A stretch of 64,000 nucleotides of DNA from NCBI RefSeq assembly GCF_000143965.1, contig NC_014365.1:647501-711500 (forward strand), read 5' to 3'. Made by a program: the position numbers and the translations under genes. Positions 1 through 64,000 of this stretch are shown piece by piece (positions within the stretch are counted from its first letter, which is position 1; each line of letters starts with the position of its first letter). Origin of the DNA: Desulfarculus baarsii DSM 2075 (lineage in GTDB: Bacteria; Desulfobacterota; Desulfarculia; Desulfarculales; Desulfarculaceae). The notes below the pieces were generated by a model. That model was not told the DNA's origin. It did no database searches and was given only the letters and a program-made list of their open reading frames with translations.

Positions 1-1
1 C

Positions 2-1063
2 CAGGCCATCGAGGGCCTGACGATCACCGGCATGAGCCGCGACGTGTCGTGGGGCTTCTATATCGCCCAGCTCACCTTCCTGGTCGGCGTGGCCGCCTCG
101 GCGGTGATGCTGGTGCTGCCCTACTACCTGCACCACTACAAAACCTTTGGCCGCATCACCATCTTGGGCGAGTTTTTGGCCATCGGCGCGGTGACGATGT
201 GCCTGCTCTTCGTCATCGTCGACCTGGGCAAGCCCGAGCGGCTGATGAACGTCATCCTGCACCCCACGCCCAACTCGGTGCTGTTCTGGGACATGGTGGT
301 GCTAAACGTCTACCTGTTCCTCAACCTGATCATCGGCTGGTGCACCCTGGAGTGCGAGCGCAAGGACGTGCCGCCGCCCGCCTGGGTCAAGCCGCTGATA
401 TACCTGTCGATTCCCTGGGCCGTCTCCATCCACACCGTCACGGCCTTCCTCTATGCCGGCCTGCCCGGCCGCGGCTTCTGGCTGACGGCGATCATGGCCC
501 CGCGCTTTCTGGTTTCGGCCTTTGCCGCCGGCCCGGCCGTGCTGATCCTGCTCTCCATGCTGGTGCGCAAGATCTCCAAGTTCGACCCCGGCAAGGAGGC
601 CATCCAGACCCTGTCCAAGATCGTGACTTACTGCATCATCCTGCACCTGTTCTTCTTCGGGCTGGAGTGCTTCACGGTCTTCTACAGCAACATGCCCAGC
701 CACATGAGCCACATTATCTATCTCTACTTCGGCTACCACGGCTTCAACACCATGGTGCCCTTCATGTGGACGGCCCTGCTCTGCGGCCTGACCGCCATCG
801 GCATGCTCATCGTGCCCAAATGGCGGCAGAATGAAAAGCTCCTGGCCATCGCCTGCGTGCTGGTGTTCATCTGCACCTACATCGACAAGGGCATGGGCAT
901 GATGGCCGGCGGTTTCGTGCCCAACCCCCTGCACGAGATCACCGAATACCTGCCCACCGGCCTGGAGCTGACCATCAGCGCCGGCGTCTACGCCCTGGGC
1001 ATCCTCATCGTCACCGTGCTCTACAAGGTGGCCCTGACCATCAAGGAAGAACGGGGCGAATAG
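2..1063 (+). CDS. dsrP: DsrP, NrfD-like membrane subunit of the DsrMKJOP complex (5' end outside window)
   Basis: An integral membrane quinone-interacting protein of the NrfD/PsrC family. In sulfate reducers DsrP is the last subunit of DsrMKJOP, which links the menaquinone pool to the DsrC trisulfide cycle of dissimilatory sulfite reduction. The frame is open from base 2, and the residues before the first Met (EGLTITG) belong to the DsrP family N-terminus, so the true start lies upstream. About nine to ten hydrophobic helices are visible. The segments ILGEFLAIGAVTMCLLF, VDLGKPERLMNVILHPTPNS and YIDKGMGMMAGGFVPNP are typical of DsrP rather than of general NrfD proteins. A strong terminator follows, so this is probably the end of the dsr operon. 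The identification is firm; only the 5' part is missing. Confidence 0.87.
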   Translation, partial: QAIEGLTITGMSRDVSWGFYIAQLTFLVGVAASAVMLVLPYYLHHYKTFGRITILGEFLAIGAVTMCLLFVIVDLGKPERLMNVILHPTPNSVLFWDMVVLNVYLFLNLIIGWCTLECERKDVPPPAWVKPLIYLSIPWAVSIHTVTAFLYAGLPGRGFWLTAIMAPRFLVSAFAAGPAVLILLSMLVRKISKFDPGKEAIQTLSKIVTYCIILHLFFFGLECFTVFYSNMPSHMSHIIYLYFGYHGFNTMVPFMWTALLCGLTAIGMLIVPKWRQNEKLLAIACVLVFICTYIDKGMGMMAGGFVPNPLHEITEYLPTGLELTISAGVYALGILIVTVLYKVALTIKEERGE

Positions 1064-1089
1064 CGCCCTTTCCCACGCGCATAAGCGAC

Positions 1090-1127
1090 CGGGCCCTCTC
1101 CGACCAGCGGGGAGGGCCCGTTTTATT
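1090..1127 (+). terminator. Rho-independent terminator after dsrP
   Basis: A 9-bp GC stem (CGGGCCCTC at 1090-1098 with GAGGGCCCG at 1112-1120) is followed at once by TTTTATT. It lies 27 bp after the dsrP stop on the plus strand. Confidence 0.88.
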
Positions 1128-1144
1128 GGCCGAACGACAGGCCT

Positions 1145-1579
1145 TCAGGGCTTGCCCCACAGGTTGAGGCCGGTCTCGGGATCGGGCACGCGTTGCAGGG
1201 GGATCTCGGTGAAAAACTTCTGGATGATATACTCGCAGGCAAAGACCTTGCAGCCCTCGGCCAAATGCCCGCCCAAAACGTGGCCCTCGGCGTTGGCCAG
1301 GCCCAGGTGGGCGTGGACCATGGGCGCGCCCTCGTAGAGCGACGCGTTGCCCAAGAGCGAAACGATCTCGCGGTGGTCGTTGCCGGTCAGGAACTCGTAC
1401 TCGTGGGCTTGCTGGTCGTAGTAACCCACGCGCCACTGGCTCAGCGCGCCGATGGCGCTGATCTGGGCGTGATAGATGGTGTGCTCGCGGCAGATGTTGG
1501 TCAGCTCGGCCAACAAGTCGCAACCGTGGGGCAGCCGGCCCATGTAGACCGGGCCGACCCGCATTCGCAGCATGGTCAT
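1145..1579 (-). CDS. PPC (DUF296) domain protein
   Basis: A 144-residue protein made of a single PPC/DUF296 domain, the small trimeric fold also found in plant AT-hook proteins and stand-alone in many bacteria; the bacterial function is not established. The family hallmark is the histidine-rich stretch MVHAHLGLANAEGHVLGGHL (about residues 85-105), likely a metal site. The open frame extends further upstream, but the start is set at the ATG at 1579 because GGAGAGG lies five bases before it. The longer N-terminus is Arg/Pro-rich and not protein-like. It is read leftward after gpmA with a gap of about 90 bp, so it may be the last gene of that transcript. The family call is good and the role is unknown. 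Confidence 0.8.
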   Translation of the reverse strand: MTMLRMRVGPVYMGRLPHGCDLLAELTNICREHTIYHAQISAIGALSQWRVGYYDQQAHEYEFLTGNDHREIVSLLGNASLYEGAPMVHAHLGLANAEGHVLGGHLAEGCKVFACEYIIQKFFTEIPLQRVPDPETGLNLWGKP

Positions 1580-1671
1580 GGCGTCCTCTCCGCGAAAGGC
1601 CAAAAAAGCGTCTGGCGGCGGCCGGAATTGGCGGCCACCAGGCCCAATGTAGCAGAAACGGCGCGGCGCGG

Positions 1672-2385
1672 CTAGGGCAAGGCCTGGGCGCGGTCCTGAT
1701 CCAGGTAGGCCCGATCGAGGACGCTCAGGTCGGCGGCCAGGCGGTAGACCAGGGGGTTGCCGGTGGGTATCTCCAGGTTGACGATATCGGCGTCGCTCAC
1801 ATGGTCGAGGTGCTTGACCAGGGCGCGCAGGCTGTTGCCGTGGGCGGCGACGACGACGTCCTGGCCCATGCGCAGGCGCGGCTCGATGGCCCGGGTCCAA
1901 TAAGGCAGCACGCGGCCCAGGGTGTCCTTGAGCGATTCGCCGCCGGGCAGCAGGGCCGTCTCCACGCCGCGATAGCGACGATCGAAGCGCGGATGACGCG
2001 GGTCCAGGCCATCCAGGCTGGGCGGCGGCGCGTCAAAAGAGCGCCGCCACAGGCGCACCTGCTCGGCGCCGTGGCGTTGGGTGGTCTCTTGTTTGTTGAG
2101 GCCCTGCAAGGCGCCGTAATGGCGCTCGTTGAGCCGCCAATGGGCGTGCTGCTCGACCCAATAAAGGTCCATGCGCTCCATGATCAGCCACAGCGTGCGC
2201 ACCGCCCGCTTGAGCACCGAGGTGAAGGCCACGTCGAAGGAATAGCCGCCGGTTTGCAACAGGCGGCCGGCCTGCCGGGCCTCGTCCTCGCCCAGGGGCG
2301 AAAGGTCCACGTCGGTCCAACCGGTGAAGCGGTTTTCCAGGTTCCACTGGCTTTGGCCGTGTCGCACCAGCAACAGTCGAGGCAT
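1672..2385 (-). CDS. gpmA: 2,3-bisphosphoglycerate-dependent phosphoglycerate mutase
   Basis: Interconverts 3- and 2-phosphoglycerate in glycolysis and gluconeogenesis via a phosphohistidine. The 237-residue length is normal for the cofactor-dependent enzyme. The phosphorylated histidine is in [12 protein letters not shown] near the N-terminus, followed by [15 protein letters not shown]. The catalytic glutamate is in [14 protein letters not shown], and the second histidine is in [17 protein letters not shown]. Two in-frame ATGs are present at 2391 and 2385. GGAGAG abuts the first with no spacing but sits six bases before the second, so 2385 is chosen. It is read in the same direction as the PPC gene downstream. 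Confidence 0.93.
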
Positions 2386-2472
2386 GGTCATCTCTCCGCA
2401 ACGCGTTGGCGCCTAGGAACTATGATGCCACAACCGGCGGCGGCCGGCGCGCGATTTGTCGTCGCGCCAAGC

Positions 2473-3426
2473 CTAGGCCGGTCGCCTGGCCCACCAGCCG
2501 GCGATGAAGCCGTCGACGATGATCTGGCTGGGGTGGAAGACCAACGGGGCCAGCAGGGCCAGAGGGTGGCTTTGGGCCATGGTCAGCGACCAGACGGCCA
2601 CGGCCACGGGCAGGGTCTTTTCCGAACAGACCACGGCCAGGGCCCGGGCCGGCTTTTCGGCCAGGCCAAAGGGCCCTCGCGCGCCAAAATAAGCCGCGAC
2701 CATCAGCGTCAGGTGGACGATCAGCGAGGCCGCGGCCAGCAGCAAAAGGCGCAGCGGCTCCATGCTGGTCAGGTGCTCGTTGTTGGCCGAGGTGGAAATG
2801 TAGATCAGCGTGGCGATGCCGAACACCGGGATGAGCTTCAGGGTGGGCGTCAGCCGCGCGGTGAGGGCCGGCCGCGGCCGGCCCAGCAGATGGCCCGCTA
2901 TCGCCGGGATCAGCACCAGGCCGATCAATTCGCCCAGCAGGCCCAACACGTCGATGCTCACCGAAGCGCCGAGCATCAGGCGCAGGATCAGCGGGATGGT
3001 CAGCACCGCCACCAGGTTGATGCCCACGGCCAAGATCAGCGCCGAGGGCCAGTCGCCGCCCGCGCGATCGGCCAGCACCGCCCCCGAAACCAGCGTGGGG
3101 GCCATGGCGCAGATGAGCATGAAGCCCACGGCCTCCTGATCGCTCAGCGGCGCGACCCGCGCCACGGCCCAGCCCAGCAGCGGGCTGAGCGCCTGGGCCA
3201 CGATGAAGCCCCAGATCAGCAGCCGGATCAGCGCCCCGCCCCTGGGCGCGTCGCCGACCTTGAAGGCCATGCCCTGGCAGAAAAAGATCAGCGCGATGAG
3301 AAAAGGTCCGGCGCTCCAGCTTTTGAGCAGCAAGCCAAAGCCCGGCGCGGTCCAGCCCAGGATCAAGCCGGCGATGATCGCCAGCACCAGCAGGTTGTCT
3401 TTGACAATGTTGATGATCGCTTGCAC
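2473..3426 (-). CDS. Bile acid:sodium symporter (BASS/SBF) family transporter
   Basis: A 317-residue inner-membrane secondary transporter with about nine to ten hydrophobic helices covering almost its whole length, as in the SBF/BASS superfamily (sodium-coupled uptake of organic anions; the substrate is not predictable). The region SDQEAVGFMLICAMAPTLVSG and the C-terminal VCSEKTLPVAVAVW and FHPSQIIVDG stretches are typical of the YfeH/SBF-like bacterial subgroup. The start is GTG at 3426 with AAGG just upstream. It begins only six bases after the stop of the M20 deacylase gene, so the two are co-transcribed; a peptidase or amino-acid deacylase partner hints at an organic-acid substrate, but this is inference. 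Confidence 0.8.
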   Translation of the reverse strand: MQAIINIVKDNLLVLAIIAGLILGWTAPGFGLLLKSWSAGPFLIALIFFCQGMAFKVGDAPRGGALIRLLIWGFIVAQALSPLLGWAVARVAPLSDQEAVGFMLICAMAPTLVSGAVLADRAGGDWPSALILAVGINLVAVLTIPLILRLMLGASVSIDVLGLLGELIGLVLIPAIAGHLLGRPRPALTARLTPTLKLIPVFGIATLIYISTSANNEHLTSMEPLRLLLLAAASLIVHLTLMVAAYFGARGPFGLAEKPARALAVVCSEKTLPVAVAVWSLTMAQSHPLALLAPLVFHPSQIIVDGFIAGWWARRPA

Positions 3427-3432
3427 GCGCCT

Positions 3433-4557
3433 TCAGTCCATGGGCCAGGCCAGGGCCAGTTGATGATAAATCTCGGCTGCTTGGTCGATGCGCTCGCACT
3501 GGCACCACTCATCGGTCTGGTGGGCCTGGCCCGGTTCGCCGGGGCCGATGATCAGTGTCGGGCAACCCAGGGCCGGGCCCAGGGCCGATGCGTCGGTGAC
3601 ATAAGGCGCGCCGCCGGGCGGCCGGCGGTCGCCGGTTTGGGCGGCGATGAGCTTGAGGGCGGCCGCCACCCAGGGGTGATCGGGCTCCGTCCAGGTCGGC
3701 GGCAGATAGTTGCGGCTGACCACCCGGGCCTGGGGGCCCATGACCCGGCGCAGCTCGGCGATGACGGCCTCGGGGTCCATGCCCGGCAGCAGGCGCGTGT
3801 CCAGGTCCAGGCGGCAGTGATCGGCGACGATGTTGGCCGCCGCGCCGCCACGGATCAGCCCCACGTTGAGGGTGGGCCGGCCCAGCACGGCGTGGCTTTG
3901 GGCGAAACGGTGGCCGCCCAGGGCCACGATGGCCGCGGCGGCCTTGTCGATGGCGTTGTCGCCCAGGTGGGGCATGGAGGCGTGGGCGCTCTTGCCCGTG
4001 AACTCCACGCCCAGCCACAGGCCGCCCTTGTGGCCCAGCAGGGGTTGATTGGCGGTCGGTTCGCCGATGAGCATGGCCCCCACCGGCGGCAAAGCGCCCG
4101 GCGTCTTGGCCAGATGCAACGCGCCCTTGAGGCCGTGCTCCTCGCCGGCGCTGAAAATCAGCGCCACGTTGGGCCGGGGCGCGGGGCCTTGGGCCAGGCG
4201 CAAGGCGGCGTGGACCATGGCCGCCACGCCGGCCTTCATGTCGCTGGCGCCACGGCCCAGCAAGCGGCCACCATCGACGAGGCCGCCGCAGGGCTCGAAA
4301 GACCACGGGGCCTGGCCCAGGGCCACGGTGTCCAGGTGGCCGCTGAAGGCCAGGGCCGGGCCTGGTTTGGCCTGGGGCAGGGTGGCGATCAGGTTGGGCC
4401 GGCCAGGGGCCAGGTCGATGGCTCGCACGGCAAAACCAGCCGCCTCCAACAGCCCGCGCAGATAGTCGGCGCAGGCCTGTTCGCCTTGTTCCTCGCGGCT
4501 GGGCCGCCGGACCAGCTCTTGGGCGATGGTCAGCGGCGTGGGGATGGGGGCGGCCAT
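3433..4557 (-). CDS. M20 family metallo-deacylase (ArgE/DapE/carboxypeptidase G2-like)
   Basis: A cytoplasmic di-zinc amidohydrolase of 374 residues. All family ligands are visible in order: His in FSGHLDTV, bridging Asp in GRGASDMKAGVAAM, the Glu-Glu pair in FSAGEEHGLKGA, Glu in LIGEPTANQPL, and the C-terminal His in HQTDEWC. The dimerisation lid begins near GHKGGLWLGVEFTGKSAHAS. The family includes acetylornithine deacetylase, succinyl-diaminopimelate desuccinylase and peptidases; motifs alone do not separate them, and no arg or dap genes are adjacent. ATG at 4557 is preceded by AGGAGACGTC. The downstream BASS transporter gene starts six bases after the stop, suggesting a joint uptake and hydrolysis role. 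Confidence 0.85.
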   Translation of the reverse strand: MAAPIPTPLTIAQELVRRPSREEQGEQACADYLRGLLEAAGFAVRAIDLAPGRPNLIATLPQAKPGPALAFSGHLDTVALGQAPWSFEPCGGLVDGGRLLGRGASDMKAGVAAMVHAALRLAQGPAPRPNVALIFSAGEEHGLKGALHLAKTPGALPPVGAMLIGEPTANQPLLGHKGGLWLGVEFTGKSAHASMPHLGDNAIDKAAAAIVALGGHRFAQSHAVLGRPTLNVGLIRGGAAANIVADHCRLDLDTRLLPGMDPEAVIAELRRVMGPQARVVSRNYLPPTWTEPDHPWVAAALKLIAAQTGDRRPPGGAPYVTDASALGPALGCPTLIIGPGEPGQAHQTDEWCQCERIDQAAEIYHQLALAWPMD

Positions 4558-4642
4558 GACGTCTCCTGGTTGCCGGCGCGCTTGTGCATAAGTTTATGAC
4601 AAAGCGCCGCCTTGGCAAGGGGCGGCGCGGCGCGAAACAAAG

Positions 4643-5485
4643 TTAACCCAGCTCCAGGCAGGTGAGGCCGTAGACGTTTTCGGCGCGCCAGGGCGGCAGG
4701 CCGTTTTTGTACATGCGCCCGGTCTCGAAAACATGCGTCAGACCCATACTTTGGGCCATGGCCACGGCGTGGGGGTTGTTTTGCGGGGCGTCCCAGAACA
4801 CCGGGCTTTCGCCGGCGGCGGCCAGCAGATCTTGCAGCAGGGTTTCGGCCTCGGCGCGGCCCTCGGCGAACAGCGGCCCCAGGCGATGGCCCTGATGGCT
4901 GGGCCGGACCACGCCGTAGCCGCGCAAACGGTCGCCGGCGATCACGGCCCGGGCGTGCGCGCCGGGGGCGCTCAGCCATTTTTGCAAAAACACCGGTCGC
5001 GGCGCGGGGAAGCACTGCCGGTCGTAGGCCAGGAGCTCCTCGATGGGCAGACTCCGCGGATCGACGCTATGGCCGCTGGCCGCGCCGCCGCCCTGAGCCT
5101 GCCAGCGCAGGCCGCGAAAGGCCAGTTCGAAGCCGTGGCGGCGATAAAAATCCTGCATGGCCACCACGCCGTCCTGACCGATGACCCGGTTGCCCAGGCG
5201 GGCCATGGCCGCCAGGCCCAGCTTCAGGCCCAGGCCCTGTTTGCGCAGCTCGGGCCGGGTGATGAAAAAGCCCATGAAGGCGTAGGCGTCGTCGTAGATC
5301 ACCGCCGAGATGGAGGCCAGCACCTGGCCGTTTTGCTCGGCGACCCAAAAGCCGCCCGGATCCTGGGCCCAATAGACCTCGGCGTCGCCCAGGCCGGGGT
5401 TCCAGCCTTCTTGGGCGGCTCGTTGCATGGTTTGATCCAGCTCGCTTCTGGTCATGTTGCGGATGATGATTTTTTCCGGGTCCAC
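4643..5485 (-). CDS. GNAT acetyltransferase with C-terminal Acetyltransf_18-type domain
   Basis: A 280-residue N-acetyltransferase. The N-terminal half is a GNAT fold: the strand FWVAEQNGQVLASISAV leads to FFITRPELRKQGLGLKLG, which carries the acetyl-CoA pyrophosphate-binding R/Q-x-x-G-x-G signature (RKQGLG). The C-terminal half ending in FWDAPQNNPHAVAMAQSMG and FETGRMYKNG is the second GNAT-like domain seen in this two-domain subfamily. The acceptor is unknown. The start is GTG at 5485 with AAGG about ten bases upstream; the longer frame to 5692 would run into the AT-rich island and is not protein-like. It is transcribed away from the AT-rich hypothetical gene. Confidence 0.8.
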   Translation of the reverse strand: MDPEKIIIRNMTRSELDQTMQRAAQEGWNPGLGDAEVYWAQDPGGFWVAEQNGQVLASISAVIYDDAYAFMGFFITRPELRKQGLGLKLGLAAMARLGNRVIGQDGVVAMQDFYRRHGFELAFRGLRWQAQGGGAASGHSVDPRSLPIEELLAYDRQCFPAPRPVFLQKWLSAPGAHARAVIAGDRLRGYGVVRPSHQGHRLGPLFAEGRAEAETLLQDLLAAAGESPVFWDAPQNNPHAVAMAQSMGLTHVFETGRMYKNGLPPWRAENVYGLTCLELG

Positions 5486-5585
5486 GGTTATGCCCTTGCG
5501 AAAAAGTGGTTGAGGCGCGCGGGACGGCGCGGATATAGCATAGCAGATCGCGAAGCTGGTGGCGCGCAAACGTACCGACCAACAT

Positions 5586-5614
5586 TTGTATTGATATATT
5601 GTTTGTGCTAAAGT
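5586..5614 (+). promoter_or_regulatory. Candidate sigma-70-type promoter of the AT-rich hypothetical gene
   Basis: TTGTAT at 5586-5591, a 17-bp spacer, and TAAAGT at 5609-5614 preceded by TGC (extended -10). Transcription would start near 5621, about 58 bases before the chosen ATG. Background AT-richness lowers the certainty. Confidence 0.45.
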
Positions 5615-5678
5615 GCAAATGATAATATGGCAAGTAATGCAAAAGATTAATTTCTTCAATCCATGCAGGGGTGAAATC

Positions 5679-6488
5679 ATGCCTGAAAGCAAGCCAAAGT
5701 TCAGCTTGGATAAGAAAAGACAAATAGATGATTATCTACGAGGACGTTTGTTATTTATCGGAGCGATGATTCTTCTGCTAATTGGCCTATTACGATGCGT
5801 CTTCGATAGACCAGATGGAGCGATTGCCATTTTCGCGGCGGCGGGCGGATGTCTTTTTTTCGTGTATCTGGATAAATTTCAAGAAATCGAAGGCCTTGGC
5901 GTGAAGGCAAGGTTAAGAAAAACCATTGATGTTGCCGACCAAAAGTTGGAAGAGGTCGAACGAAAAATCGAAGAAGCCGAGGAGCTATTTAAAAATCTGC
6001 GATCGGTATCTGTAACGATGGCCAGCATGAATTTTCCGGTGATAGCGCTGCTTGGCAGATGGGGCTCAAGTTTAACACGTAGACAAAAACAGATACTGGC
6101 AAACGAAATGGTCAAAGGGTTAACAAGCTGTGGAGTGCCAAGAGAAGAAATAGATAACGCCATGCATGACTTTAACTTTATGATTTTGTTTGACATGTCC
6201 GAACCAATACGAGAGCGCATGGTTGAAATCGTGCGTGAACGTTTTGGGGATGAAAAAGCGCAGCTTGAGAGAAAGAACTTTGTCAAGCGATTAAAAAAAG
6301 CAAAGTATCAGGACTGGCCGACCGCAGTCCGCGAGGCGATGGACGGCGTGCCTGGCCTTACGCAAGACGATAAGGCGAAGCTGCTTTCAACGTATGCCGA
6401 AAATATTAAAGATATTGAGTTCTACGCCAAGCATGGCGAAATCAGGCGGCCGAATGTCTGGTTTGCCGGCGACGAAGAGCACATATAA
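5679..6488 (+). CDS. Hypothetical protein, two membrane helices followed by a coiled coil
   Basis: I do not recognise the family. The 269-residue protein begins with a charged N-terminus, then two hydrophobic segments (about residues 24-40 and 48-64) separated by a short loop. A strongly charged helical stretch (about 82-108, rich in Glu/Lys, e.g. KLEEVERKIEEAEELFKN) looks like a coiled coil. The rest is soluble and helical, with the Lys-rich KKAKYQDWPTAVREAMDG. The topology suggests a cytoplasmic sensor or effector domain anchored by a hairpin. The start is ATG at 5679 with AGGGG upstream. Base composition is clearly more AT-rich than every neighbour, and codon use (AAA, GAA, TTA, ATA) differs, indicating horizontal acquisition. 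No mobility gene is present beside it. Confidence 0.75.
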   Translation: MPESKPKFSLDKKRQIDDYLRGRLLFIGAMILLLIGLLRCVFDRPDGAIAIFAAAGGCLFFVYLDKFQEIEGLGVKARLRKTIDVADQKLEEVERKIEEAEELFKNLRSVSVTMASMNFPVIALLGRWGSSLTRRQKQILANEMVKGLTSCGVPREEIDNAMHDFNFMILFDMSEPIRERMVEIVRERFGDEKAQLERKNFVKRLKKAKYQDWPTAVREAMDGVPGLTQDDKAKLLSTYAENIKDIEFYAKHGEIRRPNVWFAGDEEHI

Positions 6489-6578
6489 AATCGCGTCAAG
6501 CGCCAAGCGGCGGCGCGGCCGGCGTCAAAAAATGATTACATAGTAGTTGTGGTTGCTTTTCGCGCACCCCGTCCGGCA

Positions 6579-6594
6579 GAATGAGCCATCATTC
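6579..6594. promoter_or_regulatory. Palindrome GAATGA-N4-TCATTC, candidate TetR-type FadR operator
   Basis: Perfect 6-bp arms GAATGA (6579-6584) and TCATTC (6589-6594) around GCCA, centred about 34 bp before the acyl-CoA dehydrogenase start. The half-sites equal the core of the Bacillus FadR/YsiA operator (TGAATGA-NTAN-TCATTCA as I recall it). This site lacks the outermost T/A pair and the TA centre. Confidence 0.5.
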
Positions 6595-6620
6595 ATCTGG
6601 CCGCGAAGGAGGGGGTAGAC

Positions 6621-7757
6621 GTGTATTTCAACGAGGAACATCAGGCGTTGCGCCGCACGGTGCGCAAGTTCATCGACACCGAGATCAACCCATACATGGA
6701 TCAATGGGAGCAGACCACCGCGCCGCTGCACGAGTTGTTCAAGAAAATGGGCGACCTGGGCCTGCTGGGCATCCGCTACGAGGAAAAATACGGCGGCATG
6801 GGCCTGGATTATTGGTTCGAGACGGTCTTTCTGGAGGAACTGGGCCACATCGCCGGCATGGGCGTGAGCACGGCCATCTGCGTGCAGACCCACATGGCCA
6901 CCCCGGCCATCGCCGAGTTCGGCAGCGAATATCTGAAGGAAACCTACCTGCGGCCGGCCATCGCCGGCGAGATGGTCTCGGCCATCGCCGTCACCGAGCC
7001 CGACGCCGGCTCCGACGTGGCCGCCATCAAGACCAGGGCCCGCCGCGACGGCGATCATTACCTCATCAACGGCTCCAAGCTCTACATCACCAACGGCGTC
7101 CAGGCCGACTTCCTCACCCTTTTGGCCCGCACCTCCGACGAGCCCGGCCACCACAGTTTTGGCCTGTTTGTCGTGCCCACCAATCTGCCCGGTTTCAGCG
7201 TGGGCAAAAAGCTCGACAAAGTGGGCCTGCGCTCCAGCGACACGGCGCTTCTGCACTTTGACGACGTGCCCGTGCCCGCGCAGAATCTCATCGGCCAGGA
7301 GGGCGAGGGCTTCATCATGCAGATGAAGCAGTTCCAGCACGAGCGCTTCTGCACCCTGCCCAGCGCCGTGACCATGTGCGAGGACATGATCAAGATGACC
7401 ATGGAGCATCTGCGCCAGCGGGTGGTCTTTGGCAAGCCCCTGGCCACCCGCCAGGTGCTGCGCCACCGCATGGTCGATTGGCTGACGGAGATCGAGGCCC
7501 TGCGCCATCTGACCTATCACATCGTGCGCATGAAGCAGGCCGGCCAGGACGCCACCCGCGAGGTCTCCATGGGCAAGCTCATGGCCGGCCGCCTGGTGCG
7601 CAACGTCGCCGACGGCTGCGTGCAGATGCACGGCGGCATGGGCTTCATCAACGAGACGCTCATCGCCCGCTGTTTCCGCGACAGCCGGGTGCTGAGCATC
7701 GGCGCCGGGGCCGACGAGGTCATGAGCGAGGTCATCGCCCGGCTGTCGGGCTTCTAG
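6621..7757 (+). CDS. Acyl-CoA dehydrogenase (citronellyl-CoA dehydrogenase-like subgroup)
   Basis: An FAD enzyme of 378 residues catalysing alpha,beta-desaturation of an acyl-CoA. The N-terminal helical domain (FNEEHQALRRTVRKFI), middle beta domain (AIAVTEPDAGSDVAAIKT, YITNGVQADF) and C-terminal helical domain are complete. The probable catalytic base is Glu in GFINETLIARCFRDSRV. The C-terminus reads SIGAGADEVMSEVIARL, the GG-x-DE-type ending of the citronellyl/branched-chain-like group instead of the IYEGT of short-chain enzymes. The GTG start at 6621 is set by AAGGAGGGGG. It stands alone rather than with etfAB or thiolase; a FadR-like palindrome upstream suggests control by fatty acyl-CoA. 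The exact substrate is uncertain. Confidence 0.88.
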   Translation: MYFNEEHQALRRTVRKFIDTEINPYMDQWEQTTAPLHELFKKMGDLGLLGIRYEEKYGGMGLDYWFETVFLEELGHIAGMGVSTAICVQTHMATPAIAEFGSEYLKETYLRPAIAGEMVSAIAVTEPDAGSDVAAIKTRARRDGDHYLINGSKLYITNGVQADFLTLLARTSDEPGHHSFGLFVVPTNLPGFSVGKKLDKVGLRSSDTALLHFDDVPVPAQNLIGQEGEGFIMQMKQFQHERFCTLPSAVTMCEDMIKMTMEHLRQRVVFGKPLATRQVLRHRMVDWLTEIEALRHLTYHIVRMKQAGQDATREVSMGKLMAGRLVRNVADGCVQMHGGMGFINETLIARCFRDSRVLSIGAGADEVMSEVIARLSGF

Positions 7758-7759
7758 GA

Positions 7760-7798
7760 CAAAAAAACGCGCCGGGGCGGCTCGAGCGCTCCGGCGCG
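7760..7798 (-). terminator. Terminator for the leftward cytochrome c operon
   Basis: On the minus strand, CGCGCCGG (7798-7791) pairs with CCGGCGCG (7775-7768) and is followed by seven T. It lies just beyond the stop of the cytochrome gene at 7814, between convergent genes. Confidence 0.75.
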
Positions 7799-7813
7799 GT
7801 CGTCGAGGCGGAT

Positions 7814-8362
7814 CTAGCGCGGAAGGCGCACGTTGTCGTCGTCGTAGACGCCCTGCTCGGCGGTGGTGTGGCAGGCCGCGCAGTTGGCCGGGGTCAGGGG
7901 CTGGCCTTGGGCGTCTTTGTAGTCGCCGGGACGGATTTCTTCGTGCTGGCGCACGATGTAGGGCACTTCGCTGATGCGCGGCGGCGTGGCCCCGCCCAGG
8001 CAGTCCATGATCTTGCGCGAGCGCTTGGATGGCGAGCGTTCGGCGCTGTTGGCCTCCAGATAGGCCAGGATCGTCGCCTTGTCGGCGTCATCGGGGCTGA
8101 TGTCCTGGCCGAAGTGGTCGCCCAGGCCGGCGATGATCTCGCGCCACGAGCCGCTGGGCAGCAGGCCCGGCTGATAGGCCATGTGACAGCCGCCGCAGGT
8201 CTGCTTGTAGAGGGCGTTGTTGACCGGCGGCACGGCCTCTTGTTCGTATCGGTCGCGGCGCTCTTTCCGGCCGTGGCCGTGGTGGTCGGCCCAGGCCACG
8301 GCGGCCAGGCCAAAGACCAAGGCTATGGCCAAGGTCAGGGCGTGAAGCTTGCGGGGCGACAC
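7814..8362 (-). CDS. Periplasmic diheme cytochrome c (DHC family)
   Basis: A 182-residue exported electron carrier. Residues 1-25 are a Sec signal peptide ending AVAWA. Two c-type haem attachment motifs follow: CGGCH in KQTCGGCHMAYQPGLLP and CAACH near the C-terminus in NCAACHTTAEQGVYDDD. Both the flanking LPSGSWREIIAGLGDHFGQD segment and the C-terminal tail match the dihaem cytochrome c family. The GTG start at 8362 is three bases after the hemL stop, so the gene is co-transcribed with hemL and ahbB, linking a haem protein to haem synthesis. The redox partner is unknown. Confidence 0.85.
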   Translation of the reverse strand: MSPRKLHALTLAIALVFGLAAVAWADHHGHGRKERRDRYEQEAVPPVNNALYKQTCGGCHMAYQPGLLPSGSWREIIAGLGDHFGQDISPDDADKATILAYLEANSAERSPSKRSRKIMDCLGGATPPRISEVPYIVRQHEEIRPGDYKDAQGQPLTPANCAACHTTAEQGVYDDDNVRLPR

Positions 8363-8365
8363 GGC

Positions 8366-9638
<1,273 letters not shown>

Positions 9639-9649
<11 letters not shown>

Positions 9650-10133
9650 GGATCTCTCCCTCCTCGGTGAAGTAGCGCATGGAAGTTTTTTTCAGCTCCT
9701 CCACGGAAAAGAGCAGGTCGTGCGCCGGATGGCCGACCATCTGGGCCATTTGGTCGATGATGCTGCGGCACTCCTGTTCGTCGCGGCCGTGGACCATGGT
9801 AAAGAGATTATAGTCGAAACCGGGGCAGGGGCGGCGGTGATAGGCATGGCTGACGTTGCGCACCGTGGCCAAGACGCGGCCCATCTCCGAGGCTTGATCG
9901 GCGGGCGCGCGCCAGGCCACCATCACGTTGCAGGCAAAACCCGAACGCTGGTGGCGCAGCGTCGCCCCGAAACGACGCATGATCTTTGCGTCGGCCAGGC
10001 GGCGCACGCGGCGCACGACCTCGGCCTCGTCCAGGCCCAGCTCGGCGGCCATGGCGGCGAAGGGCCGGGGCTCCAGGGGCAGGTCGCCTTGCAGGCGCGC
10101 GATGAGTTTCTTGTCGATGTCGTCTAGGCTCAT
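9639..10133 (-). CDS. ahbB: Siroheme decarboxylase subunit (AhbB-type, AsnC/Lrp-like fold)
   Basis: A 164-residue protein with an N-terminal helix-turn-helix-like region ([35 protein letters not shown]) and a C-terminal AsnC-like ferredoxin fold. In the Ahb family this fold decarboxylates siroheme to 12,18-didecarboxysiroheme. The conserved stretch [20 protein letters not shown] and the [21 protein letters not shown] segment (the histidines and Tyr near the substrate) identify siroheme decarboxylase/NirDLGH rather than a true Lrp regulator. The start is ATG at 10133; upstream sequence to 10244 is open but lacks a better start. Family enzymes usually work as AhbA-AhbB pairs, and only one gene is here, so the assignment to B rather than A is tentative. 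Confidence 0.78.
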
Positions 10134-10246
10134 GGGGCAAACCGTGGTCAAATCGTTAATGTAATATAAGTGCGGCCGCTGTGTCGGGTTGTCAAGCAAC
10201 GCGTGGATGCGCTCATATTTAGCCCATCGCGCCGCAGGATGCAATC

Positions 10247-10275
10247 TTGACCGCCACCGTTGGCCGACGTATACA
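10247..10275 (+). promoter_or_regulatory. Sigma-70-type promoter of the formyltransferase-tadA pair
   Basis: TTGACC (10247-10252), a 17-bp spacer, and TATACA (10270-10275). Predicted transcription starts near 10282, giving a leader of about 35 bases to the ATG at 10318. Confidence 0.6.
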
Positions 10276-10317
10276 AGCTTAATGTATCATCGGCCAGGCC
10301 CAAAGCAAGGATAACCC

Positions 10318-11100
10318 ATGATCACCGCCTCCCCCATCTTCAGGCCCCAGGGCCGGCCCATGCGCGTGGCCGCCTTCATGAGCGGCTCGGGCAGCAACAT
10401 CCGCCGCCTGCTGGAGCAAAAAAGCCCTCACTACGAAGTGTGTTTCATCTTCAGCGATCGGGCCGACGGCCAGTGTCAGGGCCAGAACATCGCCCTGGAG
10501 TATGGCCTGCCCTATTTTGCCCATGATATCCGGCGCTTTTACGCCCTGCGCGGCCAGAGCCGCACCGTGGCCACGGCCCGGGGCCTGGCGCTGCGCCGCC
10601 AGTTCGACGCCGTGGCCGCCAGGCTGCTGGCCGCCTTTGCCATCGACGTCATCGCCCTGGGCGGCTACATGAGCTTTCTGACGCTGGATGGGGCGGTCAA
10701 CGTGCATCCGGCCGATCTGTCCATTGTCGGGCCGGAGGGCCGGCGGCGCTTTGTCGGCGACGACGCCGTGTTCGAGGCCATCGCCGCCGGGCAAAGCGAG
10801 CTGCGCGCCTCGACCCTCTGGACCGACGCCGGCGTGGATTCCGGCCCGTTGCTGATGGTCTCGGAGCCCCTGGCCGTGGAGCTGCCCGCGCCGCTGGCGC
10901 GGCTCAAGGCCCGGCCCGAGCTGCTGCGCGCCGTGGCCGACCAGCATCAAGAGCGGCTCAAGGCCGTGGGCGACTGGGTAGTCTTTCCGCGGACCATCGA
11001 GTTGATCGCCCAGGGTCGCCTTGGCCTGGGGCCCGGCGGCGTGGCCACCCTGGACGGCCGGCTCATGCCCCAGGGCGTGCGCCTGGCGGACATCGCGTGA
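10318..11100 (+). CDS. PurN-like formyltransferase family protein
   Basis: A 260-residue protein of the formyl-transferase superfamily, which uses 10-formyltetrahydrofolate. The N-terminal nucleotide-type fold opens with RVAAFMSGSGSNIRRLLEQ, like PurN. The catalytic set appears conserved: Asn and His in VNVHPADL, and Asp in TDAGVDSGPLL, with ALGGYMSFL in place of the usual LAGYM loop. It differs from canonical GAR transformylase: it is longer by 50-70 residues, with an added C-terminal region (RPELLRAVADQHQERLKAVG), and the phosphate-binding and acceptor loops differ. So the acceptor may not be GAR. AAGGAT precedes the ATG. The end overlaps the tadA start by four bases (GTGA). Confidence 0.72.
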   Translation: MITASPIFRPQGRPMRVAAFMSGSGSNIRRLLEQKSPHYEVCFIFSDRADGQCQGQNIALEYGLPYFAHDIRRFYALRGQSRTVATARGLALRRQFDAVAARLLAAFAIDVIALGGYMSFLTLDGAVNVHPADLSIVGPEGRRRFVGDDAVFEAIAAGQSELRASTLWTDAGVDSGPLLMVSEPLAVELPAPLARLKARPELLRAVADQHQERLKAVGDWVVFPRTIELIAQGRLGLGPGGVATLDGRLMPQGVRLADIA

Positions 11101-11612
11101 GCGCGCCCACCCCGGCCCAGTTGGCCCAGGCCGACCGCCGCCACATGGCCCTGTGCCTGCGCCTGGCCCGGCGGGCCGCCCGCCTGGGCGAGACGCCCAT
11201 CGGCGCGGTGCTGGTCGACGCCGCCGGCCGGGTGCTGGCCGCCCACGGCAACCGCGCCATCAGCCACACCGACCCCACCGCCCACGCCGAGATGCTCGTT
11301 TTGCGCCAGGCCGCCGCGGCCATGGGCAACTATCGCCTGGTGGGCTCGACGCTCTACGTCAGCCTGGAGCCCTGCCCCATGTGCGCCGGGGCCATCGTCT
11401 GGGCGCGGGTGCGGCGGGTGGTCTACGGCGCGGCCGACCCCAAGGCCGGGGCCCTGGGCTCGGCCCTGGACCTGAGCCGTCAGCCGGGCCTAAACCATCG
11501 GCCCATCGTCGAGGGCGGGCTGTTGGCCGAGGAGTCGGCCGCGCTGCTGCGCGAGTTTTTCCAGAGCCGCCGCGGCAAGGCCAAGGCGAGTCCGCTGCAC
11601 GGTGAAACATAA
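11097..11612 (+). CDS. tadA: tRNA-specific adenosine deaminase
   Basis: Deaminates A34 to inosine in tRNA-Arg(ACG). The zinc-site motifs are complete: HAE in DPTAHAEMLVLRQAA (proton shuttle Glu) and PCPMC in LEPCPMCAGAIVWARV. The region VVYGAADPKAGALGS follows as in TadA. GTG at 11097 overlaps the preceding stop as GTGA, implying translational coupling. The protein is 171 residues, slightly long because of a C-terminal basic tail (SRRGKAKASPLHGET). The last codons form the left arm of an inverted repeat (11594-11603), so this tail may derive from inserted DNA. Confidence 0.92.
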   Translation: MSAPTPAQLAQADRRHMALCLRLARRAARLGETPIGAVLVDAAGRVLAAHGNRAISHTDPTAHAEMLVLRQAAAAMGNYRLVGSTLYVSLEPCPMCAGAIVWARVRRVVYGAADPKAGALGSALDLSRQPGLNHRPIVEGGLLAEESAALLREFFQSRRGKAKASPLHGET

Positions 11613-11666
11613 CAAATGTTGTAAAAACAGATAATAACCTGTGAAACATGAATTATACCGTGCAGC
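11594..11666. repeat. AT-rich segment bounded by 10-bp inverted repeats at the tadA 3' end
   Basis: GCTGCACGGT (11594-11603) is exactly inverted as ACCGTGCAGC (11657-11666), enclosing 53 bp that are far more AT-rich than the surroundings. Inside are two direct copies of GTGAAACAT (11602-11610, 11641-11649). The left arm overlaps the final tadA codons. It could be a tiny non-autonomous insertion or a long-loop hairpin; no flanking target duplication is obvious. Confidence 0.55.
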
Positions 11667-11715
11667 AGCCGAAGCGCGCCATGGACGAGGACTCTCAAGG
11701 CATGAACAAAAGCGA

Positions 11716-11739
11716 CTCGCGCGCCCACCCGCGCGCGAG
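11716..11739. other. 9-bp GC hairpin between convergent genes
   Basis: CTCGCGCGC (11716-11724) and GCGCGCGAG (11731-11739) form a perfect stem with a CCACCC loop. No T-run follows on either strand, so it may stop or stabilise transcripts of the converging tadA and acyl-CoA ligase genes, but it is not a classic terminator. Confidence 0.45.
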
Positions 11740-11769
11740 CCGCCCGATTATCCAGCCAATGGCGCGCCG

Positions 11770-13434
11770 TTAGCCCTTGCGCTTGGCTTCTTCCTCGGCG
11801 CGCAGCACCTTGCGCAGGAGCTTGCCCACCGCCGACTTGGGCAGTTCGGCGCGGAACTCCACCATCTTGGGCCGCTTGTAGGGGGCCAGCTTTTCCTTGC
11901 AGAAGTCGAGGATCTCCTGCTCGGTGAGGGTCTCGCCGGGCTTGACGACGATGTATGCCTTGACCGTCTCGCCGCGATAATCATCGGGGATGCCCACGCT
12001 GACGGCGTCGGCCACCTTGGGATGCTCGAAGAGCACCTCGTCGATCTCGCGGGGATAGATGTTGTAGCCGCCAGCGATGATCATGTCCTTGGTGCGGTCG
12101 ACGATGAAGATGTAGCCCTCTTCGTCCTGCACGGCCACGTCGCCGGTGTAGAGCCAGCCGTCCTTGAGCTGACCGGCGGTCTCGCTGGGATTGTTCCAAT
12201 AGCCCTGCATGACCTGGGGTCCGCGCACGACCAGTTCGCCCTTTTCGCCCACGCCCACGGGGGTTTTGCCGTCATTGGGGTCGAGGAGCATGACATCGGT
12301 GTTGGGGAAGGGGATGCCGATGCTGCCCGGCTTTTTCTTGCCCATGGAGGGGTTGCTGATGCCGATGGAGGTGGTCTCGCTCATGCCCCAGCCCTCGCTC
12401 ATGTTGATGCCCAGGTCGATGCCGCGCTGGATGAGGTTGACGGCGATGGGCGCGCCGCCGCTGTTGAGGCAGGTGAAGCGGCGGTCCAGCTCCAGGCTGG
12501 CGGCCTGGGGATGGCTGAGCACGGCGTTGATCATGGTGGGCACGGCCGGCCAGAACATGGGCAGGTCCATCAGGCCGATGATGCCCAGGATCTCGTTGAC
12601 GTCGAAGCGCGGCACGACGATCTGGGTCGCGCAGGTCAGCACCGAGGCGTTCAGGGCCACGATGTCGCCGTAGACGTGGAAAAACGGCAAGATGGAAAGC
12701 GTGTAGCGCTGGCTGGGCGGGATCATGCGGAAGGTGGGCTCGACCCAGGCGGCGATCATGAAGCTGGCGGCAACCAGGTTGCCGTGACTGAGCACCGCGC
12801 CCTTGGGGATGCCGGTGGTGCCGCCGGTGAACTGGATCAGGGCCGGGTCGCTCTTGTCGATGGGCACGCCCAGGGGCCGCAGTTCCTGGCAGGATTCGAG
12901 CACCTGGGAAAAATGCAGCCAGTTCGGCTCCAGGCCCATCTCGGCCGGCGTGCTCTGGGGCATGCCGTTGATGAAGTCGGTGACCTTGGTGATGATCACC
13001 CGCTCGATGTCGCAGGTCTTGCAGACTTCCTTGATGTAGGGGACGACCATGTCGAAGCTGATCAGGGTGCTGACGCCGGTGTTGGTGCAGAGGGCCTTCA
13101 GTTCGTCGGGGGTGTACATGGGGTTGAGGTTGACGACGATGGCCCCGTTGTGCAGCACGGCGTAGTAGGCGATGATGTATTGGGGCGAGTTGGGCAGGTG
13201 CAGGCCGATGCGGTCGCCCTTTTTGACGCCCAGTTTTTTGAGGGCGTTGGCCAGGCGCATGACCAGGCGGCGCAGCTCGTAATATTTGATTTCCGTGCCG
13301 AAAAACGTCGTGGCGACTTTTTGCGGATTGCTGTAGACGGCGATGGACAGGATGTCCTGGGCGGCGATATCGGGGAAATTGATGTGATGGGGCACGCCCG
13401 GATCATAATTCCGATGCCAGAATTTCTCTTCCAT
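11770..13434 (-). CDS. Long-chain fatty acid--CoA ligase (FadD-like)
   Basis: An AMP-forming acyl-CoA synthetase of 554 residues. All adenylation motifs are intact: the P-loop IQFTGGTTGIPKGAVLSHGN, the SEGWGMSETT segment, the hinge region GDVAVQDEEGYIFIVDRTKD, the binding stretch IIAGGYNIYPREIDEVL, and the catalytic lysine in LPKSAVGKLLRKVLR near the C-terminus. The architecture matches long-chain FadD, feeding beta-oxidation; a 4-coumarate-ligase-like specificity cannot be excluded. ATG at 13434 is preceded by AGAGGG. A promoter candidate lies about 250 bp upstream, giving an unusually long leader. The intact lysine makes a useful contrast with the altered homologue at 17098-18816. Confidence 0.88.
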   Translation of the reverse strand: MEEKFWHRNYDPGVPHHINFPDIAAQDILSIAVYSNPQKVATTFFGTEIKYYELRRLVMRLANALKKLGVKKGDRIGLHLPNSPQYIIAYYAVLHNGAIVVNLNPMYTPDELKALCTNTGVSTLISFDMVVPYIKEVCKTCDIERVIITKVTDFINGMPQSTPAEMGLEPNWLHFSQVLESCQELRPLGVPIDKSDPALIQFTGGTTGIPKGAVLSHGNLVAASFMIAAWVEPTFRMIPPSQRYTLSILPFFHVYGDIVALNASVLTCATQIVVPRFDVNEILGIIGLMDLPMFWPAVPTMINAVLSHPQAASLELDRRFTCLNSGGAPIAVNLIQRGIDLGINMSEGWGMSETTSIGISNPSMGKKKPGSIGIPFPNTDVMLLDPNDGKTPVGVGEKGELVVRGPQVMQGYWNNPSETAGQLKDGWLYTGDVAVQDEEGYIFIVDRTKDMIIAGGYNIYPREIDEVLFEHPKVADAVSVGIPDDYRGETVKAYIVVKPGETLTEQEILDFCKEKLAPYKRPKMVEFRAELPKSAVGKLLRKVLRAEEEAKRKG

Positions 13435-13688
13435 TTCTAGAACCCTCTCTTGCCCGAATGTTGAAGGACGACGGCCGGAGGCGCTTGCTCCCGTGGCGGT
13501 GTTACGGCCCGGCCCTGGCCGGCGCGGCGTGGCGGCGGGGGCGCGTGACGAACGGCCGATGCGGCGGGGAAAGGCGCCGGCGGCCGGTTGGCCGAGCGCC
13601 CGATCATGCGAGGAGGCAATAAACGATTGCGACAGGACATTTCAAAATCACGTCGGTTTTTCGTCGTCACGTTATTGTGATCGGGGCC

Positions 13689-13717
13689 ATAATATATAGT
13701 CGCATTTTATTTCGCAA
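13689..13717 (-). promoter_or_regulatory. Candidate promoter of the acyl-CoA ligase gene
   Basis: Read leftward: TTGCGA (13717-13712), a 17-bp spacer and TATTAT (13694-13689), in an AT-rich pocket of otherwise GC-rich DNA. The start would be near 13682, leaving a leader of about 247 bases. Confidence 0.5.
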
Positions 13718-13825
13718 GATAATTTACCTGGGCTATAAATTGCCGGCCAATAATGGTGCAAGGGTACGATCTTCCGGGCGGCGGGTGGGGGGCTTTATTT
13801 TTGGCCGCGCGCCAAAAAAACGGCT

Positions 13826-13865
13826 AAAAAAACACGCCGCCCGGTCGGCGAGGACCAGGGCGGCG
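13826..13865 (-). terminator. Terminator of the ferritin-like gene
   Basis: On the minus strand, CGCCGCCC (13865-13858) pairs with GGGCGGCG (13842-13835), followed by TG and seven T. It begins about 30 bp after the stop at 13897. Confidence 0.85.
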
Positions 13866-13896
13866 CGCTCACGGCCGCCGGATGGGCGGGCTTGGA

Positions 13897-14358
13897 TCAG
13901 TTTTCGGTCAGGATGGTCTCGTCGTACTGCACTTCCAGGTAAAGCTTGTGCTTGGCCTCTTCGTGGGCCAGGGAGAGAAAGGCGTCCTTGAGGCGCTGAT
14001 CGTCGGTGGCGGCGGCCAGGTCGGCGTATAGCTTGAAGGCGGCCTTTTCGCGCTTCATGGCCACGTTGAGGGCCTCGGCGTAGGTCATTTTGCCGCCGTC
14101 GACCACATCGACGTCGGCCAGATAGTCGGCCAGCCGCAGATCGGCCACCTTGTCGGCGGCCGCGCGCAGTTGTCCGCCGGCGCGGACTTCCTCCAGCTTG
14201 GTCTTGTGGCGCAGCTCCTGGTCGGCGAAATCGCGGAACAACTCGCGCATCCAGGGTTTTTCCATGCCGGCGGCCAGGCCGGTATAGAAGCGCACGGCCT
14301 GATCTTCTTTTTCGATGGCGAAATCCAGTATTTGATCAACCGAAGCGAAATTGGTCAT
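13897..14358 (-). CDS. Ferritin-like (rubrerythrin-type) diiron protein
   Basis: A 153-residue four-helix-bundle protein. The two halves each supply an E...ExxH unit: Glu in DFAIEKEDQAVRFYTGLA with ELRHK in FADQELRHKTKLEEVR, and Glu in VAMKREKAAFKLYADLA with EEAKH in SLAHEEAKHKLYLEVQYD. This is the rubrerythrin diiron pattern; the C-terminal rubredoxin domain with CxxC pairs is absent. Such proteins act in peroxide reduction or iron handling in anaerobes. The start is ATG at 14358 with AAGGAGAGCGTA directly upstream; the longer frame to 14385 lacks such a site. A clean terminator follows, so it is probably a single-gene unit. Confidence 0.87.
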   Translation of the reverse strand: MTNFASVDQILDFAIEKEDQAVRFYTGLAAGMEKPWMRELFRDFADQELRHKTKLEEVRAGGQLRAAADKVADLRLADYLADVDVVDGGKMTYAEALNVAMKREKAAFKLYADLAAATDDQRLKDAFLSLAHEEAKHKLYLEVQYDETILTEN

Positions 14359-14450
14359 TACGCTCTCCTTCACGGGCGTGGCCAAAGATCGCGGCGAGCC
14401 GCATGGGTAAAGTCTAACACAGGCGCGCCGGTTTTAGAGAGGCCATGCGT

Positions 14451-15743
14451 TCAGCGGGCGTCGGAAAGCATCTTGGCGAACTGCACGTCGGCCCCCAGCA
14501 CGCCGATCATGCGGCCGTCGGGGCCGCGTAGCGGCGCGGCCACGGTGAAGCAGAAGTCGTCGGTGGCCGCCGAGCGGTAGATGTCGGAGACGTAGGCCCG
14601 CCCGCTTTCGGCCACGCCCTTGAACCAGGGCCGGCTCGACCAGTCCCGGCCGTGGCCGCTGGAGCCGTAGGCGGCGCTGAAGCCGCTGGGGGCGATGTTG
14701 TCGGTGACCTGGCGGCCGCGGGCGTCGGTGATGTAGAGCAGCTCGAAGACCTCGCCACGGCCGATGCTGGCGCGCATGGCCGCCTCCTGCCGCCGGCGGT
14801 CCATGGAGGCGATATCGGGATTGGCGGCGATGGCCTCGACCATGCGCGCGGCCTGGTGGTGGGCCTCCAGGCGGAACTGGCCCAAGGTGGTCAGCAGGCC
14901 GTCGGCGCGCTCGCGGGCCATCTGGCCCAGTTGATTGACGCTGGCCACGGCCTCGGCCTGCTGCTGGGCGGCGGCGGCCACCTGCTCGATGTCGCGGGAG
15001 ATGGCGTTCACTTCGGCGTCCTGGTCCTGGCCGGCCTTGGCGATGGCGCTGAGCAGACCGTGCAGGCCGGCGCTCGCGCCCTGGCCGGGCCCGAACTCCG
15101 CGCCATCGCCCACGGCCTGGGCCAGTTGATCGACGCCCACGCCGATGGCCGAGAGCAGCTCCTCGACCTTGAGGGCGGCGCTCATGGTCTGATCGGCCAG
15201 GGCCTGCACCTCCGCGGCCACCACGGCGAACCCCGCCCCGTGCTCGCCGGCGCGGGCCGCCTCCACGGCGGCGTTGATGGCCAACAGCCGCGTCTGGCTG
15301 GCCACCTTGCGGATCATGCCCATGGTCTGGCCGATGCTGCGCGAGTGCTGCTGCATCTGGGATGTGGTATGGGCCACCTGGGCCGAGCAGGCCACGGCCT
15401 GTTCGGTGCTGGCGGCGATCTGGCGCACGCTTTGGGCCATGGCCCGGCCGGCGGCGGCGATATCGCGCGAGCGGTTGGCCTGATGGCGGGCGGCTTGCTC
15501 CAACTCGCTGGCCAGGCGGGCCAACTGAGGCGCGCCCTGGGAGAGGGCCACCGATTCGGCGGCCAGCGATTGCACCGTGGCCCGCAAACGGGCCTGCATG
15601 GCGTTGAACAACCGGGCCGCCAGCCTCAGCGGCCCACGGCGGGGTGGCGGGGCGGCCTCGGCCAGATCCCAGCGATTTTCGGCCACGCGGCGCATGGCCT
15701 CCAGCGCCTGGCGGCGCAGGCTGTTGTCGAATAGGGCAGGCAT
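14451..15743 (-). CDS. Soluble methyl-accepting chemotaxis-type protein with C-terminal Cache/PDC sensor domain
   Basis: A 430-residue chemoreceptor-like protein without a membrane helix. The N-terminal two thirds are the helical signalling domain. The conserved hairpin tip is present in [29 protein letters not shown] (split across about residues 175-205), flanked by long Ala/Gln-rich helices. After it comes a PDC-like sensor domain: [37 protein letters not shown] and [21 protein letters not shown]. So the sensor follows the signalling domain and is cytoplasmic, the reverse of classic receptors. ATG at 15743 has GGAG about 12 bases upstream. A sigma-54-type promoter at 15794-15809 matches its start. 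No che genes are nearby. Confidence 0.85.
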
Positions 15744-15793
15744 CGGCGAAAAAACTCCATTTTGTATACCGTGGCTGGTTATCATAACAGGCA

Positions 15794-15809
15794 AGCAATG
15801 ACAATGCCA
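15794..15809 (-). promoter_or_regulatory. Sigma-54 (RpoN) -24/-12 promoter of the chemoreceptor gene
   Basis: Read leftward, TGGCATTGTCATTGCT has GG and GC at the exact spacing of the TGGCAYR-N4-TTGCW consensus. The start would fall near 15783, about 40 bases before the ATG at 15743. Confidence 0.6.
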
Positions 15810-16044
15810 AGCAGTGACGCGGCAACGGCAAATTGCGACAAGCGCTTTCATTTCGGCTTGATAGCGCCAGTCAAACCAAAATGTCGGCCGTCGATCCCAC
15901 CGCGATGTGCGATAACTTGGGCGCAATCGTACTGGATGGTAGGTTTGCTGGCGGCCGTTGGCGCGGCGATTCTTTTTGGCCGGCGGTCTGGACAATCCCG
16001 GCGGCCTGGGATAATCTTTTGCGAAAAATGTCCAAGTCAAAGGT

Positions 16045-16073
16045 GGGCTTTTTGCCGTGACGGCGAAAAGCCC
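16045..16073 (+). other. 13-bp hairpin in the presumed speE leader
   Basis: GGGCTTTTTGCCG (16045-16057) and CGGCGAAAAGCCC (16061-16073) pair along 13 positions, one of them a U-G wobble, closed by a TGA triloop. No T-run follows. Likely a structural element of the speE 5' leader. Confidence 0.5.
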
Positions 16074-16110
16074 GAGCTATCACGGCCCCCACCGGCCCCA
16101 TGCCTGACCG

Positions 16111-16143
16111 CCCCGGCCCCGTGGCCCGGGGTTGTGTTGTTTT
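16111..16143 (+). terminator. Terminator-like hairpin upstream of speE (possible attenuator)
   Basis: CCCCGGCC (16111-16118), a CCGT loop and GGCCCGGGG (16123-16131, one bulged C) form a very stable stem, followed by TTGTGTTGTTTT to 16143. It ends 29 bases before the speE ATG, a position suited to attenuation. A terminator of an unseen leader transcript is the alternative. Confidence 0.45.
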
Positions 16144-16171
16144 CTCGACATACAAATCTGGAGATGAGCCC

Positions 16172-17101
16172 ATGAGCGGCGCCGAGACTTCCATCTGGGT
16201 GACCGAGGTGATCACCGACTGGGATGTGTATCACCATGGCGTAAGCGAAGTGATCGCCCACGAAAAGACCAAGTACCAAGAGATGTACGTGGTTCACAGC
16301 CCCTCGTTCGGTCGGGCCTTGGTTTTGGACGGCAAGTGGCAGAGTTCGCAGGCCGACGAGTTTTTGTATCACGAGCCGCTGGTGCAGCCGGCAATGATCG
16401 CCCACGGCGCGCCCAAGAAGGTGCTGATCCTGGGCGGCGGCGAGGGCGCGACGATCCGCGAGACCCTGCGTTGGAAGAGCGTCGAGCGGGTGGTGATGGT
16501 CGACATCGACCAGCCGGTGGTGGAGGCCTGCCGGGAACACATGGAGGTCATGCACCAGGGCGCGTGGGATGATCCCCGCCTGGAGCTGGTCTTCGACGAC
16601 GCCTGGAAATATCTGGAAGACACCCGCGAGGCCTGGGACGTGATCATCAGCGACCTGACCGATCCCCTGGAGGAAGGGCCTTCGTTCAAGCTCTTCACCC
16701 GCGAGTTTTATGAGATGGCTCGCCAGACCCTGGCCCCCGGCGGCAAGATGGTCATCCAGGCCGGGCCGGTTTCGCCGGTGGAACTGGCCCCGCACGCCCG
16801 CATGGTCAAGACCCTGGCCGCGGTTTTTACCCACACGCGCTCGTATTGTTCGCACACGCCCAGCTATGGCCGGCCGTGGGGCTTCGTGCTGTGCTCGCAA
16901 GAGCCCCTGGACACGCGGCCCGAGCCCCAGGCCGTGGACGAGCTTTTGGGCCGCATGCTGCAAAGCGAACTGAAGCTCATCGACGGCCAGACGCTTTTGG
17001 GCATGCTGCAAACGCCCAAGCACATCCGCCAGGCCGTGGAGCGGACCGATGTGATCTACACCCTGGCCGCCCCCCCGCGCTTTGGCCAGGAGGGCCGCTA
17101 G
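16172..17101 (+). CDS. speE: Spermidine synthase (polyamine aminopropyltransferase)
   Basis: Transfers aminopropyl from decarboxylated S-adenosylmethionine to putrescine. The 309-residue protein has the N-terminal beta domain (TKYQEMYVVHSPSFGRALVLDG, QSSQADEFLYHEPL) and the Rossmann domain with the signature VLILGGGEGATIRETLRW, the acidic VVMVDIDQPVVE and the catalytic region VIISDLTDPLEEGPS, where D/E substitutions of the usual DSTDP are small. The chosen ATG at 16172 has GGAGATG upstream; the longer frame from 16100 overlaps a hairpin. No speD or adc gene is adjacent. Its stop shares a CTAG with the stop of the opposing Acs-like gene. Confidence 0.88.
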   Translation: MSGAETSIWVTEVITDWDVYHHGVSEVIAHEKTKYQEMYVVHSPSFGRALVLDGKWQSSQADEFLYHEPLVQPAMIAHGAPKKVLILGGGEGATIRETLRWKSVERVVMVDIDQPVVEACREHMEVMHQGAWDDPRLELVFDDAWKYLEDTREAWDVIISDLTDPLEEGPSFKLFTREFYEMARQTLAPGGKMVIQAGPVSPVELAPHARMVKTLAAVFTHTRSYCSHTPSYGRPWGFVLCSQEPLDTRPEPQAVDELLGRMLQSELKLIDGQTLLGMLQTPKHIRQAVERTDVIYTLAAPPRFGQEGR

Positions 17102-18816
17102 CGGCTTTTGAGGTTGCTGACGTCGCCCAGCGGCAGGCCCAGGTCCAGCGCGCGCAGCGCCCGCCTGATCAGCCTGCCCTGGGCGTTTCGGGGTAGTCTG
17201 GGCAGAAACTCCAGCCCGGCCACCGGCCCATCGGGGCTGATGGCCAGCGCAAGCATCTCCAGCAGGGACGCGCGCAGTTCGTCGTCGGGCTCTTGCCCCG
17301 GCGCGGCCACCACGAAGGCCTTCAGCGCCGGCTGGCCGTCGGGCAGGGCGCTGGCCACGGCCACGGCCTCGGCCACGCGGGGGTCGGCGGTCAGGGCTTG
17401 CTCGACCTCGAAGGGCCCGACCATGCGGCCCACGCCGCGGATCAGGTCGTCCTGACGGCCCTGCAGATAGATATAGCCGTCCTCGTCGTAGGCGGCCATG
17501 TCGCCGGTTTGCAGCCAGCGGCCGGCCCGGAAGCGCCGGAGGTAGGCCTCGTCGTCGTCGATGAAGCCGCGGGCCATGGCCGGCCAGGGCGCTTGCAGCG
17601 ACAGGTCGCCGATGGTCAGCAGATGGGCCGGCCGGCCCTCGCCGTCGAGCACCTTGACATCCAGGCCGGGCATGGGCCGGCCGCTGGAGCCCAGCTTCAG
17701 GTCCATCGAGGGGAAGTTGGCCACGGCGATCATGCCGGTCTCCACCGTCCACCAGTTTTGGTGGGGCGGCCGGCCGAAGTTGTTGCGCGTCCAGAAAAAA
17801 TCTTCCATCTCCAGGCGGTTGCCCACCGTGGCCAGATGCTCCAGGGCGGCGAACTGGCCCACTTCGCCTGGCCGATCGCCGGCGGCGCGCAGTCGGCGCA
17901 AAAACGGCGGCATGGTGTACCACACGCTCACCTTGTGGTGCCGCAGGGCCCCTCGCCAGCGTTCGGCCGAAAAGGGCCCGGTCAACAGCAGGCTGGCCGC
18001 CCCGCAGAGCCAGGCCCCCCACACGCCGTAGACGCTGAAGACCGTGCCCGAGGTGTGGCCGTCGACCAAAAGCAGCGAATCGGGCCGCAGATTGAGGGCC
18101 CAGCGGGCGCTGATCAGATAGCCCACCATCGACTCCACCGCGCCCCAGACCAGCCTGGGCGGGCCTTCGGGGTTTTCGGCGTGGACGATCTGCAGCATGT
18201 GATCGCGCTCGACCCAGGCCGGCTCCAGGTGGTCGGACATCTGGGGCAAAAGCTCCAGGGCGGCGTGTTCGCGGGCCAGGCGGCCCGGGGCCAGGCCGCG
18301 CAGGTAGACCATGGCGCAGCCCTCGGGCGCCAGCTCCCAGGGGAAATCGCCCACCCCGGCGGTGGTGACGACCACGTCGGGCCGCAGGCGCTGGATCAGG
18401 CTGCCGTAAACGGCCGTCGACAGCCCCGGCCGCAGGTGGCAATAAGCCGCGCCCAGGCGGGCGGCGGCCAACTGCACCCAGATCACATCGGGCCCCGGCG
18501 GCAGCAGGGTCAGCACCCGGCCGCCCAGGCCCAGGCCGACCTGGGCCAGCAAGTTGGCCCAGCGGCAACTGATGGCCCGCGCGTCCTCGAAGGAATAGGT
18601 GCGCACCATGATGCTGTCGTCCCAGACCAGGGCCCGCCGCCGGGCGTCGCGGGCGCAGACCGTCCAGCGGTCGACGGCCTCGTGGGCGATGTTCATGCGC
18701 CGGCCGCCGGCCCAGGTGAACAGGGCCTCGGCCTGATCCCAGGAAAAGCTCTCCCGCGCCTTTTGGTAGTCGTAAAGGTTGGAGGTTACGTCGCCGGCCT
18801 TTATCTTGGAGACCAT
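17098..18816 (-). CDS. Acetyl-CoA-synthetase-like protein with degenerate active site (catalytic Lys replaced by Arg)
   Basis: A 572-residue member of the AMP-forming acyl-CoA synthetase family, closest in motifs to Acs/medium-chain enzymes: WWTVETG for the WWQTETG motif, and the hinge region GDMAAYDEDGYIYLQGRQDD followed by GPFEVEQAL. Two essential elements are changed. The P-loop normally TSGSTGKPKG reads HAENPEGPPR. The invariant C-terminal lysine of PKTRSGKIMRR reads LPRNAQGRLIRR, so Arg548 stands at the catalytic position. Family knowledge predicts loss or strong impairment of adenylation. It starts 15 bp after an AcuC-like deacetylase gene and is probably co-transcribed with it. The frame is intact and long, so it is a conserved pseudoenzyme or altered enzyme rather than a decaying gene. 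Confidence 0.8.
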   Translation of the reverse strand: MVSKIKAGDVTSNLYDYQKARESFSWDQAEALFTWAGGRRMNIAHEAVDRWTVCARDARRRALVWDDSIMVRTYSFEDARAISCRWANLLAQVGLGLGGRVLTLLPPGPDVIWVQLAAARLGAAYCHLRPGLSTAVYGSLIQRLRPDVVVTTAGVGDFPWELAPEGCAMVYLRGLAPGRLAREHAALELLPQMSDHLEPAWVERDHMLQIVHAENPEGPPRLVWGAVESMVGYLISARWALNLRPDSLLLVDGHTSGTVFSVYGVWGAWLCGAASLLLTGPFSAERWRGALRHHKVSVWYTMPPFLRRLRAAGDRPGEVGQFAALEHLATVGNRLEMEDFFWTRNNFGRPPHQNWWTVETGMIAVANFPSMDLKLGSSGRPMPGLDVKVLDGEGRPAHLLTIGDLSLQAPWPAMARGFIDDDEAYLRRFRAGRWLQTGDMAAYDEDGYIYLQGRQDDLIRGVGRMVGPFEVEQALTADPRVAEAVAVASALPDGQPALKAFVVAAPGQEPDDELRASLLEMLALAISPDGPVAGLEFLPRLPRNAQGRLIRRALRALDLGLPLGDVSNLKSR

Positions 18817-18831
18817 CGCCGATCCTCGCCG

Positions 18832-19866
18832 TCAATCCAGCCACAGGCCGAAGCCGGCGTGGACCCGGCCGGCCCTGGCCAGCAGTTCGTCGGCTTTTTG
18901 GCTCTGGGCGCTCCAGACTGCTTGGCCGTGGCGTTGGTCTTGCAGGGCGGCCAAGACCTCGGCCACGCAGGCCGTGAGGGTGTCGGGGTCGTAGCCGCCC
19001 TCCAGGGCCAGCAGCAGGGGGATGTCGTTGTTGCGCGGGCCCAGGGTGGCCACCAATTGGGCCAGGCCGGCGTAGGAGGCCTCGGTTTGCAGCGTGGCTC
19101 CGATGGGATCGCGGAAATGGGCGTCGAAACCGCAGGCGACCATGATCATTTCGGGAGAAAAGCGCTCCACCAGTTGCTCCAGCACCACCCGGTAAAGGGT
19201 CATGGCGTCGTTGTCGCCCCATTTTGGCGGCAGGGGCAGATTGATGGTGTGCCCCGCGCCAGGCCCCACGCCCACCTCGCCCAGCTTGCCGGTGAAAGGA
19301 TAGGCGTTTGGCAGATGAGTGGAAAGATAAACCACTCTGTCGTCTGCGTAAAATAGATTCTGCAACGCGTTGCCGTGGTGGATGTCCCAGTCGACGATCA
19401 GGACGCGTCGCAGGCCGCGCCGCAGGGCGTGGCGGGCGGCCAGGCCCAGGTTGTTGAAGATGCAAAACCCGCCGGCCCGGTCGGCCAGGGCGTGGTGGCC
19501 CGGCGGCCGGCAGAGCACCAGGCAGGCCTGACATCGACCGGCCAGCAGGTCGTCGACGCCCAGCACGCAGCCGCCGGCGGCCAGCCAGGCGGCCAGGCAA
19601 CTGTCACGGCTGGCGATGGTGTCGGGAGCCAGGTGGGTCAGGCGTTGGCGGGCGGTGGCCAGGATGATGCGCACGTAGGCCGGCGTGTGCACGCGCTCCA
19701 GATCCTCCAGGGTGATGGGCCGGGCCTGTTTTTCGATGAAGCCGCCGGGGTGGTCCCAGTCGAGCATGCGATAAACCGCGCTAAGGCGGGCCGGGCTCTC
19801 GGGATGGCTCAGGCCGGTCTTGTGGCGCAGATAGCGGTCGTCGCGGACAATTTGCACCTGGAGCAT
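18832..19866 (-). CDS. Histone deacetylase family protein (AcuC-like)
   Basis: A zinc-dependent class I/II-type deacetylase of 344 residues. The catalytic His-His pair is in CRPPGHHALADRAGGF, the metal ligands in VLIVDWDIHHGNA, the third Asp in ACGFDAHFRDPIG, and the C-terminal LLALEGGYDPDTL loop is present, so the active site looks complete. Bacterial members include AcuC, which deacetylates the catalytic lysine of acetyl-CoA synthetase, and acetylpolyamine hydrolases. Both ideas fit locally: an Acs-like gene follows by 15 bp, and speE is close. ATG at 19866 is preferred over ATG at 19893, with GGATG upstream. Substrate assignment is inference. Confidence 0.85.
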   Translation of the reverse strand: MLQVQIVRDDRYLRHKTGLSHPESPARLSAVYRMLDWDHPGGFIEKQARPITLEDLERVHTPAYVRIILATARQRLTHLAPDTIASRDSCLAAWLAAGGCVLGVDDLLAGRCQACLVLCRPPGHHALADRAGGFCIFNNLGLAARHALRRGLRRVLIVDWDIHHGNALQNLFYADDRVVYLSTHLPNAYPFTGKLGEVGVGPGAGHTINLPLPPKWGDNDAMTLYRVVLEQLVERFSPEMIMVACGFDAHFRDPIGATLQTEASYAGLAQLVATLGPRNNDIPLLLALEGGYDPDTLTACVAEVLAALQDQRHGQAVWSAQSQKADELLARAGRVHAGFGLWLD

Positions 19867-19971
19867 GGATTCATCCAGCGTTTTATGGCACATGCAACCA
19901 TCATGGATGGTGACACAGGCCCGGCCCCGCGCGCAAGCGCCGATGTGAAATATTGCCTGCGGCCCCGCGCC

Positions 19972-19998
19972 TTGACAGCGGTCTCTCATGGGTATAAT
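19972..19998 (+). promoter_or_regulatory. Sigma-70-type promoter of the ClC channel gene
   Basis: Consensus TTGACA (19972-19977) and consensus TATAAT (19993-19998), but the spacer is only 15 bp. Transcription would start near 20005, about 38 bases before the GTG at 20043. Confidence 0.6.
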
Positions 19999-20042
19999 TT
20001 GCCAGACTGGCCAACCAGTGTGAACGATTGTGAGCTTGATCC

Positions 20043-21854
20043 GTGAACCCAACGGCCCCGGAGCAAAAACACCCCCCCACGCGGCCCGTCAACCGCCTCG
20101 TCGGCCTGCTGCGCCGCCAGACCGTGCGGCGCATTCTCGTCTCGGTGCTCATCGGCGTGGTGGCCGGCCTAGGGGCCATGGCCTTTTTCCTGTGCCTGGA
20201 GTGGGCCTGCTGGTTCGTGTTGGGCTATCTGGCCGGGGCCCAGATCCCCGGGCCCGATGGCGAACGCGTGGTGCACATGGCCGTGACCACGCCCTATCGG
20301 CCGTGGCTCTTGGCGCTTTTGCCGGTGCTGGGCGGCCTGGCTTCGGGGCTTCTGGTCAACGCCCTGGCCCCCGAGGCCGAAGGCGAGGGCACCGACGCCA
20401 TGATCGACGCCTTCCATAACAAAGGCGGCACCATCCGCGGGCGGGTGCCCTTCATCAAGTCGGCGGCCTCGATCATCACCCTGGCCAGCGGCGGCTCGGT
20501 GGGCCGCGAAGGGCCCATCGCCCAGATCGGCGCCGGTTTCGGTTCGTGGCTGGCCCAGGCGCTGAAAATTCCCGCCCACGAGCGACGCATCTACATGCTG
20601 GCCGGCTGCGCGGCCGGCCTGGGTTCGATCTTCCGCGCGCCGCTGGGCTCGGCCATCACCAGCATCGAGGTGCTCTACAGCGAGGATTTCGAGTCGGAGG
20701 CGATCATCCCCTGCGTCATCGCCTCGGTGATCGCCTATTGCATGTTCACGTTTTTCTTTGGTTTCGCGCCGGTGTTCGGCTCGCCGCACTTTGTCTTTCA
20801 CGACCCCCGCGAGCTGTTGGCCTACGCCGTTCTGGGCCTGATCTGCGCGCCCATCGGCATGGGCTACGTGTCCATGTTCAACCGCTCGCGTGAGTTCTTC
20901 CGGGGCCTGACCAACGTGCCCCGGCAATATCGGCCCATGCTGGGCGGGGTGGGCGTGGGCCTGGTGGCCCTGGCCGTGCCCGAGGCCATCGGCGGCGGCT
21001 ACGGCTACATGCAGTTGGCCATCTACGGCCAACTGGGCCTGGGCCTGATGTGCCTGGCCGCGGGGTTCAAGATGGTCACCACCAGCCTGACCATCGGCAG
21101 CGGCAGCTCGGGCGGCGTGTTCGGACCGACGCTATTCATCGGCGGGATGATCGGCGGGGTGGTGGGCCAGGTGGGCCACATGCTTTTCCCCGAGATCGTC
21201 CAGCAGCCGGGGGCCTACGTGCTGGTGGGCATGGCCGCCTTTTTCGCCAGCGCGGCCAAGGCGCCGGTGGGCTCGTTGATAATGGTCTCGGAGATGGCCG
21301 CCAGCTATCAGTTGCTGCCGCCGCTGATGATCGTCTCGATGATCGCCATCTTGTTCAACCGCGGTTCGAGCATTTACACCAAGCAGCTTTTGAACAAATT
21401 CCAGAGCCCGGCCCACGAGGCCGACCTGACCGTCAACGTCCTCGAGACCCTCACCGTGGCCGACGTCTTCGCGGCCGACCGGCCGGTGATCGGCCTGCGG
21501 CCCGACGAGAATTTCGCCCAACTGCGCCGGCATATCGCCGACAGTCACCAATCGTTGTTTCCCGTGCTGGACCAGGCCGGCGCGCTGATCGGCGTGTTGC
21601 CGGTGGCGGCCATCCGCAAGGTGCTTTTCGAGGATTCGCTGGCCCATCTGGTGGTGGTGGGCGAGTTGGCCGAACCGCCGACGGCCCTGGCCCTGGGCGA
21701 CGATCTATACTCCGCCCTGCTCAAATTCCTTGATTCGGGCCACGGCCAACTGCCCGTGACGGCCGACGGCCGGCTTTTGGGCCTGCTGGACCACGCCGAC
21801 GTCATCGCCGCCTATCATCAGGAGGTCAGCCGCCGCCGGCGCGCGGCCGCCTAG
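20043..21854 (+). CDS. ClC family chloride channel/antiporter with two CBS domains
   Basis: A 603-residue membrane protein. Signature ClC elements are SGGSVGREGPIAQIGAG, where the Glu is the gating glutamate, and IGSGSSGGVFGPTLFIGG. About 12-18 helices span residues 30-440. The C-terminal cytosolic part (about 460-595) carries two CBS units (TVADVFAADRPVIGL and ALGDDLYSALLKFLDSGHGQLPVT), which usually bind adenine nucleotides and regulate transport. The first selectivity loop is EGEGTDAMIDAFHNKGG instead of GSGIP, typical of the bacterial ClC-CBS subgroup. GTG start with weak ribosome site; an overlapping upstream promoter is visible. Anion specificity (Cl, NO3, F) cannot be read directly. 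Confidence 0.9.
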   Translation: MNPTAPEQKHPPTRPVNRLVGLLRRQTVRRILVSVLIGVVAGLGAMAFFLCLEWACWFVLGYLAGAQIPGPDGERVVHMAVTTPYRPWLLALLPVLGGLASGLLVNALAPEAEGEGTDAMIDAFHNKGGTIRGRVPFIKSAASIITLASGGSVGREGPIAQIGAGFGSWLAQALKIPAHERRIYMLAGCAAGLGSIFRAPLGSAITSIEVLYSEDFESEAIIPCVIASVIAYCMFTFFFGFAPVFGSPHFVFHDPRELLAYAVLGLICAPIGMGYVSMFNRSREFFRGLTNVPRQYRPMLGGVGVGLVALAVPEAIGGGYGYMQLAIYGQLGLGLMCLAAGFKMVTTSLTIGSGSSGGVFGPTLFIGGMIGGVVGQVGHMLFPEIVQQPGAYVLVGMAAFFASAAKAPVGSLIMVSEMAASYQLLPPLMIVSMIAILFNRGSSIYTKQLLNKFQSPAHEADLTVNVLETLTVADVFAADRPVIGLRPDENFAQLRRHIADSHQSLFPVLDQAGALIGVLPVAAIRKVLFEDSLAHLVVVGELAEPPTALALGDDLYSALLKFLDSGHGQLPVTADGRLLGLLDHADVIAAYHQEVSRRRRAAA

Positions 21855-23176
21855 CGTTTGCCCTGGCTTTTCTCCAGGGCCTCGGCGATGTCTTCCTCCT
21901 CGATGGCCTGATCCATGAAGCCGTTTTGCCGCAGCACCTGGGCCATGGCCCGGCGGATTTCGCCGTCGCGCGGGGCCAACTTGACCGCCACCCTGGCCTC
22001 GCCCACGGCCTCGATCTTTTCGCCCAGGGCCGTGCGCAGGCGGGCGATCTCCATGTGCACCTCCGGGCTGGTGTCGTTGCGCTCCTTGGCGGCCATGAGG
22101 TGCCTTTCGGCGGCGGCCAGGTCGCCTTCCTCGCGGGCCAGCAGGCCGTGGGCGTAAAAGGCGCGCCAGTCCTTGGGGAAGTCGCGGGCCAGGTTTTGGC
22201 AGAGCTGGTGGGCGGCCGGGAAATTGCCCAACTCGACCAAGACCCTGATCTGCACCACCATGTTGGCGGCCATGGTCGTGGCGTCGCCCAGCGAGCCCAG
22301 CACCCGCACCAGGCGCCGATGATAGTCGGCCTGCTTGCCCTCGCTGAGGATCTCGTGGACGTCGGTGAGCAGGCGGTGGACATCCAGGTTGAGCGGGTCC
22401 AGGGCCATGGCCTTGTGCAAGGCGGCCAGGGCCTCCTTGGGCTTGCGGTCCTCGAGCATCAGGCTGGCCCGCAGCAGGTGTATGCGCGGATGATCGGCGC
22501 CCTGGGCCACGCAGCTCTCGACCAGCTCCACGGCCAGGCGCAGATAGCCGGCGGTGAGGAACTGGCGCACGGCGTTGACCAGGCAGCCGGGGTCGGTGGG
22601 GTTGTCCTTGAGGGCCTGGAGGGCCTCGCCCAGCGAGCCGATGCGCGCGGCCTCGGCGTGATTGCCCGAGGCGCGCAGGCTAGCGGTCAGCAGATCGTAG
22701 AGCTCCGGGTCAAGCGGGTCTTGACGCAGGGCCCGGCGCAGGGCCACCACGGCCTTGCGGTGGTTGTTGTTGCGGCGGTGGGCCCGGGCGGCCAGGCGCA
22801 GCACTTTCTGATCCTCGGGGGCCAGGCGCAGGGCCAGGTCGGCGTGGTGGGCCGCCCAGTCGAACATCTCCTTATCCATGAGCGCCTCGGCCACCTCCAG
22901 GCGGGCGCGCAGGTCTTCGGGATGGGTGGCCAGGTGGGTCAGCCCCTGGCCGATGGCCTTTTCGCGGGCGGCCTCCAGGCGCAGGCTCATGGCCTGGTAG
23001 ACCGCGGCCATGCCCAGGTAGCCCTCGGGCTGTTGGGGCCAGCCCTTGACCATGGCCCGGAAGGCGTCCATGGCCTCGTTGGCCCGGCCGGTGCGCAGCA
23101 GGCGTTGGCCCTCGTGAGCCAGGGCCTTGAACTTGGAGCCGGTCAGGATCGTCCAAAGCCACAGCATCAGGCTCAT
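21851..23176 (-). CDS. TPR-repeat protein with N-terminal membrane helix
   Basis: A 441-residue protein starting with one hydrophobic segment (MSLMLWLWTILTGSKF) that may anchor it or act as an uncleaved signal. The rest is a series of about ten TPR-like 34-residue helix pairs, for example ANEAMDAFRAMVKGWPQQPEGYL, NNNHRKAVVALRRALRQDP and RKPKEALAALHKAMALDPLNL. TPR arrays scaffold protein complexes; no catalytic domain is present. It lies 55 bp after the PqiC-like gene and in line with mlaEFD, so it may scaffold the lipid transporter. Its stop overlaps the stop of the converging ClC gene through CTAG. Confidence 0.82.
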   Translation of the reverse strand: MSLMLWLWTILTGSKFKALAHEGQRLLRTGRANEAMDAFRAMVKGWPQQPEGYLGMAAVYQAMSLRLEAAREKAIGQGLTHLATHPEDLRARLEVAEALMDKEMFDWAAHHADLALRLAPEDQKVLRLAARAHRRNNNHRKAVVALRRALRQDPLDPELYDLLTASLRASGNHAEAARIGSLGEALQALKDNPTDPGCLVNAVRQFLTAGYLRLAVELVESCVAQGADHPRIHLLRASLMLEDRKPKEALAALHKAMALDPLNLDVHRLLTDVHEILSEGKQADYHRRLVRVLGSLGDATTMAANMVVQIRVLVELGNFPAAHQLCQNLARDFPKDWRAFYAHGLLAREEGDLAAAERHLMAAKERNDTSPEVHMEIARLRTALGEKIEAVGEARVAVKLAPRDGEIRRAMAQVLRQNGFMDQAIEEEDIAEALEKSQGKR

Positions 23177-23231
23177 CGGGGCGTTGCCGGTCGGGCCGGC
23201 GACGCCTGGGCAGTGGCGCGGCCGGCCTTTT

Positions 23232-23867
23232 TCACGGTTGGGTCAGCCGCTTGGCCATGGCCTGATAGCAATCGCCGATCAACCGCCGGCTGAGGGCCTC
23301 CATGGCCTGACTGGCGGCCCTGGCCATTTCCTTGGGCGAGTCGCCGGCCATGGGCTGGGCCACGGCGTAGCGCTTCTGGAAGACCACGCGCAGGGGCAGG
23401 CGGGAGTGCTCGATGTCGGTGAGGGTGGCCAAGAGGGCGATTTCGAGCTGGCCGCCGCCGGCCCGGTCGGCCAGGAGATCCTCGACGCCGATGTCGAGGA
23501 AGAAGCGGGCGTTGGCGTCGTCCTGGCTGTCGAAGACGGCCTCGAACAGGCCGCTGGCCTGGAAGTCGCGCAGCAAAAAGTCGCCGACCATTTCGGCCGG
23601 CGTGACGCGCCAGCGGTTGTAGTTGTAGCTCTGGCGCTGATAGGGCCCCGAGCGAAAGATCATGGCCGTGTCGATGTAACCGGCGGCGGCGGTGGGGTCG
23701 TTGATGGCCAGGCCGGCCTTGAGCGGCGGCCAGGCCGGCGGGCGCGGCGCGGCGTACTCGAACATGTATTGATGCTCGGTGATCATGGGCTTGCTCAGGC
23801 AGCCCGGCGCGCCCAGGGCCAGGGCCAGCAGGGCGGCGGCGGCGATCAGGCGTTTGGTTTGGAACAT
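23232..23867 (-). CDS. ABC-type transport auxiliary lipoprotein (PqiC-like)
   Basis: A 211-residue outer-membrane-type lipoprotein. The signal ends in LALALGAPGC, a lipobox with Cys23, followed by Leu-Ser, which allows outer-membrane sorting. The mature part fits the ABC_trans_aux/PqiC fold: MFEYAAPRPPAWPPLKAGLAI, YIDTAMIFRSGPYQRQSYNYNRW, LLRDFQASGLFEAVF and a C-terminal AASQAMEALSRRLI helix. These proteins cooperate with MCE-domain proteins at the outer membrane in phospholipid trafficking. ATG at 23867 has GGGAGAAAGACAT before it. It is 22 bp after mlaD, supporting the functional link. Confidence 0.8.
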   Translation of the reverse strand: MFQTKRLIAAAALLALALGAPGCLSKPMITEHQYMFEYAAPRPPAWPPLKAGLAINDPTAAAGYIDTAMIFRSGPYQRQSYNYNRWRVTPAEMVGDFLLRDFQASGLFEAVFDSQDDANARFFLDIGVEDLLADRAGGGQLEIALLATLTDIEHSRLPLRVVFQKRYAVAQPMAGDSPKEMARAASQAMEALSRRLIGDCYQAMAKRLTQP

Positions 23868-23889
23868 ATGTCTTTCTCCCCCGTGGCCG

Positions 23890-24807
23890 TCATTGCTCGG
23901 GTGGTTCGCTGAAGATCAGGTAGGAGGGGTTCATCTCCAGGCGGCGCAGCAGGTTGTCCAAGCGGCCGGAGCTGCTGCGCAGGTTGACCATGGTGCGCCT
24001 GGTCAGTTGGGCGATGGCCACGGTCTGATCCTTGAGCACGGCGGCCAACTCGCGCACCTGGCCGGCGGTTTCCTTCAGGCGCAGATCCTTGAGCGCCTGG
24101 CGCGCTTCGCCCATCAGCGCGTCGAAGGACTGGGCCCCGGTGTTGAAGCTCTTGACGGCCTTGCGCAACTCGCCGCCCTTGACCTCGCTGAGCACCAGGG
24201 CGGTGATGCTTTCCAGGTTGGCCGCGGTGGCCTGCATGTTGTCGACGGTCTTTTTCAGGGCGCCGTCCTGCACCAGGTCGCGCACGCCCTTGATGGTCTG
24301 ATTGATGTCGTTGCCCAGGGCCTCGAAATCGATGCGGCTGATCTGGTTGGTGATGCGGTCGATGACGCCCAGCAGCCGGTGCATCTCCGAGGGCTTGGAA
24401 GGGATGATGGGGTGCTCGGCGGCGAAGTTGATCACCGGTGATTCGGCTTTGTCGCCGGGGCGCTGGCGGTCCAGTTCGACGAACATGATGCCGGTGATGC
24501 CGATGGTCTGAAGCTGGGCCACCATGTCGTGGGACAGGTCGCCATCGAAGCCGATCTCCATGACCACCTCGATCAGGCGGAAGTCGGGGGCCACCCGCAC
24601 GTCGGTGACCCGGCCCACCTCCACGCCGCGGTACTTGACCCTGGAGTCGATCTGCAGGCCCTGCACCGATTCGTCGAAGAAGGTCACGTAGGTGGTGGCG
24701 CCCTTCATGTATTTGGCGGCGCCCATCCACACCAGAATGACCACGGCCAGGGTGATGCCGCTGAGCACGAACAGGCCCAGCCGCACGTTGGAACTCTTGC
24801 TGCTCAT
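23890..24807 (-). CDS. mlaD: MlaD-like MCE-domain lipid transport protein
   Basis: The periplasmic substrate-binding component of a Mla-type phospholipid ABC transporter, 305 residues. One N-terminal membrane anchor (LGLFVLSGITLAVVILVW) is followed by a single MCE domain with YVTFFDESVQGLQIDSRVKYRG and EVGRVTDVRVAPDF. A helical C-terminal tail then forms the hexamer-type needle or coil (RDLVQDGALKKTVDNMQATAANLE). The ATG overlaps the mlaF stop as ATGA. It is longer than E. coli MlaD (about 183 aa), as in MCE proteins of other phyla. Confidence 0.88.
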   Translation of the reverse strand: MSSKSSNVRLGLFVLSGITLAVVILVWMGAAKYMKGATTYVTFFDESVQGLQIDSRVKYRGVEVGRVTDVRVAPDFRLIEVVMEIGFDGDLSHDMVAQLQTIGITGIMFVELDRQRPGDKAESPVINFAAEHPIIPSKPSEMHRLLGVIDRITNQISRIDFEALGNDINQTIKGVRDLVQDGALKKTVDNMQATAANLESITALVLSEVKGGELRKAVKSFNTGAQSFDALMGEARQALKDLRLKETAGQVRELAAVLKDQTVAIAQLTRRTMVNLRSSSGRLDNLLRRLEMNPSYLIFSEPPEQ

Positions 24808-25610
24808 TTGGTCCTTGCTCCCTCGACGCCGCCGGGATTGCGGCCGAAGAAGTTGCGCACCAGCGGATCGGGCGAATTGTCCCTGAGCCAGCGCGGATCG
24901 CCCTGGGCGATGAGGCCCTTTTTGGATTTGTCGAGCATGATCACCCGGTGGGCGATGGCGAATATGGAGGCCAGCTCGTGGCTGACGATGATCATTGTCG
25001 TGCCCAGGGCCTTGTTCAGGTCCAGGATCAGCGCGTCCAGTTCGGCGCTGGTGATCGGGTCCAGGCCGGCCGACGGCTCGTCGAAAAACAGGGCCAGCGG
25101 GTCCAGGGCCATGGCCCGGGCCAGGCCGGCGCGCTTTTTCATGCCGCCGGAGATCTCGGCGGGCAGATGGTTCTGAAAGCCGGCCAGGCCCACCAGCGAG
25201 AGCTTCATCTGGGCCACCTGGAGCATCTCGCGGTCCGAGAGGCTGGTGTGATCCTCCAGGGGCAGGCAGATGTTTTCGGCCAGGTTCATCGAGCCCAAAA
25301 GCGCCCCGGACTGGAAGAGCATGCCGAAGCTGCGGCGCAGGGCGCGCGTCTGGCGGCTGGAGGCGTTGTGCACGTCGACGCCGGAGAACTCCACGCGGCC
25401 GGCGTTGGGCTGGTGCAGGCCGATGATGTGGCGCAGCAACGTCGTCTTGCCGCAGCCGCTGCCGCCGACGATGACCAGAATCTCGCCGCGCATCACGTCG
25501 AAGCTGACGTCGCGCAGCACCTCCAGCTCGCCGAAACGCACCGATAGCCCGCGCACCTTGATGATCGGCTCGCCGGGCTCCGGTGGGGTTATGGCCGCAA
25601 GGCTGTTCAC
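24804..25610 (-). CDS. mlaF: MlaF-like ABC transporter ATPase
   Basis: The ATPase of the Mla-type lipid transporter, 268 residues. Walker A is VGGSGCGKTTLLRHIIGL, the signature is EISGGMKKRAGLARAMALD (ISGGM, usual for MlaF), Walker B is ALFFDEPSAGLDP, and the switch histidine is in TMIIVSHELASIFAI. GTG at 25610 is preceded by GGAGG. It lies between mlaE (16-bp gap) and mlaD (4-bp overlap). The direction of lipid flow is not deducible from sequence. Confidence 0.92.
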   Translation of the reverse strand: MNSLAAITPPEPGEPIIKVRGLSVRFGELEVLRDVSFDVMRGEILVIVGGSGCGKTTLLRHIIGLHQPNAGRVEFSGVDVHNASSRQTRALRRSFGMLFQSGALLGSMNLAENICLPLEDHTSLSDREMLQVAQMKLSLVGLAGFQNHLPAEISGGMKKRAGLARAMALDPLALFFDEPSAGLDPITSAELDALILDLNKALGTTMIIVSHELASIFAIAHRVIMLDKSKKGLIAQGDPRWLRDNSPDPLVRNFFGRNPGGVEGARTK

Positions 25611-25626
25611 CAGCGCCGCCTCCGCG

Positions 25627-26769
25627 TCACAGGAAATAGTATTGGATTATGGCGAACACCGAGTCGGTGACGATAATCAAAAACAACGCCGCCACCACCG
25701 CGCTGGTGGTGGCCTTGCCCACGCCGGCCGCCCCGCCCTCGACGGTGAAGCCCTTCTGGCAGCCGATGACGGCGATCAACAGCCCGAACACCGCGGCCTT
25801 GAACATGCTGGTCATCAGGTCGCCGGCGTCGAAGCTGGAGATCGACTCGTTCAAGTAGGTGTAGGGCGTCAGGTCCAGGCCCGCCACGCCCACGATCAAA
25901 CCGCCCATGATCGCCGCGGCGATGGAAAAAAGCGTCAGCAGCGGCACCATCAGCACGGCGGCGATGACCTTGGGCAGGGCCAGGAAGATCACCGGATCGT
26001 AGCCCATCACCGTCAGCGCGTCCACCTCTTCGTTGACCTTCATCGTGCCGATCTCGGCGGCGAACGACGACCCCGAACGGCCGGCCACCAGGATCGCCGT
26101 CATGATCGGCCCCAGTTCGCGGACCATGGCCACGGCCACCAGGGTGGCCACGTAGACGTCGGCGCCAAAGGATTTGAGCTGCAACGACGACATGAAGGCC
26201 ATGATCATGCCCAGAAGCAGGCCGATCAGCGAGACGATGGGCAGGCCGTCCACGCCTACCTGCTGCATGTAGGCCAGCACGTCGCCCATGCGTAGCGTGG
26301 CCGGCCGCGCCACCACCATCAGGACGCTCTTGGTGGCCTGGCCCACGAAGGCCAAAAGCTGGCCGATCTGCTCGCCCATGCGGCGGGCCGACTGGCCCAT
26401 GCCTTCCAGCATGCCCGCGTCGCGCTTGTCGGGGTTGATGGCCGGCTTGCGCACCTGATCCACGTCGATCAGGGCCAGCATGTCGCGGAAGCGGCTTTGG
26501 CCGGCCTCCAGGCGCACGGCCAGATCCTGGGGCGGCGCGGCGGCCCAGATCTTCACCGCCATGGCCCCCGAGGTGTCGAGGTAGTCCAGCCGCGACAGAT
26601 CCAGCAGCACGGACCTGGGGGCCAGTTCCTTGAGCACCCGCGCGATGGCCGTCTGAAACTCGGGCAACTGGTTGACGCCCAGCCGGCCGCGCAGGCTGAC
26701 ATGCAGGTCGCCGCCGGCGTGGCCGTGGGCCTCCAGAGAGAGCACGCTGTCGTGGTGGGCTCTGATCAT
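25627..26769 (-). CDS. mlaE: MlaE-like lipid transporter permease fused to N-terminal STAS domain
   Basis: A 380-residue protein. Residues 10-105 form a STAS domain like MlaB (LRGRLGVNQLPEFQTAIARV, SVLLDLSRLDYLDTSGAMAV), and about 130-380 are the MlaE permease with five to six helices (GVDGLPIVSLIGLLLGMIM, MVRELGPIMTAILVAGRSGS, the conserved EIGTMKVNEEVDALTVMG). The fusion replaces the separate MlaB protein of E. coli, so regulator and permease are one chain. The gene heads the mlaE-mlaF-mlaD-pqiC-TPR run. No MlaC-type periplasmic carrier or MlaA is visible here. Confidence 0.9.
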   Translation of the reverse strand: MIRAHHDSVLSLEAHGHAGGDLHVSLRGRLGVNQLPEFQTAIARVLKELAPRSVLLDLSRLDYLDTSGAMAVKIWAAAPPQDLAVRLEAGQSRFRDMLALIDVDQVRKPAINPDKRDAGMLEGMGQSARRMGEQIGQLLAFVGQATKSVLMVVARPATLRMGDVLAYMQQVGVDGLPIVSLIGLLLGMIMAFMSSLQLKSFGADVYVATLVAVAMVRELGPIMTAILVAGRSGSSFAAEIGTMKVNEEVDALTVMGYDPVIFLALPKVIAAVLMVPLLTLFSIAAAIMGGLIVGVAGLDLTPYTYLNESISSFDAGDLMTSMFKAAVFGLLIAVIGCQKGFTVEGGAAGVGKATTSAVVAALFLIIVTDSVFAIIQYYFL

Positions 26770-26816
26770 CAGCCTCGCGCATCACGGACGGCCTTTGGCG
26801 AGCCCGCCCGCGGGGG

Positions 26817-27392
26817 TCAATCGTTGAACGACAGCTCGAGGAATTCGGCGTCGGGAATCTCCAGGGGCGGGCCCATCACCGAGGGCACGCGGGCCACGCA
26901 CAGCGCGCCGACGATGGCGTTGCCATGCTTGAGCGGCGAACAGACCATGTACACCTTGTGCTTGACGGTGTAGAGGATGGTGCTGGTGGTTTTGCCCTTG
27001 GAAAGCACTTTGTCTATTTTTTTGTACTGCGAGTAGTTGAAATCGTCCTCGGACTTGATCACCGCCGTCTTGTCCTTGGGGTCGGGGTAACGGCTGCTGA
27101 TCACCTGGCCTTTTGCCCCCAACACCAGAATCCCCACGTTCAAGGGGCGTTTATCCGCTTGCGCCTGGGCGAAAAAGTCGTCGACGATCTTGTTGGCCTT
27201 GGCGTCGTCGGCGGCGGCGAGGGCCTGGGCCAGATCGGTCGAGAGGTTGTCGATCAGCTCCTTGTTGCCGCTGACAAAGCCCTGGGCCGCCTCGCTGCCG
27301 CGATTGCGCTCGCAGCCGACGGCCAGCAGGACCAGCAGGGCCAGGGCCCAGGCCGCCAGAAACGCGCGATATGACTGTGCGTAATGATGCAT
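26817..27392 (-). CDS. Lipoprotein with single Cache-like sensor domain
   Basis: A 191-residue lipoprotein. The signal peptide ends LALLVLLAVGC, with a lipobox Cys near residue 26. The mature part begins with a helix (NKELIDNLSTDLAQALAAADDAKANKIVDDFF) and continues with strands PLNVGILVLGAKGQVISSRYP, TTSTILYTVKHKVYMVCSPL and AIVGALCVARV, the layout of a single Cache/PAS-like ligand sensor. It has no attached signalling domain. ATG at 27392 has AGAGGA upstream; the long open frame to 29627 merely extends through the antisense/other frame of neighbours. It is 47 bp before mlaE. Ligand and function are unknown. Confidence 0.72.
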   Translation of the reverse strand: MHHYAQSYRAFLAAWALALLVLLAVGCERNRGSEAAQGFVSGNKELIDNLSTDLAQALAAADDAKANKIVDDFFAQAQADKRPLNVGILVLGAKGQVISSRYPDPKDKTAVIKSEDDFNYSQYKKIDKVLSKGKTTSTILYTVKHKVYMVCSPLKHGNAIVGALCVARVPSVMGPPLEIPDAEFLELSFND

Positions 27393-27442
27393 GACCGGGT
27401 TCCTCTGGGCGCAGTATAGCATAACTATCACCGGCGGCCAGC

Positions 27443-28681
27443 TTAGGGGTGCAGGTCCAGCGCCGGCGTGAAGGCGTGCATCACCGGTGTGATGGTCACG
27501 CCGTCGGCCGTGACGGCGACGCTTACTTCCAGCCAGCCGGGGGCGAAGCTCAGCGGGCCCCATTCCATGTCGCCGGCCCACCAGCGGCCGCAGATGGCCG
27601 GCGCGGTCGCCAGGCTGATCGCGCCCTGGCGGCTGTAAAGGACGCCCACGTGGCCGATGTGCTCGTGGCCGTTGAACCACCCCGCCAGACGGCGGCCTTG
27701 CAGCAAGGCCAGGGCCTTGTCGCGGTTTTGGTCGGCGTCGCGCAGGGCCATGCCCGGCTTTTCGTCGATTCGCAGCAGCGAGCTTTTGTGCAGCGGGTTG
27801 GAGCCGACGATGGCCGAGGCCATGGGGAAATGGGCCAGAAGCACAAGCGGCTTGTCGGCGGGCAGAACCTCGAGCAACTCCTCCAGCCAGGCCAGGGCCT
27901 CGGGGCTGGTTCCGCCGCAGTTTTTGGCCTTGCCGTCGGGGCGTTGGCCCAGGGCGATGTTGTCGAACATGATCAGGGCCACGCCGCCGGCCAGGTAGAC
28001 ATGACGGGCCGGGCCCAACTGGGCGCGATAATATTGCAGATGCACCGCGCCGTCGTCGTAGCGCACGTCGTGGTTGCCGGGGACCGAACGCCAGGGCTGG
28101 GGCAGCATGGCCGCGGCCTTGGCCGCCAGGGCCATCTGGGCCTGGGCGTGGGCGGGGCCTTGCTTGTCGGCGTCGAAGCACATGTCGCCCAGGGCCACGG
28201 TCAGGTCGGGCTTGCTTTGGGCCACCAGATTCACGGCCTTGGCCCAGAACTCCATGGGCTTTTGGGCCATGGCGTCGGTCAGGCCGACGAAGTCGGGCTT
28301 GCAGCTCGGGTCGAACAGATGGGGGTCGGAGACGATGGCCAGGCGCAAGGGACCGGCCAGGGCCGCCGAGCGCAGGCGCACGGTCAGGGGGCCCTGGACC
28401 TGGCTGGCGGGCAACCACCATGGGCCTTCGATGGCCTGGCCGTCGGGGGCGCTCAGGCAGATCAGGCGATCGTCCTCGGTGCCCAGGCTGAAGGCGCCCT
28501 CGGCGTCGCTTCGGGTCACGGCGCGTTCGTCGCTGACGATGACGCCGGCCACGGGCCGGCTTTGCTCGTCGAGGCACAGGCCACCCACGACGATGGCCTT
28601 GCCGGCCCAGGCCTGGGCCGCGCCCAGGGCGATGAGCAGCAGGACGATGGCTAGCTTTGGCCCCAGGCGGCGCAGGGTCAT
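27443..28681 (-). CDS. Exported calcineurin-like metallophosphoesterase with N-terminal carboxypeptidase-regulatory-like domain
   Basis: A 412-residue secreted phosphoesterase. The signal peptide ends AAQAWA. Residues 28-105 resemble a carboxypeptidase regulatory-like beta sandwich (LCLDEQSRPVAGVIVSDE, TRSDAEGAFSLGTEDD). The catalytic domain carries the dimetal motifs AIVSDPHLF (DxH, partly altered context), TVALGDMCFD (GD), SVPGNHDVRY (GNHD), LLAHFPM and FNGHEHIGHVG (GHxH). The architecture matches periplasmic phosphoesterases acting on phosphorylated envelope components. It begins six bp after the DsbD-like stop, so the two are co-transcribed. Confidence 0.85.
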   Translation of the reverse strand: MTLRRLGPKLAIVLLLIALGAAQAWAGKAIVVGGLCLDEQSRPVAGVIVSDERAVTRSDAEGAFSLGTEDDRLICLSAPDGQAIEGPWWLPASQVQGPLTVRLRSAALAGPLRLAIVSDPHLFDPSCKPDFVGLTDAMAQKPMEFWAKAVNLVAQSKPDLTVALGDMCFDADKQGPAHAQAQMALAAKAAAMLPQPWRSVPGNHDVRYDDGAVHLQYYRAQLGPARHVYLAGGVALIMFDNIALGQRPDGKAKNCGGTSPEALAWLEELLEVLPADKPLVLLAHFPMASAIVGSNPLHKSSLLRIDEKPGMALRDADQNRDKALALLQGRRLAGWFNGHEHIGHVGVLYSRQGAISLATAPAICGRWWAGDMEWGPLSFAPGWLEVSVAVTADGVTITPVMHAFTPALDLHP

Positions 28682-28687
28682 GGGCGT

Positions 28688-30058
28688 TTACTCCTCGTCG
28701 GATTGGCCGATGATGGCCGGTTTGGCTCGGTCCGCGCCGTCTTGCCGCAAGGCGACGTCGACCATTTTCATGCGCAGGAGAAACTCGTCGGCGTTTTCGT
28801 AGCCGACCAATGTCACCTCGCGCATCATGCCGCCGGAGCCATCGAGGAAAACCAGCGTGGGCAGGCCGGGCACTTCCATCTGGCGGGCGATGCGCCGCTC
28901 CTTGGGCGTGCCGGCGGTCAGGTCGACCACCAGCGTCTTGAACGGGCCCAGGGCCTTGATCACCCGCGGGTCGCTGAAGGTGGTGCGTTGGAGATCCTTG
29001 CAGTAGGCGCACCATTCGGCGGTGAACTTGACGGCCATGGGCCGGTGCTCGTTGACGGCCTGGCGCACGGCGTGCATGGTGAATTTCTCCCAGGCCACGT
29101 GGGTGTCCGGGGCCTGGAGCAGCCAGACCACCAACGCCGCCGCGACCAGCGCCGCCACGCCGAAGGCTTTTTTGAAAAAGACGAAGAACCTGGCCCCGCC
29201 CTTGTGCACGAAGCCGAGGTAGACCGCCCCGGCGGCGATGATCATGGCCAGCAGCCAGCGGCCGGCGTCCTGGCCCAGCAGGGGCATGGCCACGTAGGCG
29301 GCCGCCGCCAGCAGCAAAAAGCCGAACAGTTTGCGCACCCAGATCATCCAGTCGCCGGCGCGGGGCAGCAGGGCGGCGATGCGCTCGGAAAACAGGGCCA
29401 CCAAGGCCAGTGGCAGGCCCAGGCCCAGCGACAGGGCGACAAACACGGCCAGGCCATAAAGCGGGCTGCCCACCTCGGCCACGTGGCCCATCAGGCCGGC
29501 CACCACCGGCCCGGCGCAGGGCGCGGCCAGCACGCCCGAAAACAGGCCCATGAAAAACGAGCCGCTCAGGCCCGCGCGGTTTTTGGCCGCGACCCTGGTC
29601 AGGCCGGTGGGCATGCGCACCTCCCACAGGCCGAACATGCTCAGCGCCAGCGCCACCAGGATCGCCGAGAGGATGATGATCACCGGCGTGTACGATAGCG
29701 CCTGGCCGAGGATGCCGCCGGTGAGGGCGGCCGCCGTGCCCAGGGCCGAATACATCACCGTGATGCCGGCCCAGTACAACAGCGCCGCCAGCATCGCCCC
29801 GCCCTTGCCGCCGGAGTCGCGCGCGCCGAAATAGCTGATGGTGATGGGAATGACCGGATAGACGCAGGGCGTGGCGTTCAAAAGCAGGCCCATGAGGAAC
29901 GAAAGGGCCATGACCACCGGCAACGAGCGGCCGCTGAAGCTGGCGGCCTCGTCGGCGGCCCAGGCCGGGCCGGCCACGAAAAAGGCCGCGCCCACCAGGA
30001 TAAAGGACATTGTCGCCGACGTTGTGGCGGCGAATTTGCTGACGCGCGCGCTGGGCAT
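28688..30058 (-). CDS. DsbD-family thiol:disulfide interchange protein lacking the N-terminal alpha domain
   Basis: A 456-residue membrane reductant conduit. A signal/first helix (ILVGAAFFVAGPAWA) is followed by eight helices with the paired cysteines of the core in NATPCVYPVIPITI and GVLAAPCAGPVVAG, then a C-terminal periplasmic thioredoxin domain with AEWCAYCKDLQRTTFSD (WCxxC). The E. coli-type N-terminal immunoglobulin-like alpha domain is absent, so an unlinked partner must pass on electrons, as in CcdA/ScsB variants. Likely roles are cytochrome c maturation or disulfide repair in the periplasm. ATG at 30058 with AGGAG upstream; it is the first gene of a long leftward run. Confidence 0.88.
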   Translation of the reverse strand: MPSARVSKFAATTSATMSFILVGAAFFVAGPAWAADEAASFSGRSLPVVMALSFLMGLLLNATPCVYPVIPITISYFGARDSGGKGGAMLAALLYWAGITVMYSALGTAAALTGGILGQALSYTPVIIILSAILVALALSMFGLWEVRMPTGLTRVAAKNRAGLSGSFFMGLFSGVLAAPCAGPVVAGLMGHVAEVGSPLYGLAVFVALSLGLGLPLALVALFSERIAALLPRAGDWMIWVRKLFGFLLLAAAAYVAMPLLGQDAGRWLLAMIIAAGAVYLGFVHKGGARFFVFFKKAFGVAALVAAALVVWLLQAPDTHVAWEKFTMHAVRQAVNEHRPMAVKFTAEWCAYCKDLQRTTFSDPRVIKALGPFKTLVVDLTAGTPKERRIARQMEVPGLPTLVFLDGSGGMMREVTLVGYENADEFLLRMKMVDVALRQDGADRAKPAIIGQSDEE

Positions 30059-30346
30059 GGGGGCGATTTCTCCTGGCTCTGTGGTGGGGATTGGCCTCCC
30101 GTTGGAGCTAAATTTAACCTCTGGGCGCGGCCCCGGTCAAACAAAAGCTAAGCTTTCCCGGATCATATCAGCCGCCGACCTTTTGTCGCGCAAAAAAAAT
30201 TAATGAAAACAACGATTCATCTTTACAACCTCAAGTTTTTTCTGGTATCTAGAAACGCAATATGCTGTGCTAGCCATATCGGCGATGCTTTCATCAGCCT
30301 GCTGAAACCACTACAAGAAGTGCTGATATCAACGGGGCGAGGGCTC
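30059..30346. other. 288-bp divergent intergenic region without a gene
   Basis: Separates the leftward DsbD-like gene from the rightward MltD gene. The right part (30180-30330) is AT-rich and contains a weak pair TTTACA and TATCTA 18 bp apart near 30215-30245 that could serve mltD. I see no other structure. Confidence 0.4.
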
Positions 30347-32188
30347 ATGAGGAAAAAACTGATTGTCAGTCTGGTCGTCGCGGTCTTGGCCTTGTCGGGT
30401 TGCGCCACGACGCAACAGCGCGGAGACCATGCCTCGGGGAAGACTTGCCCGCCGGTTAACCAGCAGGAGCAGATCAAGGCCGGCATCGCCGAGGAGCTCG
30501 AAGCCCTTGGCGAGCCCGAGGTCGTCTCCAAAAAACCCGCCCCCGACGAATGCGACCCCAACAAGGTCGAATACGACATCCCCATCACCATCAACGCCGA
30601 GGTCGAGCAGGGCATCGACCTGTTCCAGAACAAAATCCCCAAACGTTTCCGCATGTGGCTGGAGCGCTCGGGTCGCTACATCCCCATGATGCGTAGCGTC
30701 CTGCGGCAATACGGCCTGCCCGAGGATCTGGTCTATCTGGCGCTGATCGAGAGCGGCTTCAACTGCAACGCCTACTCCACCGCCGCGGCGGTGGGGCCGT
30801 GGCAGTTCATCGCCGGCACGGGCAAGCGTTTCGGCCTGCGCATCGATTATTGGGTCGACGAGCGCCGCGACCCGGTCAAGAGCACTCACGCCGCCGCTCA
30901 ATACCTGGGCGACCTCTACGCCGAGTTCGGCTCGTGGTACCTGGCCGCCGCCGCCTACAACGCCGGCGAGGGCAAGATCCGTCGCGCCCTGAAAAAATAC
31001 AACGCCAACAACTTCTGGTCCATCAGCCGGCACCACCGCGACTACCTCAAGGACGAGACCCGCCAATACGTCCCGCGCATGATCGCCGCGGCCATCATCG
31101 CCAAAAGCCCCGAGAAGTTCGGCTTCAACGACCTCAAATATTGGCCGCCGATGCAGTTCGACGAGGTGCGGGTCCACCCTGGCACCAGCCTGGACGTGGC
31201 CGCCAAGTTGGCCGGCGTCAAAAACAGCGAGCTGAAGGCCCTCAACCCCGAGCTGCGTCGCTGGTGCACGCCGCCCAGCGGCAAATACACCCTTAAGATT
31301 CCGTTTGGGGCCAGGGCCCAGTTCGAGCAGGGCTACGCCAAGCTGGCGCCCAAGGATCGCCAGGCCCACACCGGCGTGGCCGCCGTGCGCGTGCGGCGGG
31401 GCGACACCCTGGGCCGCATCGCCAAGACGCACCACATGCGCCTGTCCGACCTGGTGGCCCTCAACCCCAAGGTCAAGCCCAACAGCCTGCGCGTGGGCCA
31501 AAAGATCATCGTCTCGCCCGGCCGCGGCGCGGTGGCCTACGCCGAAGCCGACGCCCCCGTGGTCTCCTCGCGGCGGCGGGCCAGCCTGTCGGCCTCCAGC
31601 ACCGTGCCGCCGGCCCGCCAGGGCACGCGCAAAATCGTCTACAAGGTCAAGCCCGGCGACTCCCTGTGGGACATCGCCCAGGGCTACAACCTCGACTGGC
31701 ATGACGTGCGCCGCTGGAACGGCCAGCGTTCCGGCAACATCCAGGCCGGCGACCGCCTGGTGCTCTACGTGCCCCAGTCCAAGGCCGAGGCCAAGCGGGC
31801 CACGGCCAAGGCCCAGAGCCGCACCTACGTGGTGCGCCGTGGCGACAACCTGTGGGAGATCGCCCAGGCTCACGGCGTCAGCACCGCCGACATCAAGCGC
31901 TGGAACAAAATGCGCGGCAACAGGCTGGAAGTGGGCGACCGCCTGACCATCCACAAGTCCTCGCCGTCCAAGATCGCCACGGGCAACGGTCAGTTGGTGG
32001 TGGCTTCCGCCGACGAATCCGGCGTCAACGACTCTTCCGCCGGCCCCGAAAAGACCTACCGCGTGCGCAAGGGCGACACCCTCTCGGGCATCAGCCGGCG
32101 TTTCAACGTCTCGGCCAGCAAGCTGCGCCGCCTCAACAGCCTGCGCGGCGACAACATCCGCGTGGGCGACACCCTGCGCGTGCAATAG
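30347..32188 (+). CDS. mltD: MltD-like lytic transglycosylase with four LysM repeats
   Basis: A membrane-bound murein lytic transglycosylase that cleaves glycan strands to 1,6-anhydro products; 613 residues. The lipoprotein signal is LVVAVLALSGCATT. The SLT domain has the catalytic Glu in LVYLALIESGFNCNAYS and AAAVGPWQFIAGTGKRFGL, then LAAAAYNAGEGKIRRAL. Four LysM units follow near the C-terminus, starting VRRGDTLGRIAKTHH, VKPGDSLWDIAQGYN, VRRGDNLWEIAQAHG and VRKGDTLSGISRRFN; they bind peptidoglycan. E. coli MltD has fewer LysM units (two to three). The ATG at 30347 is chosen because the lipoprotein signal starts there; the open frame reaches back to 30203. Confidence 0.93.
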   Translation: MRKKLIVSLVVAVLALSGCATTQQRGDHASGKTCPPVNQQEQIKAGIAEELEALGEPEVVSKKPAPDECDPNKVEYDIPITINAEVEQGIDLFQNKIPKRFRMWLERSGRYIPMMRSVLRQYGLPEDLVYLALIESGFNCNAYSTAAAVGPWQFIAGTGKRFGLRIDYWVDERRDPVKSTHAAAQYLGDLYAEFGSWYLAAAAYNAGEGKIRRALKKYNANNFWSISRHHRDYLKDETRQYVPRMIAAAIIAKSPEKFGFNDLKYWPPMQFDEVRVHPGTSLDVAAKLAGVKNSELKALNPELRRWCTPPSGKYTLKIPFGARAQFEQGYAKLAPKDRQAHTGVAAVRVRRGDTLGRIAKTHHMRLSDLVALNPKVKPNSLRVGQKIIVSPGRGAVAYAEADAPVVSSRRRASLSASSTVPPARQGTRKIVYKVKPGDSLWDIAQGYNLDWHDVRRWNGQRSGNIQAGDRLVLYVPQSKAEAKRATAKAQSRTYVVRRGDNLWEIAQAHGVSTADIKRWNKMRGNRLEVGDRLTIHKSSPSKIATGNGQLVVASADESGVNDSSAGPEKTYRVRKGDTLSGISRRFNVSASKLRRLNSLRGDNIRVGDTLRVQ

Positions 32189-32213
32189 CCGCCGGGCCGC
32201 CAACGCCGAGCAT

Positions 32214-32247
32214 GGGCCGCTTCCCTCGGGGGGCGGCCCGTTTGTTT
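32214..32247 (+). terminator. Terminator after mltD
   Basis: GGGCCGC (32214-32220) pairs with GCGGCCC (32233-32239), followed by GTTTGTTT. It lies 25 bp after the mltD stop, before a converging gene. Confidence 0.7.
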
Positions 32248-32256
32248 GGGGCGGTC

Positions 32257-34011
32257 TCAGATTTGATCGAGCAGGGCCTGGGCCGTGGGCCGGCCTGGCG
32301 CCAGCTCCAGGATATCCAGAAGAATCTTGCGGGCGGCCAGGGCGTCGTCGAGGGATAACAGCAACTCGGCCAGGCGCTCCAGCAGCTCCCAATCGCCCTG
32401 AGCCAATCCGTGGCGGCGGGCCAGGGCCAGGCTTTCGGCGGCGGCCTCGTTTTGGCCGGCGCGCAGGCGCAGTTTGGCCACGTTGAAGTGCAGCCGGCCC
32501 GCCTCCGGCTCGACCGCCAGGCCCAGGCGGTATTGGGCCAGGGCTTGATCGTGCAGGCCCTGGGCGGCCAACTCCAACCCGCGCCGGCCGTATTCCTCGG
32601 CGCTGGCCAGGGCGGCGGGCGCGTCGGCCGGCCGGGCGTCCAATTGGCTGGTCAGATGGTCGAGCCAAGCCAGGTTTTCCGCGTCGTCGGGGGCCATGAG
32701 CCGGCTGACGGCCACCAGTTCGGCGGCGGCCTGAGGCCGTCCCTGGCGCAGATAGGCCGCGGCGGCCACGGCGTGCAGGCGGTGCAAGGCAAAGGGCCGC
32801 TGGCCGGCGGGCCAGGCGTCGGCCTGGGCCATGCGCGCGAAGACCTCCTCGGCCTGCTCCGGCCGGCCCTGGCTCAGGTGGGCTTCGGCCAGCATGAGCC
32901 AGGCTTCGATCTTCAGGCGCGGCTGATCGGTTTGGCGGGCCAGGCGGCGCAGAGCCTGGACGGCCTTGGCGGGGCGGCCCAGGGCCAGGCCGCAGCGCGC
33001 GGCCAGCAACCCCTCCGGGCCATCGGCCAGGGCGGGGTCTTGGGCCAGGGCCCGTTGCAGGGCTTGATCGGCCTGTCGCGCCTGGCCCAGATCGTGGAAC
33101 AGACGGGCCTGGCGGGCCAGGCGATGGGCCCCCAGACCGCCGGGCATGTCGTCGGCCTGGGCCAGAACCTCGGCGGCTTGTTCGGGCCGGCCCTGGGCCA
33201 GGTGCAGTTCGGTCAGGGCGTCGACCGCGCCGCCATAGGCGGGATTGGCCTCCCTGGCCCACTGAAATAGGCTTTGGGCGCTGGCCGCGTCGCCGCCTTG
33301 CAGGGCCACCCGGCCCAGGCCGACCATGGCCGCGGCGGCTTGGGGGCTCTGACGCAGCAGGCGCTGATAGCACTGCCGGGCCTCGTCCAGGCGGCCGTGG
33401 CGCAGCAGCAGCTCGCCCAGGCCGAACTGGGGCCAGCGGGCCTGGGGATTGTTGCGGGCGGCCATGAGGTATTCGTCCATGGCCCGTTCGGGCAGGCCCA
33501 TGGCCTCCAGGCGCGCGGCGCGGGCGGCGGCGCGCCGCCGAGCCAGGATCAGCTCCAGGCGGCGGCTGAGCTTTTCGGGGCTGACGGGCTTGGTGAGGTA
33601 GTCGTCCAGGCCGTGGCCGATGGCCTGCAAGACGCGGTCGTCGGCGTTTTCGGCGGTGACCATGATGAAGATGACGTCGCCGTGGCGCGGATGGGCCCGC
33701 ACGCGGCCCAGCAGCTCCAGGCCGTCGACGCCGGGCATGTTCCAATCGGCCAGGATCAGTTCGCAGCCGTGGCGCTCGAGTTGGGCCAGGGCGGCCGCGC
33801 CGTCGGCGGCTTGGACGACGTTATCGAAGCCGGCCTCGCGCAGGCTCTGGGCCAGCAGTAAGCGCATGGTGGGCATGTCGTCGGCCACCAGGGCCGCGCA
33901 CTGCCGCCGGTCCACCCGTTCCAGGCGCATGGCCCGCTCGTCGATGGCCCGCAACTCGGCCGTGACGCCTTCGCCGGTCGCCGGCTCCCGCTCGGGCGGG
34001 TGGCCGGGCAC
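32257..34011 (-). CDS. Response regulator receiver fused to a TPR array
   Basis: A 584-residue protein. After about 36 N-terminal residues comes a receiver domain (37-150): acidic pair in ALVADDMPTMR, phospho-acceptor Asp89 in LILADWNMPGVDG, and Lys141 in YLTKPVSP. The remainder (about 165-584) is a run of TPR-like units such as MDEYLMAARNNPQARWPQFG, GRLDEARQCYQRLLRQSPQ and QGLHDQALAQYRLGLAVEPE. So phosphorylation would control a protein-protein scaffold rather than DNA binding. The GTG at 34011 directly follows the kinase stop (TAG GTG), strongly indicating a cognate pair. Confidence 0.85.
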   Translation of the reverse strand: MPGHPPEREPATGEGVTAELRAIDERAMRLERVDRRQCAALVADDMPTMRLLLAQSLREAGFDNVVQAADGAAALAQLERHGCELILADWNMPGVDGLELLGRVRAHPRHGDVIFIMVTAENADDRVLQAIGHGLDDYLTKPVSPEKLSRRLELILARRRAAARAARLEAMGLPERAMDEYLMAARNNPQARWPQFGLGELLLRHGRLDEARQCYQRLLRQSPQAAAAMVGLGRVALQGGDAASAQSLFQWAREANPAYGGAVDALTELHLAQGRPEQAAEVLAQADDMPGGLGAHRLARQARLFHDLGQARQADQALQRALAQDPALADGPEGLLAARCGLALGRPAKAVQALRRLARQTDQPRLKIEAWLMLAEAHLSQGRPEQAEEVFARMAQADAWPAGQRPFALHRLHAVAAAAYLRQGRPQAAAELVAVSRLMAPDDAENLAWLDHLTSQLDARPADAPAALASAEEYGRRGLELAAQGLHDQALAQYRLGLAVEPEAGRLHFNVAKLRLRAGQNEAAAESLALARRHGLAQGDWELLERLAELLLSLDDALAARKILLDILELAPGRPTAQALLDQI

Positions 34012-35259
34012 CTAGCGCCCGCCCTCCAGGGGCAGGCTGATCACGAAGCAAGCGCCGCCGGGCGTGTTGCGCAAGGCGATCTCGCCGCCCAGCAGCCAGG
34101 CCGCCCGCCGGCAGAAATAGAGCCCCAGGCCGCTGGAGCCGGCCCCGCCGCCGTGGGCGTAGCGCTGGAAGATATCGCGGCCCAGGGCCGGGTCCACGCC
34201 GGGGCCGCTGTCGCGCACCTCGATCAGGGCGAAGCGCTCGTCGGCGTCGACGCGCACTTCGATCTGGCCGCCGCCGCCGTTTTCGGGCGCGGAAAATTTC
34301 AGCGCGTTGACCAGGATGTTTTGCAAAATGCGCTCGGTCAGGTCTTCGTCGGCGACTATCTCGGGGTCGGCCTGGGCCAGGAGCCGGGCGCTGACGCCAT
34401 AAAATCCGGCCACCGACGACAAGGCGTCCATGACCTCGGCGGCCAGTTGGGCCGGCCGCAGGGGCACGGGGCGCAGGGGCATCTGGCCGTCCTCCATGCG
34501 GCCCAGGTCGAGCAGGTTGCTCACCCGGCGCCAGAGCTGCTCGGTGTCCAGGCCGGCCAGGGCCAGGTAGCGCCCGCGCTCCTGGGGGGCCAGCTTGTCG
34601 GCGGCCAGCAGTCGCAGCACCTCCTTGAGGGCGGTCAAGGGGGCCTTCATGTCGTGGAAGAGCATGTTCATCAGCTCTTCCTTGGCCCGCTGGCTGCGGC
34701 GCAGATCCTGGTAGGCCTGGTCCAGGCGCTGGTGCATGGCGCTGAAGCTGATCAGCACGGCGACTTGGTCGGCCATGGCCTGGGCCAGGAACAGGTCGTC
34801 GTCGTCGAAGTGGGGCTGGCCGCGTTTGTCCGAGAGGTTCAACACGCCGATGCTCACGCCATCGTCCTTGAGCGGCAGGCACATGAAGCTGCCGGTGCGG
34901 TAGCTGCTGGCGTCGCCGTGGCGGCCCAGGGCGGCGAAGGGGCTTTCGGCGATGTTGGCCAGGCAGACGGCCTTGCCGCTGCGCAGCACCTCGGTGGAGA
35001 CGGCCAACTGCTCGGTGGGCGTCTGCAGGCCCACCAGCCCGCGGTTGGTGGCCGCCCGCACTTCCAACCGGCCGCCCTCCGCCAGCATCAGCGAGCATTT
35101 TTCGGCCTTGGCCAGGCGGGCCAGCACCTTGACCAGCTCTTGCAGGCGCGTGCCCAGGTCCAGCTCGGCCTGGGCCAGCACGCGGGTCAGTTCCAGCAGG
35201 CTGCGTAGTTTTTTGCCGTCCTCGCGGGCGTGGGCGGTGGCGTCAGAGCTGTCCGGCAT
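34012..35259 (-). CDS. Cytosolic GAF-domain histidine kinase
   Basis: A 415-residue sensor kinase without membrane segments. Residues 20-175 are a GAF domain (RLQELVKVLARLAKAEKCSL, GSFMCLPLKDDGVSIGVLNL). A helix leads to the HisKA site with His202 in LMNMLFHDMKAPLTALKEVL. The ATPase domain has the N box QNILVNALKFSAPE, G1 EVRDSGPGVDP and G2 SGLGLYFCRRAA. ATG at 35259 has CGGAGAG upstream and overlaps the end of the NYN gene by 17 bp; the stop abuts the response-regulator-TPR start. The signal, a small molecule bound by GAF, is unknown. Confidence 0.88.
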   Translation of the reverse strand: MPDSSDATAHAREDGKKLRSLLELTRVLAQAELDLGTRLQELVKVLARLAKAEKCSLMLAEGGRLEVRAATNRGLVGLQTPTEQLAVSTEVLRSGKAVCLANIAESPFAALGRHGDASSYRTGSFMCLPLKDDGVSIGVLNLSDKRGQPHFDDDDLFLAQAMADQVAVLISFSAMHQRLDQAYQDLRRSQRAKEELMNMLFHDMKAPLTALKEVLRLLAADKLAPQERGRYLALAGLDTEQLWRRVSNLLDLGRMEDGQMPLRPVPLRPAQLAAEVMDALSSVAGFYGVSARLLAQADPEIVADEDLTERILQNILVNALKFSAPENGGGGQIEVRVDADERFALIEVRDSGPGVDPALGRDIFQRYAHGGGAGSSGLGLYFCRRAAWLLGGEIALRNTPGGACFVISLPLEGGR

Positions 35260-35845
35260 CGTTGTCTCTCCGCTCGGGGGCCGGCGAAAGCAGGCATTCC
35301 TCGAGGATGGCCACGTCAAGGGCCCGCCGTTGATCGCAGATGTACCAAAGTTGTTCCGAGACCCTGGTGCTGGGGCTTTCGCCGAACCACAGGCAGACCT
35401 TGATGCCCAGATCCTTGGCCAGGGCCACGGCCGGGGCCAGGTCTCCGTCGCCGGCCACCAGGATGATCTCGGAGACGGAGCCGGTGTAGGACAGGCGGCA
35501 GACGTCCACGGCCAGATAGACGTCGACGCCCTTTTGCTCCAAAATGCGGTTGCCGGCGTTGTCCCAGCCGCGGGGGGCCAGATGGCCCAGGCGCACCTCG
35601 AAGTCGTCCAGGCGGCGCAGGGCGTTGAAAAAACGTTCCTTGTTGGCGTAGAAGGTCTGCTCCTCGGGCGTGGGGCGTTGGGAGAGGTGGGGCAGGCAAT
35701 GATAATAATAGGTGCGCAGCAACGGCTTGCCCCGGGCCAGCTTGTTGGCCAGCCGGGAGAAGCTCACCTTCATGCTGCCGGCCTCGTAGAGGATCTTGTC
35801 CATGTAACCGCCGTCGATCAAGACGGCCACGCGCTTGTCGTGCAA
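35243..35845 (-). CDS. NYN domain protein (LabA/DUF88-like putative RNase)
   Basis: A 200-residue protein of the PIN-like NYN fold. The acidic residues expected to bind metal are Asp in VAVLIDGGYMDK, Asp pair in EQKGVDVYLAVDVCRL, and the Asp-Gly-Asp in IILVAGDGDLAPAVALAKD. Family members are metal-dependent ribonucleases or RNA binders. The start is TTG at 35845, set by GGAGG seven bases upstream; a TTG farther up (35863) lacks a site. A GC hairpin (35867-35874 with 35886-35893) sits just upstream. It is the first gene of the NYN-kinase-regulator operon. Confidence 0.82.
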   Translation of the reverse strand: MHDKRVAVLIDGGYMDKILYEAGSMKVSFSRLANKLARGKPLLRTYYYHCLPHLSQRPTPEEQTFYANKERFFNALRRLDDFEVRLGHLAPRGWDNAGNRILEQKGVDVYLAVDVCRLSYTGSVSEIILVAGDGDLAPAVALAKDLGIKVCLWFGESPSTRVSEQLWYICDQRRALDVAILEECLLSPAPERRDNDAGQL

Positions 35846-35917
35846 GGCCTTGCCTCCGCCCAAATGGGGCCGCCCGGCGAGGCGCGGCGGCCCGTGATTA
35901 ATTAAACGATCACGCCC

Positions 35918-35963
35918 AAAAAAACACGCCCTGACCCGTTGTTTATAACATCAGGCCAAGGCG
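35918..35963 (-). terminator. Likely terminator of the PHP-MBL pair
   Basis: Leftward, CCTGA (complement of 35955-35951) pairs with TCAGG (35934-35930) with outer CGC/GCG pairs and a bulge, followed by TG and seven T (35924-35918). It lies 40-85 bp past the MBL stop at 36004. The loop is large. Confidence 0.5.
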
Positions 35964-36003
35964 CAAAAAACAACGATTTTCGGCCTTACGGGGCGGCGCG
36001 GGC

Positions 36004-36801
36004 TCAAATGGGCCGCGCGCCGTCTGGACCGACGGCCAGGCGCATAAGGTCGTGGGCGGCCCAGATCGGCCCGCCAAACAATCGCCCGGCCGCGGCCCTG
36101 GCCGCCTCCGGGTCGTCCTCGGCCCGGAAGTGGCTGAGCAGAAGCGATTTGACCCCGGCGGCGGCGGCCAACTCGCCACAGGCCTCGGGGGGCATGTGGC
36201 CCGGCTTGGGGTTTGTTTCCGTGCCGGCGCAGTGGGCCACCAACAGCGCCGCGTCCCGGGCCAGCTCCACCAACGCCGCGCTGGCCTGGCAGTCGCCCAG
36301 GTAGACCAGGCCGCGCCCGGCCCAGTCCAGGCGATAGGCCAGGCTCATGGCGGTGTGGGCGCTCTTGGCCGTGCTCAGGCGCGCGCCGGCCAGTTCCAGG
36401 CCCTGGCCTGGCTCCAGCCAGCGGGCCAGCAGGGTGGGCGGGCCCCAGGCCAGCCAGTGGCCGAAGACGGCCTCCAGCCCGGCCAGCACGTCGGCCAGGC
36501 CGGGGTGGCCGACCAGGGTGATGCGCGCGCCCGCCTTCAGGCGCGGGTCGTAGTTGAGGGCGAACAGCAGCGGCAACAGGTCGGCCAGATGATCGGGGTG
36601 CTGGTGGCTGAGTAGCACGGCCGTGATCTGCTGGGCGTCCACGCCGGTGGCGGCCAGGCCGCGCCAGGCCCCCTGGCCCAGGTCGAGCAGCAGGGCGTGG
36701 GGGCCCAGTTGCAGCAGATAGGCCGGGGCCGAACGGGCCGGGTTCAGTTCGGCGCAGCCCGAGCCTAGCACGGTCAGGGCCATGGCCGGCGCGGCGCTCA
36801 C
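36004..36801 (-). CDS. MBL-fold metallohydrolase (RNase Z-like)
   Basis: A metallo-beta-lactamase fold hydrolase of about 265 residues. The zinc motif is VLLSHQHPDHLADLLPLLFAL (HxHxDH), preceded by ALLLDLGQGAWRGL. The further ligands are His in AKSAHTAMSLAYR, Asp in LVYLGDCQASAALV and His in LLLSHFRAED. The layout resembles RNase Z/ElaC-like or YcbB-type hydrolases; tRNA 3' processing is possible but not shown. The start is uncertain: GTG at 36801 overlaps the PHP stop as GTGA; ATG at 36783 (MALTVLGSG) matches family N-termini better. Neither has a clear ribosome site. Confidence 0.82.
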   Translation of the reverse strand: MSAAPAMALTVLGSGCAELNPARSAPAYLLQLGPHALLLDLGQGAWRGLAATGVDAQQITAVLLSHQHPDHLADLLPLLFALNYDPRLKAGARITLVGHPGLADVLAGLEAVFGHWLAWGPPTLLARWLEPGQGLELAGARLSTAKSAHTAMSLAYRLDWAGRGLVYLGDCQASAALVELARDAALLVAHCAGTETNPKPGHMPPEACGELAAAAGVKSLLLSHFRAEDDPEAARAAAGRLFGGPIWAAHDLMRLAVGPDGARPI

Positions 36802-37682
36802 TGGGCGGCCAGGGCGCGGATGCGGTCGCGGCGACGGCGCAGGGGCTCCAGCAGGCTGGCCGGCGTGCGCAGCAGGCCCAGGCCCGTGCCCAGGCGGATG
36901 TCGGGCTTGGCCGCGCCGTGAAAGTCCGAGCCGCCGGTGACGATCAAACCGAGCTTGCCGGCCATGGCTTGCAGGCGTTTTGTCAGCAGCTCGTCGTGCT
37001 CGGAATAATGGGCCTCCAGGCCTTCCAGGCCCATGGACGCCAACTGGCGCAGCAACGCCTCCAGGGCCGTGGGCGGCTGCTTCAACAGGCCCGGATGGGC
37101 CAGCACCGGCACGCCGCCGGCGGCGCGCAGCAGGGCCATGGCCTGGTCGCACTCCAGGCGATATTTCTCGACATAGGCCGGCTTGCCCCGGGCCAGGTAG
37201 CGGCCAAAGGCCTCCTGGCGGTTGGCCACCGCGCCCAGTTCTACCATGGCCTGGGCGAAGTGGGCCCGGCCAACCAGCCCGCCGCCGGCGTGGGCGCGGA
37301 CCATGTCCATGGTCACGGCGACGCCCATTTCTTGCAGCTTTTGGGCGATTTGCGGGTTGCGCTGGGCGCGGGCCTCTTGCAGGCGCTCCATGGCCTGGGC
37401 AAAATCCGGCCGGTGGTGGTCGACAAACAGGCCCAGCACGTGCATCGAGCCGGTGGGTCCGCCGTTGACGCTGATCTCCACGCCGGGGATGACCTCCAGG
37501 CCCAGTTCGCGGCCGGCGGCCAGGGCTTCGTCGAGGCCGGCGGTGGTGTCGTGGTCGGTGATGGCCACGGCGGCCAGGCCGGCGGCCTTGGCGGCGGCGA
37601 CGACCTCGGCCGGGCGGCAAGAGCCGTCGCTGGCGGTGGTGTGGGTGTGCAAATCGATCAAGGCGGTGGTAGATTGAGTCAT
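36798..37682 (-). CDS. PHP-domain phosphoesterase (TrpH/RNase AM-like)
   Basis: A 294-residue metal-dependent phosphoesterase. The PHP motifs are ALIDLHTHTTASDG, VAITDHDTTAGLDEA, EVIPGVEISVNG, VPVLAHPGLL, EAHYSEHDELL and IVTGGSDFHGAAKPD, all with the expected His/Asp ligands. Relatives remove 3'-phosphate from 3',5'-bisphosphonucleotides or act as 5'-3' RNA/oligonucleotide exonucleases. Coupling by GTGA to an MBL hydrolase suggests a nucleic-acid turnover pair. The start is ATG at 37682; the site upstream is weak. Confidence 0.88.
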   Translation of the reverse strand: MTQSTTALIDLHTHTTASDGSCRPAEVVAAAKAAGLAAVAITDHDTTAGLDEALAAGRELGLEVIPGVEISVNGGPTGSMHVLGLFVDHHRPDFAQAMERLQEARAQRNPQIAQKLQEMGVAVTMDMVRAHAGGGLVGRAHFAQAMVELGAVANRQEAFGRYLARGKPAYVEKYRLECDQAMALLRAAGGVPVLAHPGLLKQPPTALEALLRQLASMGLEGLEAHYSEHDELLTKRLQAMAGKLGLIVTGGSDFHGAAKPDIRLGTGLGLLRTPASLLEPLRRRRDRIRALAAQ

Positions 37683-37709
37683 GATGCGTGCCAGTCCGGG
37701 CCGGGGCGC

Positions 37710-38093
37710 TCAGCGCCCTCGCCAGCGCTCCAGGCGCTCGAATGCGTCCTTGGCCGCTTTCAGCAAGACGGCCAACTTGACGGGTTTGGTGAAATAATCG
37801 TCAAAGCCGGCCTCGCGGCAGTCGGCCAACTCGAACAACGAGACGAAACCGGTGAAGGCGAAGATCTGGGCCATGGGATTGACCGCGCGGATGCGTCGGC
37901 ACAGCTCCAGGCCGTTCATGCCCGGCAGGTTCAGGTCCAGAAACATCACTGGTATTTTTTCGCGGCCCAGGATTTCCAGGGCCTTTTCGGGGCTGTCGGT
38001 GCTGATCACCTGATAGCCGGCGTGGGTGAAGGCCTCGCCGAGCAGGTCGAGGATCGGCTGTTCGTCGTCGACGACGAGGATTTTTTTGCCCAT
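37710..38093 (-). CDS. Single-domain CheY-like response regulator
   Basis: A 127-residue stand-alone receiver. The acidic pair is in ILVVDDEQPILDLL, the phospho-acceptor is Asp53 in VMFLDLNLPGMNGLEL, the switch Thr81 is in AFTGFVS, and Lys103 is in YFTKPVKLAVLL. There is no output domain. The ATG at 38093 has AGGAG upstream; the frame extending to 38177 is not protein-like. It is 27 bp before the PHP gene and may be co-transcribed. The partner kinase is not adjacent; the kinase at 34012 is the nearest. Confidence 0.88.
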   Translation of the reverse strand: MGKKILVVDDEQPILDLLGEAFTHAGYQVISTDSPEKALEILGREKIPVMFLDLNLPGMNGLELCRRIRAVNPMAQIFAFTGFVSLFELADCREAGFDDYFTKPVKLAVLLKAAKDAFERLERWRGR

Positions 38094-38271
38094 GTGCGGC
38101 TCCTGACTGGCGACGTGGGCGCGGGGCCGCCGGTGGAGGTTGCGCCTGGGCCCGGCCGCCGGGGCAGTCTGGGCCATCAGGAACAGTTTGCGTCAATTAT
38201 CCGGCCGATTCAACATCTATGCCAGCCTGGGCTTGTGGTAATCTGGCCGCGACAAAACGGAGGCTCGCGCC

Positions 38272-39054
38272 ATGAACGATCAGAGCCATAACCAGATCGA
38301 CCCCCACGGGCCCAAGGCCATCGAACTTGCCGGCGTGAGTTTTGGCTACGGCGGCCGGCCGGTGCTGGAGGAGGTCAACCTGGCCGTGGAGCAGGGCGAT
38401 TTCGTGGCCGTGGTGGGGCCCAACGGCGGCGGCAAGACGACCCTGCTCAAGTTGATCCTGGGCCTGATCGCCCCCCAGCGCGGCAGCGTGCGCCTTTTGG
38501 GCCGATCGCCGCGCCAGGCCAGGGCCCAGGTGGGCTACATGCCCCAGCAATCCAGCCTCGACCGCGCCTTTCCCATCACCGTCCTCGGCGCGGTGCTGAT
38601 GGGCCGCCTGGGCAACCGGCCCGGCTTTTGGCGCGGGGCCGACCGCCAGGCCGCGCATCTGGCCCTGGAGCAGGTCGGCCTGGCCGCCCTGGCCCAGCGG
38701 CCCCTGGCCGCCCTCAGCGGCGGCCAACGCCAGCGGGCGCTGGTGGCCCGGGCCCTGGTGGGCGAGCCCCGCCTGCTGCTGCTGGACGAGCCCACCAGCA
38801 ACGTCGACGTCCAGGCCGAGGAAGAGTTCTACGACCTGCTGCTGCGGCTCAACCAGCGCATGACCATCGTCGTGGTCACCCACGACCTGGGCTTTGTTTC
38901 GCCCTACGTGCGCCACGTCGTCTGCGTCAACCGTCAGGTGCTGATCCACCCCACCTCCGACGTCACCGGCGAGGTGATCAGCCAGATCTACGGCGGGCCG
39001 GTGAACATGGTGCGCCACGATCACAAAAAGAACGGCGGGTGCTTCCATGGCTGA
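38272..39054 (+). CDS. Zinc/manganese-type ABC transporter ATPase (ZnuC-like)
   Basis: A 260-residue ATPase of the metal ABC family. Walker A is VGPNGGGKTTLLKLILGL, the Q-loop is VGYMPQQSSLDR, the signature is ALSGGQRQRALVARALV, Walker B is LLLLDEPTSNVDVQ, and the switch is VVVTHDLGFVSPYVRHVVC. The C-terminal half with a HPTSDVTGEVISQIYG tail is typical of ZnuC/MntB. ATG with GGAGG upstream. It overlaps the permease gene by 8 bp. No substrate-binding protein gene is present in the window; zinc versus manganese cannot be decided. Confidence 0.88.
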   Translation: MNDQSHNQIDPHGPKAIELAGVSFGYGGRPVLEEVNLAVEQGDFVAVVGPNGGGKTTLLKLILGLIAPQRGSVRLLGRSPRQARAQVGYMPQQSSLDRAFPITVLGAVLMGRLGNRPGFWRGADRQAAHLALEQVGLAALAQRPLAALSGGQRQRALVARALVGEPRLLLLDEPTSNVDVQAEEEFYDLLLRLNQRMTIVVVTHDLGFVSPYVRHVVCVNRQVLIHPTSDVTGEVISQIYGGPVNMVRHDHKKNGGCFHG

Positions 39055-39928
39055 GTTGTGGCGGGCCGTGGCCGCCCTGGCCCCCGGCAACGAGTTCCTC
39101 CAGGCCCTGGCTCAAAACGCCTTTTTGCAAAACGCCCTGCTGGCCGGGCTGTTGGCCAGCCTGGCCTGCGGCGTCGTGGGCGGCTACGTCATGGCCCGAC
39201 GCATCACCTACATCGCCGGGGCCATCGCCCACAGCGTGCTGGGCGGCATGGGCGCGGCCGGTTACGCCAGGGCCGTGCTGGGCTGGGACTGGGCCCACCC
39301 CCTGCTGGGGGCGACCGTGGCGGCGCTTGTGGCCGCCGGGCTCATCGGCGTGGTCAGCCTGCGGGCCGGCCAGCGCGAGGACACCGTGATCGGGGCTATC
39401 TGGGCGGTGGGCATGGCCGTGGGCGTGCTGTTCATCGCCCGCACGCCGGGCTACAACAGCGAGCTGATGAGCTATCTTTTCGGCAATATCCTCATGGTCT
39501 CGCGGGCCGACCTCTGGCTGATGGCCGGGCTGGACGCGGTGATTTTGGCCGTGGCCGTACTGTTTCACAACCAACTGGTGGCCGTGTGCTTCGACGAGGA
39601 ATTCGCCAGGCTGCGCGGCCTGCCGGTGGGGCTCCACTATTTTCTGCTGCTGGCGCTGACGGCGCTGACGGTGGTGCTGTTGTCGACGGTGGTGGGCATC
39701 ATCATGGTCATCGCCCTGCTGACGCTGCCGGCGGGCACGGCGGCCTCGTTCAGCCGCCGGCTGGGGGCGATCATGGCCTGGGCGGTGGCCATCGCCATGC
39801 TCGTCACCAGCGCCGGCCTGGCGCTGAGCTTTGGCCCGGATCTGCCCACCGGCGCGGTGATCATCCTGCTGGCCGGCGCGCTCTACCTGGCCGCGGCCGG
39901 CCTGGCCTGGCTGCTGCGCCGCGGCTGA
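39047..39928 (+). CDS. Zinc/manganese-type ABC transporter permease (ZnuB-like)
   Basis: A 293-residue inner-membrane permease of the ABC-3 family with about eight helices. Family stretches include FLQNALLAGLLASLACGVVGG, RRITYIAGAIAHSVLGGMG, SYLFGNILMVSRADLWLM and the characteristic VCFDEEFARLRGLPV cytoplasmic loop, then VGIIMVIALLTLPAGTA. It overlaps the ATPase gene, and the pair form the core of a metal importer. The Gly/Ala-rich C-terminus is normal. Confidence 0.87.
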   Translation: MAELWRAVAALAPGNEFLQALAQNAFLQNALLAGLLASLACGVVGGYVMARRITYIAGAIAHSVLGGMGAAGYARAVLGWDWAHPLLGATVAALVAAGLIGVVSLRAGQREDTVIGAIWAVGMAVGVLFIARTPGYNSELMSYLFGNILMVSRADLWLMAGLDAVILAVAVLFHNQLVAVCFDEEFARLRGLPVGLHYFLLLALTALTVVLLSTVVGIIMVIALLTLPAGTAASFSRRLGAIMAWAVAIAMLVTSAGLALSFGPDLPTGAVIILLAGALYLAAAGLAWLLRRG

Positions 39929-39984
39929 GGCCTCCCACGCATAAAGTGCTGCGAGACTGGTCAAGCATCGCGGTTTCTGATAAA

Positions 39985-40015
39985 TTGTCAACCCAAGTGA
40001 ACGCAAGGTTGACAA
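39985..40015. promoter_or_regulatory. BirA-type biotin operator upstream of bioB
   Basis: TTGTCAACC (39985-39993) is exactly inverted as GGTTGACAA (40007-40015), with flanking AA/TT extending the arms to 11 bp. This is the TTGTnAACC-spacer-GGTTnACAA pattern of the biotin repressor/ligase BirA; the spacer here is 13 bp, slightly below the usual range. A possible promoter (TGGTCA and TAAATT 17 bp apart, about 39959-39987) runs into the left arm, so a bound repressor would block it. The right arm ends 15 bp before the bioB GTG. Confidence 0.8.
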
Positions 40016-40030
40016 TTCACGGAGGCCACG

Positions 40031-41026
40031 GTGAGCCAAACGCCTTTTCCCGATCCCCTGGCCCTGGCGGGCCGGCCGCCCACGCCCGCCGAAGCCGCCG
40101 CCTGGCTGGAGCCGGACGACCTGGGCCAACTGGGCCGCCTGCTGGCCGCCGCCGGCGCGGCCCGTCAGCGCTGGCAGGCCGACGCGGTGGAGCTTTGCGC
40201 CATCGTCAACGCCCGCTCGGGCCGCTGTAGCGAGGACTGCGCTTTCTGCGCCCAGAGCGCCCATCACCACACCGACGCCCAGGTCTATCCGCTGCTTTCC
40301 GCCACCGAGATCGCCCAGCGGGCCGAGCGCGCCGCCGACTGCGGGGCGCTGCGCTTTGGCCTGGTCACCAGCGGCAAAGGCTGCCCCAGCGGCCGCGACC
40401 TGGACGAGATCTGCCGGGCGCTGGAGCTGATCGTCAAGCGGGGGCGCATTTTGCCCTGCGCCTCGCTGGGCCTGCTGAACGCCGCCCAGGCCCGCCGCCT
40501 GGTCGAGGCCGGCCTGCGGCGCTATCACCACAACCTGGAGAGCGGGCCGAGCTATTTCCCCAGCATCTGCGCCAGCCACGCCTTCGAGGAGCGCGTCGAG
40601 ACCGTGCGCGTGGCCCAGCAGGCCGGCCTGGAGGTCTGCTGTGGCGGCATCGTGGGCATGGGCGAGACGCCGGCCCAGCGCGCCGAGTTGGCCTTTGCCG
40701 TGGCCGAACTGGCCCCCCAGAGCGTGCCCGTCAATTTCCTCAGCCCCATCGCCGGCACCAGGCTGGCCCACTTGCGGCCCATGGGCGCCCTCCAGGCCCT
40801 GGCCGCCCTGGCCGTGTTCAAGCTGATCATGCCCCAGGCCCAGATCCGCGCCTGTGGCGGCCGCGCCCAGATTCTGGGCGATCTGGCCCCGCTGATGTTC
40901 CTGGCCGGGGCCAGCGCCGCCATGACCGGCAACTATCTGACCACCCAAGGCCCCCAGTCCCAGCGCGATCTGGCCGTCATCGCCGCCCTGGGCCTGCGGC
41001 CGGTCTTGCCGCCCCGCGAGGAGTGA
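40031..41026 (+). CDS. bioB: Biotin synthase
   Basis: A radical SAM enzyme inserting sulfur into dethiobiotin; 331 residues. The [4Fe-4S] motif CSEDCAFC lies in NARSGRCSEDCAFCAQSAHH. Cys residues for the [2Fe-2S] cluster and family motifs follow: FGLVTSGKGCPSGRD, CASLGLLNAAQARRL, YHHNLESGPSYFP and ETVRVAQQAGLEVCCGGIVG, then the conserved Arg region QIRACGGRAQILGD. GTG at 40031 is preceded by GGAGG. It is the first gene of bioBAFD, behind a BirA operator, and is followed by bioA with only two bases between stop and ATG. Confidence 0.96.
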   Translation: MSQTPFPDPLALAGRPPTPAEAAAWLEPDDLGQLGRLLAAAGAARQRWQADAVELCAIVNARSGRCSEDCAFCAQSAHHHTDAQVYPLLSATEIAQRAERAADCGALRFGLVTSGKGCPSGRDLDEICRALELIVKRGRILPCASLGLLNAAQARRLVEAGLRRYHHNLESGPSYFPSICASHAFEERVETVRVAQQAGLEVCCGGIVGMGETPAQRAELAFAVAELAPQSVPVNFLSPIAGTRLAHLRPMGALQALAALAVFKLIMPQAQIRACGGRAQILGDLAPLMFLAGASAAMTGNYLTTQGPQSQRDLAVIAALGLRPVLPPREE

Positions 41027-41028
41027 TC

Positions 41029-42366
41029 ATGTCCAACGCCGCCGAGATCGTCCAAAAAGACCTGGCCTGCCTCTGGCACCCCTTCACCCAGCAAAAGATC
41101 TGGCCCAGCGAGCCGCCCCTGGTCATCAGCGGCGGCCAGGGCAACTGGCTCGTCGACATCGACGGCAAGCGCTATTTCGATGGCGTCAGCTCCCTGTGGG
41201 TCACCGTCCACGGCCACGGCGAGCCGGCCATCAACCAGGCCATCAAAGAGCAGGTCGAGGCCCTGGACCACTCGACCATGCTGGGCCTGACCCACCCCAA
41301 GGCCGCGCTTTTGGCCGCCGAACTGGCGCGCCTGACGCCGCCGAGCCTCAGCCGCGTGTTTTTTTCCGAAAGCGGCTCGACGGCGGTGGAGATCGCCCTC
41401 AAGATCGCCTACCAATATTGGCAGCTCAAGGGCCAGAGCAAAAAGCGCACCTTTGTCTCGCTGGCCGAGGCCTATCACGGCGACACCATCGGCGCGGTGA
41501 GCATCGGCGGCATCGAGCTGTTTCACGAGGTCTACCGGCCGCTGCTGTTCGCCAAGCACACCATCGCCCAGCCCAACAAAAACAAACCCGGCAGCGCCGA
41601 ACGCTCGGTGGCCGATCTGGCCCGCGTGCTGGCCGAGCACGCCGAGGAGATCTGCGCCCTGGTCATCGAGCCCCGCGTGCAGGGCGCGGCCGGCATGATC
41701 ATCCAGCCCGACGGCTATCTCTCCACCGTCTGCCGCATGGCCCACGAGGCCGGCGTGCTGGTGGTGGCCGACGAGGTGGCCACGGGCTTTGGCCGCACCG
41801 GGGCCATGTTCGCCTGCCAGTTGGAGGGCGTTTGCCCCGACCTGATGGCCCTGGGCAAGGGCCTGACCGGCGGCGTGCTGCCCCTGGCCGCGACCATGGC
41901 CAGCGAGGAGATCTACGAGGCGTTTTTGGGCGAGTTCGACGAGTTCCGTCACTTTTTCCACGGTCACACCTACACCGGCAACCCCATCGCCTGCGCGGCG
42001 GCCCTGGCCAACCTGGCCCTGATGCAATCCCGCGACATTCTGGCCAACGTGGCGGCCCGGGCCGCGCAACTGGCCCGGGGCCTGGCCGAGCTGGCCCGTT
42101 TGGACCACGTGGTCGACGTGCGCCAGCAGGGCATGATGTGCGGCGTGGAGCTGGCCGCTGACAAGGCCTCGGGCCTGGCCTACGCGCCGGGCCGGCGCAT
42201 GGGCCACCAGGTGATCATGGCCGCTCGCCGGCGGGGGGTGATCATCCGGCCGCTGGGCGACACGGTGGTTTTGATGCCGCCGCTTTCCAGCAGCGAGCAA
42301 GAGATCGCCTTTTTGCTGGAGGTGGTCGGCCAGGCCATTGTCGAAGCCACGGAGGAAGGCGCTTGA
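41029..42366 (+). CDS. bioA: Adenosylmethionine-8-amino-7-oxononanoate aminotransferase
   Basis: A PLP class-III aminotransferase forming 7,8-diaminopelargonate; 445 residues. The N-terminal LWHPFTQQKIW is the BioA signature. PLP-binding stretches are FFSESGSTAVEIALKIAYQYW, FVSLAEAYHGDTIGAVS and VVADEVATGFGRTG; the Schiff-base lysine is in DLMALGKGLTGGVLPLA. The ATG at 41029 has GAGGAG six bases upstream, which decides against the GTG at 41023 that overlaps the bioB stop. Product and substrate link bioF upstream and bioD downstream in the pathway. Confidence 0.95.
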   Translation: MSNAAEIVQKDLACLWHPFTQQKIWPSEPPLVISGGQGNWLVDIDGKRYFDGVSSLWVTVHGHGEPAINQAIKEQVEALDHSTMLGLTHPKAALLAAELARLTPPSLSRVFFSESGSTAVEIALKIAYQYWQLKGQSKKRTFVSLAEAYHGDTIGAVSIGGIELFHEVYRPLLFAKHTIAQPNKNKPGSAERSVADLARVLAEHAEEICALVIEPRVQGAAGMIIQPDGYLSTVCRMAHEAGVLVVADEVATGFGRTGAMFACQLEGVCPDLMALGKGLTGGVLPLAATMASEEIYEAFLGEFDEFRHFFHGHTYTGNPIACAAALANLALMQSRDILANVAARAAQLARGLAELARLDHVVDVRQQGMMCGVELAADKASGLAYAPGRRMGHQVIMAARRRGVIIRPLGDTVVLMPPLSSSEQEIAFLLEVVGQAIVEATEEGA

Positions 42367-43562
42367 GCCAGGGATGCGCGCATCCGGCCCTGGCCGCCCT
42401 GGTCCGACGCATGGCCGACCGCCGCCGGGACGGCCTGCACCGCTCCTTGCGCGGCGTGGGCCCGGCCGGCGGGCCACGGGTGATCGTCGATGGCCGCCAG
42501 GTGCTGTTGATGGCCTCCAACGATTATCTGGGCCTGAGCCGTCACCATCGCCTGGCCCGGGCCGCCAGCCGGGCCGCCCTGGCCCACGGGGCCGGCGCGG
42601 GGGCCAGCCGGCTGATCTCGGGCACGCTGGATTGCCACCAGCAGTTGGAGCGCCAGATAGCCGCCTTTAAAAAGACCGAGGCGGCGCTGTTTTTCTGTAC
42701 CGGCTACATGGCCAACGTCGGCTGCGTGGCCGGCCTGTGCGGCCCGGGCGATTTTATCGTAAGCGACGCGCTCAACCACGCCAGCCTGATCGACGCCTGC
42801 CGCCTCGGCCGGGCCACGGTCAAGGTCTATCCCCACGCCGACGCCGCGGCGGCCCAGGCCCTCTTGGCCCAGGCCCCGGCCGGGGCCCTGAAGCTCTTGA
42901 TCACCGATGGCGTTTTTTCCATGGACGGCGACCTGGCCCCTTTGCCGGAGCTGTTGGCCGTGGCCCGCCGCCACGGAGCGCTGTTGCTCGTTGACGACGC
43001 CCACGCCACCGGCGTCTGGGGGGCCGGCGGCCGGGGCTCGCTGGAGCATTTTGGCCTGGCCCCGGAGAGTGATATAATTCAAGTAGGCACCCTCAGCAAG
43101 GCCCTGGGCGGCCTGGGCGGCTTCGTGGCCGGGGCGGCGGTGGTCATCGACTGCCTGATCAACCTGGCGCGGCCCTTTGTCTTCAGCACCGCCGCGCCGC
43201 CGGCCCAGGTGGCCGCCGCCGCCGAGGCCCTGCGGGTGGTGGAGGACGAAGCGCATCTGCGCCACAAGCTGCACGGGCTTTGCGCGCTGCTGCGCGGTCT
43301 GCTCGAGGAGGGCGGGTTGCGGCTGCTTTCGCCGGCCGGGCCGATCATCCCCATCCTGGTCGGCGACGCCCACCGCGCCCTGGCCATGGGCCAGGCCCTG
43401 CTGGCCGAGGGCGTTTTCGCGCCGGCCATCCGGCCGCCCACGGTGCCCCAGGGCTCCAGTCGCATCCGGCTGACCGTCACCGCCGCCCACGAGGAGGCGG
43501 ACATGCGTTTCGCCGCCAGGGCCGTGCTCCGGGCGGCCAGGGAGGTTGGCTTATGCCCCTAG
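42363..43562 (+). CDS. bioF: 8-amino-7-oxononanoate synthase
   Basis: A PLP alpha-oxoamine synthase joining pimeloyl-thioester and alanine; 399 residues. Motifs: MASNDYLGLSRH, GAGASRLISGTLDCH, FFCTGYMANVG, LLVDDAHATGVWGAGGRG and the Schiff-base lysine in QVGTLSKALGGLGGF. The TTG start at 42363 overlaps the bioA stop as TTGA and has GGAGGAAGG upstream. It is slightly out of pathway order relative to bioA, as is common. No bioC, bioH, bioG or bioW for pimelate supply is in the window. Confidence 0.94.
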   Translation: MSQGCAHPALAALVRRMADRRRDGLHRSLRGVGPAGGPRVIVDGRQVLLMASNDYLGLSRHHRLARAASRAALAHGAGAGASRLISGTLDCHQQLERQIAAFKKTEAALFFCTGYMANVGCVAGLCGPGDFIVSDALNHASLIDACRLGRATVKVYPHADAAAAQALLAQAPAGALKLLITDGVFSMDGDLAPLPELLAVARRHGALLLVDDAHATGVWGAGGRGSLEHFGLAPESDIIQVGTLSKALGGLGGFVAGAAVVIDCLINLARPFVFSTAAPPAQVAAAAEALRVVEDEAHLRHKLHGLCALLRGLLEEGGLRLLSPAGPIIPILVGDAHRALAMGQALLAEGVFAPAIRPPTVPQGSSRIRLTVTAAHEEADMRFAARAVLRAAREVGLCP

Positions 43563-44293
43563 GCAAGGGCCTGTTCATCGCCGGTTCCGACACCGGCGTG
43601 GGCAAGACCATGGTCAGCGCCGGCCTGACGGCGGCCCTGCGCCAGCGCGGCCTGGACGCCGGCTATCTCAAGCCCGTGGGCACCGAGGCCCAATGCGTCG
43701 ACGGCCGGCCGGTCAACCCCGACGCCGTGTTCGTGGGCCGCATGGCCGAGCTGCCCGAGCCGGCCTGGCGGCTCAATCCCTTTTGCCTGAGCGCGCCTCT
43801 TTCGCCGCTGGCCGCCGCGCGGCGCGAGGGCGTGACGTTGGATTTCGGCCAGATCGTCGCCGCCTGCCGCCAGGCCCTGGACGAGCGCGAATTCTGCGTG
43901 ATCGAGGGGGCCGGCGGGGTGATGGTCCCCCTGTGCGAGGGCAAGCTGATGCTCGACCTCATGGCCGAACTGGCCTTGCCGGTGCTGGTGGTGGGCCGGC
44001 CCGGCCTGGGCACGATCAACCACACGCTCTTGACCATGCTGGCGGCGCGCTCGCGGGGGCTGGCGGTGGTGGGCTTTGTCTTCAGCGGCGGTGGCGAGGG
44101 CGTGGAGCTGGACCCTTCGCGGCACGCCAACCCGGCCCTGACCGAGGAGTTCGGCGGCGCGCCCTACTTGGGCGCCTTGCCCGACATGGGCGGTGGCGAG
44201 ATCTCGCCACGGGCCCTGCGCGCGGCGGCCGGGGCCTGGCTGGACATCGACGGCCTGCTGGCGGCGCTCAATCGCGCCACAAACCAGGGATGA
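43553..44293 (+). CDS. bioD: Dethiobiotin synthetase
   Basis: An ATP-dependent carboxylase closing the ureido ring of dethiobiotin; 246 residues. P-loop FIAGSDTGVGKTMVSAGL, the catalytic Lys in GYLKPVGTEAQ, and FCVIEGAGGVMVPLCEG are diagnostic. The ATG at 43553 has AGGGAGG upstream and overlaps bioF by 10 bp. The longer open frame from 43280 is antecedent coding of bioF in another frame. Its 3' end overlaps the converging trkH end by 26 bp. Confidence 0.94.
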   Translation: MPLGKGLFIAGSDTGVGKTMVSAGLTAALRQRGLDAGYLKPVGTEAQCVDGRPVNPDAVFVGRMAELPEPAWRLNPFCLSAPLSPLAAARREGVTLDFGQIVAACRQALDEREFCVIEGAGGVMVPLCEGKLMLDLMAELALPVLVVGRPGLGTINHTLLTMLAARSRGLAVVGFVFSGGGEGVELDPSRHANPALTEEFGGAPYLGALPDMGGGEISPRALRAAAGAWLDIDGLLAALNRATNQG

Positions 44294-45722
44294 ACAACAC
44301 CAGCACCGTGTAGACCTCCAGCCGGCCCACCAGCATGGCCGCCGAAAGCAGCCACTTACCGGCCTCGGGCAGGCTGGCGTAGTTGCCCACCGGCCCGACG
44401 ATGGGCCCCAGGCCGGGGCCGATGTTGCCCAGACAGGCGATGGCCGCCGAAAAGGCTGTCTGGCCATCCAGGCCCAGGGCGGCCAGCCCCAGGGTCGTCA
44501 GGGCGAAGCAGGCCAGATAAAGGCCCATGAAGGCCCAGATCGCCGCCACGACCTGCTTGTCCACCGTCCGCCGGCCCAGCTTGACCGGGTTTACCATGCG
44601 CGGGTGGATCAGCCGGCCAAACTCGGCCAACGACTGCTTGAGCACTACCAACACCCGCATCACCTTGGGCCCGCCGCCGGTGGAGCCGGCCGAACCGCCG
44701 ATGAACAGAAGCATCGTCAGCACCGCCAAGGCCAGCGGCGGCCACAGGGTGTAGTCGGCGGTGGCGAAGCCGGTGGTGGTGAGGATGGTGGCTGTCTGGA
44801 AAAAGGCCAGGCGCAGGGCGGAAGCCGTGTCGAGGCCCTGGGCCAGCCAAAGGCAGATTGTGATGATCAGCGCCGCGCCCACGGTCAGGGCCAGATAAAA
44901 GCGGCACTCCTCGTCGCGCCAGAAGGCGTCCCAACGGCGCTGGCTGAAAAGCTGAAAATGCAGGGTGAAATTGATGCCGGCCAGGATCATGAAGATGGTG
45001 ACCACCCACTGGATGAACGGGCTTGGCCAGTGGCCCACGCTCAGGTTTTTGGTGGAAAAACCGCCGGTGGCCATGGTGGCCATGGCGTGGCAGAGCGAAT
45101 CGAAAAGGTCCATGCCGCCCAGCAAAAGCAGCAAGGCCTCGGCGGCGGTGAGCAGGACGTAGATCCACCACAGGGCCTTGGCCGTGTCGGCGATGCGTGG
45201 GACCAGGCGGTCGGGCGTGGGCGAGGGCGCCTCGGCCTTGTAGAGCTGCATGCCGCCCACGCCCAGAAACGGCAACACCGCCACGCCCAAAACGATAAAG
45301 CCCATGCCGCCCAGCCAGTGGGTCAGCGCCCGCCAGAACAGCACGCATTTCTGGGCGGCCTCCACGTTGGTGAGCACGCTGGCCCCGGTGGTGGTGAAGC
45401 CGCTGACCGACTCGAACACCGCGTCGGCCCACGATTTGAAATCGCCCGAAAGCAGAAGCGGCAGCCCGCCCAGCACCCCGGCCGCCAGCCACGAAAGGCC
45501 CACCACGGCCATGCCCTCGCGGTGGTTCAGCTCCTTGACCCGGCGGTCGCGGAAAGACCAGAACAATACCCCGCCCAGCAGGCAGCAGACAAAAGACCCG
45601 CCCAAAAAGGCCAGCCAACCCGGCTCGGCGTGGATCAGGGCCACGGCCAGGGGCAAGAGCATGCACAGGCCCACGCCCAGGCAGATCAGGCCCACCAACG
45701 ATATGGCGAAGGCGACGTTCAC
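44268..45722 (-). CDS. trkH: Trk/Ktr-type potassium uptake membrane subunit
   Basis: A 484-residue K+ channel-like transporter with four M1-P-M2 repeats and about ten to twelve helices. Selectivity-loop regions are SVSGFTTTGASVLTN, ATMATGGFSTKNLSV, TILTTTGFATADYTLWPP and AFSAAIACLGNIGPGLGP. The 12-bp gap to trkA supports a functional pair. The TTG/GTG question does not arise: ATG at 45722 begins MNVAFAISL. The 3' end overlaps bioD antisense. Confidence 0.94.
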   Translation of the reverse strand: MNVAFAISLVGLICLGVGLCMLLPLAVALIHAEPGWLAFLGGSFVCCLLGGVLFWSFRDRRVKELNHREGMAVVGLSWLAAGVLGGLPLLLSGDFKSWADAVFESVSGFTTTGASVLTNVEAAQKCVLFWRALTHWLGGMGFIVLGVAVLPFLGVGGMQLYKAEAPSPTPDRLVPRIADTAKALWWIYVLLTAAEALLLLLGGMDLFDSLCHAMATMATGGFSTKNLSVGHWPSPFIQWVVTIFMILAGINFTLHFQLFSQRRWDAFWRDEECRFYLALTVGAALIITICLWLAQGLDTASALRLAFFQTATILTTTGFATADYTLWPPLALAVLTMLLFIGGSAGSTGGGPKVMRVLVVLKQSLAEFGRLIHPRMVNPVKLGRRTVDKQVVAAIWAFMGLYLACFALTTLGLAALGLDGQTAFSAAIACLGNIGPGLGPIVGPVGNYASLPEAGKWLLSAAMLVGRLEVYTVLVLFIPGLWRD

Positions 45723-45734
45723 CGGGTCAGACTC

Positions 45735-47096
45735 CTAGAAATATTCCAGGCTGACGGTCAGGAGCTTCTCGACCTTGGAGAGCACCTTGGTCAGCATGAA
45801 GATGACCATGCGGTCGCCGGGGTTGATGACGGTTTGGCCGTTGGGGATTTCGACCTCTTCGCCGCGCACCACCGCCGCCACCAGGGCGCCGCTGGGCATC
45901 TTGACCTGGGCCAGGGGCTTGCCGACCATGGCCGAGGTGGCCTGGGCCTCCACCTCGATGACCTCGGCCCCCTCGTCGCGCAGGGCGCTGACGGCCAAGA
46001 CCTTGCCGCGCCGCAGATAGCGCAGGATCGCCCCCACCGCCGCGAAACGGGGGCTGACGACCAGGTCGATGCCCAAGGAACTGACCAAGGGCACGTAACC
46101 CATGTGGGCCACCCTGGCCACCGTGCGCCGCGCGCCCATTTTTTTGCCCATCAGGGCGATGAGCACGTTGTCTTCCTCGTCGTCGGTGACAGCGGCGAAG
46201 ACGTCGGCCGCGCCGATGTTTTCCTCGCGCAGCAGGCTCATGTCGGTGCCGTCGCCGTGCAGGACGATGACGTCGTCGAGCTGGTCGACCAGCATCTGAC
46301 AGCGGTCTTCGTCTTTTTCGATGACGCGGGCCTTGATGTCGCGCCGCTGGGCCCGTTCGGCCACCAGGCGGCCGATGGCCCCGCCGCCGACCACGACGAG
46401 CTTGCGCACCGGTTCGTTGCGCAGGCTGAAAAACTCCATGACCTCGTTGATCATGTCCTCGCGCACGACCACGTAGGCCCGGTCGTCGGCCCGCAGATGG
46501 TCGTCGCCGCGGGGGATGATCACCTCGCCGTCGCGCTCGATGGCCGCCACCAGAAAGCGCGAGCCCTCGGACATGCGCAGCTCGTGCAGGGGCCGCTTGA
46601 GGATGGGGCTGGTCACCGGCGCGCGCAGGCCCAGCAGCTTGACCTTGCCGCCGGCGAAATCGGCCACCGAGTTGGCCGCCGGCACGTAGATCAACTGCAT
46701 GATCTGGTTGGCCACCTCGCGCTCGGGGTTGATGACCAGGTCCACGCCGAATTGCCGGGGGTCGTGCTCCTCGAAAAAGTGCAGGTAGTCCATCGAGCGG
46801 ATGCGCGCCACTTTGGTCACCGCCGGAGCCAGGGCCTGGGCGAAGCGGCAGGCGGTCATGTTGACCTCGTCGCTGTCGGTGACGGCCACCACCAGCTCGG
46901 CCTCGCGCACGCCGGCGGCCAACAGCGCCGCCGGGCTCGAGCCCTTGCCGACCAGGGTCTGCACGTCCATCTGCTCGTTGACGGCCTTGATCTTTTCCGG
47001 GTCTTGGTCGACCAGCACCACGCGGTGGTTTTCGCGCGAGAGCCTTAGCGCCGTGTGATAGCCCACCTCGCCCGCGCCGATGATCAATACGCGCAC
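45735..47096 (-). CDS. trkA: Trk system potassium uptake regulator TrkA (two RCK units)
   Basis: A 453-residue cytosolic NAD(H)/ATP-binding gating subunit for TrkH. Two Rossmann RCK_N folds are seen: RVLIIGAGEVGYHTALRLS with VVLVDQDPEK, and KLVVVGGGAIGRLVAERAQ with ARVIEKDEDRC. Each is followed by an RCK_C domain (GGKVKLLGLRAPVTSPI..., EVEAQATSAMVGKPLAQVK). The arrangement equals E. coli TrkA. ATG at 47096 is the first in frame. It precedes trkH in the same transcript. Confidence 0.94.
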   Translation of the reverse strand: MRVLIIGAGEVGYHTALRLSRENHRVVLVDQDPEKIKAVNEQMDVQTLVGKGSSPAALLAAGVREAELVVAVTDSDEVNMTACRFAQALAPAVTKVARIRSMDYLHFFEEHDPRQFGVDLVINPEREVANQIMQLIYVPAANSVADFAGGKVKLLGLRAPVTSPILKRPLHELRMSEGSRFLVAAIERDGEVIIPRGDDHLRADDRAYVVVREDMINEVMEFFSLRNEPVRKLVVVGGGAIGRLVAERAQRRDIKARVIEKDEDRCQMLVDQLDDVIVLHGDGTDMSLLREENIGAADVFAAVTDDEEDNVLIALMGKKMGARRTVARVAHMGYVPLVSSLGIDLVVSPRFAAVGAILRYLRRGKVLAVSALRDEGAEVIEVEAQATSAMVGKPLAQVKMPSGALVAAVVRGEEVEIPNGQTVINPGDRMVIFMLTKVLSKVEKLLTVSLEYF

Positions 47097-47177
47097 AAGA
47101 ATTTCTCCCGCCGCGCCGGTTTGGCGGCAATGTCGTAAAGCGATCGGCCCCTGGTGACGCCCAGCATCAAGGGTAGC

Positions 47178-47196
47178 ACCGGCCCGAAGGCCCGGT
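47178..47196 (-). other. UUCG-capped hairpin at the end of the glycosyltransferase operon
   Basis: Leftward, ACCGGGCC-TTCG-GGCCGGT begins within the stop codon of the last glycosyltransferase. It has an 7-8 bp stem with one bulged G and a very stable UUCG loop, but no T-run. It may be an mRNA 3' stabiliser or weak terminator. Confidence 0.4.
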
Positions 47197-48347
47197 CAAC
47201 GACCGTGGCCGGCCAGGGCCTCGACCAGGGCGTCGGCCATGTTTTGTTCGAAAGCGGCCGTGTCGAAGGCCTGGGCGTGGGCGCGTAACGCCAGCGGGTC
47301 GAAGGCGTCGCCCTCCAAAAGCTCCATGGCCTCCACCAGCGCCTCGGGCTCTTGTTTTTTAAAAAACCGCCCCGTGGCCGGCCGGCCTTGGGGGTCTTGG
47401 GGGCCGACCACGGTCTCCAGCGCGCCACCCCTGGCCAGGGCGATCACCGGCGCGCCGCTGGCCATGGCCTCCAGGGGCGTGATGCCAAAGTCTTCCTCGC
47501 CGCAGAACAATAGCGCCTTGGCCCCGGCGTAGAGCCCGGGCAGTTCGCTGTCGGGCCGCCAGCCCAGAAATTCCACCGTCGGCCCGGCCATGGCCCGCAG
47601 TTTGGCCTCCTCGGGGCCCGAGCCCACGACCTTGAGCGGCCGTCGGGTCAGGGTGCAGGCCCGCACGGCCAGGTCCACGCGCTTGTATGGCACAAGGGCC
47701 CCCAGGGCCAGATAATAGCCGCGCGGGCGGCCGTCGGGGGCGAAGCGGCCGGTCTCCACCGGCGGATGGATCACCTTGGCCTGGCGGCCATAGAAGCGCT
47801 GGATGCGCCCGGCCACGTGGTGGCTGTTGGCCAGGAAAAAGTCCACGCCCTTGGCCGTGGCCACGTCCCAGCGCCGCAGCCAGGGCCGCGCGAAAGGCAT
47901 GACGTGGCGGGCCAGGCCGCCCCGGCCGGGGCCGAAGTATTGGTCGTACATGTCCCAGATGTAGCGCATGGGCGTGTGCAGATAGCTGACGTGCCGGGCC
48001 CCCTTGGGCGGGCGCGCGCCCTTGGCCACGCAGTGGCTGGAGCTCAGCAGCAGATCGCACGGCGGCGGGCGCAGCCGGCCGATGGCCAGGGGCATCAGCG
48101 GCAGATAGTGGCGATAATGACTTTGCGCCAGGGGCATGCGCTGCAAAAACGAGGCGTGGATTTCCCGGCTTTCGATCAGCGGCGAAGCCGAGCCCGGCGC
48201 GTGGACCAGGGTGAGGATCGGGGCCTGGGGGAACAGCCGGCAGAAGCACTCCAGCACTTTTTCGCCGCCACGCATGCCCGTCAGCCAGTCGTGGACCAGC
48301 ACGACCCGCAGGCCGCCCAACTCCGGCCGCAGCTCGGCGGCGGTCAT
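47196..48347 (-). CDS. Family 4 glycosyltransferase
   Basis: A 383-residue GT-B retaining glycosyltransferase. The N-terminal half opens LRVVLVHDWLTGMRGGEKVL. The donor-binding half has YYLALGALVPYKRVDLAVRA and the E-x7-E motif in FCGEEDFGITPLEAMASGAPVIA. The stretch HTPMRYIWDMYDQYF is common in GT4 enzymes of polysaccharide clusters (mannosyl- or rhamnosyltransferase-like). The ATG at 48347 overlaps the previous stop as ATGA. It is the last gene of the cluster. Donor and acceptor are not predictable. Confidence 0.85.
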   Translation of the reverse strand: MTAAELRPELGGLRVVLVHDWLTGMRGGEKVLECFCRLFPQAPILTLVHAPGSASPLIESREIHASFLQRMPLAQSHYRHYLPLMPLAIGRLRPPPCDLLLSSSHCVAKGARPPKGARHVSYLHTPMRYIWDMYDQYFGPGRGGLARHVMPFARPWLRRWDVATAKGVDFFLANSHHVAGRIQRFYGRQAKVIHPPVETGRFAPDGRPRGYYLALGALVPYKRVDLAVRACTLTRRPLKVVGSGPEEAKLRAMAGPTVEFLGWRPDSELPGLYAGAKALLFCGEEDFGITPLEAMASGAPVIALARGGALETVVGPQDPQGRPATGRFFKKQEPEALVEAMELLEGDAFDPLALRAHAQAFDTAAFEQNMADALVEALAGHGR

Positions 48348-49459
48348 GGCCGGCCTTGTTCCTGGCCCAGCAGCCGGCGATAGACGGCCAGCGTCTGCCG
48401 GGCCGCCTTGGCCCAGGTGAACAGGGCCGCCCGCTCGGGCCCGGCCAGGCGCAGGCGGCGGTTGAGCACTTCGTCGACCAGCAGCCGGCCCAGGGCCTCG
48501 GCGATGGCCGCCGGCTCGGGCTCGCACAAAAGGGCCGCCTCGCCGACGACCTCGGGCAACGAGGCCCGGTTGCTGGCCACCAGCGGCGCGCCGCAGGCCA
48601 TGGCCTCCAGGGCCGGCAGGCCAAAGCCCTCGTAGAGTGAGGGGATGCACACGGCCTCGGCGGCGGCGTAGGCCGTGGCCAGGGTCACGTCGTCGGCGAT
48701 GGGAAACATCACCAGGTCTTTGTCGGGGTTGACGCCGCGCAACTCGCCCTTTTTGACCCCGGCCAGCACCAGCGGCGGCACGGGGCCGGCCCCGGTCGGC
48801 GGGGTGGCCCGCAGCATGCGGTGGGCCTCGACCAGGGCGATGAGGTTCTTGTGGGGCTTGGGGTTGCCCACGCCCAGGATATAGCGGGCGGGCAGGCCCA
48901 GGGATGTGGCCATGGTCGGCCGGTCGGCGGCGGCCAGGGGCCGGAAAGCGCCGCTGACGCCGTTGGGCGTGACGACGACCTTGCCCGGCGAAAGCTGCAA
49001 AAGCTCGCAGATGTCGCGCTTGGAGTGCTCGCTGACGGTCAGCACCGCGCCGGCCTTGTGAGCCGCCGGGCCGACGACGTATTTGTAGAACAGGCGATGG
49101 CGCAGGCCGTGATCCTGGGGAAAGCGCAGGTGGATCAGGTCGTGGATGGTCATGACCATGGGGCCTGGGGCCACCACCGGCGGCGCGTAGAACGGGCAGT
49201 GGTAGAGATCGTGCTTCATGGCCCGCAGCAAGGTGGGCAGCTTGAGCTGACCGCCCAGGCCGTAGGGCGCGAAGTTGGCCACCACGGCGACGATGCGCGG
49301 GCCCCGAGGCAGGATCGAGGCGTGCTCGGGCCGGCGCACCAAAACGGCCGCGGCCAGGTCTTTGTCCTCGTCGAGCATGGCCCGCAAGAGCTCCAGGCCA
49401 TAGCGGGCCATGCCGTGCATCTGGCCGGTGTAGACGCGCATGTCGTAGCAGATGTTCAA
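48344..49459 (-). CDS. Family 4 glycosyltransferase
   Basis: A 371-residue GT4 enzyme. It starts NICYDMRVYTGQMHGMARYG, which resembles the neighbouring GT4 start. Donor-site motifs are ILGVGNPKPHKNLIALVEAH and CIPSLYEGFGLPALEAMACG. The start is uncertain: TTG at 49459 has GAGGAGG 11 bases upstream, whereas GTG at 49468 overlaps the previous stop as GTGA but has the GGAGG almost abutting. It shares overall layout with the gene at 49465-50601, so the two probably arose by duplication. Confidence 0.83.
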   Translation of the reverse strand: MNICYDMRVYTGQMHGMARYGLELLRAMLDEDKDLAAAVLVRRPEHASILPRGPRIVAVVANFAPYGLGGQLKLPTLLRAMKHDLYHCPFYAPPVVAPGPMVMTIHDLIHLRFPQDHGLRHRLFYKYVVGPAAHKAGAVLTVSEHSKRDICELLQLSPGKVVVTPNGVSGAFRPLAAADRPTMATSLGLPARYILGVGNPKPHKNLIALVEAHRMLRATPPTGAGPVPPLVLAGVKKGELRGVNPDKDLVMFPIADDVTLATAYAAAEAVCIPSLYEGFGLPALEAMACGAPLVASNRASLPEVVGEAALLCEPEPAAIAEALGRLLVDEVLNRRLRLAGPERAALFTWAKAARQTLAVYRRLLGQEQGRP

Positions 49460-49464
49460 GGCTT

Positions 49465-50601
49465 TCACGCCTCCTCGCGGCAGGCCCGGTGATAGACGTC
49501 CAAGGTCTGGCGGGCCGCCTGGTCCCAACTGAAGCGCGCCGCCCGCTCCGGCCCGGCCTGGGCCAGTTGACGGCGCAAGGATTCGTCTTGCATCAGCCTG
49601 GCCAGGCCCTGGGCAATCGCCTCGTCGCTATGCGGGTCGACCAGCACCGCCGCCTGGCCGACCACCTCGGGCACGGCCCCCACCGCCCCGGCCAACAGCG
49701 GCGCGCCGCAGGCCAGGGCCTCCAGGGCCGGCAGGCCAAAGCCTTCGTGCAGGGTGGGGAAGGCAAAGGCCAGGGCCAGATTCATCAGCAGGGGCAGTTC
49801 GTCGTCGGGCACGTAGCCGGTGAAGACCAGGCGCTTGTCGTCCAGGGCCGCGCCGAGCTGGCTTTTCAGGCGCTGGGCCAACCAGGCCCGCTGGCCGGTG
49901 ATCACCAGCTTGCACTGGGGCAGAACCTGATCGGCGGCGCGCAAAAAGGCCGGGATCAGCCGGGCCAGGTTTTTGCGCGGCTCGATATTGCCCACATATA
50001 GCACGAACGGGCCGTCCAGGCCCAGGCGATAGCGCGCCGCCTCCAGGGCTTGGCGATCGTCGATGACCCGAAAGGCCGCCCGGGCGGCCTCGGCCACCAC
50101 CGTCACCCGCGCCGGGTCCACGTTCAGAATCTCCTGTAACTCGTCGGCCGTGGCCTGGCTGGGCGCGATGAACCAGGCCCGCGAACGGGCCAGCCGCCCC
50201 AGGTGCCAGCGCATGTACGAGGCGTATTTTGGCGGCACGGTCTCGGGATGGGTGAAGGGCACCAGGTCGTGGACCGTGGCCACCACGGCCAGGCCCCGGC
50301 CGTCGAAGGGCGCCAGCATCGCCGGCCCGTGCAAAAGGTCCACGCCGTCTTTTTTCAGGCGGCGAGGCAGGAAAAGATGTTCCCAGGCATCGCCCAGGGG
50401 ATGGCTTTCGTGGGCAAAGGCGGCGCGGATGAGCTTGCCGTTGGGCAGGCCCGGCAGGCAGGTCAGGTTGTCCAGGCGGGCCAGCAGACAGATTTCCTGC
50501 GTGGGCGCCACCCGCTTGAAGCCCTCCAGCAGGCCCAGGATATAATTGCCCACGCCGGTGGGCCGGGGCGTCAACGCACGGATATCCAGGCAGATCCGCA
50601 C
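49465..50601 (-). CDS. Family 4 glycosyltransferase
   Basis: A 378-residue GT4 enzyme opening MRICLDIRALTPRPTGVGNY, with HDLVPFTHPETVPPKYASYM, VLYVGNIEPRKNLARLIPAF and AFPTLHEGFGLPALEALACG (E-x7-E). The C-terminal helix SWDQAARQTLDVYHRA matches its downstream neighbour (TWAKAARQTLAVYRRL), supporting tandem duplication. It starts three bases after the GT2 stop. Sugar specificity is unknown; relatives act in O-antigen or capsule assembly. Confidence 0.87.
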   Translation of the reverse strand: MRICLDIRALTPRPTGVGNYILGLLEGFKRVAPTQEICLLARLDNLTCLPGLPNGKLIRAAFAHESHPLGDAWEHLFLPRRLKKDGVDLLHGPAMLAPFDGRGLAVVATVHDLVPFTHPETVPPKYASYMRWHLGRLARSRAWFIAPSQATADELQEILNVDPARVTVVAEAARAAFRVIDDRQALEAARYRLGLDGPFVLYVGNIEPRKNLARLIPAFLRAADQVLPQCKLVITGQRAWLAQRLKSQLGAALDDKRLVFTGYVPDDELPLLMNLALAFAFPTLHEGFGLPALEALACGAPLLAGAVGAVPEVVGQAAVLVDPHSDEAIAQGLARLMQDESLRRQLAQAGPERAARFSWDQAARQTLDVYHRACREEA

Positions 50602-50604
50602 GGC

Positions 50605-51570
50605 CTAGCCCTGGCCGTCGGTCGGCGCTGGCCGGCCGATGACGCGCAGCACGTTGTAGATGGGCTTGGCCTGGGTCTCGTAGTAGGTGCGCACCTGCAA
50701 CTCGCCCAGCAGGCCCAGCGAAATGAGCTGCACGCCCACCAGCATCAGCAAAACGGCCAGGATCACGCCGGGCTTGCCCCACATGGGCTCGCTGAAAAAC
50801 AGCTTCAGGATGGTGTAGTACAGCCCCAGCAAAAAGCCCAGCGCCCCCGAGATCAGCCCCCAGCGGCCGAAGATCTGGATCGGCCGGGTGGAGTAGGACA
50901 GCAGGAACTTGACCGTGATCAGATCCAACAGCACCCTGGGCGTGCGGCCGATGCCGTATTTGGTCTTGCCGGCGATGCGCGGTCGGTGGTTGACCGGCAC
51001 CTCGACGATGCGCACGCCCATGTGCGAGGCGATGGCCGGGATGAAACGGTGCATCTCGCCATAGAGCCGGATGCCGCGCACGACCTCCTGGCGGAAGGCC
51101 TTGAGCGTGCAGCCATAGTCGTGCAACTCCACGCCGGTGATGCGGCTGATCAGGCCGTTGGCCAGCTTGGAGGGCAGCTTGCGGTTGAGGTAGGCGTCCT
51201 GGCGGTCGTAACGCCAGCCGGCGGCGATGTCGTAGCCCTCGTCGAGCTTGGCCAGCAGCTTGGGGATGTCGGCGGGATCGTTTTGGCGGTCGCCGTCCAT
51301 GGTCACCACCACCTGGCCCAGGGCGTGGTCAAAGCCGGCGCTCATGGCCGCGGTCTGGCCGAAGTTGCGCCGGAAGGCGATGACCACCGTGCGCGGCTGC
51401 TGGCTGGCCAGGCGCTCCAAAATGGCCAGGGTTTCGTCCTTGGAGCCGTCGTCGACGAAAACGACTTCGTAGTCCAGGCCGGTTTTTTCGAGCACGGCGT
51501 GCACCTCGGCGTGCAGGGGCTCGACGTTGTCGGCTTCGTTGTAAACGGGGATCACCACCGAAAGGTCCAC
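50605..51570 (-). CDS. Family 2 polyprenyl-phosphate glycosyltransferase (DPM1/GtrB/ArnC-like)
   Basis: A 321-residue GT-A enzyme with two C-terminal helices. Motifs: LSVVIPVYNEADNVEPLHAE, VVFVDDGSKDETLAIL, AFRRNFGQTAAMSAGFDHA, VVTMDGDRQNDPADIPKL (DxD-type) and HDYGCTLKAFRQEVV. The C-terminal membrane part is WGLISGALGFLLGLYYTI and LAVLLMLVGVQLISLGLLG. Such enzymes load a sugar onto undecaprenyl phosphate. The start is GTG at 51570, six bases after GGAGG; the TTG at 51597 is less likely. The gene follows the YdjM-like stop by one base. Confidence 0.88.
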   Translation of the reverse strand: MDLSVVIPVYNEADNVEPLHAEVHAVLEKTGLDYEVVFVDDGSKDETLAILERLASQQPRTVVIAFRRNFGQTAAMSAGFDHALGQVVVTMDGDRQNDPADIPKLLAKLDEGYDIAAGWRYDRQDAYLNRKLPSKLANGLISRITGVELHDYGCTLKAFRQEVVRGIRLYGEMHRFIPAIASHMGVRIVEVPVNHRPRIAGKTKYGIGRTPRVLLDLITVKFLLSYSTRPIQIFGRWGLISGALGFLLGLYYTILKLFFSEPMWGKPGVILAVLLMLVGVQLISLGLLGELQVRTYYETQAKPIYNVLRVIGRPAPTDGQG

Positions 51571-51571
51571 C

Positions 51572-52126
51572 TCAGGCCTCCGTCTCCATTTGGGCAATGG
51601 CCGCGCGCCGCAGCCGGAACCACGCCCCCCAGGCGGCCAGGGGCGCCAGGATCAGCGTCTCCCAGACGGCCGCCTTGATGTCGTGCCAAAACACCGCCAT
51701 GCTCAGGCCGCGTTTGACGTCGAGAAAAACCCAGTTGTCGGTGCGGAAATACTCCGCGCTGAAGGGCCAGAACAAGGGCACGCCGTGGGGCGGCAGGGTG
51801 TCCAGGGTCAGGTAGTCGACCAGCACATGGCTGGCCCAGACCATGAACCCGGCCCAGGCCCACCAGATCGCCGCGCCGCCGCGCCGTCGGCCGATCAGGG
51901 CCATGGCCAGGGCGCACAAAAGCGCCGCGCCCAACGAATGGCTGGCCCCGTGGTGCCAGGCGGCCATGTCGCCGCTGAGCAGGCCGGGGATGAAGTCGAG
52001 GTCGGGCAGGACGGCCAGCGCCGCGAACAAAGCCAGATCGGCGCGGGGGCCGATCAGGTCGTGGCGGCCGGTGGCCAGCGAGCCCAGCGCGACGCCGGCC
52101 AGGGCGTGACCCAGGGGCGTGGCCAT
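51572..52126 (-). CDS. YdjM/DUF457-type membrane-bound metal-dependent hydrolase
   Basis: A 184-residue inner-membrane protein with four to five helices. The family signature is the histidine/aspartate set near the N-terminus: TPLGHALAGVALGSL, VLPDLDFIPGLL and HHGASHSLGAALLCALAMAL; then ASHVLVDYLTLDTLPPHGVP. These suggest a metal-binding membrane site; the reaction is not known. It begins within the previous stop (TGATG) and precedes the GT2 gene, so it belongs to the polysaccharide cluster rather than being a passenger. Confidence 0.82.
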   Translation of the reverse strand: MATPLGHALAGVALGSLATGRHDLIGPRADLALFAALAVLPDLDFIPGLLSGDMAAWHHGASHSLGAALLCALAMALIGRRRGGAAIWWAWAGFMVWASHVLVDYLTLDTLPPHGVPLFWPFSAEYFRTDNWVFLDVKRGLSMAVFWHDIKAAVWETLILAPLAAWGAWFRLRRAAIAQMETEA

Positions 52127-53310
52127 CAGCGCCCGCCCATCTGGGCCAGGGCCGCCTGGAAGACCTCTTCGTAGCGCCGGCCGCCGGCCTCCCACGTAAA
52201 CAGCTCGGCCACCCGCTGGCGGGCCGCCTGGCCCTTGGCCTTGCAGGCCGCCGGATCGGCGAGCAGGGCCAGGATGGCCTTGGCCAGGCCGCTGGGCGTC
52301 TTTTCCGTGGCCAGCGAGCCGGTGTCGCCCAAAAAGGCCCGGTTGTTGGCGTTGTCAAAGCAGGCCACGGGCAGGCCGCCGCCCATGTAATTGATGATCT
52401 TGCCGCTGGCCTCGCCGGCCACGTCTTCCTTGGGGTCGACGGCCACGTCGCCGATGGCCAGGTAGTCGGGCAGCTCGAAGTAGTCCACCTGGCCCATGAA
52501 CTTGACGTGTTCGGCCACGCCCAGGCGCTGGACCAGGGCCTGGCTGTGCTCGACGGGGTAGCCCACCACCAGGAAAAAGGCCTCGGGCGCGCCGGCCAAC
52601 ACCTCGGGGATGGCGTTGAAATAATTATCCGTGCCCTTGCTGGCCAACAGCGCCCCGGTGTAGAGCACGATGGGCCGCTGGGGGGCGATGCCCAGTTCGG
52701 CGCGCAGGTCGCGGCCCTTGGCCCCGTCGAAAAAGCCCATGTGCACGCCGTCGATGATGGTGTGCACGCGGCTGTCGGGCAGGCCCATGGTCGAGCGCAG
52801 AAACTCGCCCACGTCGACATTGGAGCCCACGCACTGTTCGCTGCCCCGGGTGATCCATTTCTCCACCGCCCAGAACAGCGGCCGCACCAGGGGCATTTTG
52901 TTCAGCCAGCCGTAGGAGTCCAGCTCGCGGGTCAGGCTGCCCTGGACGTCGAAGACCACCGGCAGCTTGCGGCCGGTGAGCTTGCGGGCCAGCAGGCCGA
53001 TGAAGGCCCCCTCGTGCAGGTGGCCGTGGATGACGTCGGGCCGGAAGGCGCCGATGGCCTTGATGGTTTCGCGCAGCAGCAGCCAGTCCAGATAAAACTT
53101 GCCCATGGCCGGGCCGGCTTCGAGCTTGTCATACCAGCCGACGTTTTTGGTGCGCCGGGTGGGCACGCCCTCGATGTCGCGGCCCAGGTGATAGGTCAAA
53201 AGCAGCACCTCGTGGCCGCGCCGTTGCAGGGCCTGGATCTCGCCCAGGATGCGCATGTGGCAGCCGCGGTCGGCGAAAAACGGCGTGGGGGCTATGCCCA
53301 AGATCTTCAT
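52126..53310 (-). CDS. Family 4 glycosyltransferase
   Basis: A 394-residue GT4 enzyme. The N-terminal half reads KILGIAPTPFFADRGCHMRI, typical of WbuB/PimB-like transferases, with RPDVIHGHLHEGAFIGLLAR. The donor half has IVLYTGALLASKGTDNYF and the looser VDPKEDVAGEASGKIINYMG, in which the second Glu motif becomes GEASGKI, as seen in several GT4 subfamilies. ATG at 53310 is preceded by GGAGACCGTC. It lies 127 bp after the epimerase. Confidence 0.85.
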   Translation of the reverse strand: MKILGIAPTPFFADRGCHMRILGEIQALQRRGHEVLLLTYHLGRDIEGVPTRRTKNVGWYDKLEAGPAMGKFYLDWLLLRETIKAIGAFRPDVIHGHLHEGAFIGLLARKLTGRKLPVVFDVQGSLTRELDSYGWLNKMPLVRPLFWAVEKWITRGSEQCVGSNVDVGEFLRSTMGLPDSRVHTIIDGVHMGFFDGAKGRDLRAELGIAPQRPIVLYTGALLASKGTDNYFNAIPEVLAGAPEAFFLVVGYPVEHSQALVQRLGVAEHVKFMGQVDYFELPDYLAIGDVAVDPKEDVAGEASGKIINYMGGGLPVACFDNANNRAFLGDTGSLATEKTPSGLAKAILALLADPAACKAKGQAARQRVAELFTWEAGGRRYEEVFQAALAQMGGR

Positions 53311-53437
53311 GACGGTCTCCGGCCCGAGGGGTTGGCGCGATCGGCTGGCGGCCGTTGGCGCGGGGAGCCGGCCCGGGCCAGCCAACCATGGGCTTTACAA
53401 CGAAAAATTTCAAATCAGGCGCGGCGGCGGCCCGTTT

Positions 53438-54421
53438 TTACAGGTAGCCCTCGCGCACGTACCATTCGTAGGTTTTGCGCAGGCCCTCGTCGATGCCGAC
53501 CTTGGGCTGGTAGCCCAGCTCGCGCTTGGCTTTGCCGATGTCAAAGGCGCGGTTTTGGCGATACCAGTCCACGCGGCGGGGGAAGATCGGCGGGGCCACG
53601 CCAAAGGGCTTGCAGAGCTTTTCGCAGACGTGGCCCGCCGCCACCACCGGCCAGACCGGAAAATGCGGAATGCGCACGGGCTTGCCCATGGCCTTGGCCA
53701 CGCGGGTCACCAGCTCCTCGATGGGGTAGTATTGCTCGTCGGCGATCAGGTAGGCCTGGCCCAGGCCCTTGTCTTCTTCTTGGGCCAGCAAAAAGGCGTC
53801 GATGAGGTTGTCGATGTAAAGCGGGTGATAGAGGGTCTTGCCCGAGCCGAACATGGGGAAAACGCCCTTTTGCACCCGGCTGTAGATCATCCAGAAGCGC
53901 TCGGGGTCGCCGGGGCCGTAGATGGCCGCCGGCCGCAGGATCGTCGCCTTCATGCCCGCGTCGATGAAGGGCCGCAGGGCCACCTCGCCGTTGTATTTGG
54001 TCTGCTGATAATAGTCGGCGGCGTTGATGGGCGCGTTTTCGTCGGCCGGCGGGCGCTCGACGTTGCCGTGCACGCCGCAGGTGCTGCAATAGATGAACTT
54101 GCGCACGCCTTCGTCCTGGGCGGCCTGGGCCACCAGGCGCGCGCCGCCTTCGTTGACCTGATCGTAATAGTTGCGCGGCACGTCCATCTCGCGGAAGGCG
54201 GCGGCCAGGTGATGGACCACCTCCACCCCGCGCATGCAGCGGCGCACCAGGGGCTCGTCGGTCACCGAGCCGATGACCACCTCGGCGCCCATGTCGCGCA
54301 GGGCCTGGGGCTTGAGGCCTTCTTTGTTGTCCAGGGCCACCACCTGATGGCCCAGCCCCAGCAGGCGCTCCACCAGGGCCGCCCCGGTGAAGCCGGTGCC
54401 GCCGGTTACCAGAATCTTCAT
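53438..54421 (-). CDS. NAD-dependent sugar-nucleotide epimerase/dehydratase
   Basis: A 327-residue extended SDR. The NAD-binding motif is ILVTGGTGFTGAALVERL (GxxGxxG); the catalytic Tyr and Lys are in DYYQQTKYNGE (YxxxK), with Thr/Ser in FIYCSTCGVHG. The C-terminal half has the substrate-binding region RPAAIYGPGDPERFWMIYSR. It probably makes a sugar donor for the glycosyltransferases that follow, though related enzymes (3-beta-HSD-like) act on other substrates. ATG at 54421 with GGGGAG upstream. A promoter candidate lies at 54572-54600. Confidence 0.86.
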   Translation of the reverse strand: MKILVTGGTGFTGAALVERLLGLGHQVVALDNKEGLKPQALRDMGAEVVIGSVTDEPLVRRCMRGVEVVHHLAAAFREMDVPRNYYDQVNEGGARLVAQAAQDEGVRKFIYCSTCGVHGNVERPPADENAPINAADYYQQTKYNGEVALRPFIDAGMKATILRPAAIYGPGDPERFWMIYSRVQKGVFPMFGSGKTLYHPLYIDNLIDAFLLAQEEDKGLGQAYLIADEQYYPIEELVTRVAKAMGKPVRIPHFPVWPVVAAGHVCEKLCKPFGVAPPIFPRRVDWYRQNRAFDIGKAKRELGYQPKVGIDEGLRKTYEWYVREGYL

Positions 54422-54571
54422 GCCGAGCACTCCCCCGGCCACGGGCCGCCGCCGGCCCGCGCCGCCATATGGTCGAGGCCGCCGGGCGCGGCCTTGGCGC
54501 GATCGTTTCGCCGGACGAGCCGGGCCCACGGCCGCCGGCCACGCCGGCGAAACAGCCCGTCCAAAGGCTAC

Positions 54572-54600
54572 ATCCTACTGGTTTGCAACGATTTTGGCAA
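54572..54600 (-). promoter_or_regulatory. Candidate promoter of the epimerase-glycosyltransferase operon
   Basis: Leftward: TTGCCA (54600-54595), a 17-bp spacer and TAGGAT (54577-54572). The leader to the epimerase ATG would be about 145 bases. Confidence 0.5.
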
Positions 54601-54656
54601 GGGGCGTTGGGCCGTCCGCGCGCCCCACGGTCGGGCCGCGCGGGCGGGTGGCGGAA

Positions 54657-55703
54657 TCAAAGCTCGCTTTGCACCACGTGGAAGCACAGCGTCGAGGCGG
54701 TGGTGCGGCTGCGGCCCATGTAGAGCATGGCCCCCAGCCACAGCCCTTGCAGGGCCAGCAGCATCCCCGGCCGCCACAGCGCCGCCAGGCCCACGGCCAG
54801 CGACGGCGGCGCGGCCGCGCCGGGGCCGAAGATCAAGGGCATGGCCAGGCCGTAGGGGATGGTGGCCAGGGCCATCCATTGATAGGCGCTGATTCTGCCC
54901 TCGCCGCGATAGTCGCTACGCAGCGTCTCCGAGAAAAAACGCCACAGCCCAGAGACCGTCACCGCCAGCCACACCACGTATTGATGCAGGCCCAGCAAAA
55001 ACATGTACAGGCAGATCAGCCCGCAGCCGGTCAACACGATGGAGGTCACCGCCTGGATCGGAAAGACCGGCCGGTCTTCCCAGCCGCTTTCGTAGGCGAT
55101 CTTTTTGGTGTGGCCGTGAAACACGAAACCCCGGCCGGCCATGATCCTTTGGGCCCAGGCCGGGCATTGGTCCAGGGGCTTGCCGTAGCAGCAGCCGAAA
55201 CTGATGCATGCCAGCCGGCCCAGGCCCTCGCCCACGGCGTAGGCCGTCAGCAGCGCGGCCAGGGCCGTGGTCACGTTGAGGCCCGCGCCGCCGGGCAGGC
55301 AGTAGGCCGCCAGCAGGCACAGCCACGGCGCGATGATCAGCCCCACGAACGAGGCCCCGCCCACCGTGAAGGTGGCCGGCTTGTGCTCGACCCAGCGGGC
55401 CACCAGCCGCGAGGCCGGCGCGCACGCCGACAACAGCGGCAAAACAAACGCCGCCACGCCCAGGTCGCTGACCCCGGCCGCCCGCAGCATCAACACCAGA
55501 AGCGCCGCCGCCGTGGCGTAGGCCGTGGCCGAAAAAAAGCCGTAATAGGTGATGTTGAGCCCGCGCCAGGCCCCGCCCGGCTCCTTGGCCAGGGGCACCG
55601 AGGCCAGAAACTGCCAGCGCTCGCCGGGCAGATGCCGGCAAGCCCAAAACAACAGCCCGCCACAGAGCGCGGCCAGGCCCAACACGAACAGAAGCTCGTT
55701 CAT
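54657..55703 (-). CDS. Lgt-like (prolipoprotein diacylglyceryl transferase family) membrane protein with altered active site
   Basis: A 348-residue polytopic inner-membrane protein of the Lgt superfamily with about eight helices. Recognisable landmarks compared with E. coli Lgt: YYG (Tyr26 region) in ITYYGFF; GGASFVGLI for GGMSFHGGLI, so His103 is Val120; GRLACISFGCCYGKP for GRLGNFINGELWG, keeping Arg143 (Arg163) and Gly154 but changing Asn146 to Cys166 and Glu151 to Cys171; FPIQ for HPSQ; and Arg255 for Arg239. So it is unlikely to be the housekeeping Lgt and may act on another lipid or acceptor. The start overlaps the Psd-like stop as ATGA. Confidence 0.75.
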   Translation of the reverse strand: MNELLFVLGLAALCGGLLFWACRHLPGERWQFLASVPLAKEPGGAWRGLNITYYGFFSATAYATAAALLVLMLRAAGVSDLGVAAFVLPLLSACAPASRLVARWVEHKPATFTVGGASFVGLIIAPWLCLLAAYCLPGGAGLNVTTALAALLTAYAVGEGLGRLACISFGCCYGKPLDQCPAWAQRIMAGRGFVFHGHTKKIAYESGWEDRPVFPIQAVTSIVLTGCGLICLYMFLLGLHQYVVWLAVTVSGLWRFFSETLRSDYRGEGRISAYQWMALATIPYGLAMPLIFGPGAAAPPSLAVGLAALWRPGMLLALQGLWLGAMLYMGRSRTTASTLCFHVVQSEL

Positions 55704-56743
55704 CGATTTTCTCCGAATTTGCCGGCCCCATTGGGGGCGATGGCCGTGGCGATGGCCGAACGCACGGCCACGTCCACCTCGGCCAGCGGCGCGCCAAAAC
55801 CCAGGCTGAAACGGCTGGACACGTCGAGGCGGCGTTGGGCCGCCAGCAGGTCGGCGGCGAAACGGGCCCGCCCGGCCTGGAACAGCAGCACCACCGTGGA
55901 GCTGCCCGGCCGGAACAAGCTTTTGGGCGCGCCCTTTTCCACGAACAGCCCCGGCGTGAGCGGCTGGGGATCGTCATAGCGCCGGGCGCTGTAGCAATCG
56001 ACGATATCGCCGACCATCAGGGCCACCACCTCGACCATGGCCACCAGCCCGCAACCCGTGCCGCCGGGCTGATCGGTGTCGATGACGCTGATCAGGCGGC
56101 GGTTTTTGGAAAAGGGCGTGACCATGCGCACCACCGCCCGGGGGTTGCACGAATGATGGTCGCCCTCCAGGCCATAGCAGTCGATGACCCGGCCGGCCAC
56201 GGGGGTGTGGTTGTAGTGATATTTGTCGGGCGTCAGGCGCAGCACCGCCCAGTCGCCATCGGCGAAGGCCCGTAGCCAGCGGGTCTTGCCCTCGCCCAGC
56301 AGCTCGCGAAAGTCGAAAAATTTATCCTTGAGAAAAAGCATGCTCTCGCGCTGGAGCGAGCCCAGCAGGATGCGCGCGTCCGAGGGCGAGACGATGGCCG
56401 CCGGGTCTTCGGGCATGGGCCGGCAGCGCCAATAGCGGATGCGCCGCTCGAAGACCTTGCGGGCGGTGTCGAGGCCCTTGGGGTCGTCGAGGCACTCGGC
56501 CGGGTCGACGCCCAGGGCCCGCAGCATGGCCGGGCCCGATTTCAGGCGCGAGCCCAGCACGGTGTCGTAGTTCAGGTAGCCCAGCGCCTCCGAGGCCCGG
56601 GCGCTGGTCAAGGCCTTGAAGGCGCGTTGGGATTTTTCGCGCAGGCCGTTGTAGACGCAGCCGATCAGGCGGTCGGCGAAAAGTCTTTCCTCGCAAACGC
56701 GGCCGCTGTGGCGTTCAATGTATTGATGCGGCGTCCGGGACAT
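55700..56743 (-). CDS. Phosphatidylserine decarboxylase-like pyruvoyl enzyme
   Basis: A 347-residue protein of the PSD family, which self-cleaves at a serine to form a pyruvoyl group and decarboxylates phosphatidylserine. The catalytic elements match: Asp122 in IVSPSDARI, His176/His179 in KYHYNHTPVAGRVIDCYG, and the cleavage site in LFRPGSSTVVLLF (GSST, comparable to the GGST of the PSD2-type group rather than LGST of E. coli), with Ser282 the likely precursor. Length and sequence resemble the PSD2-like class. ATG at 56743 with CGGAGGACGCCC upstream; it overlaps the preceding 811-residue gene by 29 bp. It may make phosphatidylethanolamine or decarboxylate a related head group. Confidence 0.84.
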   Translation of the reverse strand: MSRTPHQYIERHSGRVCEERLFADRLIGCVYNGLREKSQRAFKALTSARASEALGYLNYDTVLGSRLKSGPAMLRALGVDPAECLDDPKGLDTARKVFERRIRYWRCRPMPEDPAAIVSPSDARILLGSLQRESMLFLKDKFFDFRELLGEGKTRWLRAFADGDWAVLRLTPDKYHYNHTPVAGRVIDCYGLEGDHHSCNPRAVVRMVTPFSKNRRLISVIDTDQPGGTGCGLVAMVEVVALMVGDIVDCYSARRYDDPQPLTPGLFVEKGAPKSLFRPGSSTVVLLFQAGRARFAADLLAAQRRLDVSSRFSLGFGAPLAEVDVAVRSAIATAIAPNGAGKFGENR

Positions 56744-59150
56744 GGGCGTCCTCCGGGTTGGCGTGTCGGGCTTGGCGCGTCCGCTCCAGGCCCAGGCACA
56801 AGACAAGCAGGTTGATCAGGCGCAGGGCCTCGGCCGGGGGCAGTTCGTCGGCCAGCAGCCTGGGCCGCAGGGCGGCCACGATGGCCCTGGGGTCGCGGCC
56901 GGCGCAGGCGTGGCCCAGGGCCCCGGCCCAGCGCGGGTCTTGGCTGGCGACGCTCAGGCGTTCGGGGGCCAGGACGCCCTCCAGGTGATCCATGGCCTCT
57001 CGCAGATGGCGCAGGCGCAGGCCGCCGCGATAGTATTCCTCGGCGGCGGCGTTGAACTGGCGCGGCTCCACGGCCAGGGGGTCGCTGGCCCCGATCTGGG
57101 CCAACGCGCCCCGGACAAGGCGGCCGGCGGCGGTGTGGCGCGGGTCTTCCAGGCGGCGGGCCAGGTCGTCGAGGACGTCCTCCAGGCCCATGGATTCGAT
57201 CAAGGCCGCGCCCTCGCGGCGGATCAGGCGCAGCAAGGCCTGGCGGTATTGGGCGTGGCGCACGCGCAGATAGCCCGGATAGCGCCGGCTGGGCCGCACG
57301 TCGCGCACGTCTTCCTGGATCATCTTCAGCAGCAGGTTGCCGCTGTCGGCGCGCACGAAGAATGTGGGCAGGCCGATGGCCGCGCCGAAAAATACCTGCC
57401 GGCGCTCGCTTTCGGTCTGGGGGTCGTCGGGGATGTGGGCGTGATCGAGCAGGCCGCCGGCGATGAACTTGAAGGCCAGGGCCGTCAGCAGGCATTGCAG
57501 GCCGACGGCCGGGGCCAAGTCGCCATCCAGGCTGGGGAAAAGGCTGTAGTGCCGTCCCTCGAATCCCGAAAAGCCCATCACCGCGAACTGGCGCTGACGA
57601 TGCAGCAGATAGGGCGGCATGCGCTGGTCGAAAACGCCCATCTGGGCCAGGTCCGCCTTGAGGCGCTCCAGGTTGCCCAGACTGCCGTCCAGGGCCGGGC
57701 TGCTGTGGGTGCTCATCACCGCGGCCAGATAATCCAGCAGGCGAAAATCCGGGGCCAGATCGCCGCGCAGGCCAAAGACGGCGGCCAGGGCCCGGTCCAG
57801 CCACGGCGGGCCAAAGGGCGTCAGGCGCAGGCCAAAGGGCCGCGCCTTGAGCGAGGCCTTTTTGCGCCAGCGCCGCCAGATCATGCGCAGGTGGGTGTAG
57901 TCCAACTCGTAGGGCAGAAAGCCCAGCACCCGCTCGGGGTGAAAATCGGCGAAACCCAGCCGGTAGGGCGCGGCGCTGTGCACGCCCACGAACAGCGGCA
58001 GAAAATGCTCGATAAACTTGGTGGCCAGATCGCCCAGATATTTTTCCTGGGCCGCGCCGAAGGCGCCGCCGCCGGCCAGGGCCGCGCTCAGGCGCTTGCT
58101 GCCCAGGGTGACGTGGACGCCGTTGTTGGCCAGGCTGATGTTGGAGGCGTTGGGCAGGACGACCAGATTGTTGGTGATCACGCCGGCCTCGCGCAGGCGG
58201 GCCACGGCGTTGAGCTGAGCCCGGCTGAGCACCTCGTGGCACAGGTGCATGTAGCGATGCTTGTCCTCGCCGCGATCCCAGCCCGACAGGCAGGGGTTCA
58301 TGAACAGCTCGCGGTAGAAGGCGTCGGTGATGCACTCGTTGAGCCGCTTTTGGCGCACGGGCGGGTGGGGCGCGAAATAGACCGTCACCCGCTGGCCGCG
58401 CTGGCCCAGGCCCATGGGCCCCTGGGCGTGGATGGTCAGCAGGTGGGTGAGCAAAAAGCGCAACGCCGTCTCGCGGGCCACGGCCCGGCCCATGCCCTCC
58501 CCGGGCGTGAGCGTCGAGACGTAGAACGAATATGTCTCGGGCGAGGTGTTGTCGCTGAGAAAGTGCTCGCACAGGCCCAGGCCGGCCTGGCGCAGAACCT
58601 CGGGCAACTCGGCTTGGCGGCCCACGGCGTCGGCCAGGGCCAGCTTGAGCAGATAGCTGACCGGCACGCGCAGCATTTCCTCTTCGCCATCCCTGGCGAA
58701 AAAGCGGTGGGCGTCGCCGCGCCGGCCGGCGGCGGGGTCGGCCTTGTCGGCGGCCAGGTCGGCCTCCAGCACTTGGCGGGCCAGGGGGCTCAGGGCGGCC
58801 AGGGGCAGGCGCACCCACGAGTTTTCCCAGACGCCGTCAGGGTTGTCGGAGAGCCATTTTTCCAGGTCGGTGACGACTTTCTTGGGCAGTTCACCCCGGT
58901 CGCGGCGCTTGACGATGTTGCGGAAATAGTTGGACTGCTCGATCGTGCGGGGCAGATCCACGTCCTGGCGCGCGCCGCTGACCACCGCTTGCAGTTCGTT
59001 TTCACAGCCGCAGGTGGCGTCGCCGGCGGCGAAGGGCGTGGTGGCGGCCAGTCGTTCGGGGGTGGATGCGTCGACGCCAATGGCGGCCAAGGCTTTGGCC
59101 GGCGGGTCTTTGCGGCCGTTGGCCCAGCCGCGCAGGGAAATCGTCTTCAT
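56715..59150 (-). CDS. Large protein of unknown family, 811 residues
   Basis: I do not recognise this protein. The codon use and unbroken length are like the neighbours, and its 3' end overlaps the psd-like gene by 29 bp, so it is real and co-expressed. No signal peptide or membrane helices are apparent; it looks soluble. Distinct stretches: a Cys pair TCGCE (about 46-50), LGLCEHFLSDNTSPETYSFY (191-210), YFAPHPPVRQKRLNECITDA, the Asn-rich VLPNASNISLANNGVHVTLG (331-350), YRLGFADFHPERVLGFLPY (about 396-415) and FVRADSGNLLLKMIQEDVRD. The C-terminal third is helical and Leu/Arg-rich. A role in the same process as the Psd-like and Lgt-like proteins is inferred only from the operon. Confidence 0.8.
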   Translation of the reverse strand: MKTISLRGWANGRKDPPAKALAAIGVDASTPERLAATTPFAAGDATCGCENELQAVVSGARQDVDLPRTIEQSNYFRNIVKRRDRGELPKKVVTDLEKWLSDNPDGVWENSWVRLPLAALSPLARQVLEADLAADKADPAAGRRGDAHRFFARDGEEEMLRVPVSYLLKLALADAVGRQAELPEVLRQAGLGLCEHFLSDNTSPETYSFYVSTLTPGEGMGRAVARETALRFLLTHLLTIHAQGPMGLGQRGQRVTVYFAPHPPVRQKRLNECITDAFYRELFMNPCLSGWDRGEDKHRYMHLCHEVLSRAQLNAVARLREAGVITNNLVVLPNASNISLANNGVHVTLGSKRLSAALAGGGAFGAAQEKYLGDLATKFIEHFLPLFVGVHSAAPYRLGFADFHPERVLGFLPYELDYTHLRMIWRRWRKKASLKARPFGLRLTPFGPPWLDRALAAVFGLRGDLAPDFRLLDYLAAVMSTHSSPALDGSLGNLERLKADLAQMGVFDQRMPPYLLHRQRQFAVMGFSGFEGRHYSLFPSLDGDLAPAVGLQCLLTALAFKFIAGGLLDHAHIPDDPQTESERRQVFFGAAIGLPTFFVRADSGNLLLKMIQEDVRDVRPSRRYPGYLRVRHAQYRQALLRLIRREGAALIESMGLEDVLDDLARRLEDPRHTAAGRLVRGALAQIGASDPLAVEPRQFNAAAEEYYRGGLRLRHLREAMDHLEGVLAPERLSVASQDPRWAGALGHACAGRDPRAIVAALRPRLLADELPPAEALRLINLLVLCLGLERTRQARHANPEDAHVPDAASIH

Positions 59151-59329
59151 GAACGCCTCGTGGTTTGCGGGCGGCCCGTCAAGGTCGCCGATTGAACCAC
59201 TTTAGCAAGGCCGGCGCGGCCATGAGCGACGGCCAGGTTAACAACCGGTGGACAATTCGTGACAAACTCCACCGCTGGCGCTATCGCCTCCGCCGATGGC
59301 CAAGGGCCGCATGCATCTTTCTTAACTAT

Positions 59330-59358
59330 TTTTCATCACCGCCGCCGCCGTCTAGAAT
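59330..59358 (+). promoter_or_regulatory. Candidate promoter of the double-cubane-cluster protein gene
   Basis: TTTTCA (59330-59335), a 17-bp spacer and TAGAAT (59353-59358). Transcription would start near 59365, about 31 bases before the ATG at 59396, which has AGGAG upstream. Confidence 0.5.
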
Positions 59359-59395
59359 GCCATGGGATTATCTATCACTAGTATAGGAGTATCTG

Positions 59396-60676
59396 ATGGC
59401 TTCTCCGTATGACGCGATGTGGCAAGAACTGGGCCTGGACCTGGCGGCCCACGAGCAGCTTTTGCAGGTGCTGGGCGGCGGTTATCAGCAGGTTTTCCTG
59501 GGCCAGCCAAACCGGCCGGCGGGCATGGATTATTTCAACTTCGTGATGAGCGAGGTGCACGGTCTGCGGGTCAAGGAGTTGGTGGAGGCCCAGGCCGCGG
59601 GCAAGAAGGTCATTGGCTCGTTTTGCGTGTTTGTGCCCGAGGAAGTCGTGCGGGCCACGGGGGCCACGCTGGTGGGCCTGTGCACGGGGGCCGATTTCGC
59701 CGCCGAGGAGGTGGACAAACTCCTGCCGCGCAACACCTGCGCGCTGATCAAGAGCGCCTTTGGCTTCAAGCTGGGCAAGATCTGTCCGTTCATCGAGGCC
59801 GCCGACATGATCGTGGGCGAAAACACCTGCGACGGCAAGAAAAAGGCCTACGAGACCATGGGCAAGATGGTCCCCAACCTTTACGTCATGGACCTGCCCC
59901 AGGTCAAGAGCGACCAGGGCCGGGCTCTGCTGAAGGCCGAGTTCGCGCGTTTTCTGAAGGCCGTCGAGGACTTGACCGGCGTGACGATCGACGCGGCCAA
60001 GTTGAGGGAGGGCATGCGCATCGTCAACGACAAGCGCAAGGCCCTGGCCCGCCTCAACGCCCTGCGCGCCGCCGATCCCGCGCCGATCTCGGGCCTGGAC
60101 GCTCTGTTGATCAACCAGGTGGCCTTTTACGACGACCCGATCCGCTTCACGGGCAGCGTCAACGCCCTTTGCGACGAGTTGGAGGCGCGGGTGGCGGACG
60201 GCCAGGGGGCCATGGAAAAGGGCGCGCCACGGGTGTTGCTCTCGGGCTGCCCCATGGCCGTGCCCAACTGGAAGCTGCCGTGGATCATCGAGCAGGCCGG
60301 CGCGGTGATCGTGGGCGAGGAGTCTTGCGTGGGCGAGCGCGGGGCGCGCAACCTGGTCGATGATTCGGGCCAGAGCGTCGACGAGCTGCTGGAGGCCCTG
60401 GTCGATCGTTACTTCCAGGTGGACTGCGCCATCTTCACGCCCAACCCCCAGCGCCTGGCCCACGTCGAACAGATGGCCGCCGCCTACAAGGCCCAGGGCG
60501 TGATCCACTATTGCCTGCAATTCTGTCAGCCCTACCAGATGGAGGCCCTGCCCGTCGAGCAGGCGCTCAAGGCCCAGGGCCTGCCGGCGTTGCGCCTGGA
60601 GACCGACTACAGCCAGGAAGACGCCGGCCAGTTGCAGACCAGGGTCGAGGCGTTCCTGGAGATGCTGGAGAAATAA
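59396..60676 (+). CDS. Double-cubane-cluster protein, 2-hydroxyacyl-CoA dehydratase family (YjiM/BadDE-like)
   Basis: A 426-residue iron-sulfur protein of the HgdB/BcrC superfamily; the N-terminus LGLDLAAHEQLLQVLGGGY and YFNFVMSEVHGLRVKEL are typical of the stand-alone double-cubane [8Fe-9S] reductases. Conserved Cys residues include SFCVFVPEE, NTCALIKSAFG, KICPFIEAADM, GENTCDGKKKA, LSGCPMAVPNWK and EESCVGERG. The family uses an ATP-dependent BadF/HgdC-type activator to lower the redox potential; no such gene is adjacent here, since the gene is followed by a strong terminator. The substrate is unknown; small-molecule reduction has been shown for relatives. ATG at 59396 with AGGAG upstream. 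Confidence 0.86.
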   Translation: MASPYDAMWQELGLDLAAHEQLLQVLGGGYQQVFLGQPNRPAGMDYFNFVMSEVHGLRVKELVEAQAAGKKVIGSFCVFVPEEVVRATGATLVGLCTGADFAAEEVDKLLPRNTCALIKSAFGFKLGKICPFIEAADMIVGENTCDGKKKAYETMGKMVPNLYVMDLPQVKSDQGRALLKAEFARFLKAVEDLTGVTIDAAKLREGMRIVNDKRKALARLNALRAADPAPISGLDALLINQVAFYDDPIRFTGSVNALCDELEARVADGQGAMEKGAPRVLLSGCPMAVPNWKLPWIIEQAGAVIVGEESCVGERGARNLVDDSGQSVDELLEALVDRYFQVDCAIFTPNPQRLAHVEQMAAAYKAQGVIHYCLQFCQPYQMEALPVEQALKAQGLPALRLETDYSQEDAGQLQTRVEAFLEMLEK

Positions 60677-60706
60677 GCGGCCGAGCCGCGCGCCGGGATT
60701 CCGGCT

Positions 60707-60762
60707 GGGCGGCCCAAGCGGGTCCGTGGCGGCGGGCCTCGCTTGGGCCGCCCGGCTTTTTT
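60707..60762 (+). terminator. Terminator of the double-cubane-cluster gene
   Basis: GGGCGGCCCAAGCG (60707-60720) is exactly inverted as CGCTTGGGCCGCCC (60740-60753), a 14-bp stem, followed by GGC and TTTTTT. A very strong intrinsic terminator. Confidence 0.93.
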
Positions 60763-60775
60763 GAGTGACCACTTG
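60762..60775. promoter_or_regulatory. TetR operator copy 1 (imperfect)
   Basis: TGAGT-GACC-ACTTG overlaps the first bases of the -35 box. It aligns with copy 2 as TTGAGTnAnCACTy. Confidence 0.55.
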
Positions 60776-60801
60776 ACAGCCGACGGCCGGAAAAATATTA
60801 T
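60773..60801 (+). promoter_or_regulatory. Strong sigma-70-type promoter of tetR-RND operon
   Basis: Consensus TTGACA (60773-60778), a 17-bp spacer, and TATTAT (60796-60801). The start would be near 60808, inside operator copy 2, with a leader of about 90 bases to the tetR ATG. Confidence 0.75.
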
Positions 60802-60802
60802 T

Positions 60803-60816
60803 TGAGTAAGCACTCA
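60803..60816. promoter_or_regulatory. TetR operator copy 2 (perfect palindrome)
   Basis: TGAGT-AAGC-ACTCA, a perfect 5-bp inverted repeat at the transcription start. Its centre is 41 bp from that of copy 1, close to four helical turns, so two dimers would sit on one face and bracket the promoter. Confidence 0.65.
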
Positions 60817-60897
60817 GCCGTCGGTCGTTCGGCGGCTAGCGCTTCTCCGGCGCCGGCAAGGTCCTGTTTTTCGCGCCAGAAAAATGAAGCTTCAACG

Positions 60898-61488
60898 ATG
60901 AGCAAACCGATTTCACGCAAGCAGGCGATCAGGGCGGCGGCCATCGAGCTGTTCGCGGCCAAGGGCTTTCAGGGCGCCTCCACCGCCGAGGTGGCCAAGC
61001 TGGCCGGCGTGTCCGAGGGCACGATCTTTTATCATTTTCAGACCAAAGAGGGCATCCTGCTCAGCCTGATCGACGACATGTTCGACGGCTACGTGGCGGT
61101 GATCGGCCAATCCATCGCCGAGGCCGCCACGGGTCTGGAGGCCATCGAGTGCTATTTGCGCGGCCACCTGCGCCATGTCGAGGAGCGCTGGAACGAAATC
61201 TCGCTGTTGATCCGCGACGTGCCGCCCAGCTTCAAGGACGACGACTCGCCCCAGCGGGCCCACGTGCTTTCGCGCATCGCCCAGTTGGAGGCCTTGATCG
61301 TGGCGGCCATCGAAAAAGGCCAGATCGACGGCTCCATCCGGCCCTGCGACCCGGCGGCCATCGCCCGGATCCTGCGCGGGCGGCTCAAGGGCCTGACCAG
61401 CATGATGGCCCTGGAAAAATTTTCCATCACCGAAATGTCGGACGAACTCTGCCAGTTCTGCCGGCGCGCCCTTGCCGCCCGGGCCTGA
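60898..61488 (+). CDS. TetR/AcrR family transcriptional regulator
   Basis: A 196-residue repressor. The N-terminal helix-turn-helix reads AIELFAAKGFQGASTAEVAK then LAGVSEGTIFYHFQTKEGIL, a textbook TetR domain. The C-terminal two thirds are a helical ligand-binding domain. The ATG at 60898 is chosen since the HTH follows 10 residues later; the open frame from 60802 would start inside the promoter/operator. The gene is upstream of an RND adaptor and pump, the usual arrangement for a local efflux repressor that is released by its substrate. Confidence 0.9.
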   Translation: MSKPISRKQAIRAAAIELFAAKGFQGASTAEVAKLAGVSEGTIFYHFQTKEGILLSLIDDMFDGYVAVIGQSIAEAATGLEAIECYLRGHLRHVEERWNEISLLIRDVPPSFKDDDSPQRAHVLSRIAQLEALIVAAIEKGQIDGSIRPCDPAAIARILRGRLKGLTSMMALEKFSITEMSDELCQFCRRALAARA

Positions 61489-61532
61489 GGGCCGGCGTTT
61501 TATCCCGTCGCCGTGGAGAAAGACTTTTTTCG

Positions 61533-62669
61533 ATGAGCATGATCGGCAAAAAGATGATCTGGCTGATTTTCGTGGCGTTGACGGCGGCGTTTCTGGCCGG
61601 CTGCGGCGGTGAGGAGCAAAAGGCCGAGGTCAAGGCCCGGGGCGTGCCGGTGATCACCCAGCCGGCCACGGCCCGCCAGGTGGAGGACATCCTGCGGCAG
61701 GTGGGCACGCTGGATTCGGCCATGCGTTCGACCATGCGCGCGCGGGTGGACTCCAGCGTGGTGCATTTGTCCTTCCAGGAAGGGGCCAGGGTCAAGAAAG
61801 GCGACGTGCTGGTGCGCCTGGATGACGCCAAGATCCTGGCGGCCATCGACAATCTACAGGCCGGCATCAAGCAACTGGGCGTCAAGCTGGCCTTCCAGCA
61901 AAAGACCCTGGAGCGCAACCGCCAGTTGCTCAAGCGCTCGGCCATCGCCCAGCACCAGTTCGACAGCCTGGAGTCCGACTTCCACCAGACCGAACTGGCC
62001 ATCACCCAGGCCAAGGCCGATCTGGCCCGCCAGCGCGAGATGCTGGCCGACACCGTCATCAGCGCGCCCTTTGACGGCGTGGTCGGCGCGCGCACCATCG
62101 CCGTGGGCGATTATCTCAAGACCGGCGACAAGGTCGTCACCGTCGTTGGCCTGGACCCTCTGGAGGTCGGCTTCAACGTGCCCGAGCGCTACAAGCCCAA
62201 GCTGGCCCTGGGCCACAAGGTCCACGTGCAGGTGGCCGCCGAGGGCGATCGGCTCTTTGATGGCGAGATTTTTTTCATCGCGCCCATCGTCGATCCGGCC
62301 ACGCGGTCTTTCCAGGTCAAGGCCCGCGTGGGCAACCGTGACGGTCGCCTGAACCCGGGCATGTTCGCCAACGTGCGCCTGGTGGCCGACGTGCGGCCCC
62401 AGGCCGTGACCATCCCCTGGACGGCGGTGATCGTCACCGAGGAGGGCTCCTACGCCTATGTGGTCGAAAACGGCAAGGCCAAAAAGGTCGTGCTGAACCT
62501 GGGCCAGGTGACCCACGACTGGGCCGAGGTGCTGGACGGGGCCATCAAACCGGGGGACGAGTTGATCGTCGAGGGCAAGTTCGCCGCCCGCGACGGCGCG
62601 CCGGTGGTGATCAAGAACCAAGGCCAAGAGAAAACCTCGCCCGCCGGGCAAGCCAAACAGGGGGCCTGA
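61533..62669 (+). CDS. RND efflux periplasmic adaptor (membrane fusion lipoprotein)
   Basis: A 378-residue MFP. The lipoprotein signal is ALTAAFLAGCGG. Domains in order: barrel-sandwich (VHLSFQEGARVKKGDVLVRL), alpha-hairpin (QAGIKQLGVKLAFQQKTLER and QAKADLARQREMLADTVISA), the second half-barrel ISAPFDGVVGARTIAVGDYL, beta-barrel (EVGFNVPERYKPKLALGHKV) and the membrane-proximal domain with RVGNRDGRLNPGMFANVRL. It starts 44 bp after tetR and ends 3 bp before the pump, as in AcrA-AcrB pairs. Substrate unknown. Confidence 0.92.
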   Translation: MSMIGKKMIWLIFVALTAAFLAGCGGEEQKAEVKARGVPVITQPATARQVEDILRQVGTLDSAMRSTMRARVDSSVVHLSFQEGARVKKGDVLVRLDDAKILAAIDNLQAGIKQLGVKLAFQQKTLERNRQLLKRSAIAQHQFDSLESDFHQTELAITQAKADLARQREMLADTVISAPFDGVVGARTIAVGDYLKTGDKVVTVVGLDPLEVGFNVPERYKPKLALGHKVHVQVAAEGDRLFDGEIFFIAPIVDPATRSFQVKARVGNRDGRLNPGMFANVRLVADVRPQAVTIPWTAVIVTEEGSYAYVVENGKAKKVVLNLGQVTHDWAEVLDGAIKPGDELIVEGKFAARDGAPVVIKNQGQEKTSPAGQAKQGA

Positions 62670-62672
62670 CCC

Positions 62673-64000
62673 ATGTTCCTGCCCAATTTTTCCATCCGGC
62701 GGCCGGTGGCGGCCACGATGATCATCGCGGCGCTGGTGGTCTTTGGCCTGATCGGCATCAGCCGGCTGGGCGTGGCCCTCTACCCGGACGTGGATTTTCC
62801 CATGGTCACCGTGACCACGGTCTGGGAAAACGCCATGCCCGAGGAGATCGACAACCAGATCACCGACAAGCTCGAGGACGCCATCGCCGGCGTCAGCGGC
62901 ATCAAGCACATCACCTCCCAGAGCATGCAGGGCAAAAGCACCATCACCGTCGAGTTCGAGCTGGGCAAGGACGTCGACGTGGCCGCCCAGGAGGTGCGCG
63001 ACAAGGTCTCGGCCAAGCTCTACGACCTGCCCGACGACATCGAAACGCCCGTCATCAACAAGCTCGACATCAACGCCCAGCCCATCATCTGGCTGGCGGT
63101 CACCGGCCAGCAGGCCATCGAGAACCTGACCAAGCTGGCCGACGAGCAACTGCGGCCGATGTTGCAGCGCATCATGGGCGTGGGCGAGGTGCGCGTGGGC
63201 GGCGCGCGGGCCAAGGAAGTGCACTTGCTGCTCAATCGCCAGAAACTGGCGGCCTATGGCGTGGGCGTCGACGAGGTTTCGCGGGCGGTGAAAAGTCAGC
63301 ACGTGGAGCTGCCCGGCGGCAAGATCGAGTCCAAGGACGACGAGTTTCTGATCCGCATCATGGGCGAGTTCGCCAGCCCCGAGGCCTTCAACGATTTGAT
63401 CGTGACCTGGCGCGACGGCCATCCCGTGCGCCTGCGCGAGCTGGGCCGGGCCGTCTCGGCCCGCGAGGAAACCAGCGCCGTGGCCCGCTTCACCACCAAG
63501 GACGGCGCGGAAAAGACCGTGGGCCTGGGCATCTCGCCCCGCTCGGGCGCCAATCAGGTGGAGATCGCCCAGAACGTGCGGGCCATGCTGCCCCAGATCC
63601 GGGCCATGGTGCCCGAGGGCGTCAAGATCCACATCGCCTCCGACTCGACCAAGTTCATCGAGGACTCCATCGCCGAAGTGCGCGAGCAGCTCTTTCTGGG
63701 CGGCGTCATCGCGGCGCTGGTCATCTTCGTGTTTTTGCAGAACACCCGCACCACCATCATCAGCGCCCTGGCCATTCCCACCTCGATCATCGCCACCTAC
63801 GCCTGCATGTACTGGCTGGGCTTCACCATGAACAACATGACCATGCTGGCCTTGGTCACGGCCGTGGGCTTGGTCATCGACGACGCCATCGTCATGGTCG
63901 AAAACATCTTTCGCCACCGCGCCGAGCTGGGCAAGGGGCCCTTTCAGGCGGCCTACGAGGGCTCCCACGAGATCTCCTTCGCCGTGGTGGCCACGACCCT
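62673..64000 (+). CDS. RND efflux pump permease (3' end outside window)
   Basis: The first 442 codons of an AcrB/MdtBC-type proton-driven pump; translated by me because the frame runs off the window. It starts MFLPNFSIRRPVAATMIIAA, with the typical first helix and PDVDFPMVTVTTVWENAMPE, followed by the porter-domain repeats (ITDKLEDAIAGVSGIKHITS, VEFELGKDVDVAAQEVRDKV). The second helix region near residue 340 (LFLGGVIAALVIFVFLQN) and AVGLVIDDAIVMVENIFRH (family motif D with the proton-relay Asp pair) are present. ATG at 62673, three bases after the adaptor stop. Multidrug versus lipid/metal specificity cannot be judged from this part. Confidence 0.92.
   Translation, partial: MFLPNFSIRRPVAATMIIAALVVFGLIGISRLGVALYPDVDFPMVTVTTVWENAMPEEIDNQITDKLEDAIAGVSGIKHITSQSMQGKSTITVEFELGKDVDVAAQEVRDKVSAKLYDLPDDIETPVINKLDINAQPIIWLAVTGQQAIENLTKLADEQLRPMLQRIMGVGEVRVGGARAKEVHLLLNRQKLAAYGVGVDEVSRAVKSQHVELPGGKIESKDDEFLIRIMGEFASPEAFNDLIVTWRDGHPVRLRELGRAVSAREETSAVARFTTKDGAEKTVGLGISPRSGANQVEIAQNVRAMLPQIRAMVPEGVKIHIASDSTKFIEDSIAEVREQLFLGGVIAALVIFVFLQNTRTTIISALAIPTSIIATYACMYWLGFTMNNMTMLALVTAVGLVIDDAIVMVENIFRHRAELGKGPFQAAYEGSHEISFAVVATT

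Follow-up and report, generated by a model that had tools for sequence, protein, structure and literature searches.

A class II-type deacetylase is co-inherited with a full-length, predicted AcsA-family pseudo-synthetase that may regulate or guide it

Results

In the window, the whole 64,000-nucleotide stretch of Desulfarculus baarsii DSM 2075 DNA analysed here, a class II-type zinc-dependent deacetylase is encoded next to a full-length protein of the AcsA family, hereafter AcsA', in which the acetylatable catalytic Lys is Arg and the P-loop is degenerate. Retention of this pair in 12 related species suggests that AcsA' has been kept for another job, most likely that of regulating or guiding the deacetylase. 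From sequence comparison, we assign a probability of about 0.5 to the reading that these two genes are what remains of an operon for acetylation control of Acs, in which AcsA' would now be the partner of an active deacetylase.

The preliminary description of this DNA had noted a complete deacetylase frame followed 15 bp later by an Acs-like frame, and both proved intact on the minus strand (Table 1). An upstream TTG start would lengthen the deacetylase frame to 20052. In most other species the gap between the two genes is 1-9 bp or is replaced by a short overlap, and in a few it is at least 80 bp. In the window, speE is convergent with the pair, with a 4 bp overlap.

Table 1. Features of the deacetylase-AcsA' locus in window coordinates
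Feature	Position	Strand	Details
Class II-type zinc-dependent deacetylase	18832..19866	-	ATG at 19866, 344 aa; Pfam Hist_deacetyl, E 7e-80
Intergenic gap, 15 bp	18817..18831	-	Shine-Dalgarno-like GAGG ahead of the AcsA' ATG
AcsA' (AcsA-family pseudo-synthetase, predicted)	17098..18816	-	572 aa; Pfam AMP-binding, E 3e-30, and AMP-binding_C, E 2e-7
Degenerate P-loop (motif A3)	18154..18183	-	AcsA' residues 212-221, HAENPEGPPR; canonical TSGSTGKPKG
GTVF at the acetate-pocket site	18037..18048	-	AcsA' residues 257-260; WVTG in canonical AcsA (alignments)
Motif A5, NWWTVETG	17734..17757	-	AcsA' residues 354-361; Glu kept in the window, lost in 6/11 relatives
Motif A10	17161..17181	-	AcsA' residues 546-552, QGRLIRR; Arg548 (17173-17175) replaces the acetylatable catalytic Lys

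The best NCBIfam match of AcsA' was acetate--CoA ligase PRK04319 over residues 4-570, at 371 bits, which falls short of the equivalog cut-off of 729 for functional AcsA. AcsA' nevertheless has the fold of AcsA, with N- and C-domains both at full length; the AF2 model had a pLDDT of 84, with confidence below 50 at residues 215-219, and its N-domain matched B. subtilis AcsA (9g79) with a Z of 53.6 at 1.7 A over 447 residues. Alignment to solved AcsA placed TSGSTGTPKG opposite HAENPEGPPR and SGKIMRR opposite QGRLIRR, confirming the two replacements that had been read from the sequence beforehand, and only one of the seven checked positions of the TSGSTGxPKG pattern was matched. WVTG, the acetate-pocket motif of Salmonella Acs, is also lost. 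Glu359, GD438-439 and the GRxDD hinge are still present. We infer that AcsA' very probably lacks synthetase activity. Selective loss of active-site residues was not seen in the window AcsA', which keeps 21 of 37 motif residues versus 56 of 108 other conserved AcsA residues; active-site residues were thus not lost faster than others, and the protein's overall divergence has also been fast. Two long Acs proteins with SGKIMRR and an intact P-loop are encoded elsewhere in the genome, so AcsA' would be unneeded as an enzyme, while substrates remain.

We observed Arg at the A10 lysine position in 12/12 species of the window's clade, which the tree recovered as a single clade with support of 100/100; by contrast, Lys occupies this position in 15/15 canonical AcsA and in 14 of the 16 AcsA' relatives outside the clade. 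Parsimony required four changes at the Lys and six at the P-loop, and locus L047 carries Arg together with an intact P-loop, indicating that the Lys-to-Arg change preceded P-loop loss. According to the preliminary description, orthologues retaining both features would mark the change as a local mutation. Such orthologues do exist (L052, L053, L054, L083, L084, L088, L092 and L094), but all of them are outgroups; the replacement is therefore a feature of the clade as a whole, not a local mutation. The AcsA' frames are full length in all 12 clade species. For close pairs within the clade, and hence outside the window's own lineage, which has no close relative, dN/dS was 0.12-0.33 for degenerate AcsA' versus 0.10-0.34 for the deacetylase, a sign of purifying selection on each gene among close relatives. 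The branch to the window AcsA' is fast, at 1.53 changes per site. The fixed Arg548, the co-inherited deacetylase and this selection bear out the earlier view of the partner as a full-length, maintained, predicted pseudo-synthetase.

Decay of the motifs is uneven. Gly450 (Geobacillus numbering; A8 loop SGxRVGPFE) is replaced in 24/28 AcsA' members and kept in the window, L049, L050 and L051; we therefore withdrew the proposal that the A8 loop is lost in all 28, and the loop may be shifted by one residue. As the window keeps some motifs and L047 an intact P-loop, nucleotide binding or a partial reaction could persist.

The closest solved chains to the deacetylase were HDAC6, HDA15 and HdaH, all from subfamilies other than acetylpolyamine amidohydrolase. 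The protein has the catalytic His-His, the Asp-His-Asp zinc site, the Tyr and the class II motifs RPPGHH, DWDxHHGN, GFDA and LEGGY, and none of its catalytic residues varies among 17 homologues. It had initially been called AcuC-like, which is wrong at the family level: the AcuC motifs GGMHHA, DxDAHHGDG and GGGY are absent, and the tree separates it from AcuC with a 100/100 split, placing it on the class II side. An AcuC-type gene does exist in this genome, but elsewhere, at C1:1428300 (about 41% to Bacilli AcuC).

Across 60 genomes searched, AcsA' and the deacetylase co-occur in 17/17, with the deacetylase alone in one further genome, and the two genes are adjacent on the same strand in 23 of 27 assessable loci. 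In outgroup Thermodesulfobacteriota, an operon encodes an intact acs, a GNAT acetyltransferase, the deacetylase and an AcsA-like protein whose Lys and P-loop are mostly intact; this order was found in L055, L053, L058/L171, L087, L091, L092 and L094. Both acs and the GNAT are missing at the window's locus, where the deacetylase thus stands without the other two members of an acu-type operon. Most of the clade lacks the GNAT, and so there that enzyme cannot drive a cycle of AcsA' acetylation. The outgroup operons back an origin in Acs acetylation control for what had been suggested beforehand to be a possible rewired module. An independent-pairs comparison, asking whether deacetylase adjacency is related to loss of the catalytic site, had no power, with only three usable pairs. 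Adjacency by itself could also stem from a common ancestral operon.

Discussion

Acetyl-CoA synthetase is a textbook substrate of reversible lysine acetylation. In our proposed model, the ancestral operon, which the outgroup loci reveal, joined an intact acs and the GNAT gene to those of the class II-type lysine deacetylase and of an AcsA-like paralogue. The acs and GNAT genes then left the locus in the window's lineage, and the switch Lys of the AcsA-like protein was fixed as Arg, non-acetylatable yet still charged. Subsequently, the P-loop eroded repeatedly, and the protein very probably became a pseudo-synthetase. Through its retained Acs fold, AcsA' may bind the deacetylase or its Acs-type substrates and may target, inhibit or metabolite-gate deacetylation, a role like that of AcuB towards AcuC. 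With moderate confidence, we infer from sequence such a regulatory role, in which AcsA' would serve the deacetylase as an adaptor, an inhibitor or a sensor. At somewhat less than even odds, we tentatively put forward the more specific version, that a pseudo-Acs subunit binds and controls or targets the zinc deacetylase, a regulator drawn from the ancestral substrate family having replaced AcuB-type control. The K549R variant of B. subtilis AcsA escapes acetylation yet binds AcuA in a stable complex (PMC11255334), suggesting that a natural Lys-to-Arg change can preserve partner binding. AcuB, encoded beside the deacetylase, can bind and inhibit that deacetylase (PMC13039410).

Alternatively, AcsA' may be an enzyme of changed chemistry, performing only the second half-reaction, hydrolysing or binding acyl-adenylate or acyl-CoA, or ligating another acid with Arg548 in place of Lys, while the deacetylase would be a metabolic neighbour, for example one hydrolysing an amide product. 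Acs without the Lys can keep the thioester half-reaction (K609 mutants), which speaks for this possibility. For acetylated AcsA, the same has been argued (PMC11255334). Purifying selection, the conserved Arg, the retained GD and GRxDD motifs and the existence of relatives that keep both Lys and the P-loop are also consistent with an enzyme of changed chemistry. However, the P-loop, WVTG and Lys are all gone in the window, the A5 Glu is gone as well in six relatives, and neighbouring pathway genes are not conserved in the clade; we regard this explanation as unlikely. More doubtful still is that AcsA' is or was chiefly a substrate of the deacetylase, with Arg locking the deacetylated state and the pair persisting through other acetylated lysines or slow decay. 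Most of the outgroup relatives that keep the Lys have a GNAT in the operon or genome, and Arg was fixed where the locus lost the GNAT, as this account would expect, yet L055 has Arg although a GNAT is present, dN/dS speaks against slow decay, and there is no evidence for further modified lysines.

Two further explanations appear highly improbable. The convergent, overlapping speE had raised the possibility that the deacetylase acts on acetylpolyamines, AcsA' being incidental, and its RPPGHH and EGGY motifs also occur in bacterial polyamine deacetylases (PMC11532494). This proposal finds no support in synteny, as speE is not beside the pair at other loci whereas AcsA' always adjoins the deacetylase in 16 relatives; the Glu gatekeeper is also absent (DPIG in the window, DPLG or DPLS in relatives), although bacterial polyamine deacetylases lack it too. 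Chance retention of AcsA' as a functionless, decaying pseudogene would suit the fast branch to the window protein, but for the clade it is nearly refuted by the full-length frames, dN/dS well below 1 in close pairs and fixation of Arg548.

If the regulatory reading is true, a clade-wide Lys-to-Arg Acs homologue beside a deacetylase is a natural version of the laboratory K549R mutant and outlines a route from regulated enzyme to regulator. The pair enables the direct question of whether a dead Acs paralogue binds or controls a bacterial HDAC. The outgroup loci bring to light a Thermodesulfobacteriota operon that groups acs, a GNAT and a class II deacetylase, of which we found no description in the literature searched; no pairing of a deacetylase with an acyl-CoA synthetase pseudoenzyme was among the top-ranked matches of a literature search that covered few subscription journals.

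One of the closest known counterparts is the acs/acu system of Bacillus, comprising AcsA, the acetyltransferase AcuA, the CBS-ACT inhibitor AcuB and the deacetylase AcuC. In both, an AMP-forming AcsA-fold protein, a GNAT (here in the outgroups) and a zinc deacetylase are encoded together with short gene overlaps, and the A10 lysine is the switch. By contrast, the deacetylase here is class II-type and not AcuC, no AcuB adjoins the window pair, the outgroup GNAT had no match in Bacilli loci at the threshold used, and the AcsA partner in the window's clade appears to be inactive and not open to acetylation at the A10 site. AcsA' equals B. subtilis AcsA (9g79/9g7f) in length and fold, and this family is its best PDB sequence match, whereas the P-loop, acetate pocket and catalytic Lys are lost. 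The deacetylase shares its motifs with bacterial class II-type deacylases (HdaH, cluster 1 of PMC11532494) and HDAC6 domains but, unlike these, is linked to Acs-family genes. Among the AcsA' relatives, one (L093) adjoins a CoA-transferase/GNAT fusion and another (L095) a CBS-CBS-ACT gene, the architecture of AcuB.

The gene pair in the window

We found both genes of the pair on the minus strand, 15 bp apart, where the preliminary description had placed them. The NCBIfam model PRK04319 (acetate--CoA ligase) matched the entire Acs-like protein (AcsA'), scoring 371 bits where the cut-off is 729. Alignment with solved AcsA upheld the reported degenerate motifs, namely HAENPEGPPR at the P-loop and QGRLIRR, with Arg548, at the catalytic lysine; in addition, GTVF occupies the place of the acetate-pocket WVTG. 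The AF2 model of AcsA' has the AcsA fold (pLDDT 84; N-domain against B. subtilis AcsA 9g79: Z 53.6, 1.7 A, 447 residues), with pLDDT below 50 at the degenerate P-loop (215-219) and in parts of the A8 loop (455-458, 460-464). Because three elements are missing, AcsA' has very probably lost synthetase activity.

Features of the window locus
Feature	Position	Strand	Assignment
AcsA', 572 residues	17098-18816	-	Pfam AMP-binding + AMP-binding_C
Deacetylase	18832-19866	-	Pfam Hist_deacetyl
ClcA-type chloride channel gene	20043-21854	divergent from deacetylase	

Conservation and order of losses

Among the 60 genomes nearest to that of the window, a clear AcsA' orthologue (36-46% identity) was present in 16 relatives, all 16 of which carry the deacetylase; one genome, G004, has the deacetylase without AcsA'. 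In G020 and G011, a truncated contig or a split frame leaves fragments, which are still consistent with co-occurrence; in G011 the deacetylase occupies two overlapping reading frames (L049:1191-2116), reflecting an assembly frameshift or a broken gene. The two genes are arranged in tandem; at most loci they are no more than 15 bp apart or their ends overlap by a few bases, the wider gaps being those of L053 (80 bp) and L041. Across the named Thermodesulfobacteriota loci of the genome scan, a deacetylase adjoins the AcsA-like gene in 23 of 27 assessable cases, the exceptions being L084, L088, L093 and L095. At L088, acs and a GNAT gene stand in its place. At L093 the gene directly upstream (2607-4499) encodes a fusion of an acetyl-CoA hydrolase/transferase with a GNAT domain, and at L095 the nearest annotated gene, just upstream, encodes a CBS-CBS-ACT protein of AcuB architecture (1940-2596).

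The catalytic lysine is present in 15/15 canonical AcsA sequences. The window's clade, 12 members forming a single group (support 100/100), has arginine throughout; of the remaining 16 clade members, 14 keep the lysine (exceptions L055, Arg; L095, Val). The degenerate state is thus not the local mutation that had been considered possible; the observation is genuine, extends across the clade and has stronger support than sequence reading by itself allowed, one label having been corrected. Parsimony gave four changes of lysine state and six of P-loop state. Since L047 combines arginine with a fully intact P-loop (TSGNTGPPKG), the lysine was replaced first, with the P-loop eroding later in several branches. 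The P-loop positions lost differ widely among the 12 members while the arginine is constant, which argues that the arginine is held by selection. The A5 Glu is missing in 6 of 11 relatives. A delta-type MAG (L107:4458-9659) shows a second arrangement, in which an intact acs, a class II-type deacetylase, a DUF3303 gene and an AcsA-like gene follow one another; the AcsA-like protein has threonine for the catalytic lysine and an intact P-loop, which looks like an independent lysine loss beside a deacetylase.

Family of the deacetylase

By its motifs (RPPGHH, DWDxHHGN, GFDA, LEGGY; catalytic residues invariant), the deacetylase is class II-type, and HDAC6, HDA15 and HdaH are among its best solved matches. 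AcuC membership was rejected: the tree separates it from Bacilli AcuC (100/100), and another gene of the same genome, C1:1428300, groups with AcuC instead. "AcuC-like", the label first given, therefore fails for the family and describes a presumed role. AcsA Lys549 is reported to be deacetylated by a deacylase that does not belong to the AcuC cluster as well (PMC11532494), so Acs is still a reasonable candidate target. The genome encodes a second class II-type paralogue (L169:4728-6143; C1:2123117; 37% identity to the window's deacetylase).

Operon origin and proposed function of AcsA'

In outgroups, the order acs - GNAT - deacetylase - AcsA-like recurs (L055, L053, L058/L171, L087, L091, L092, L094), with an acs of 650-680 aa (ACAS_N + AMP-binding). 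Orthologues of the GNAT occur in basal genomes and G014, with weaker matches in G019 and G010; the window's genome has none, though it does carry ~20 other GNAT-family genes. In the window's group, only the deacetylase and AcsA' are left of the operon, adjoined by the ClcA-type channel gene. Eight relatives have this channel gene (61-68% identity) in the vicinity of the pair, some of them with PhoB/PhoR-type genes in between. Elsewhere, the window's genome encodes two long Acs that are intact (SGKIMRR, TSGSTGKPK), so possible substrates remain.

Matching sub-clades in the AcsA' and deacetylase trees are what co-inheritance predicts. Together with the linkage, the operon's roots in acetylation control and two precedents from the literature, this suggests with moderate confidence that AcsA' has a regulatory role: AcsA K549R is not acetylatable, yet stably binds AcuA (PMC11255334), and AcuC is bound and inhibited by AcuB, which is encoded with it (PMC13039410). 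Alternatively, AcsA' may be an enzyme of changed activity or, with arginine for the acetylatable lysine, a former substrate of the deacetylase. The deacetylase could also serve polyamine chemistry with the nearby speE, but speE is not conserved beside the pair at the other loci compared. A further rival to the regulatory reading is decay without function; in close pairs of relatives within the degenerate clade (the window species having no close relative in the set), dN/dS indicates purifying selection on both genes (AcsA', 0.12-0.33; deacetylase, 0.10-0.34).
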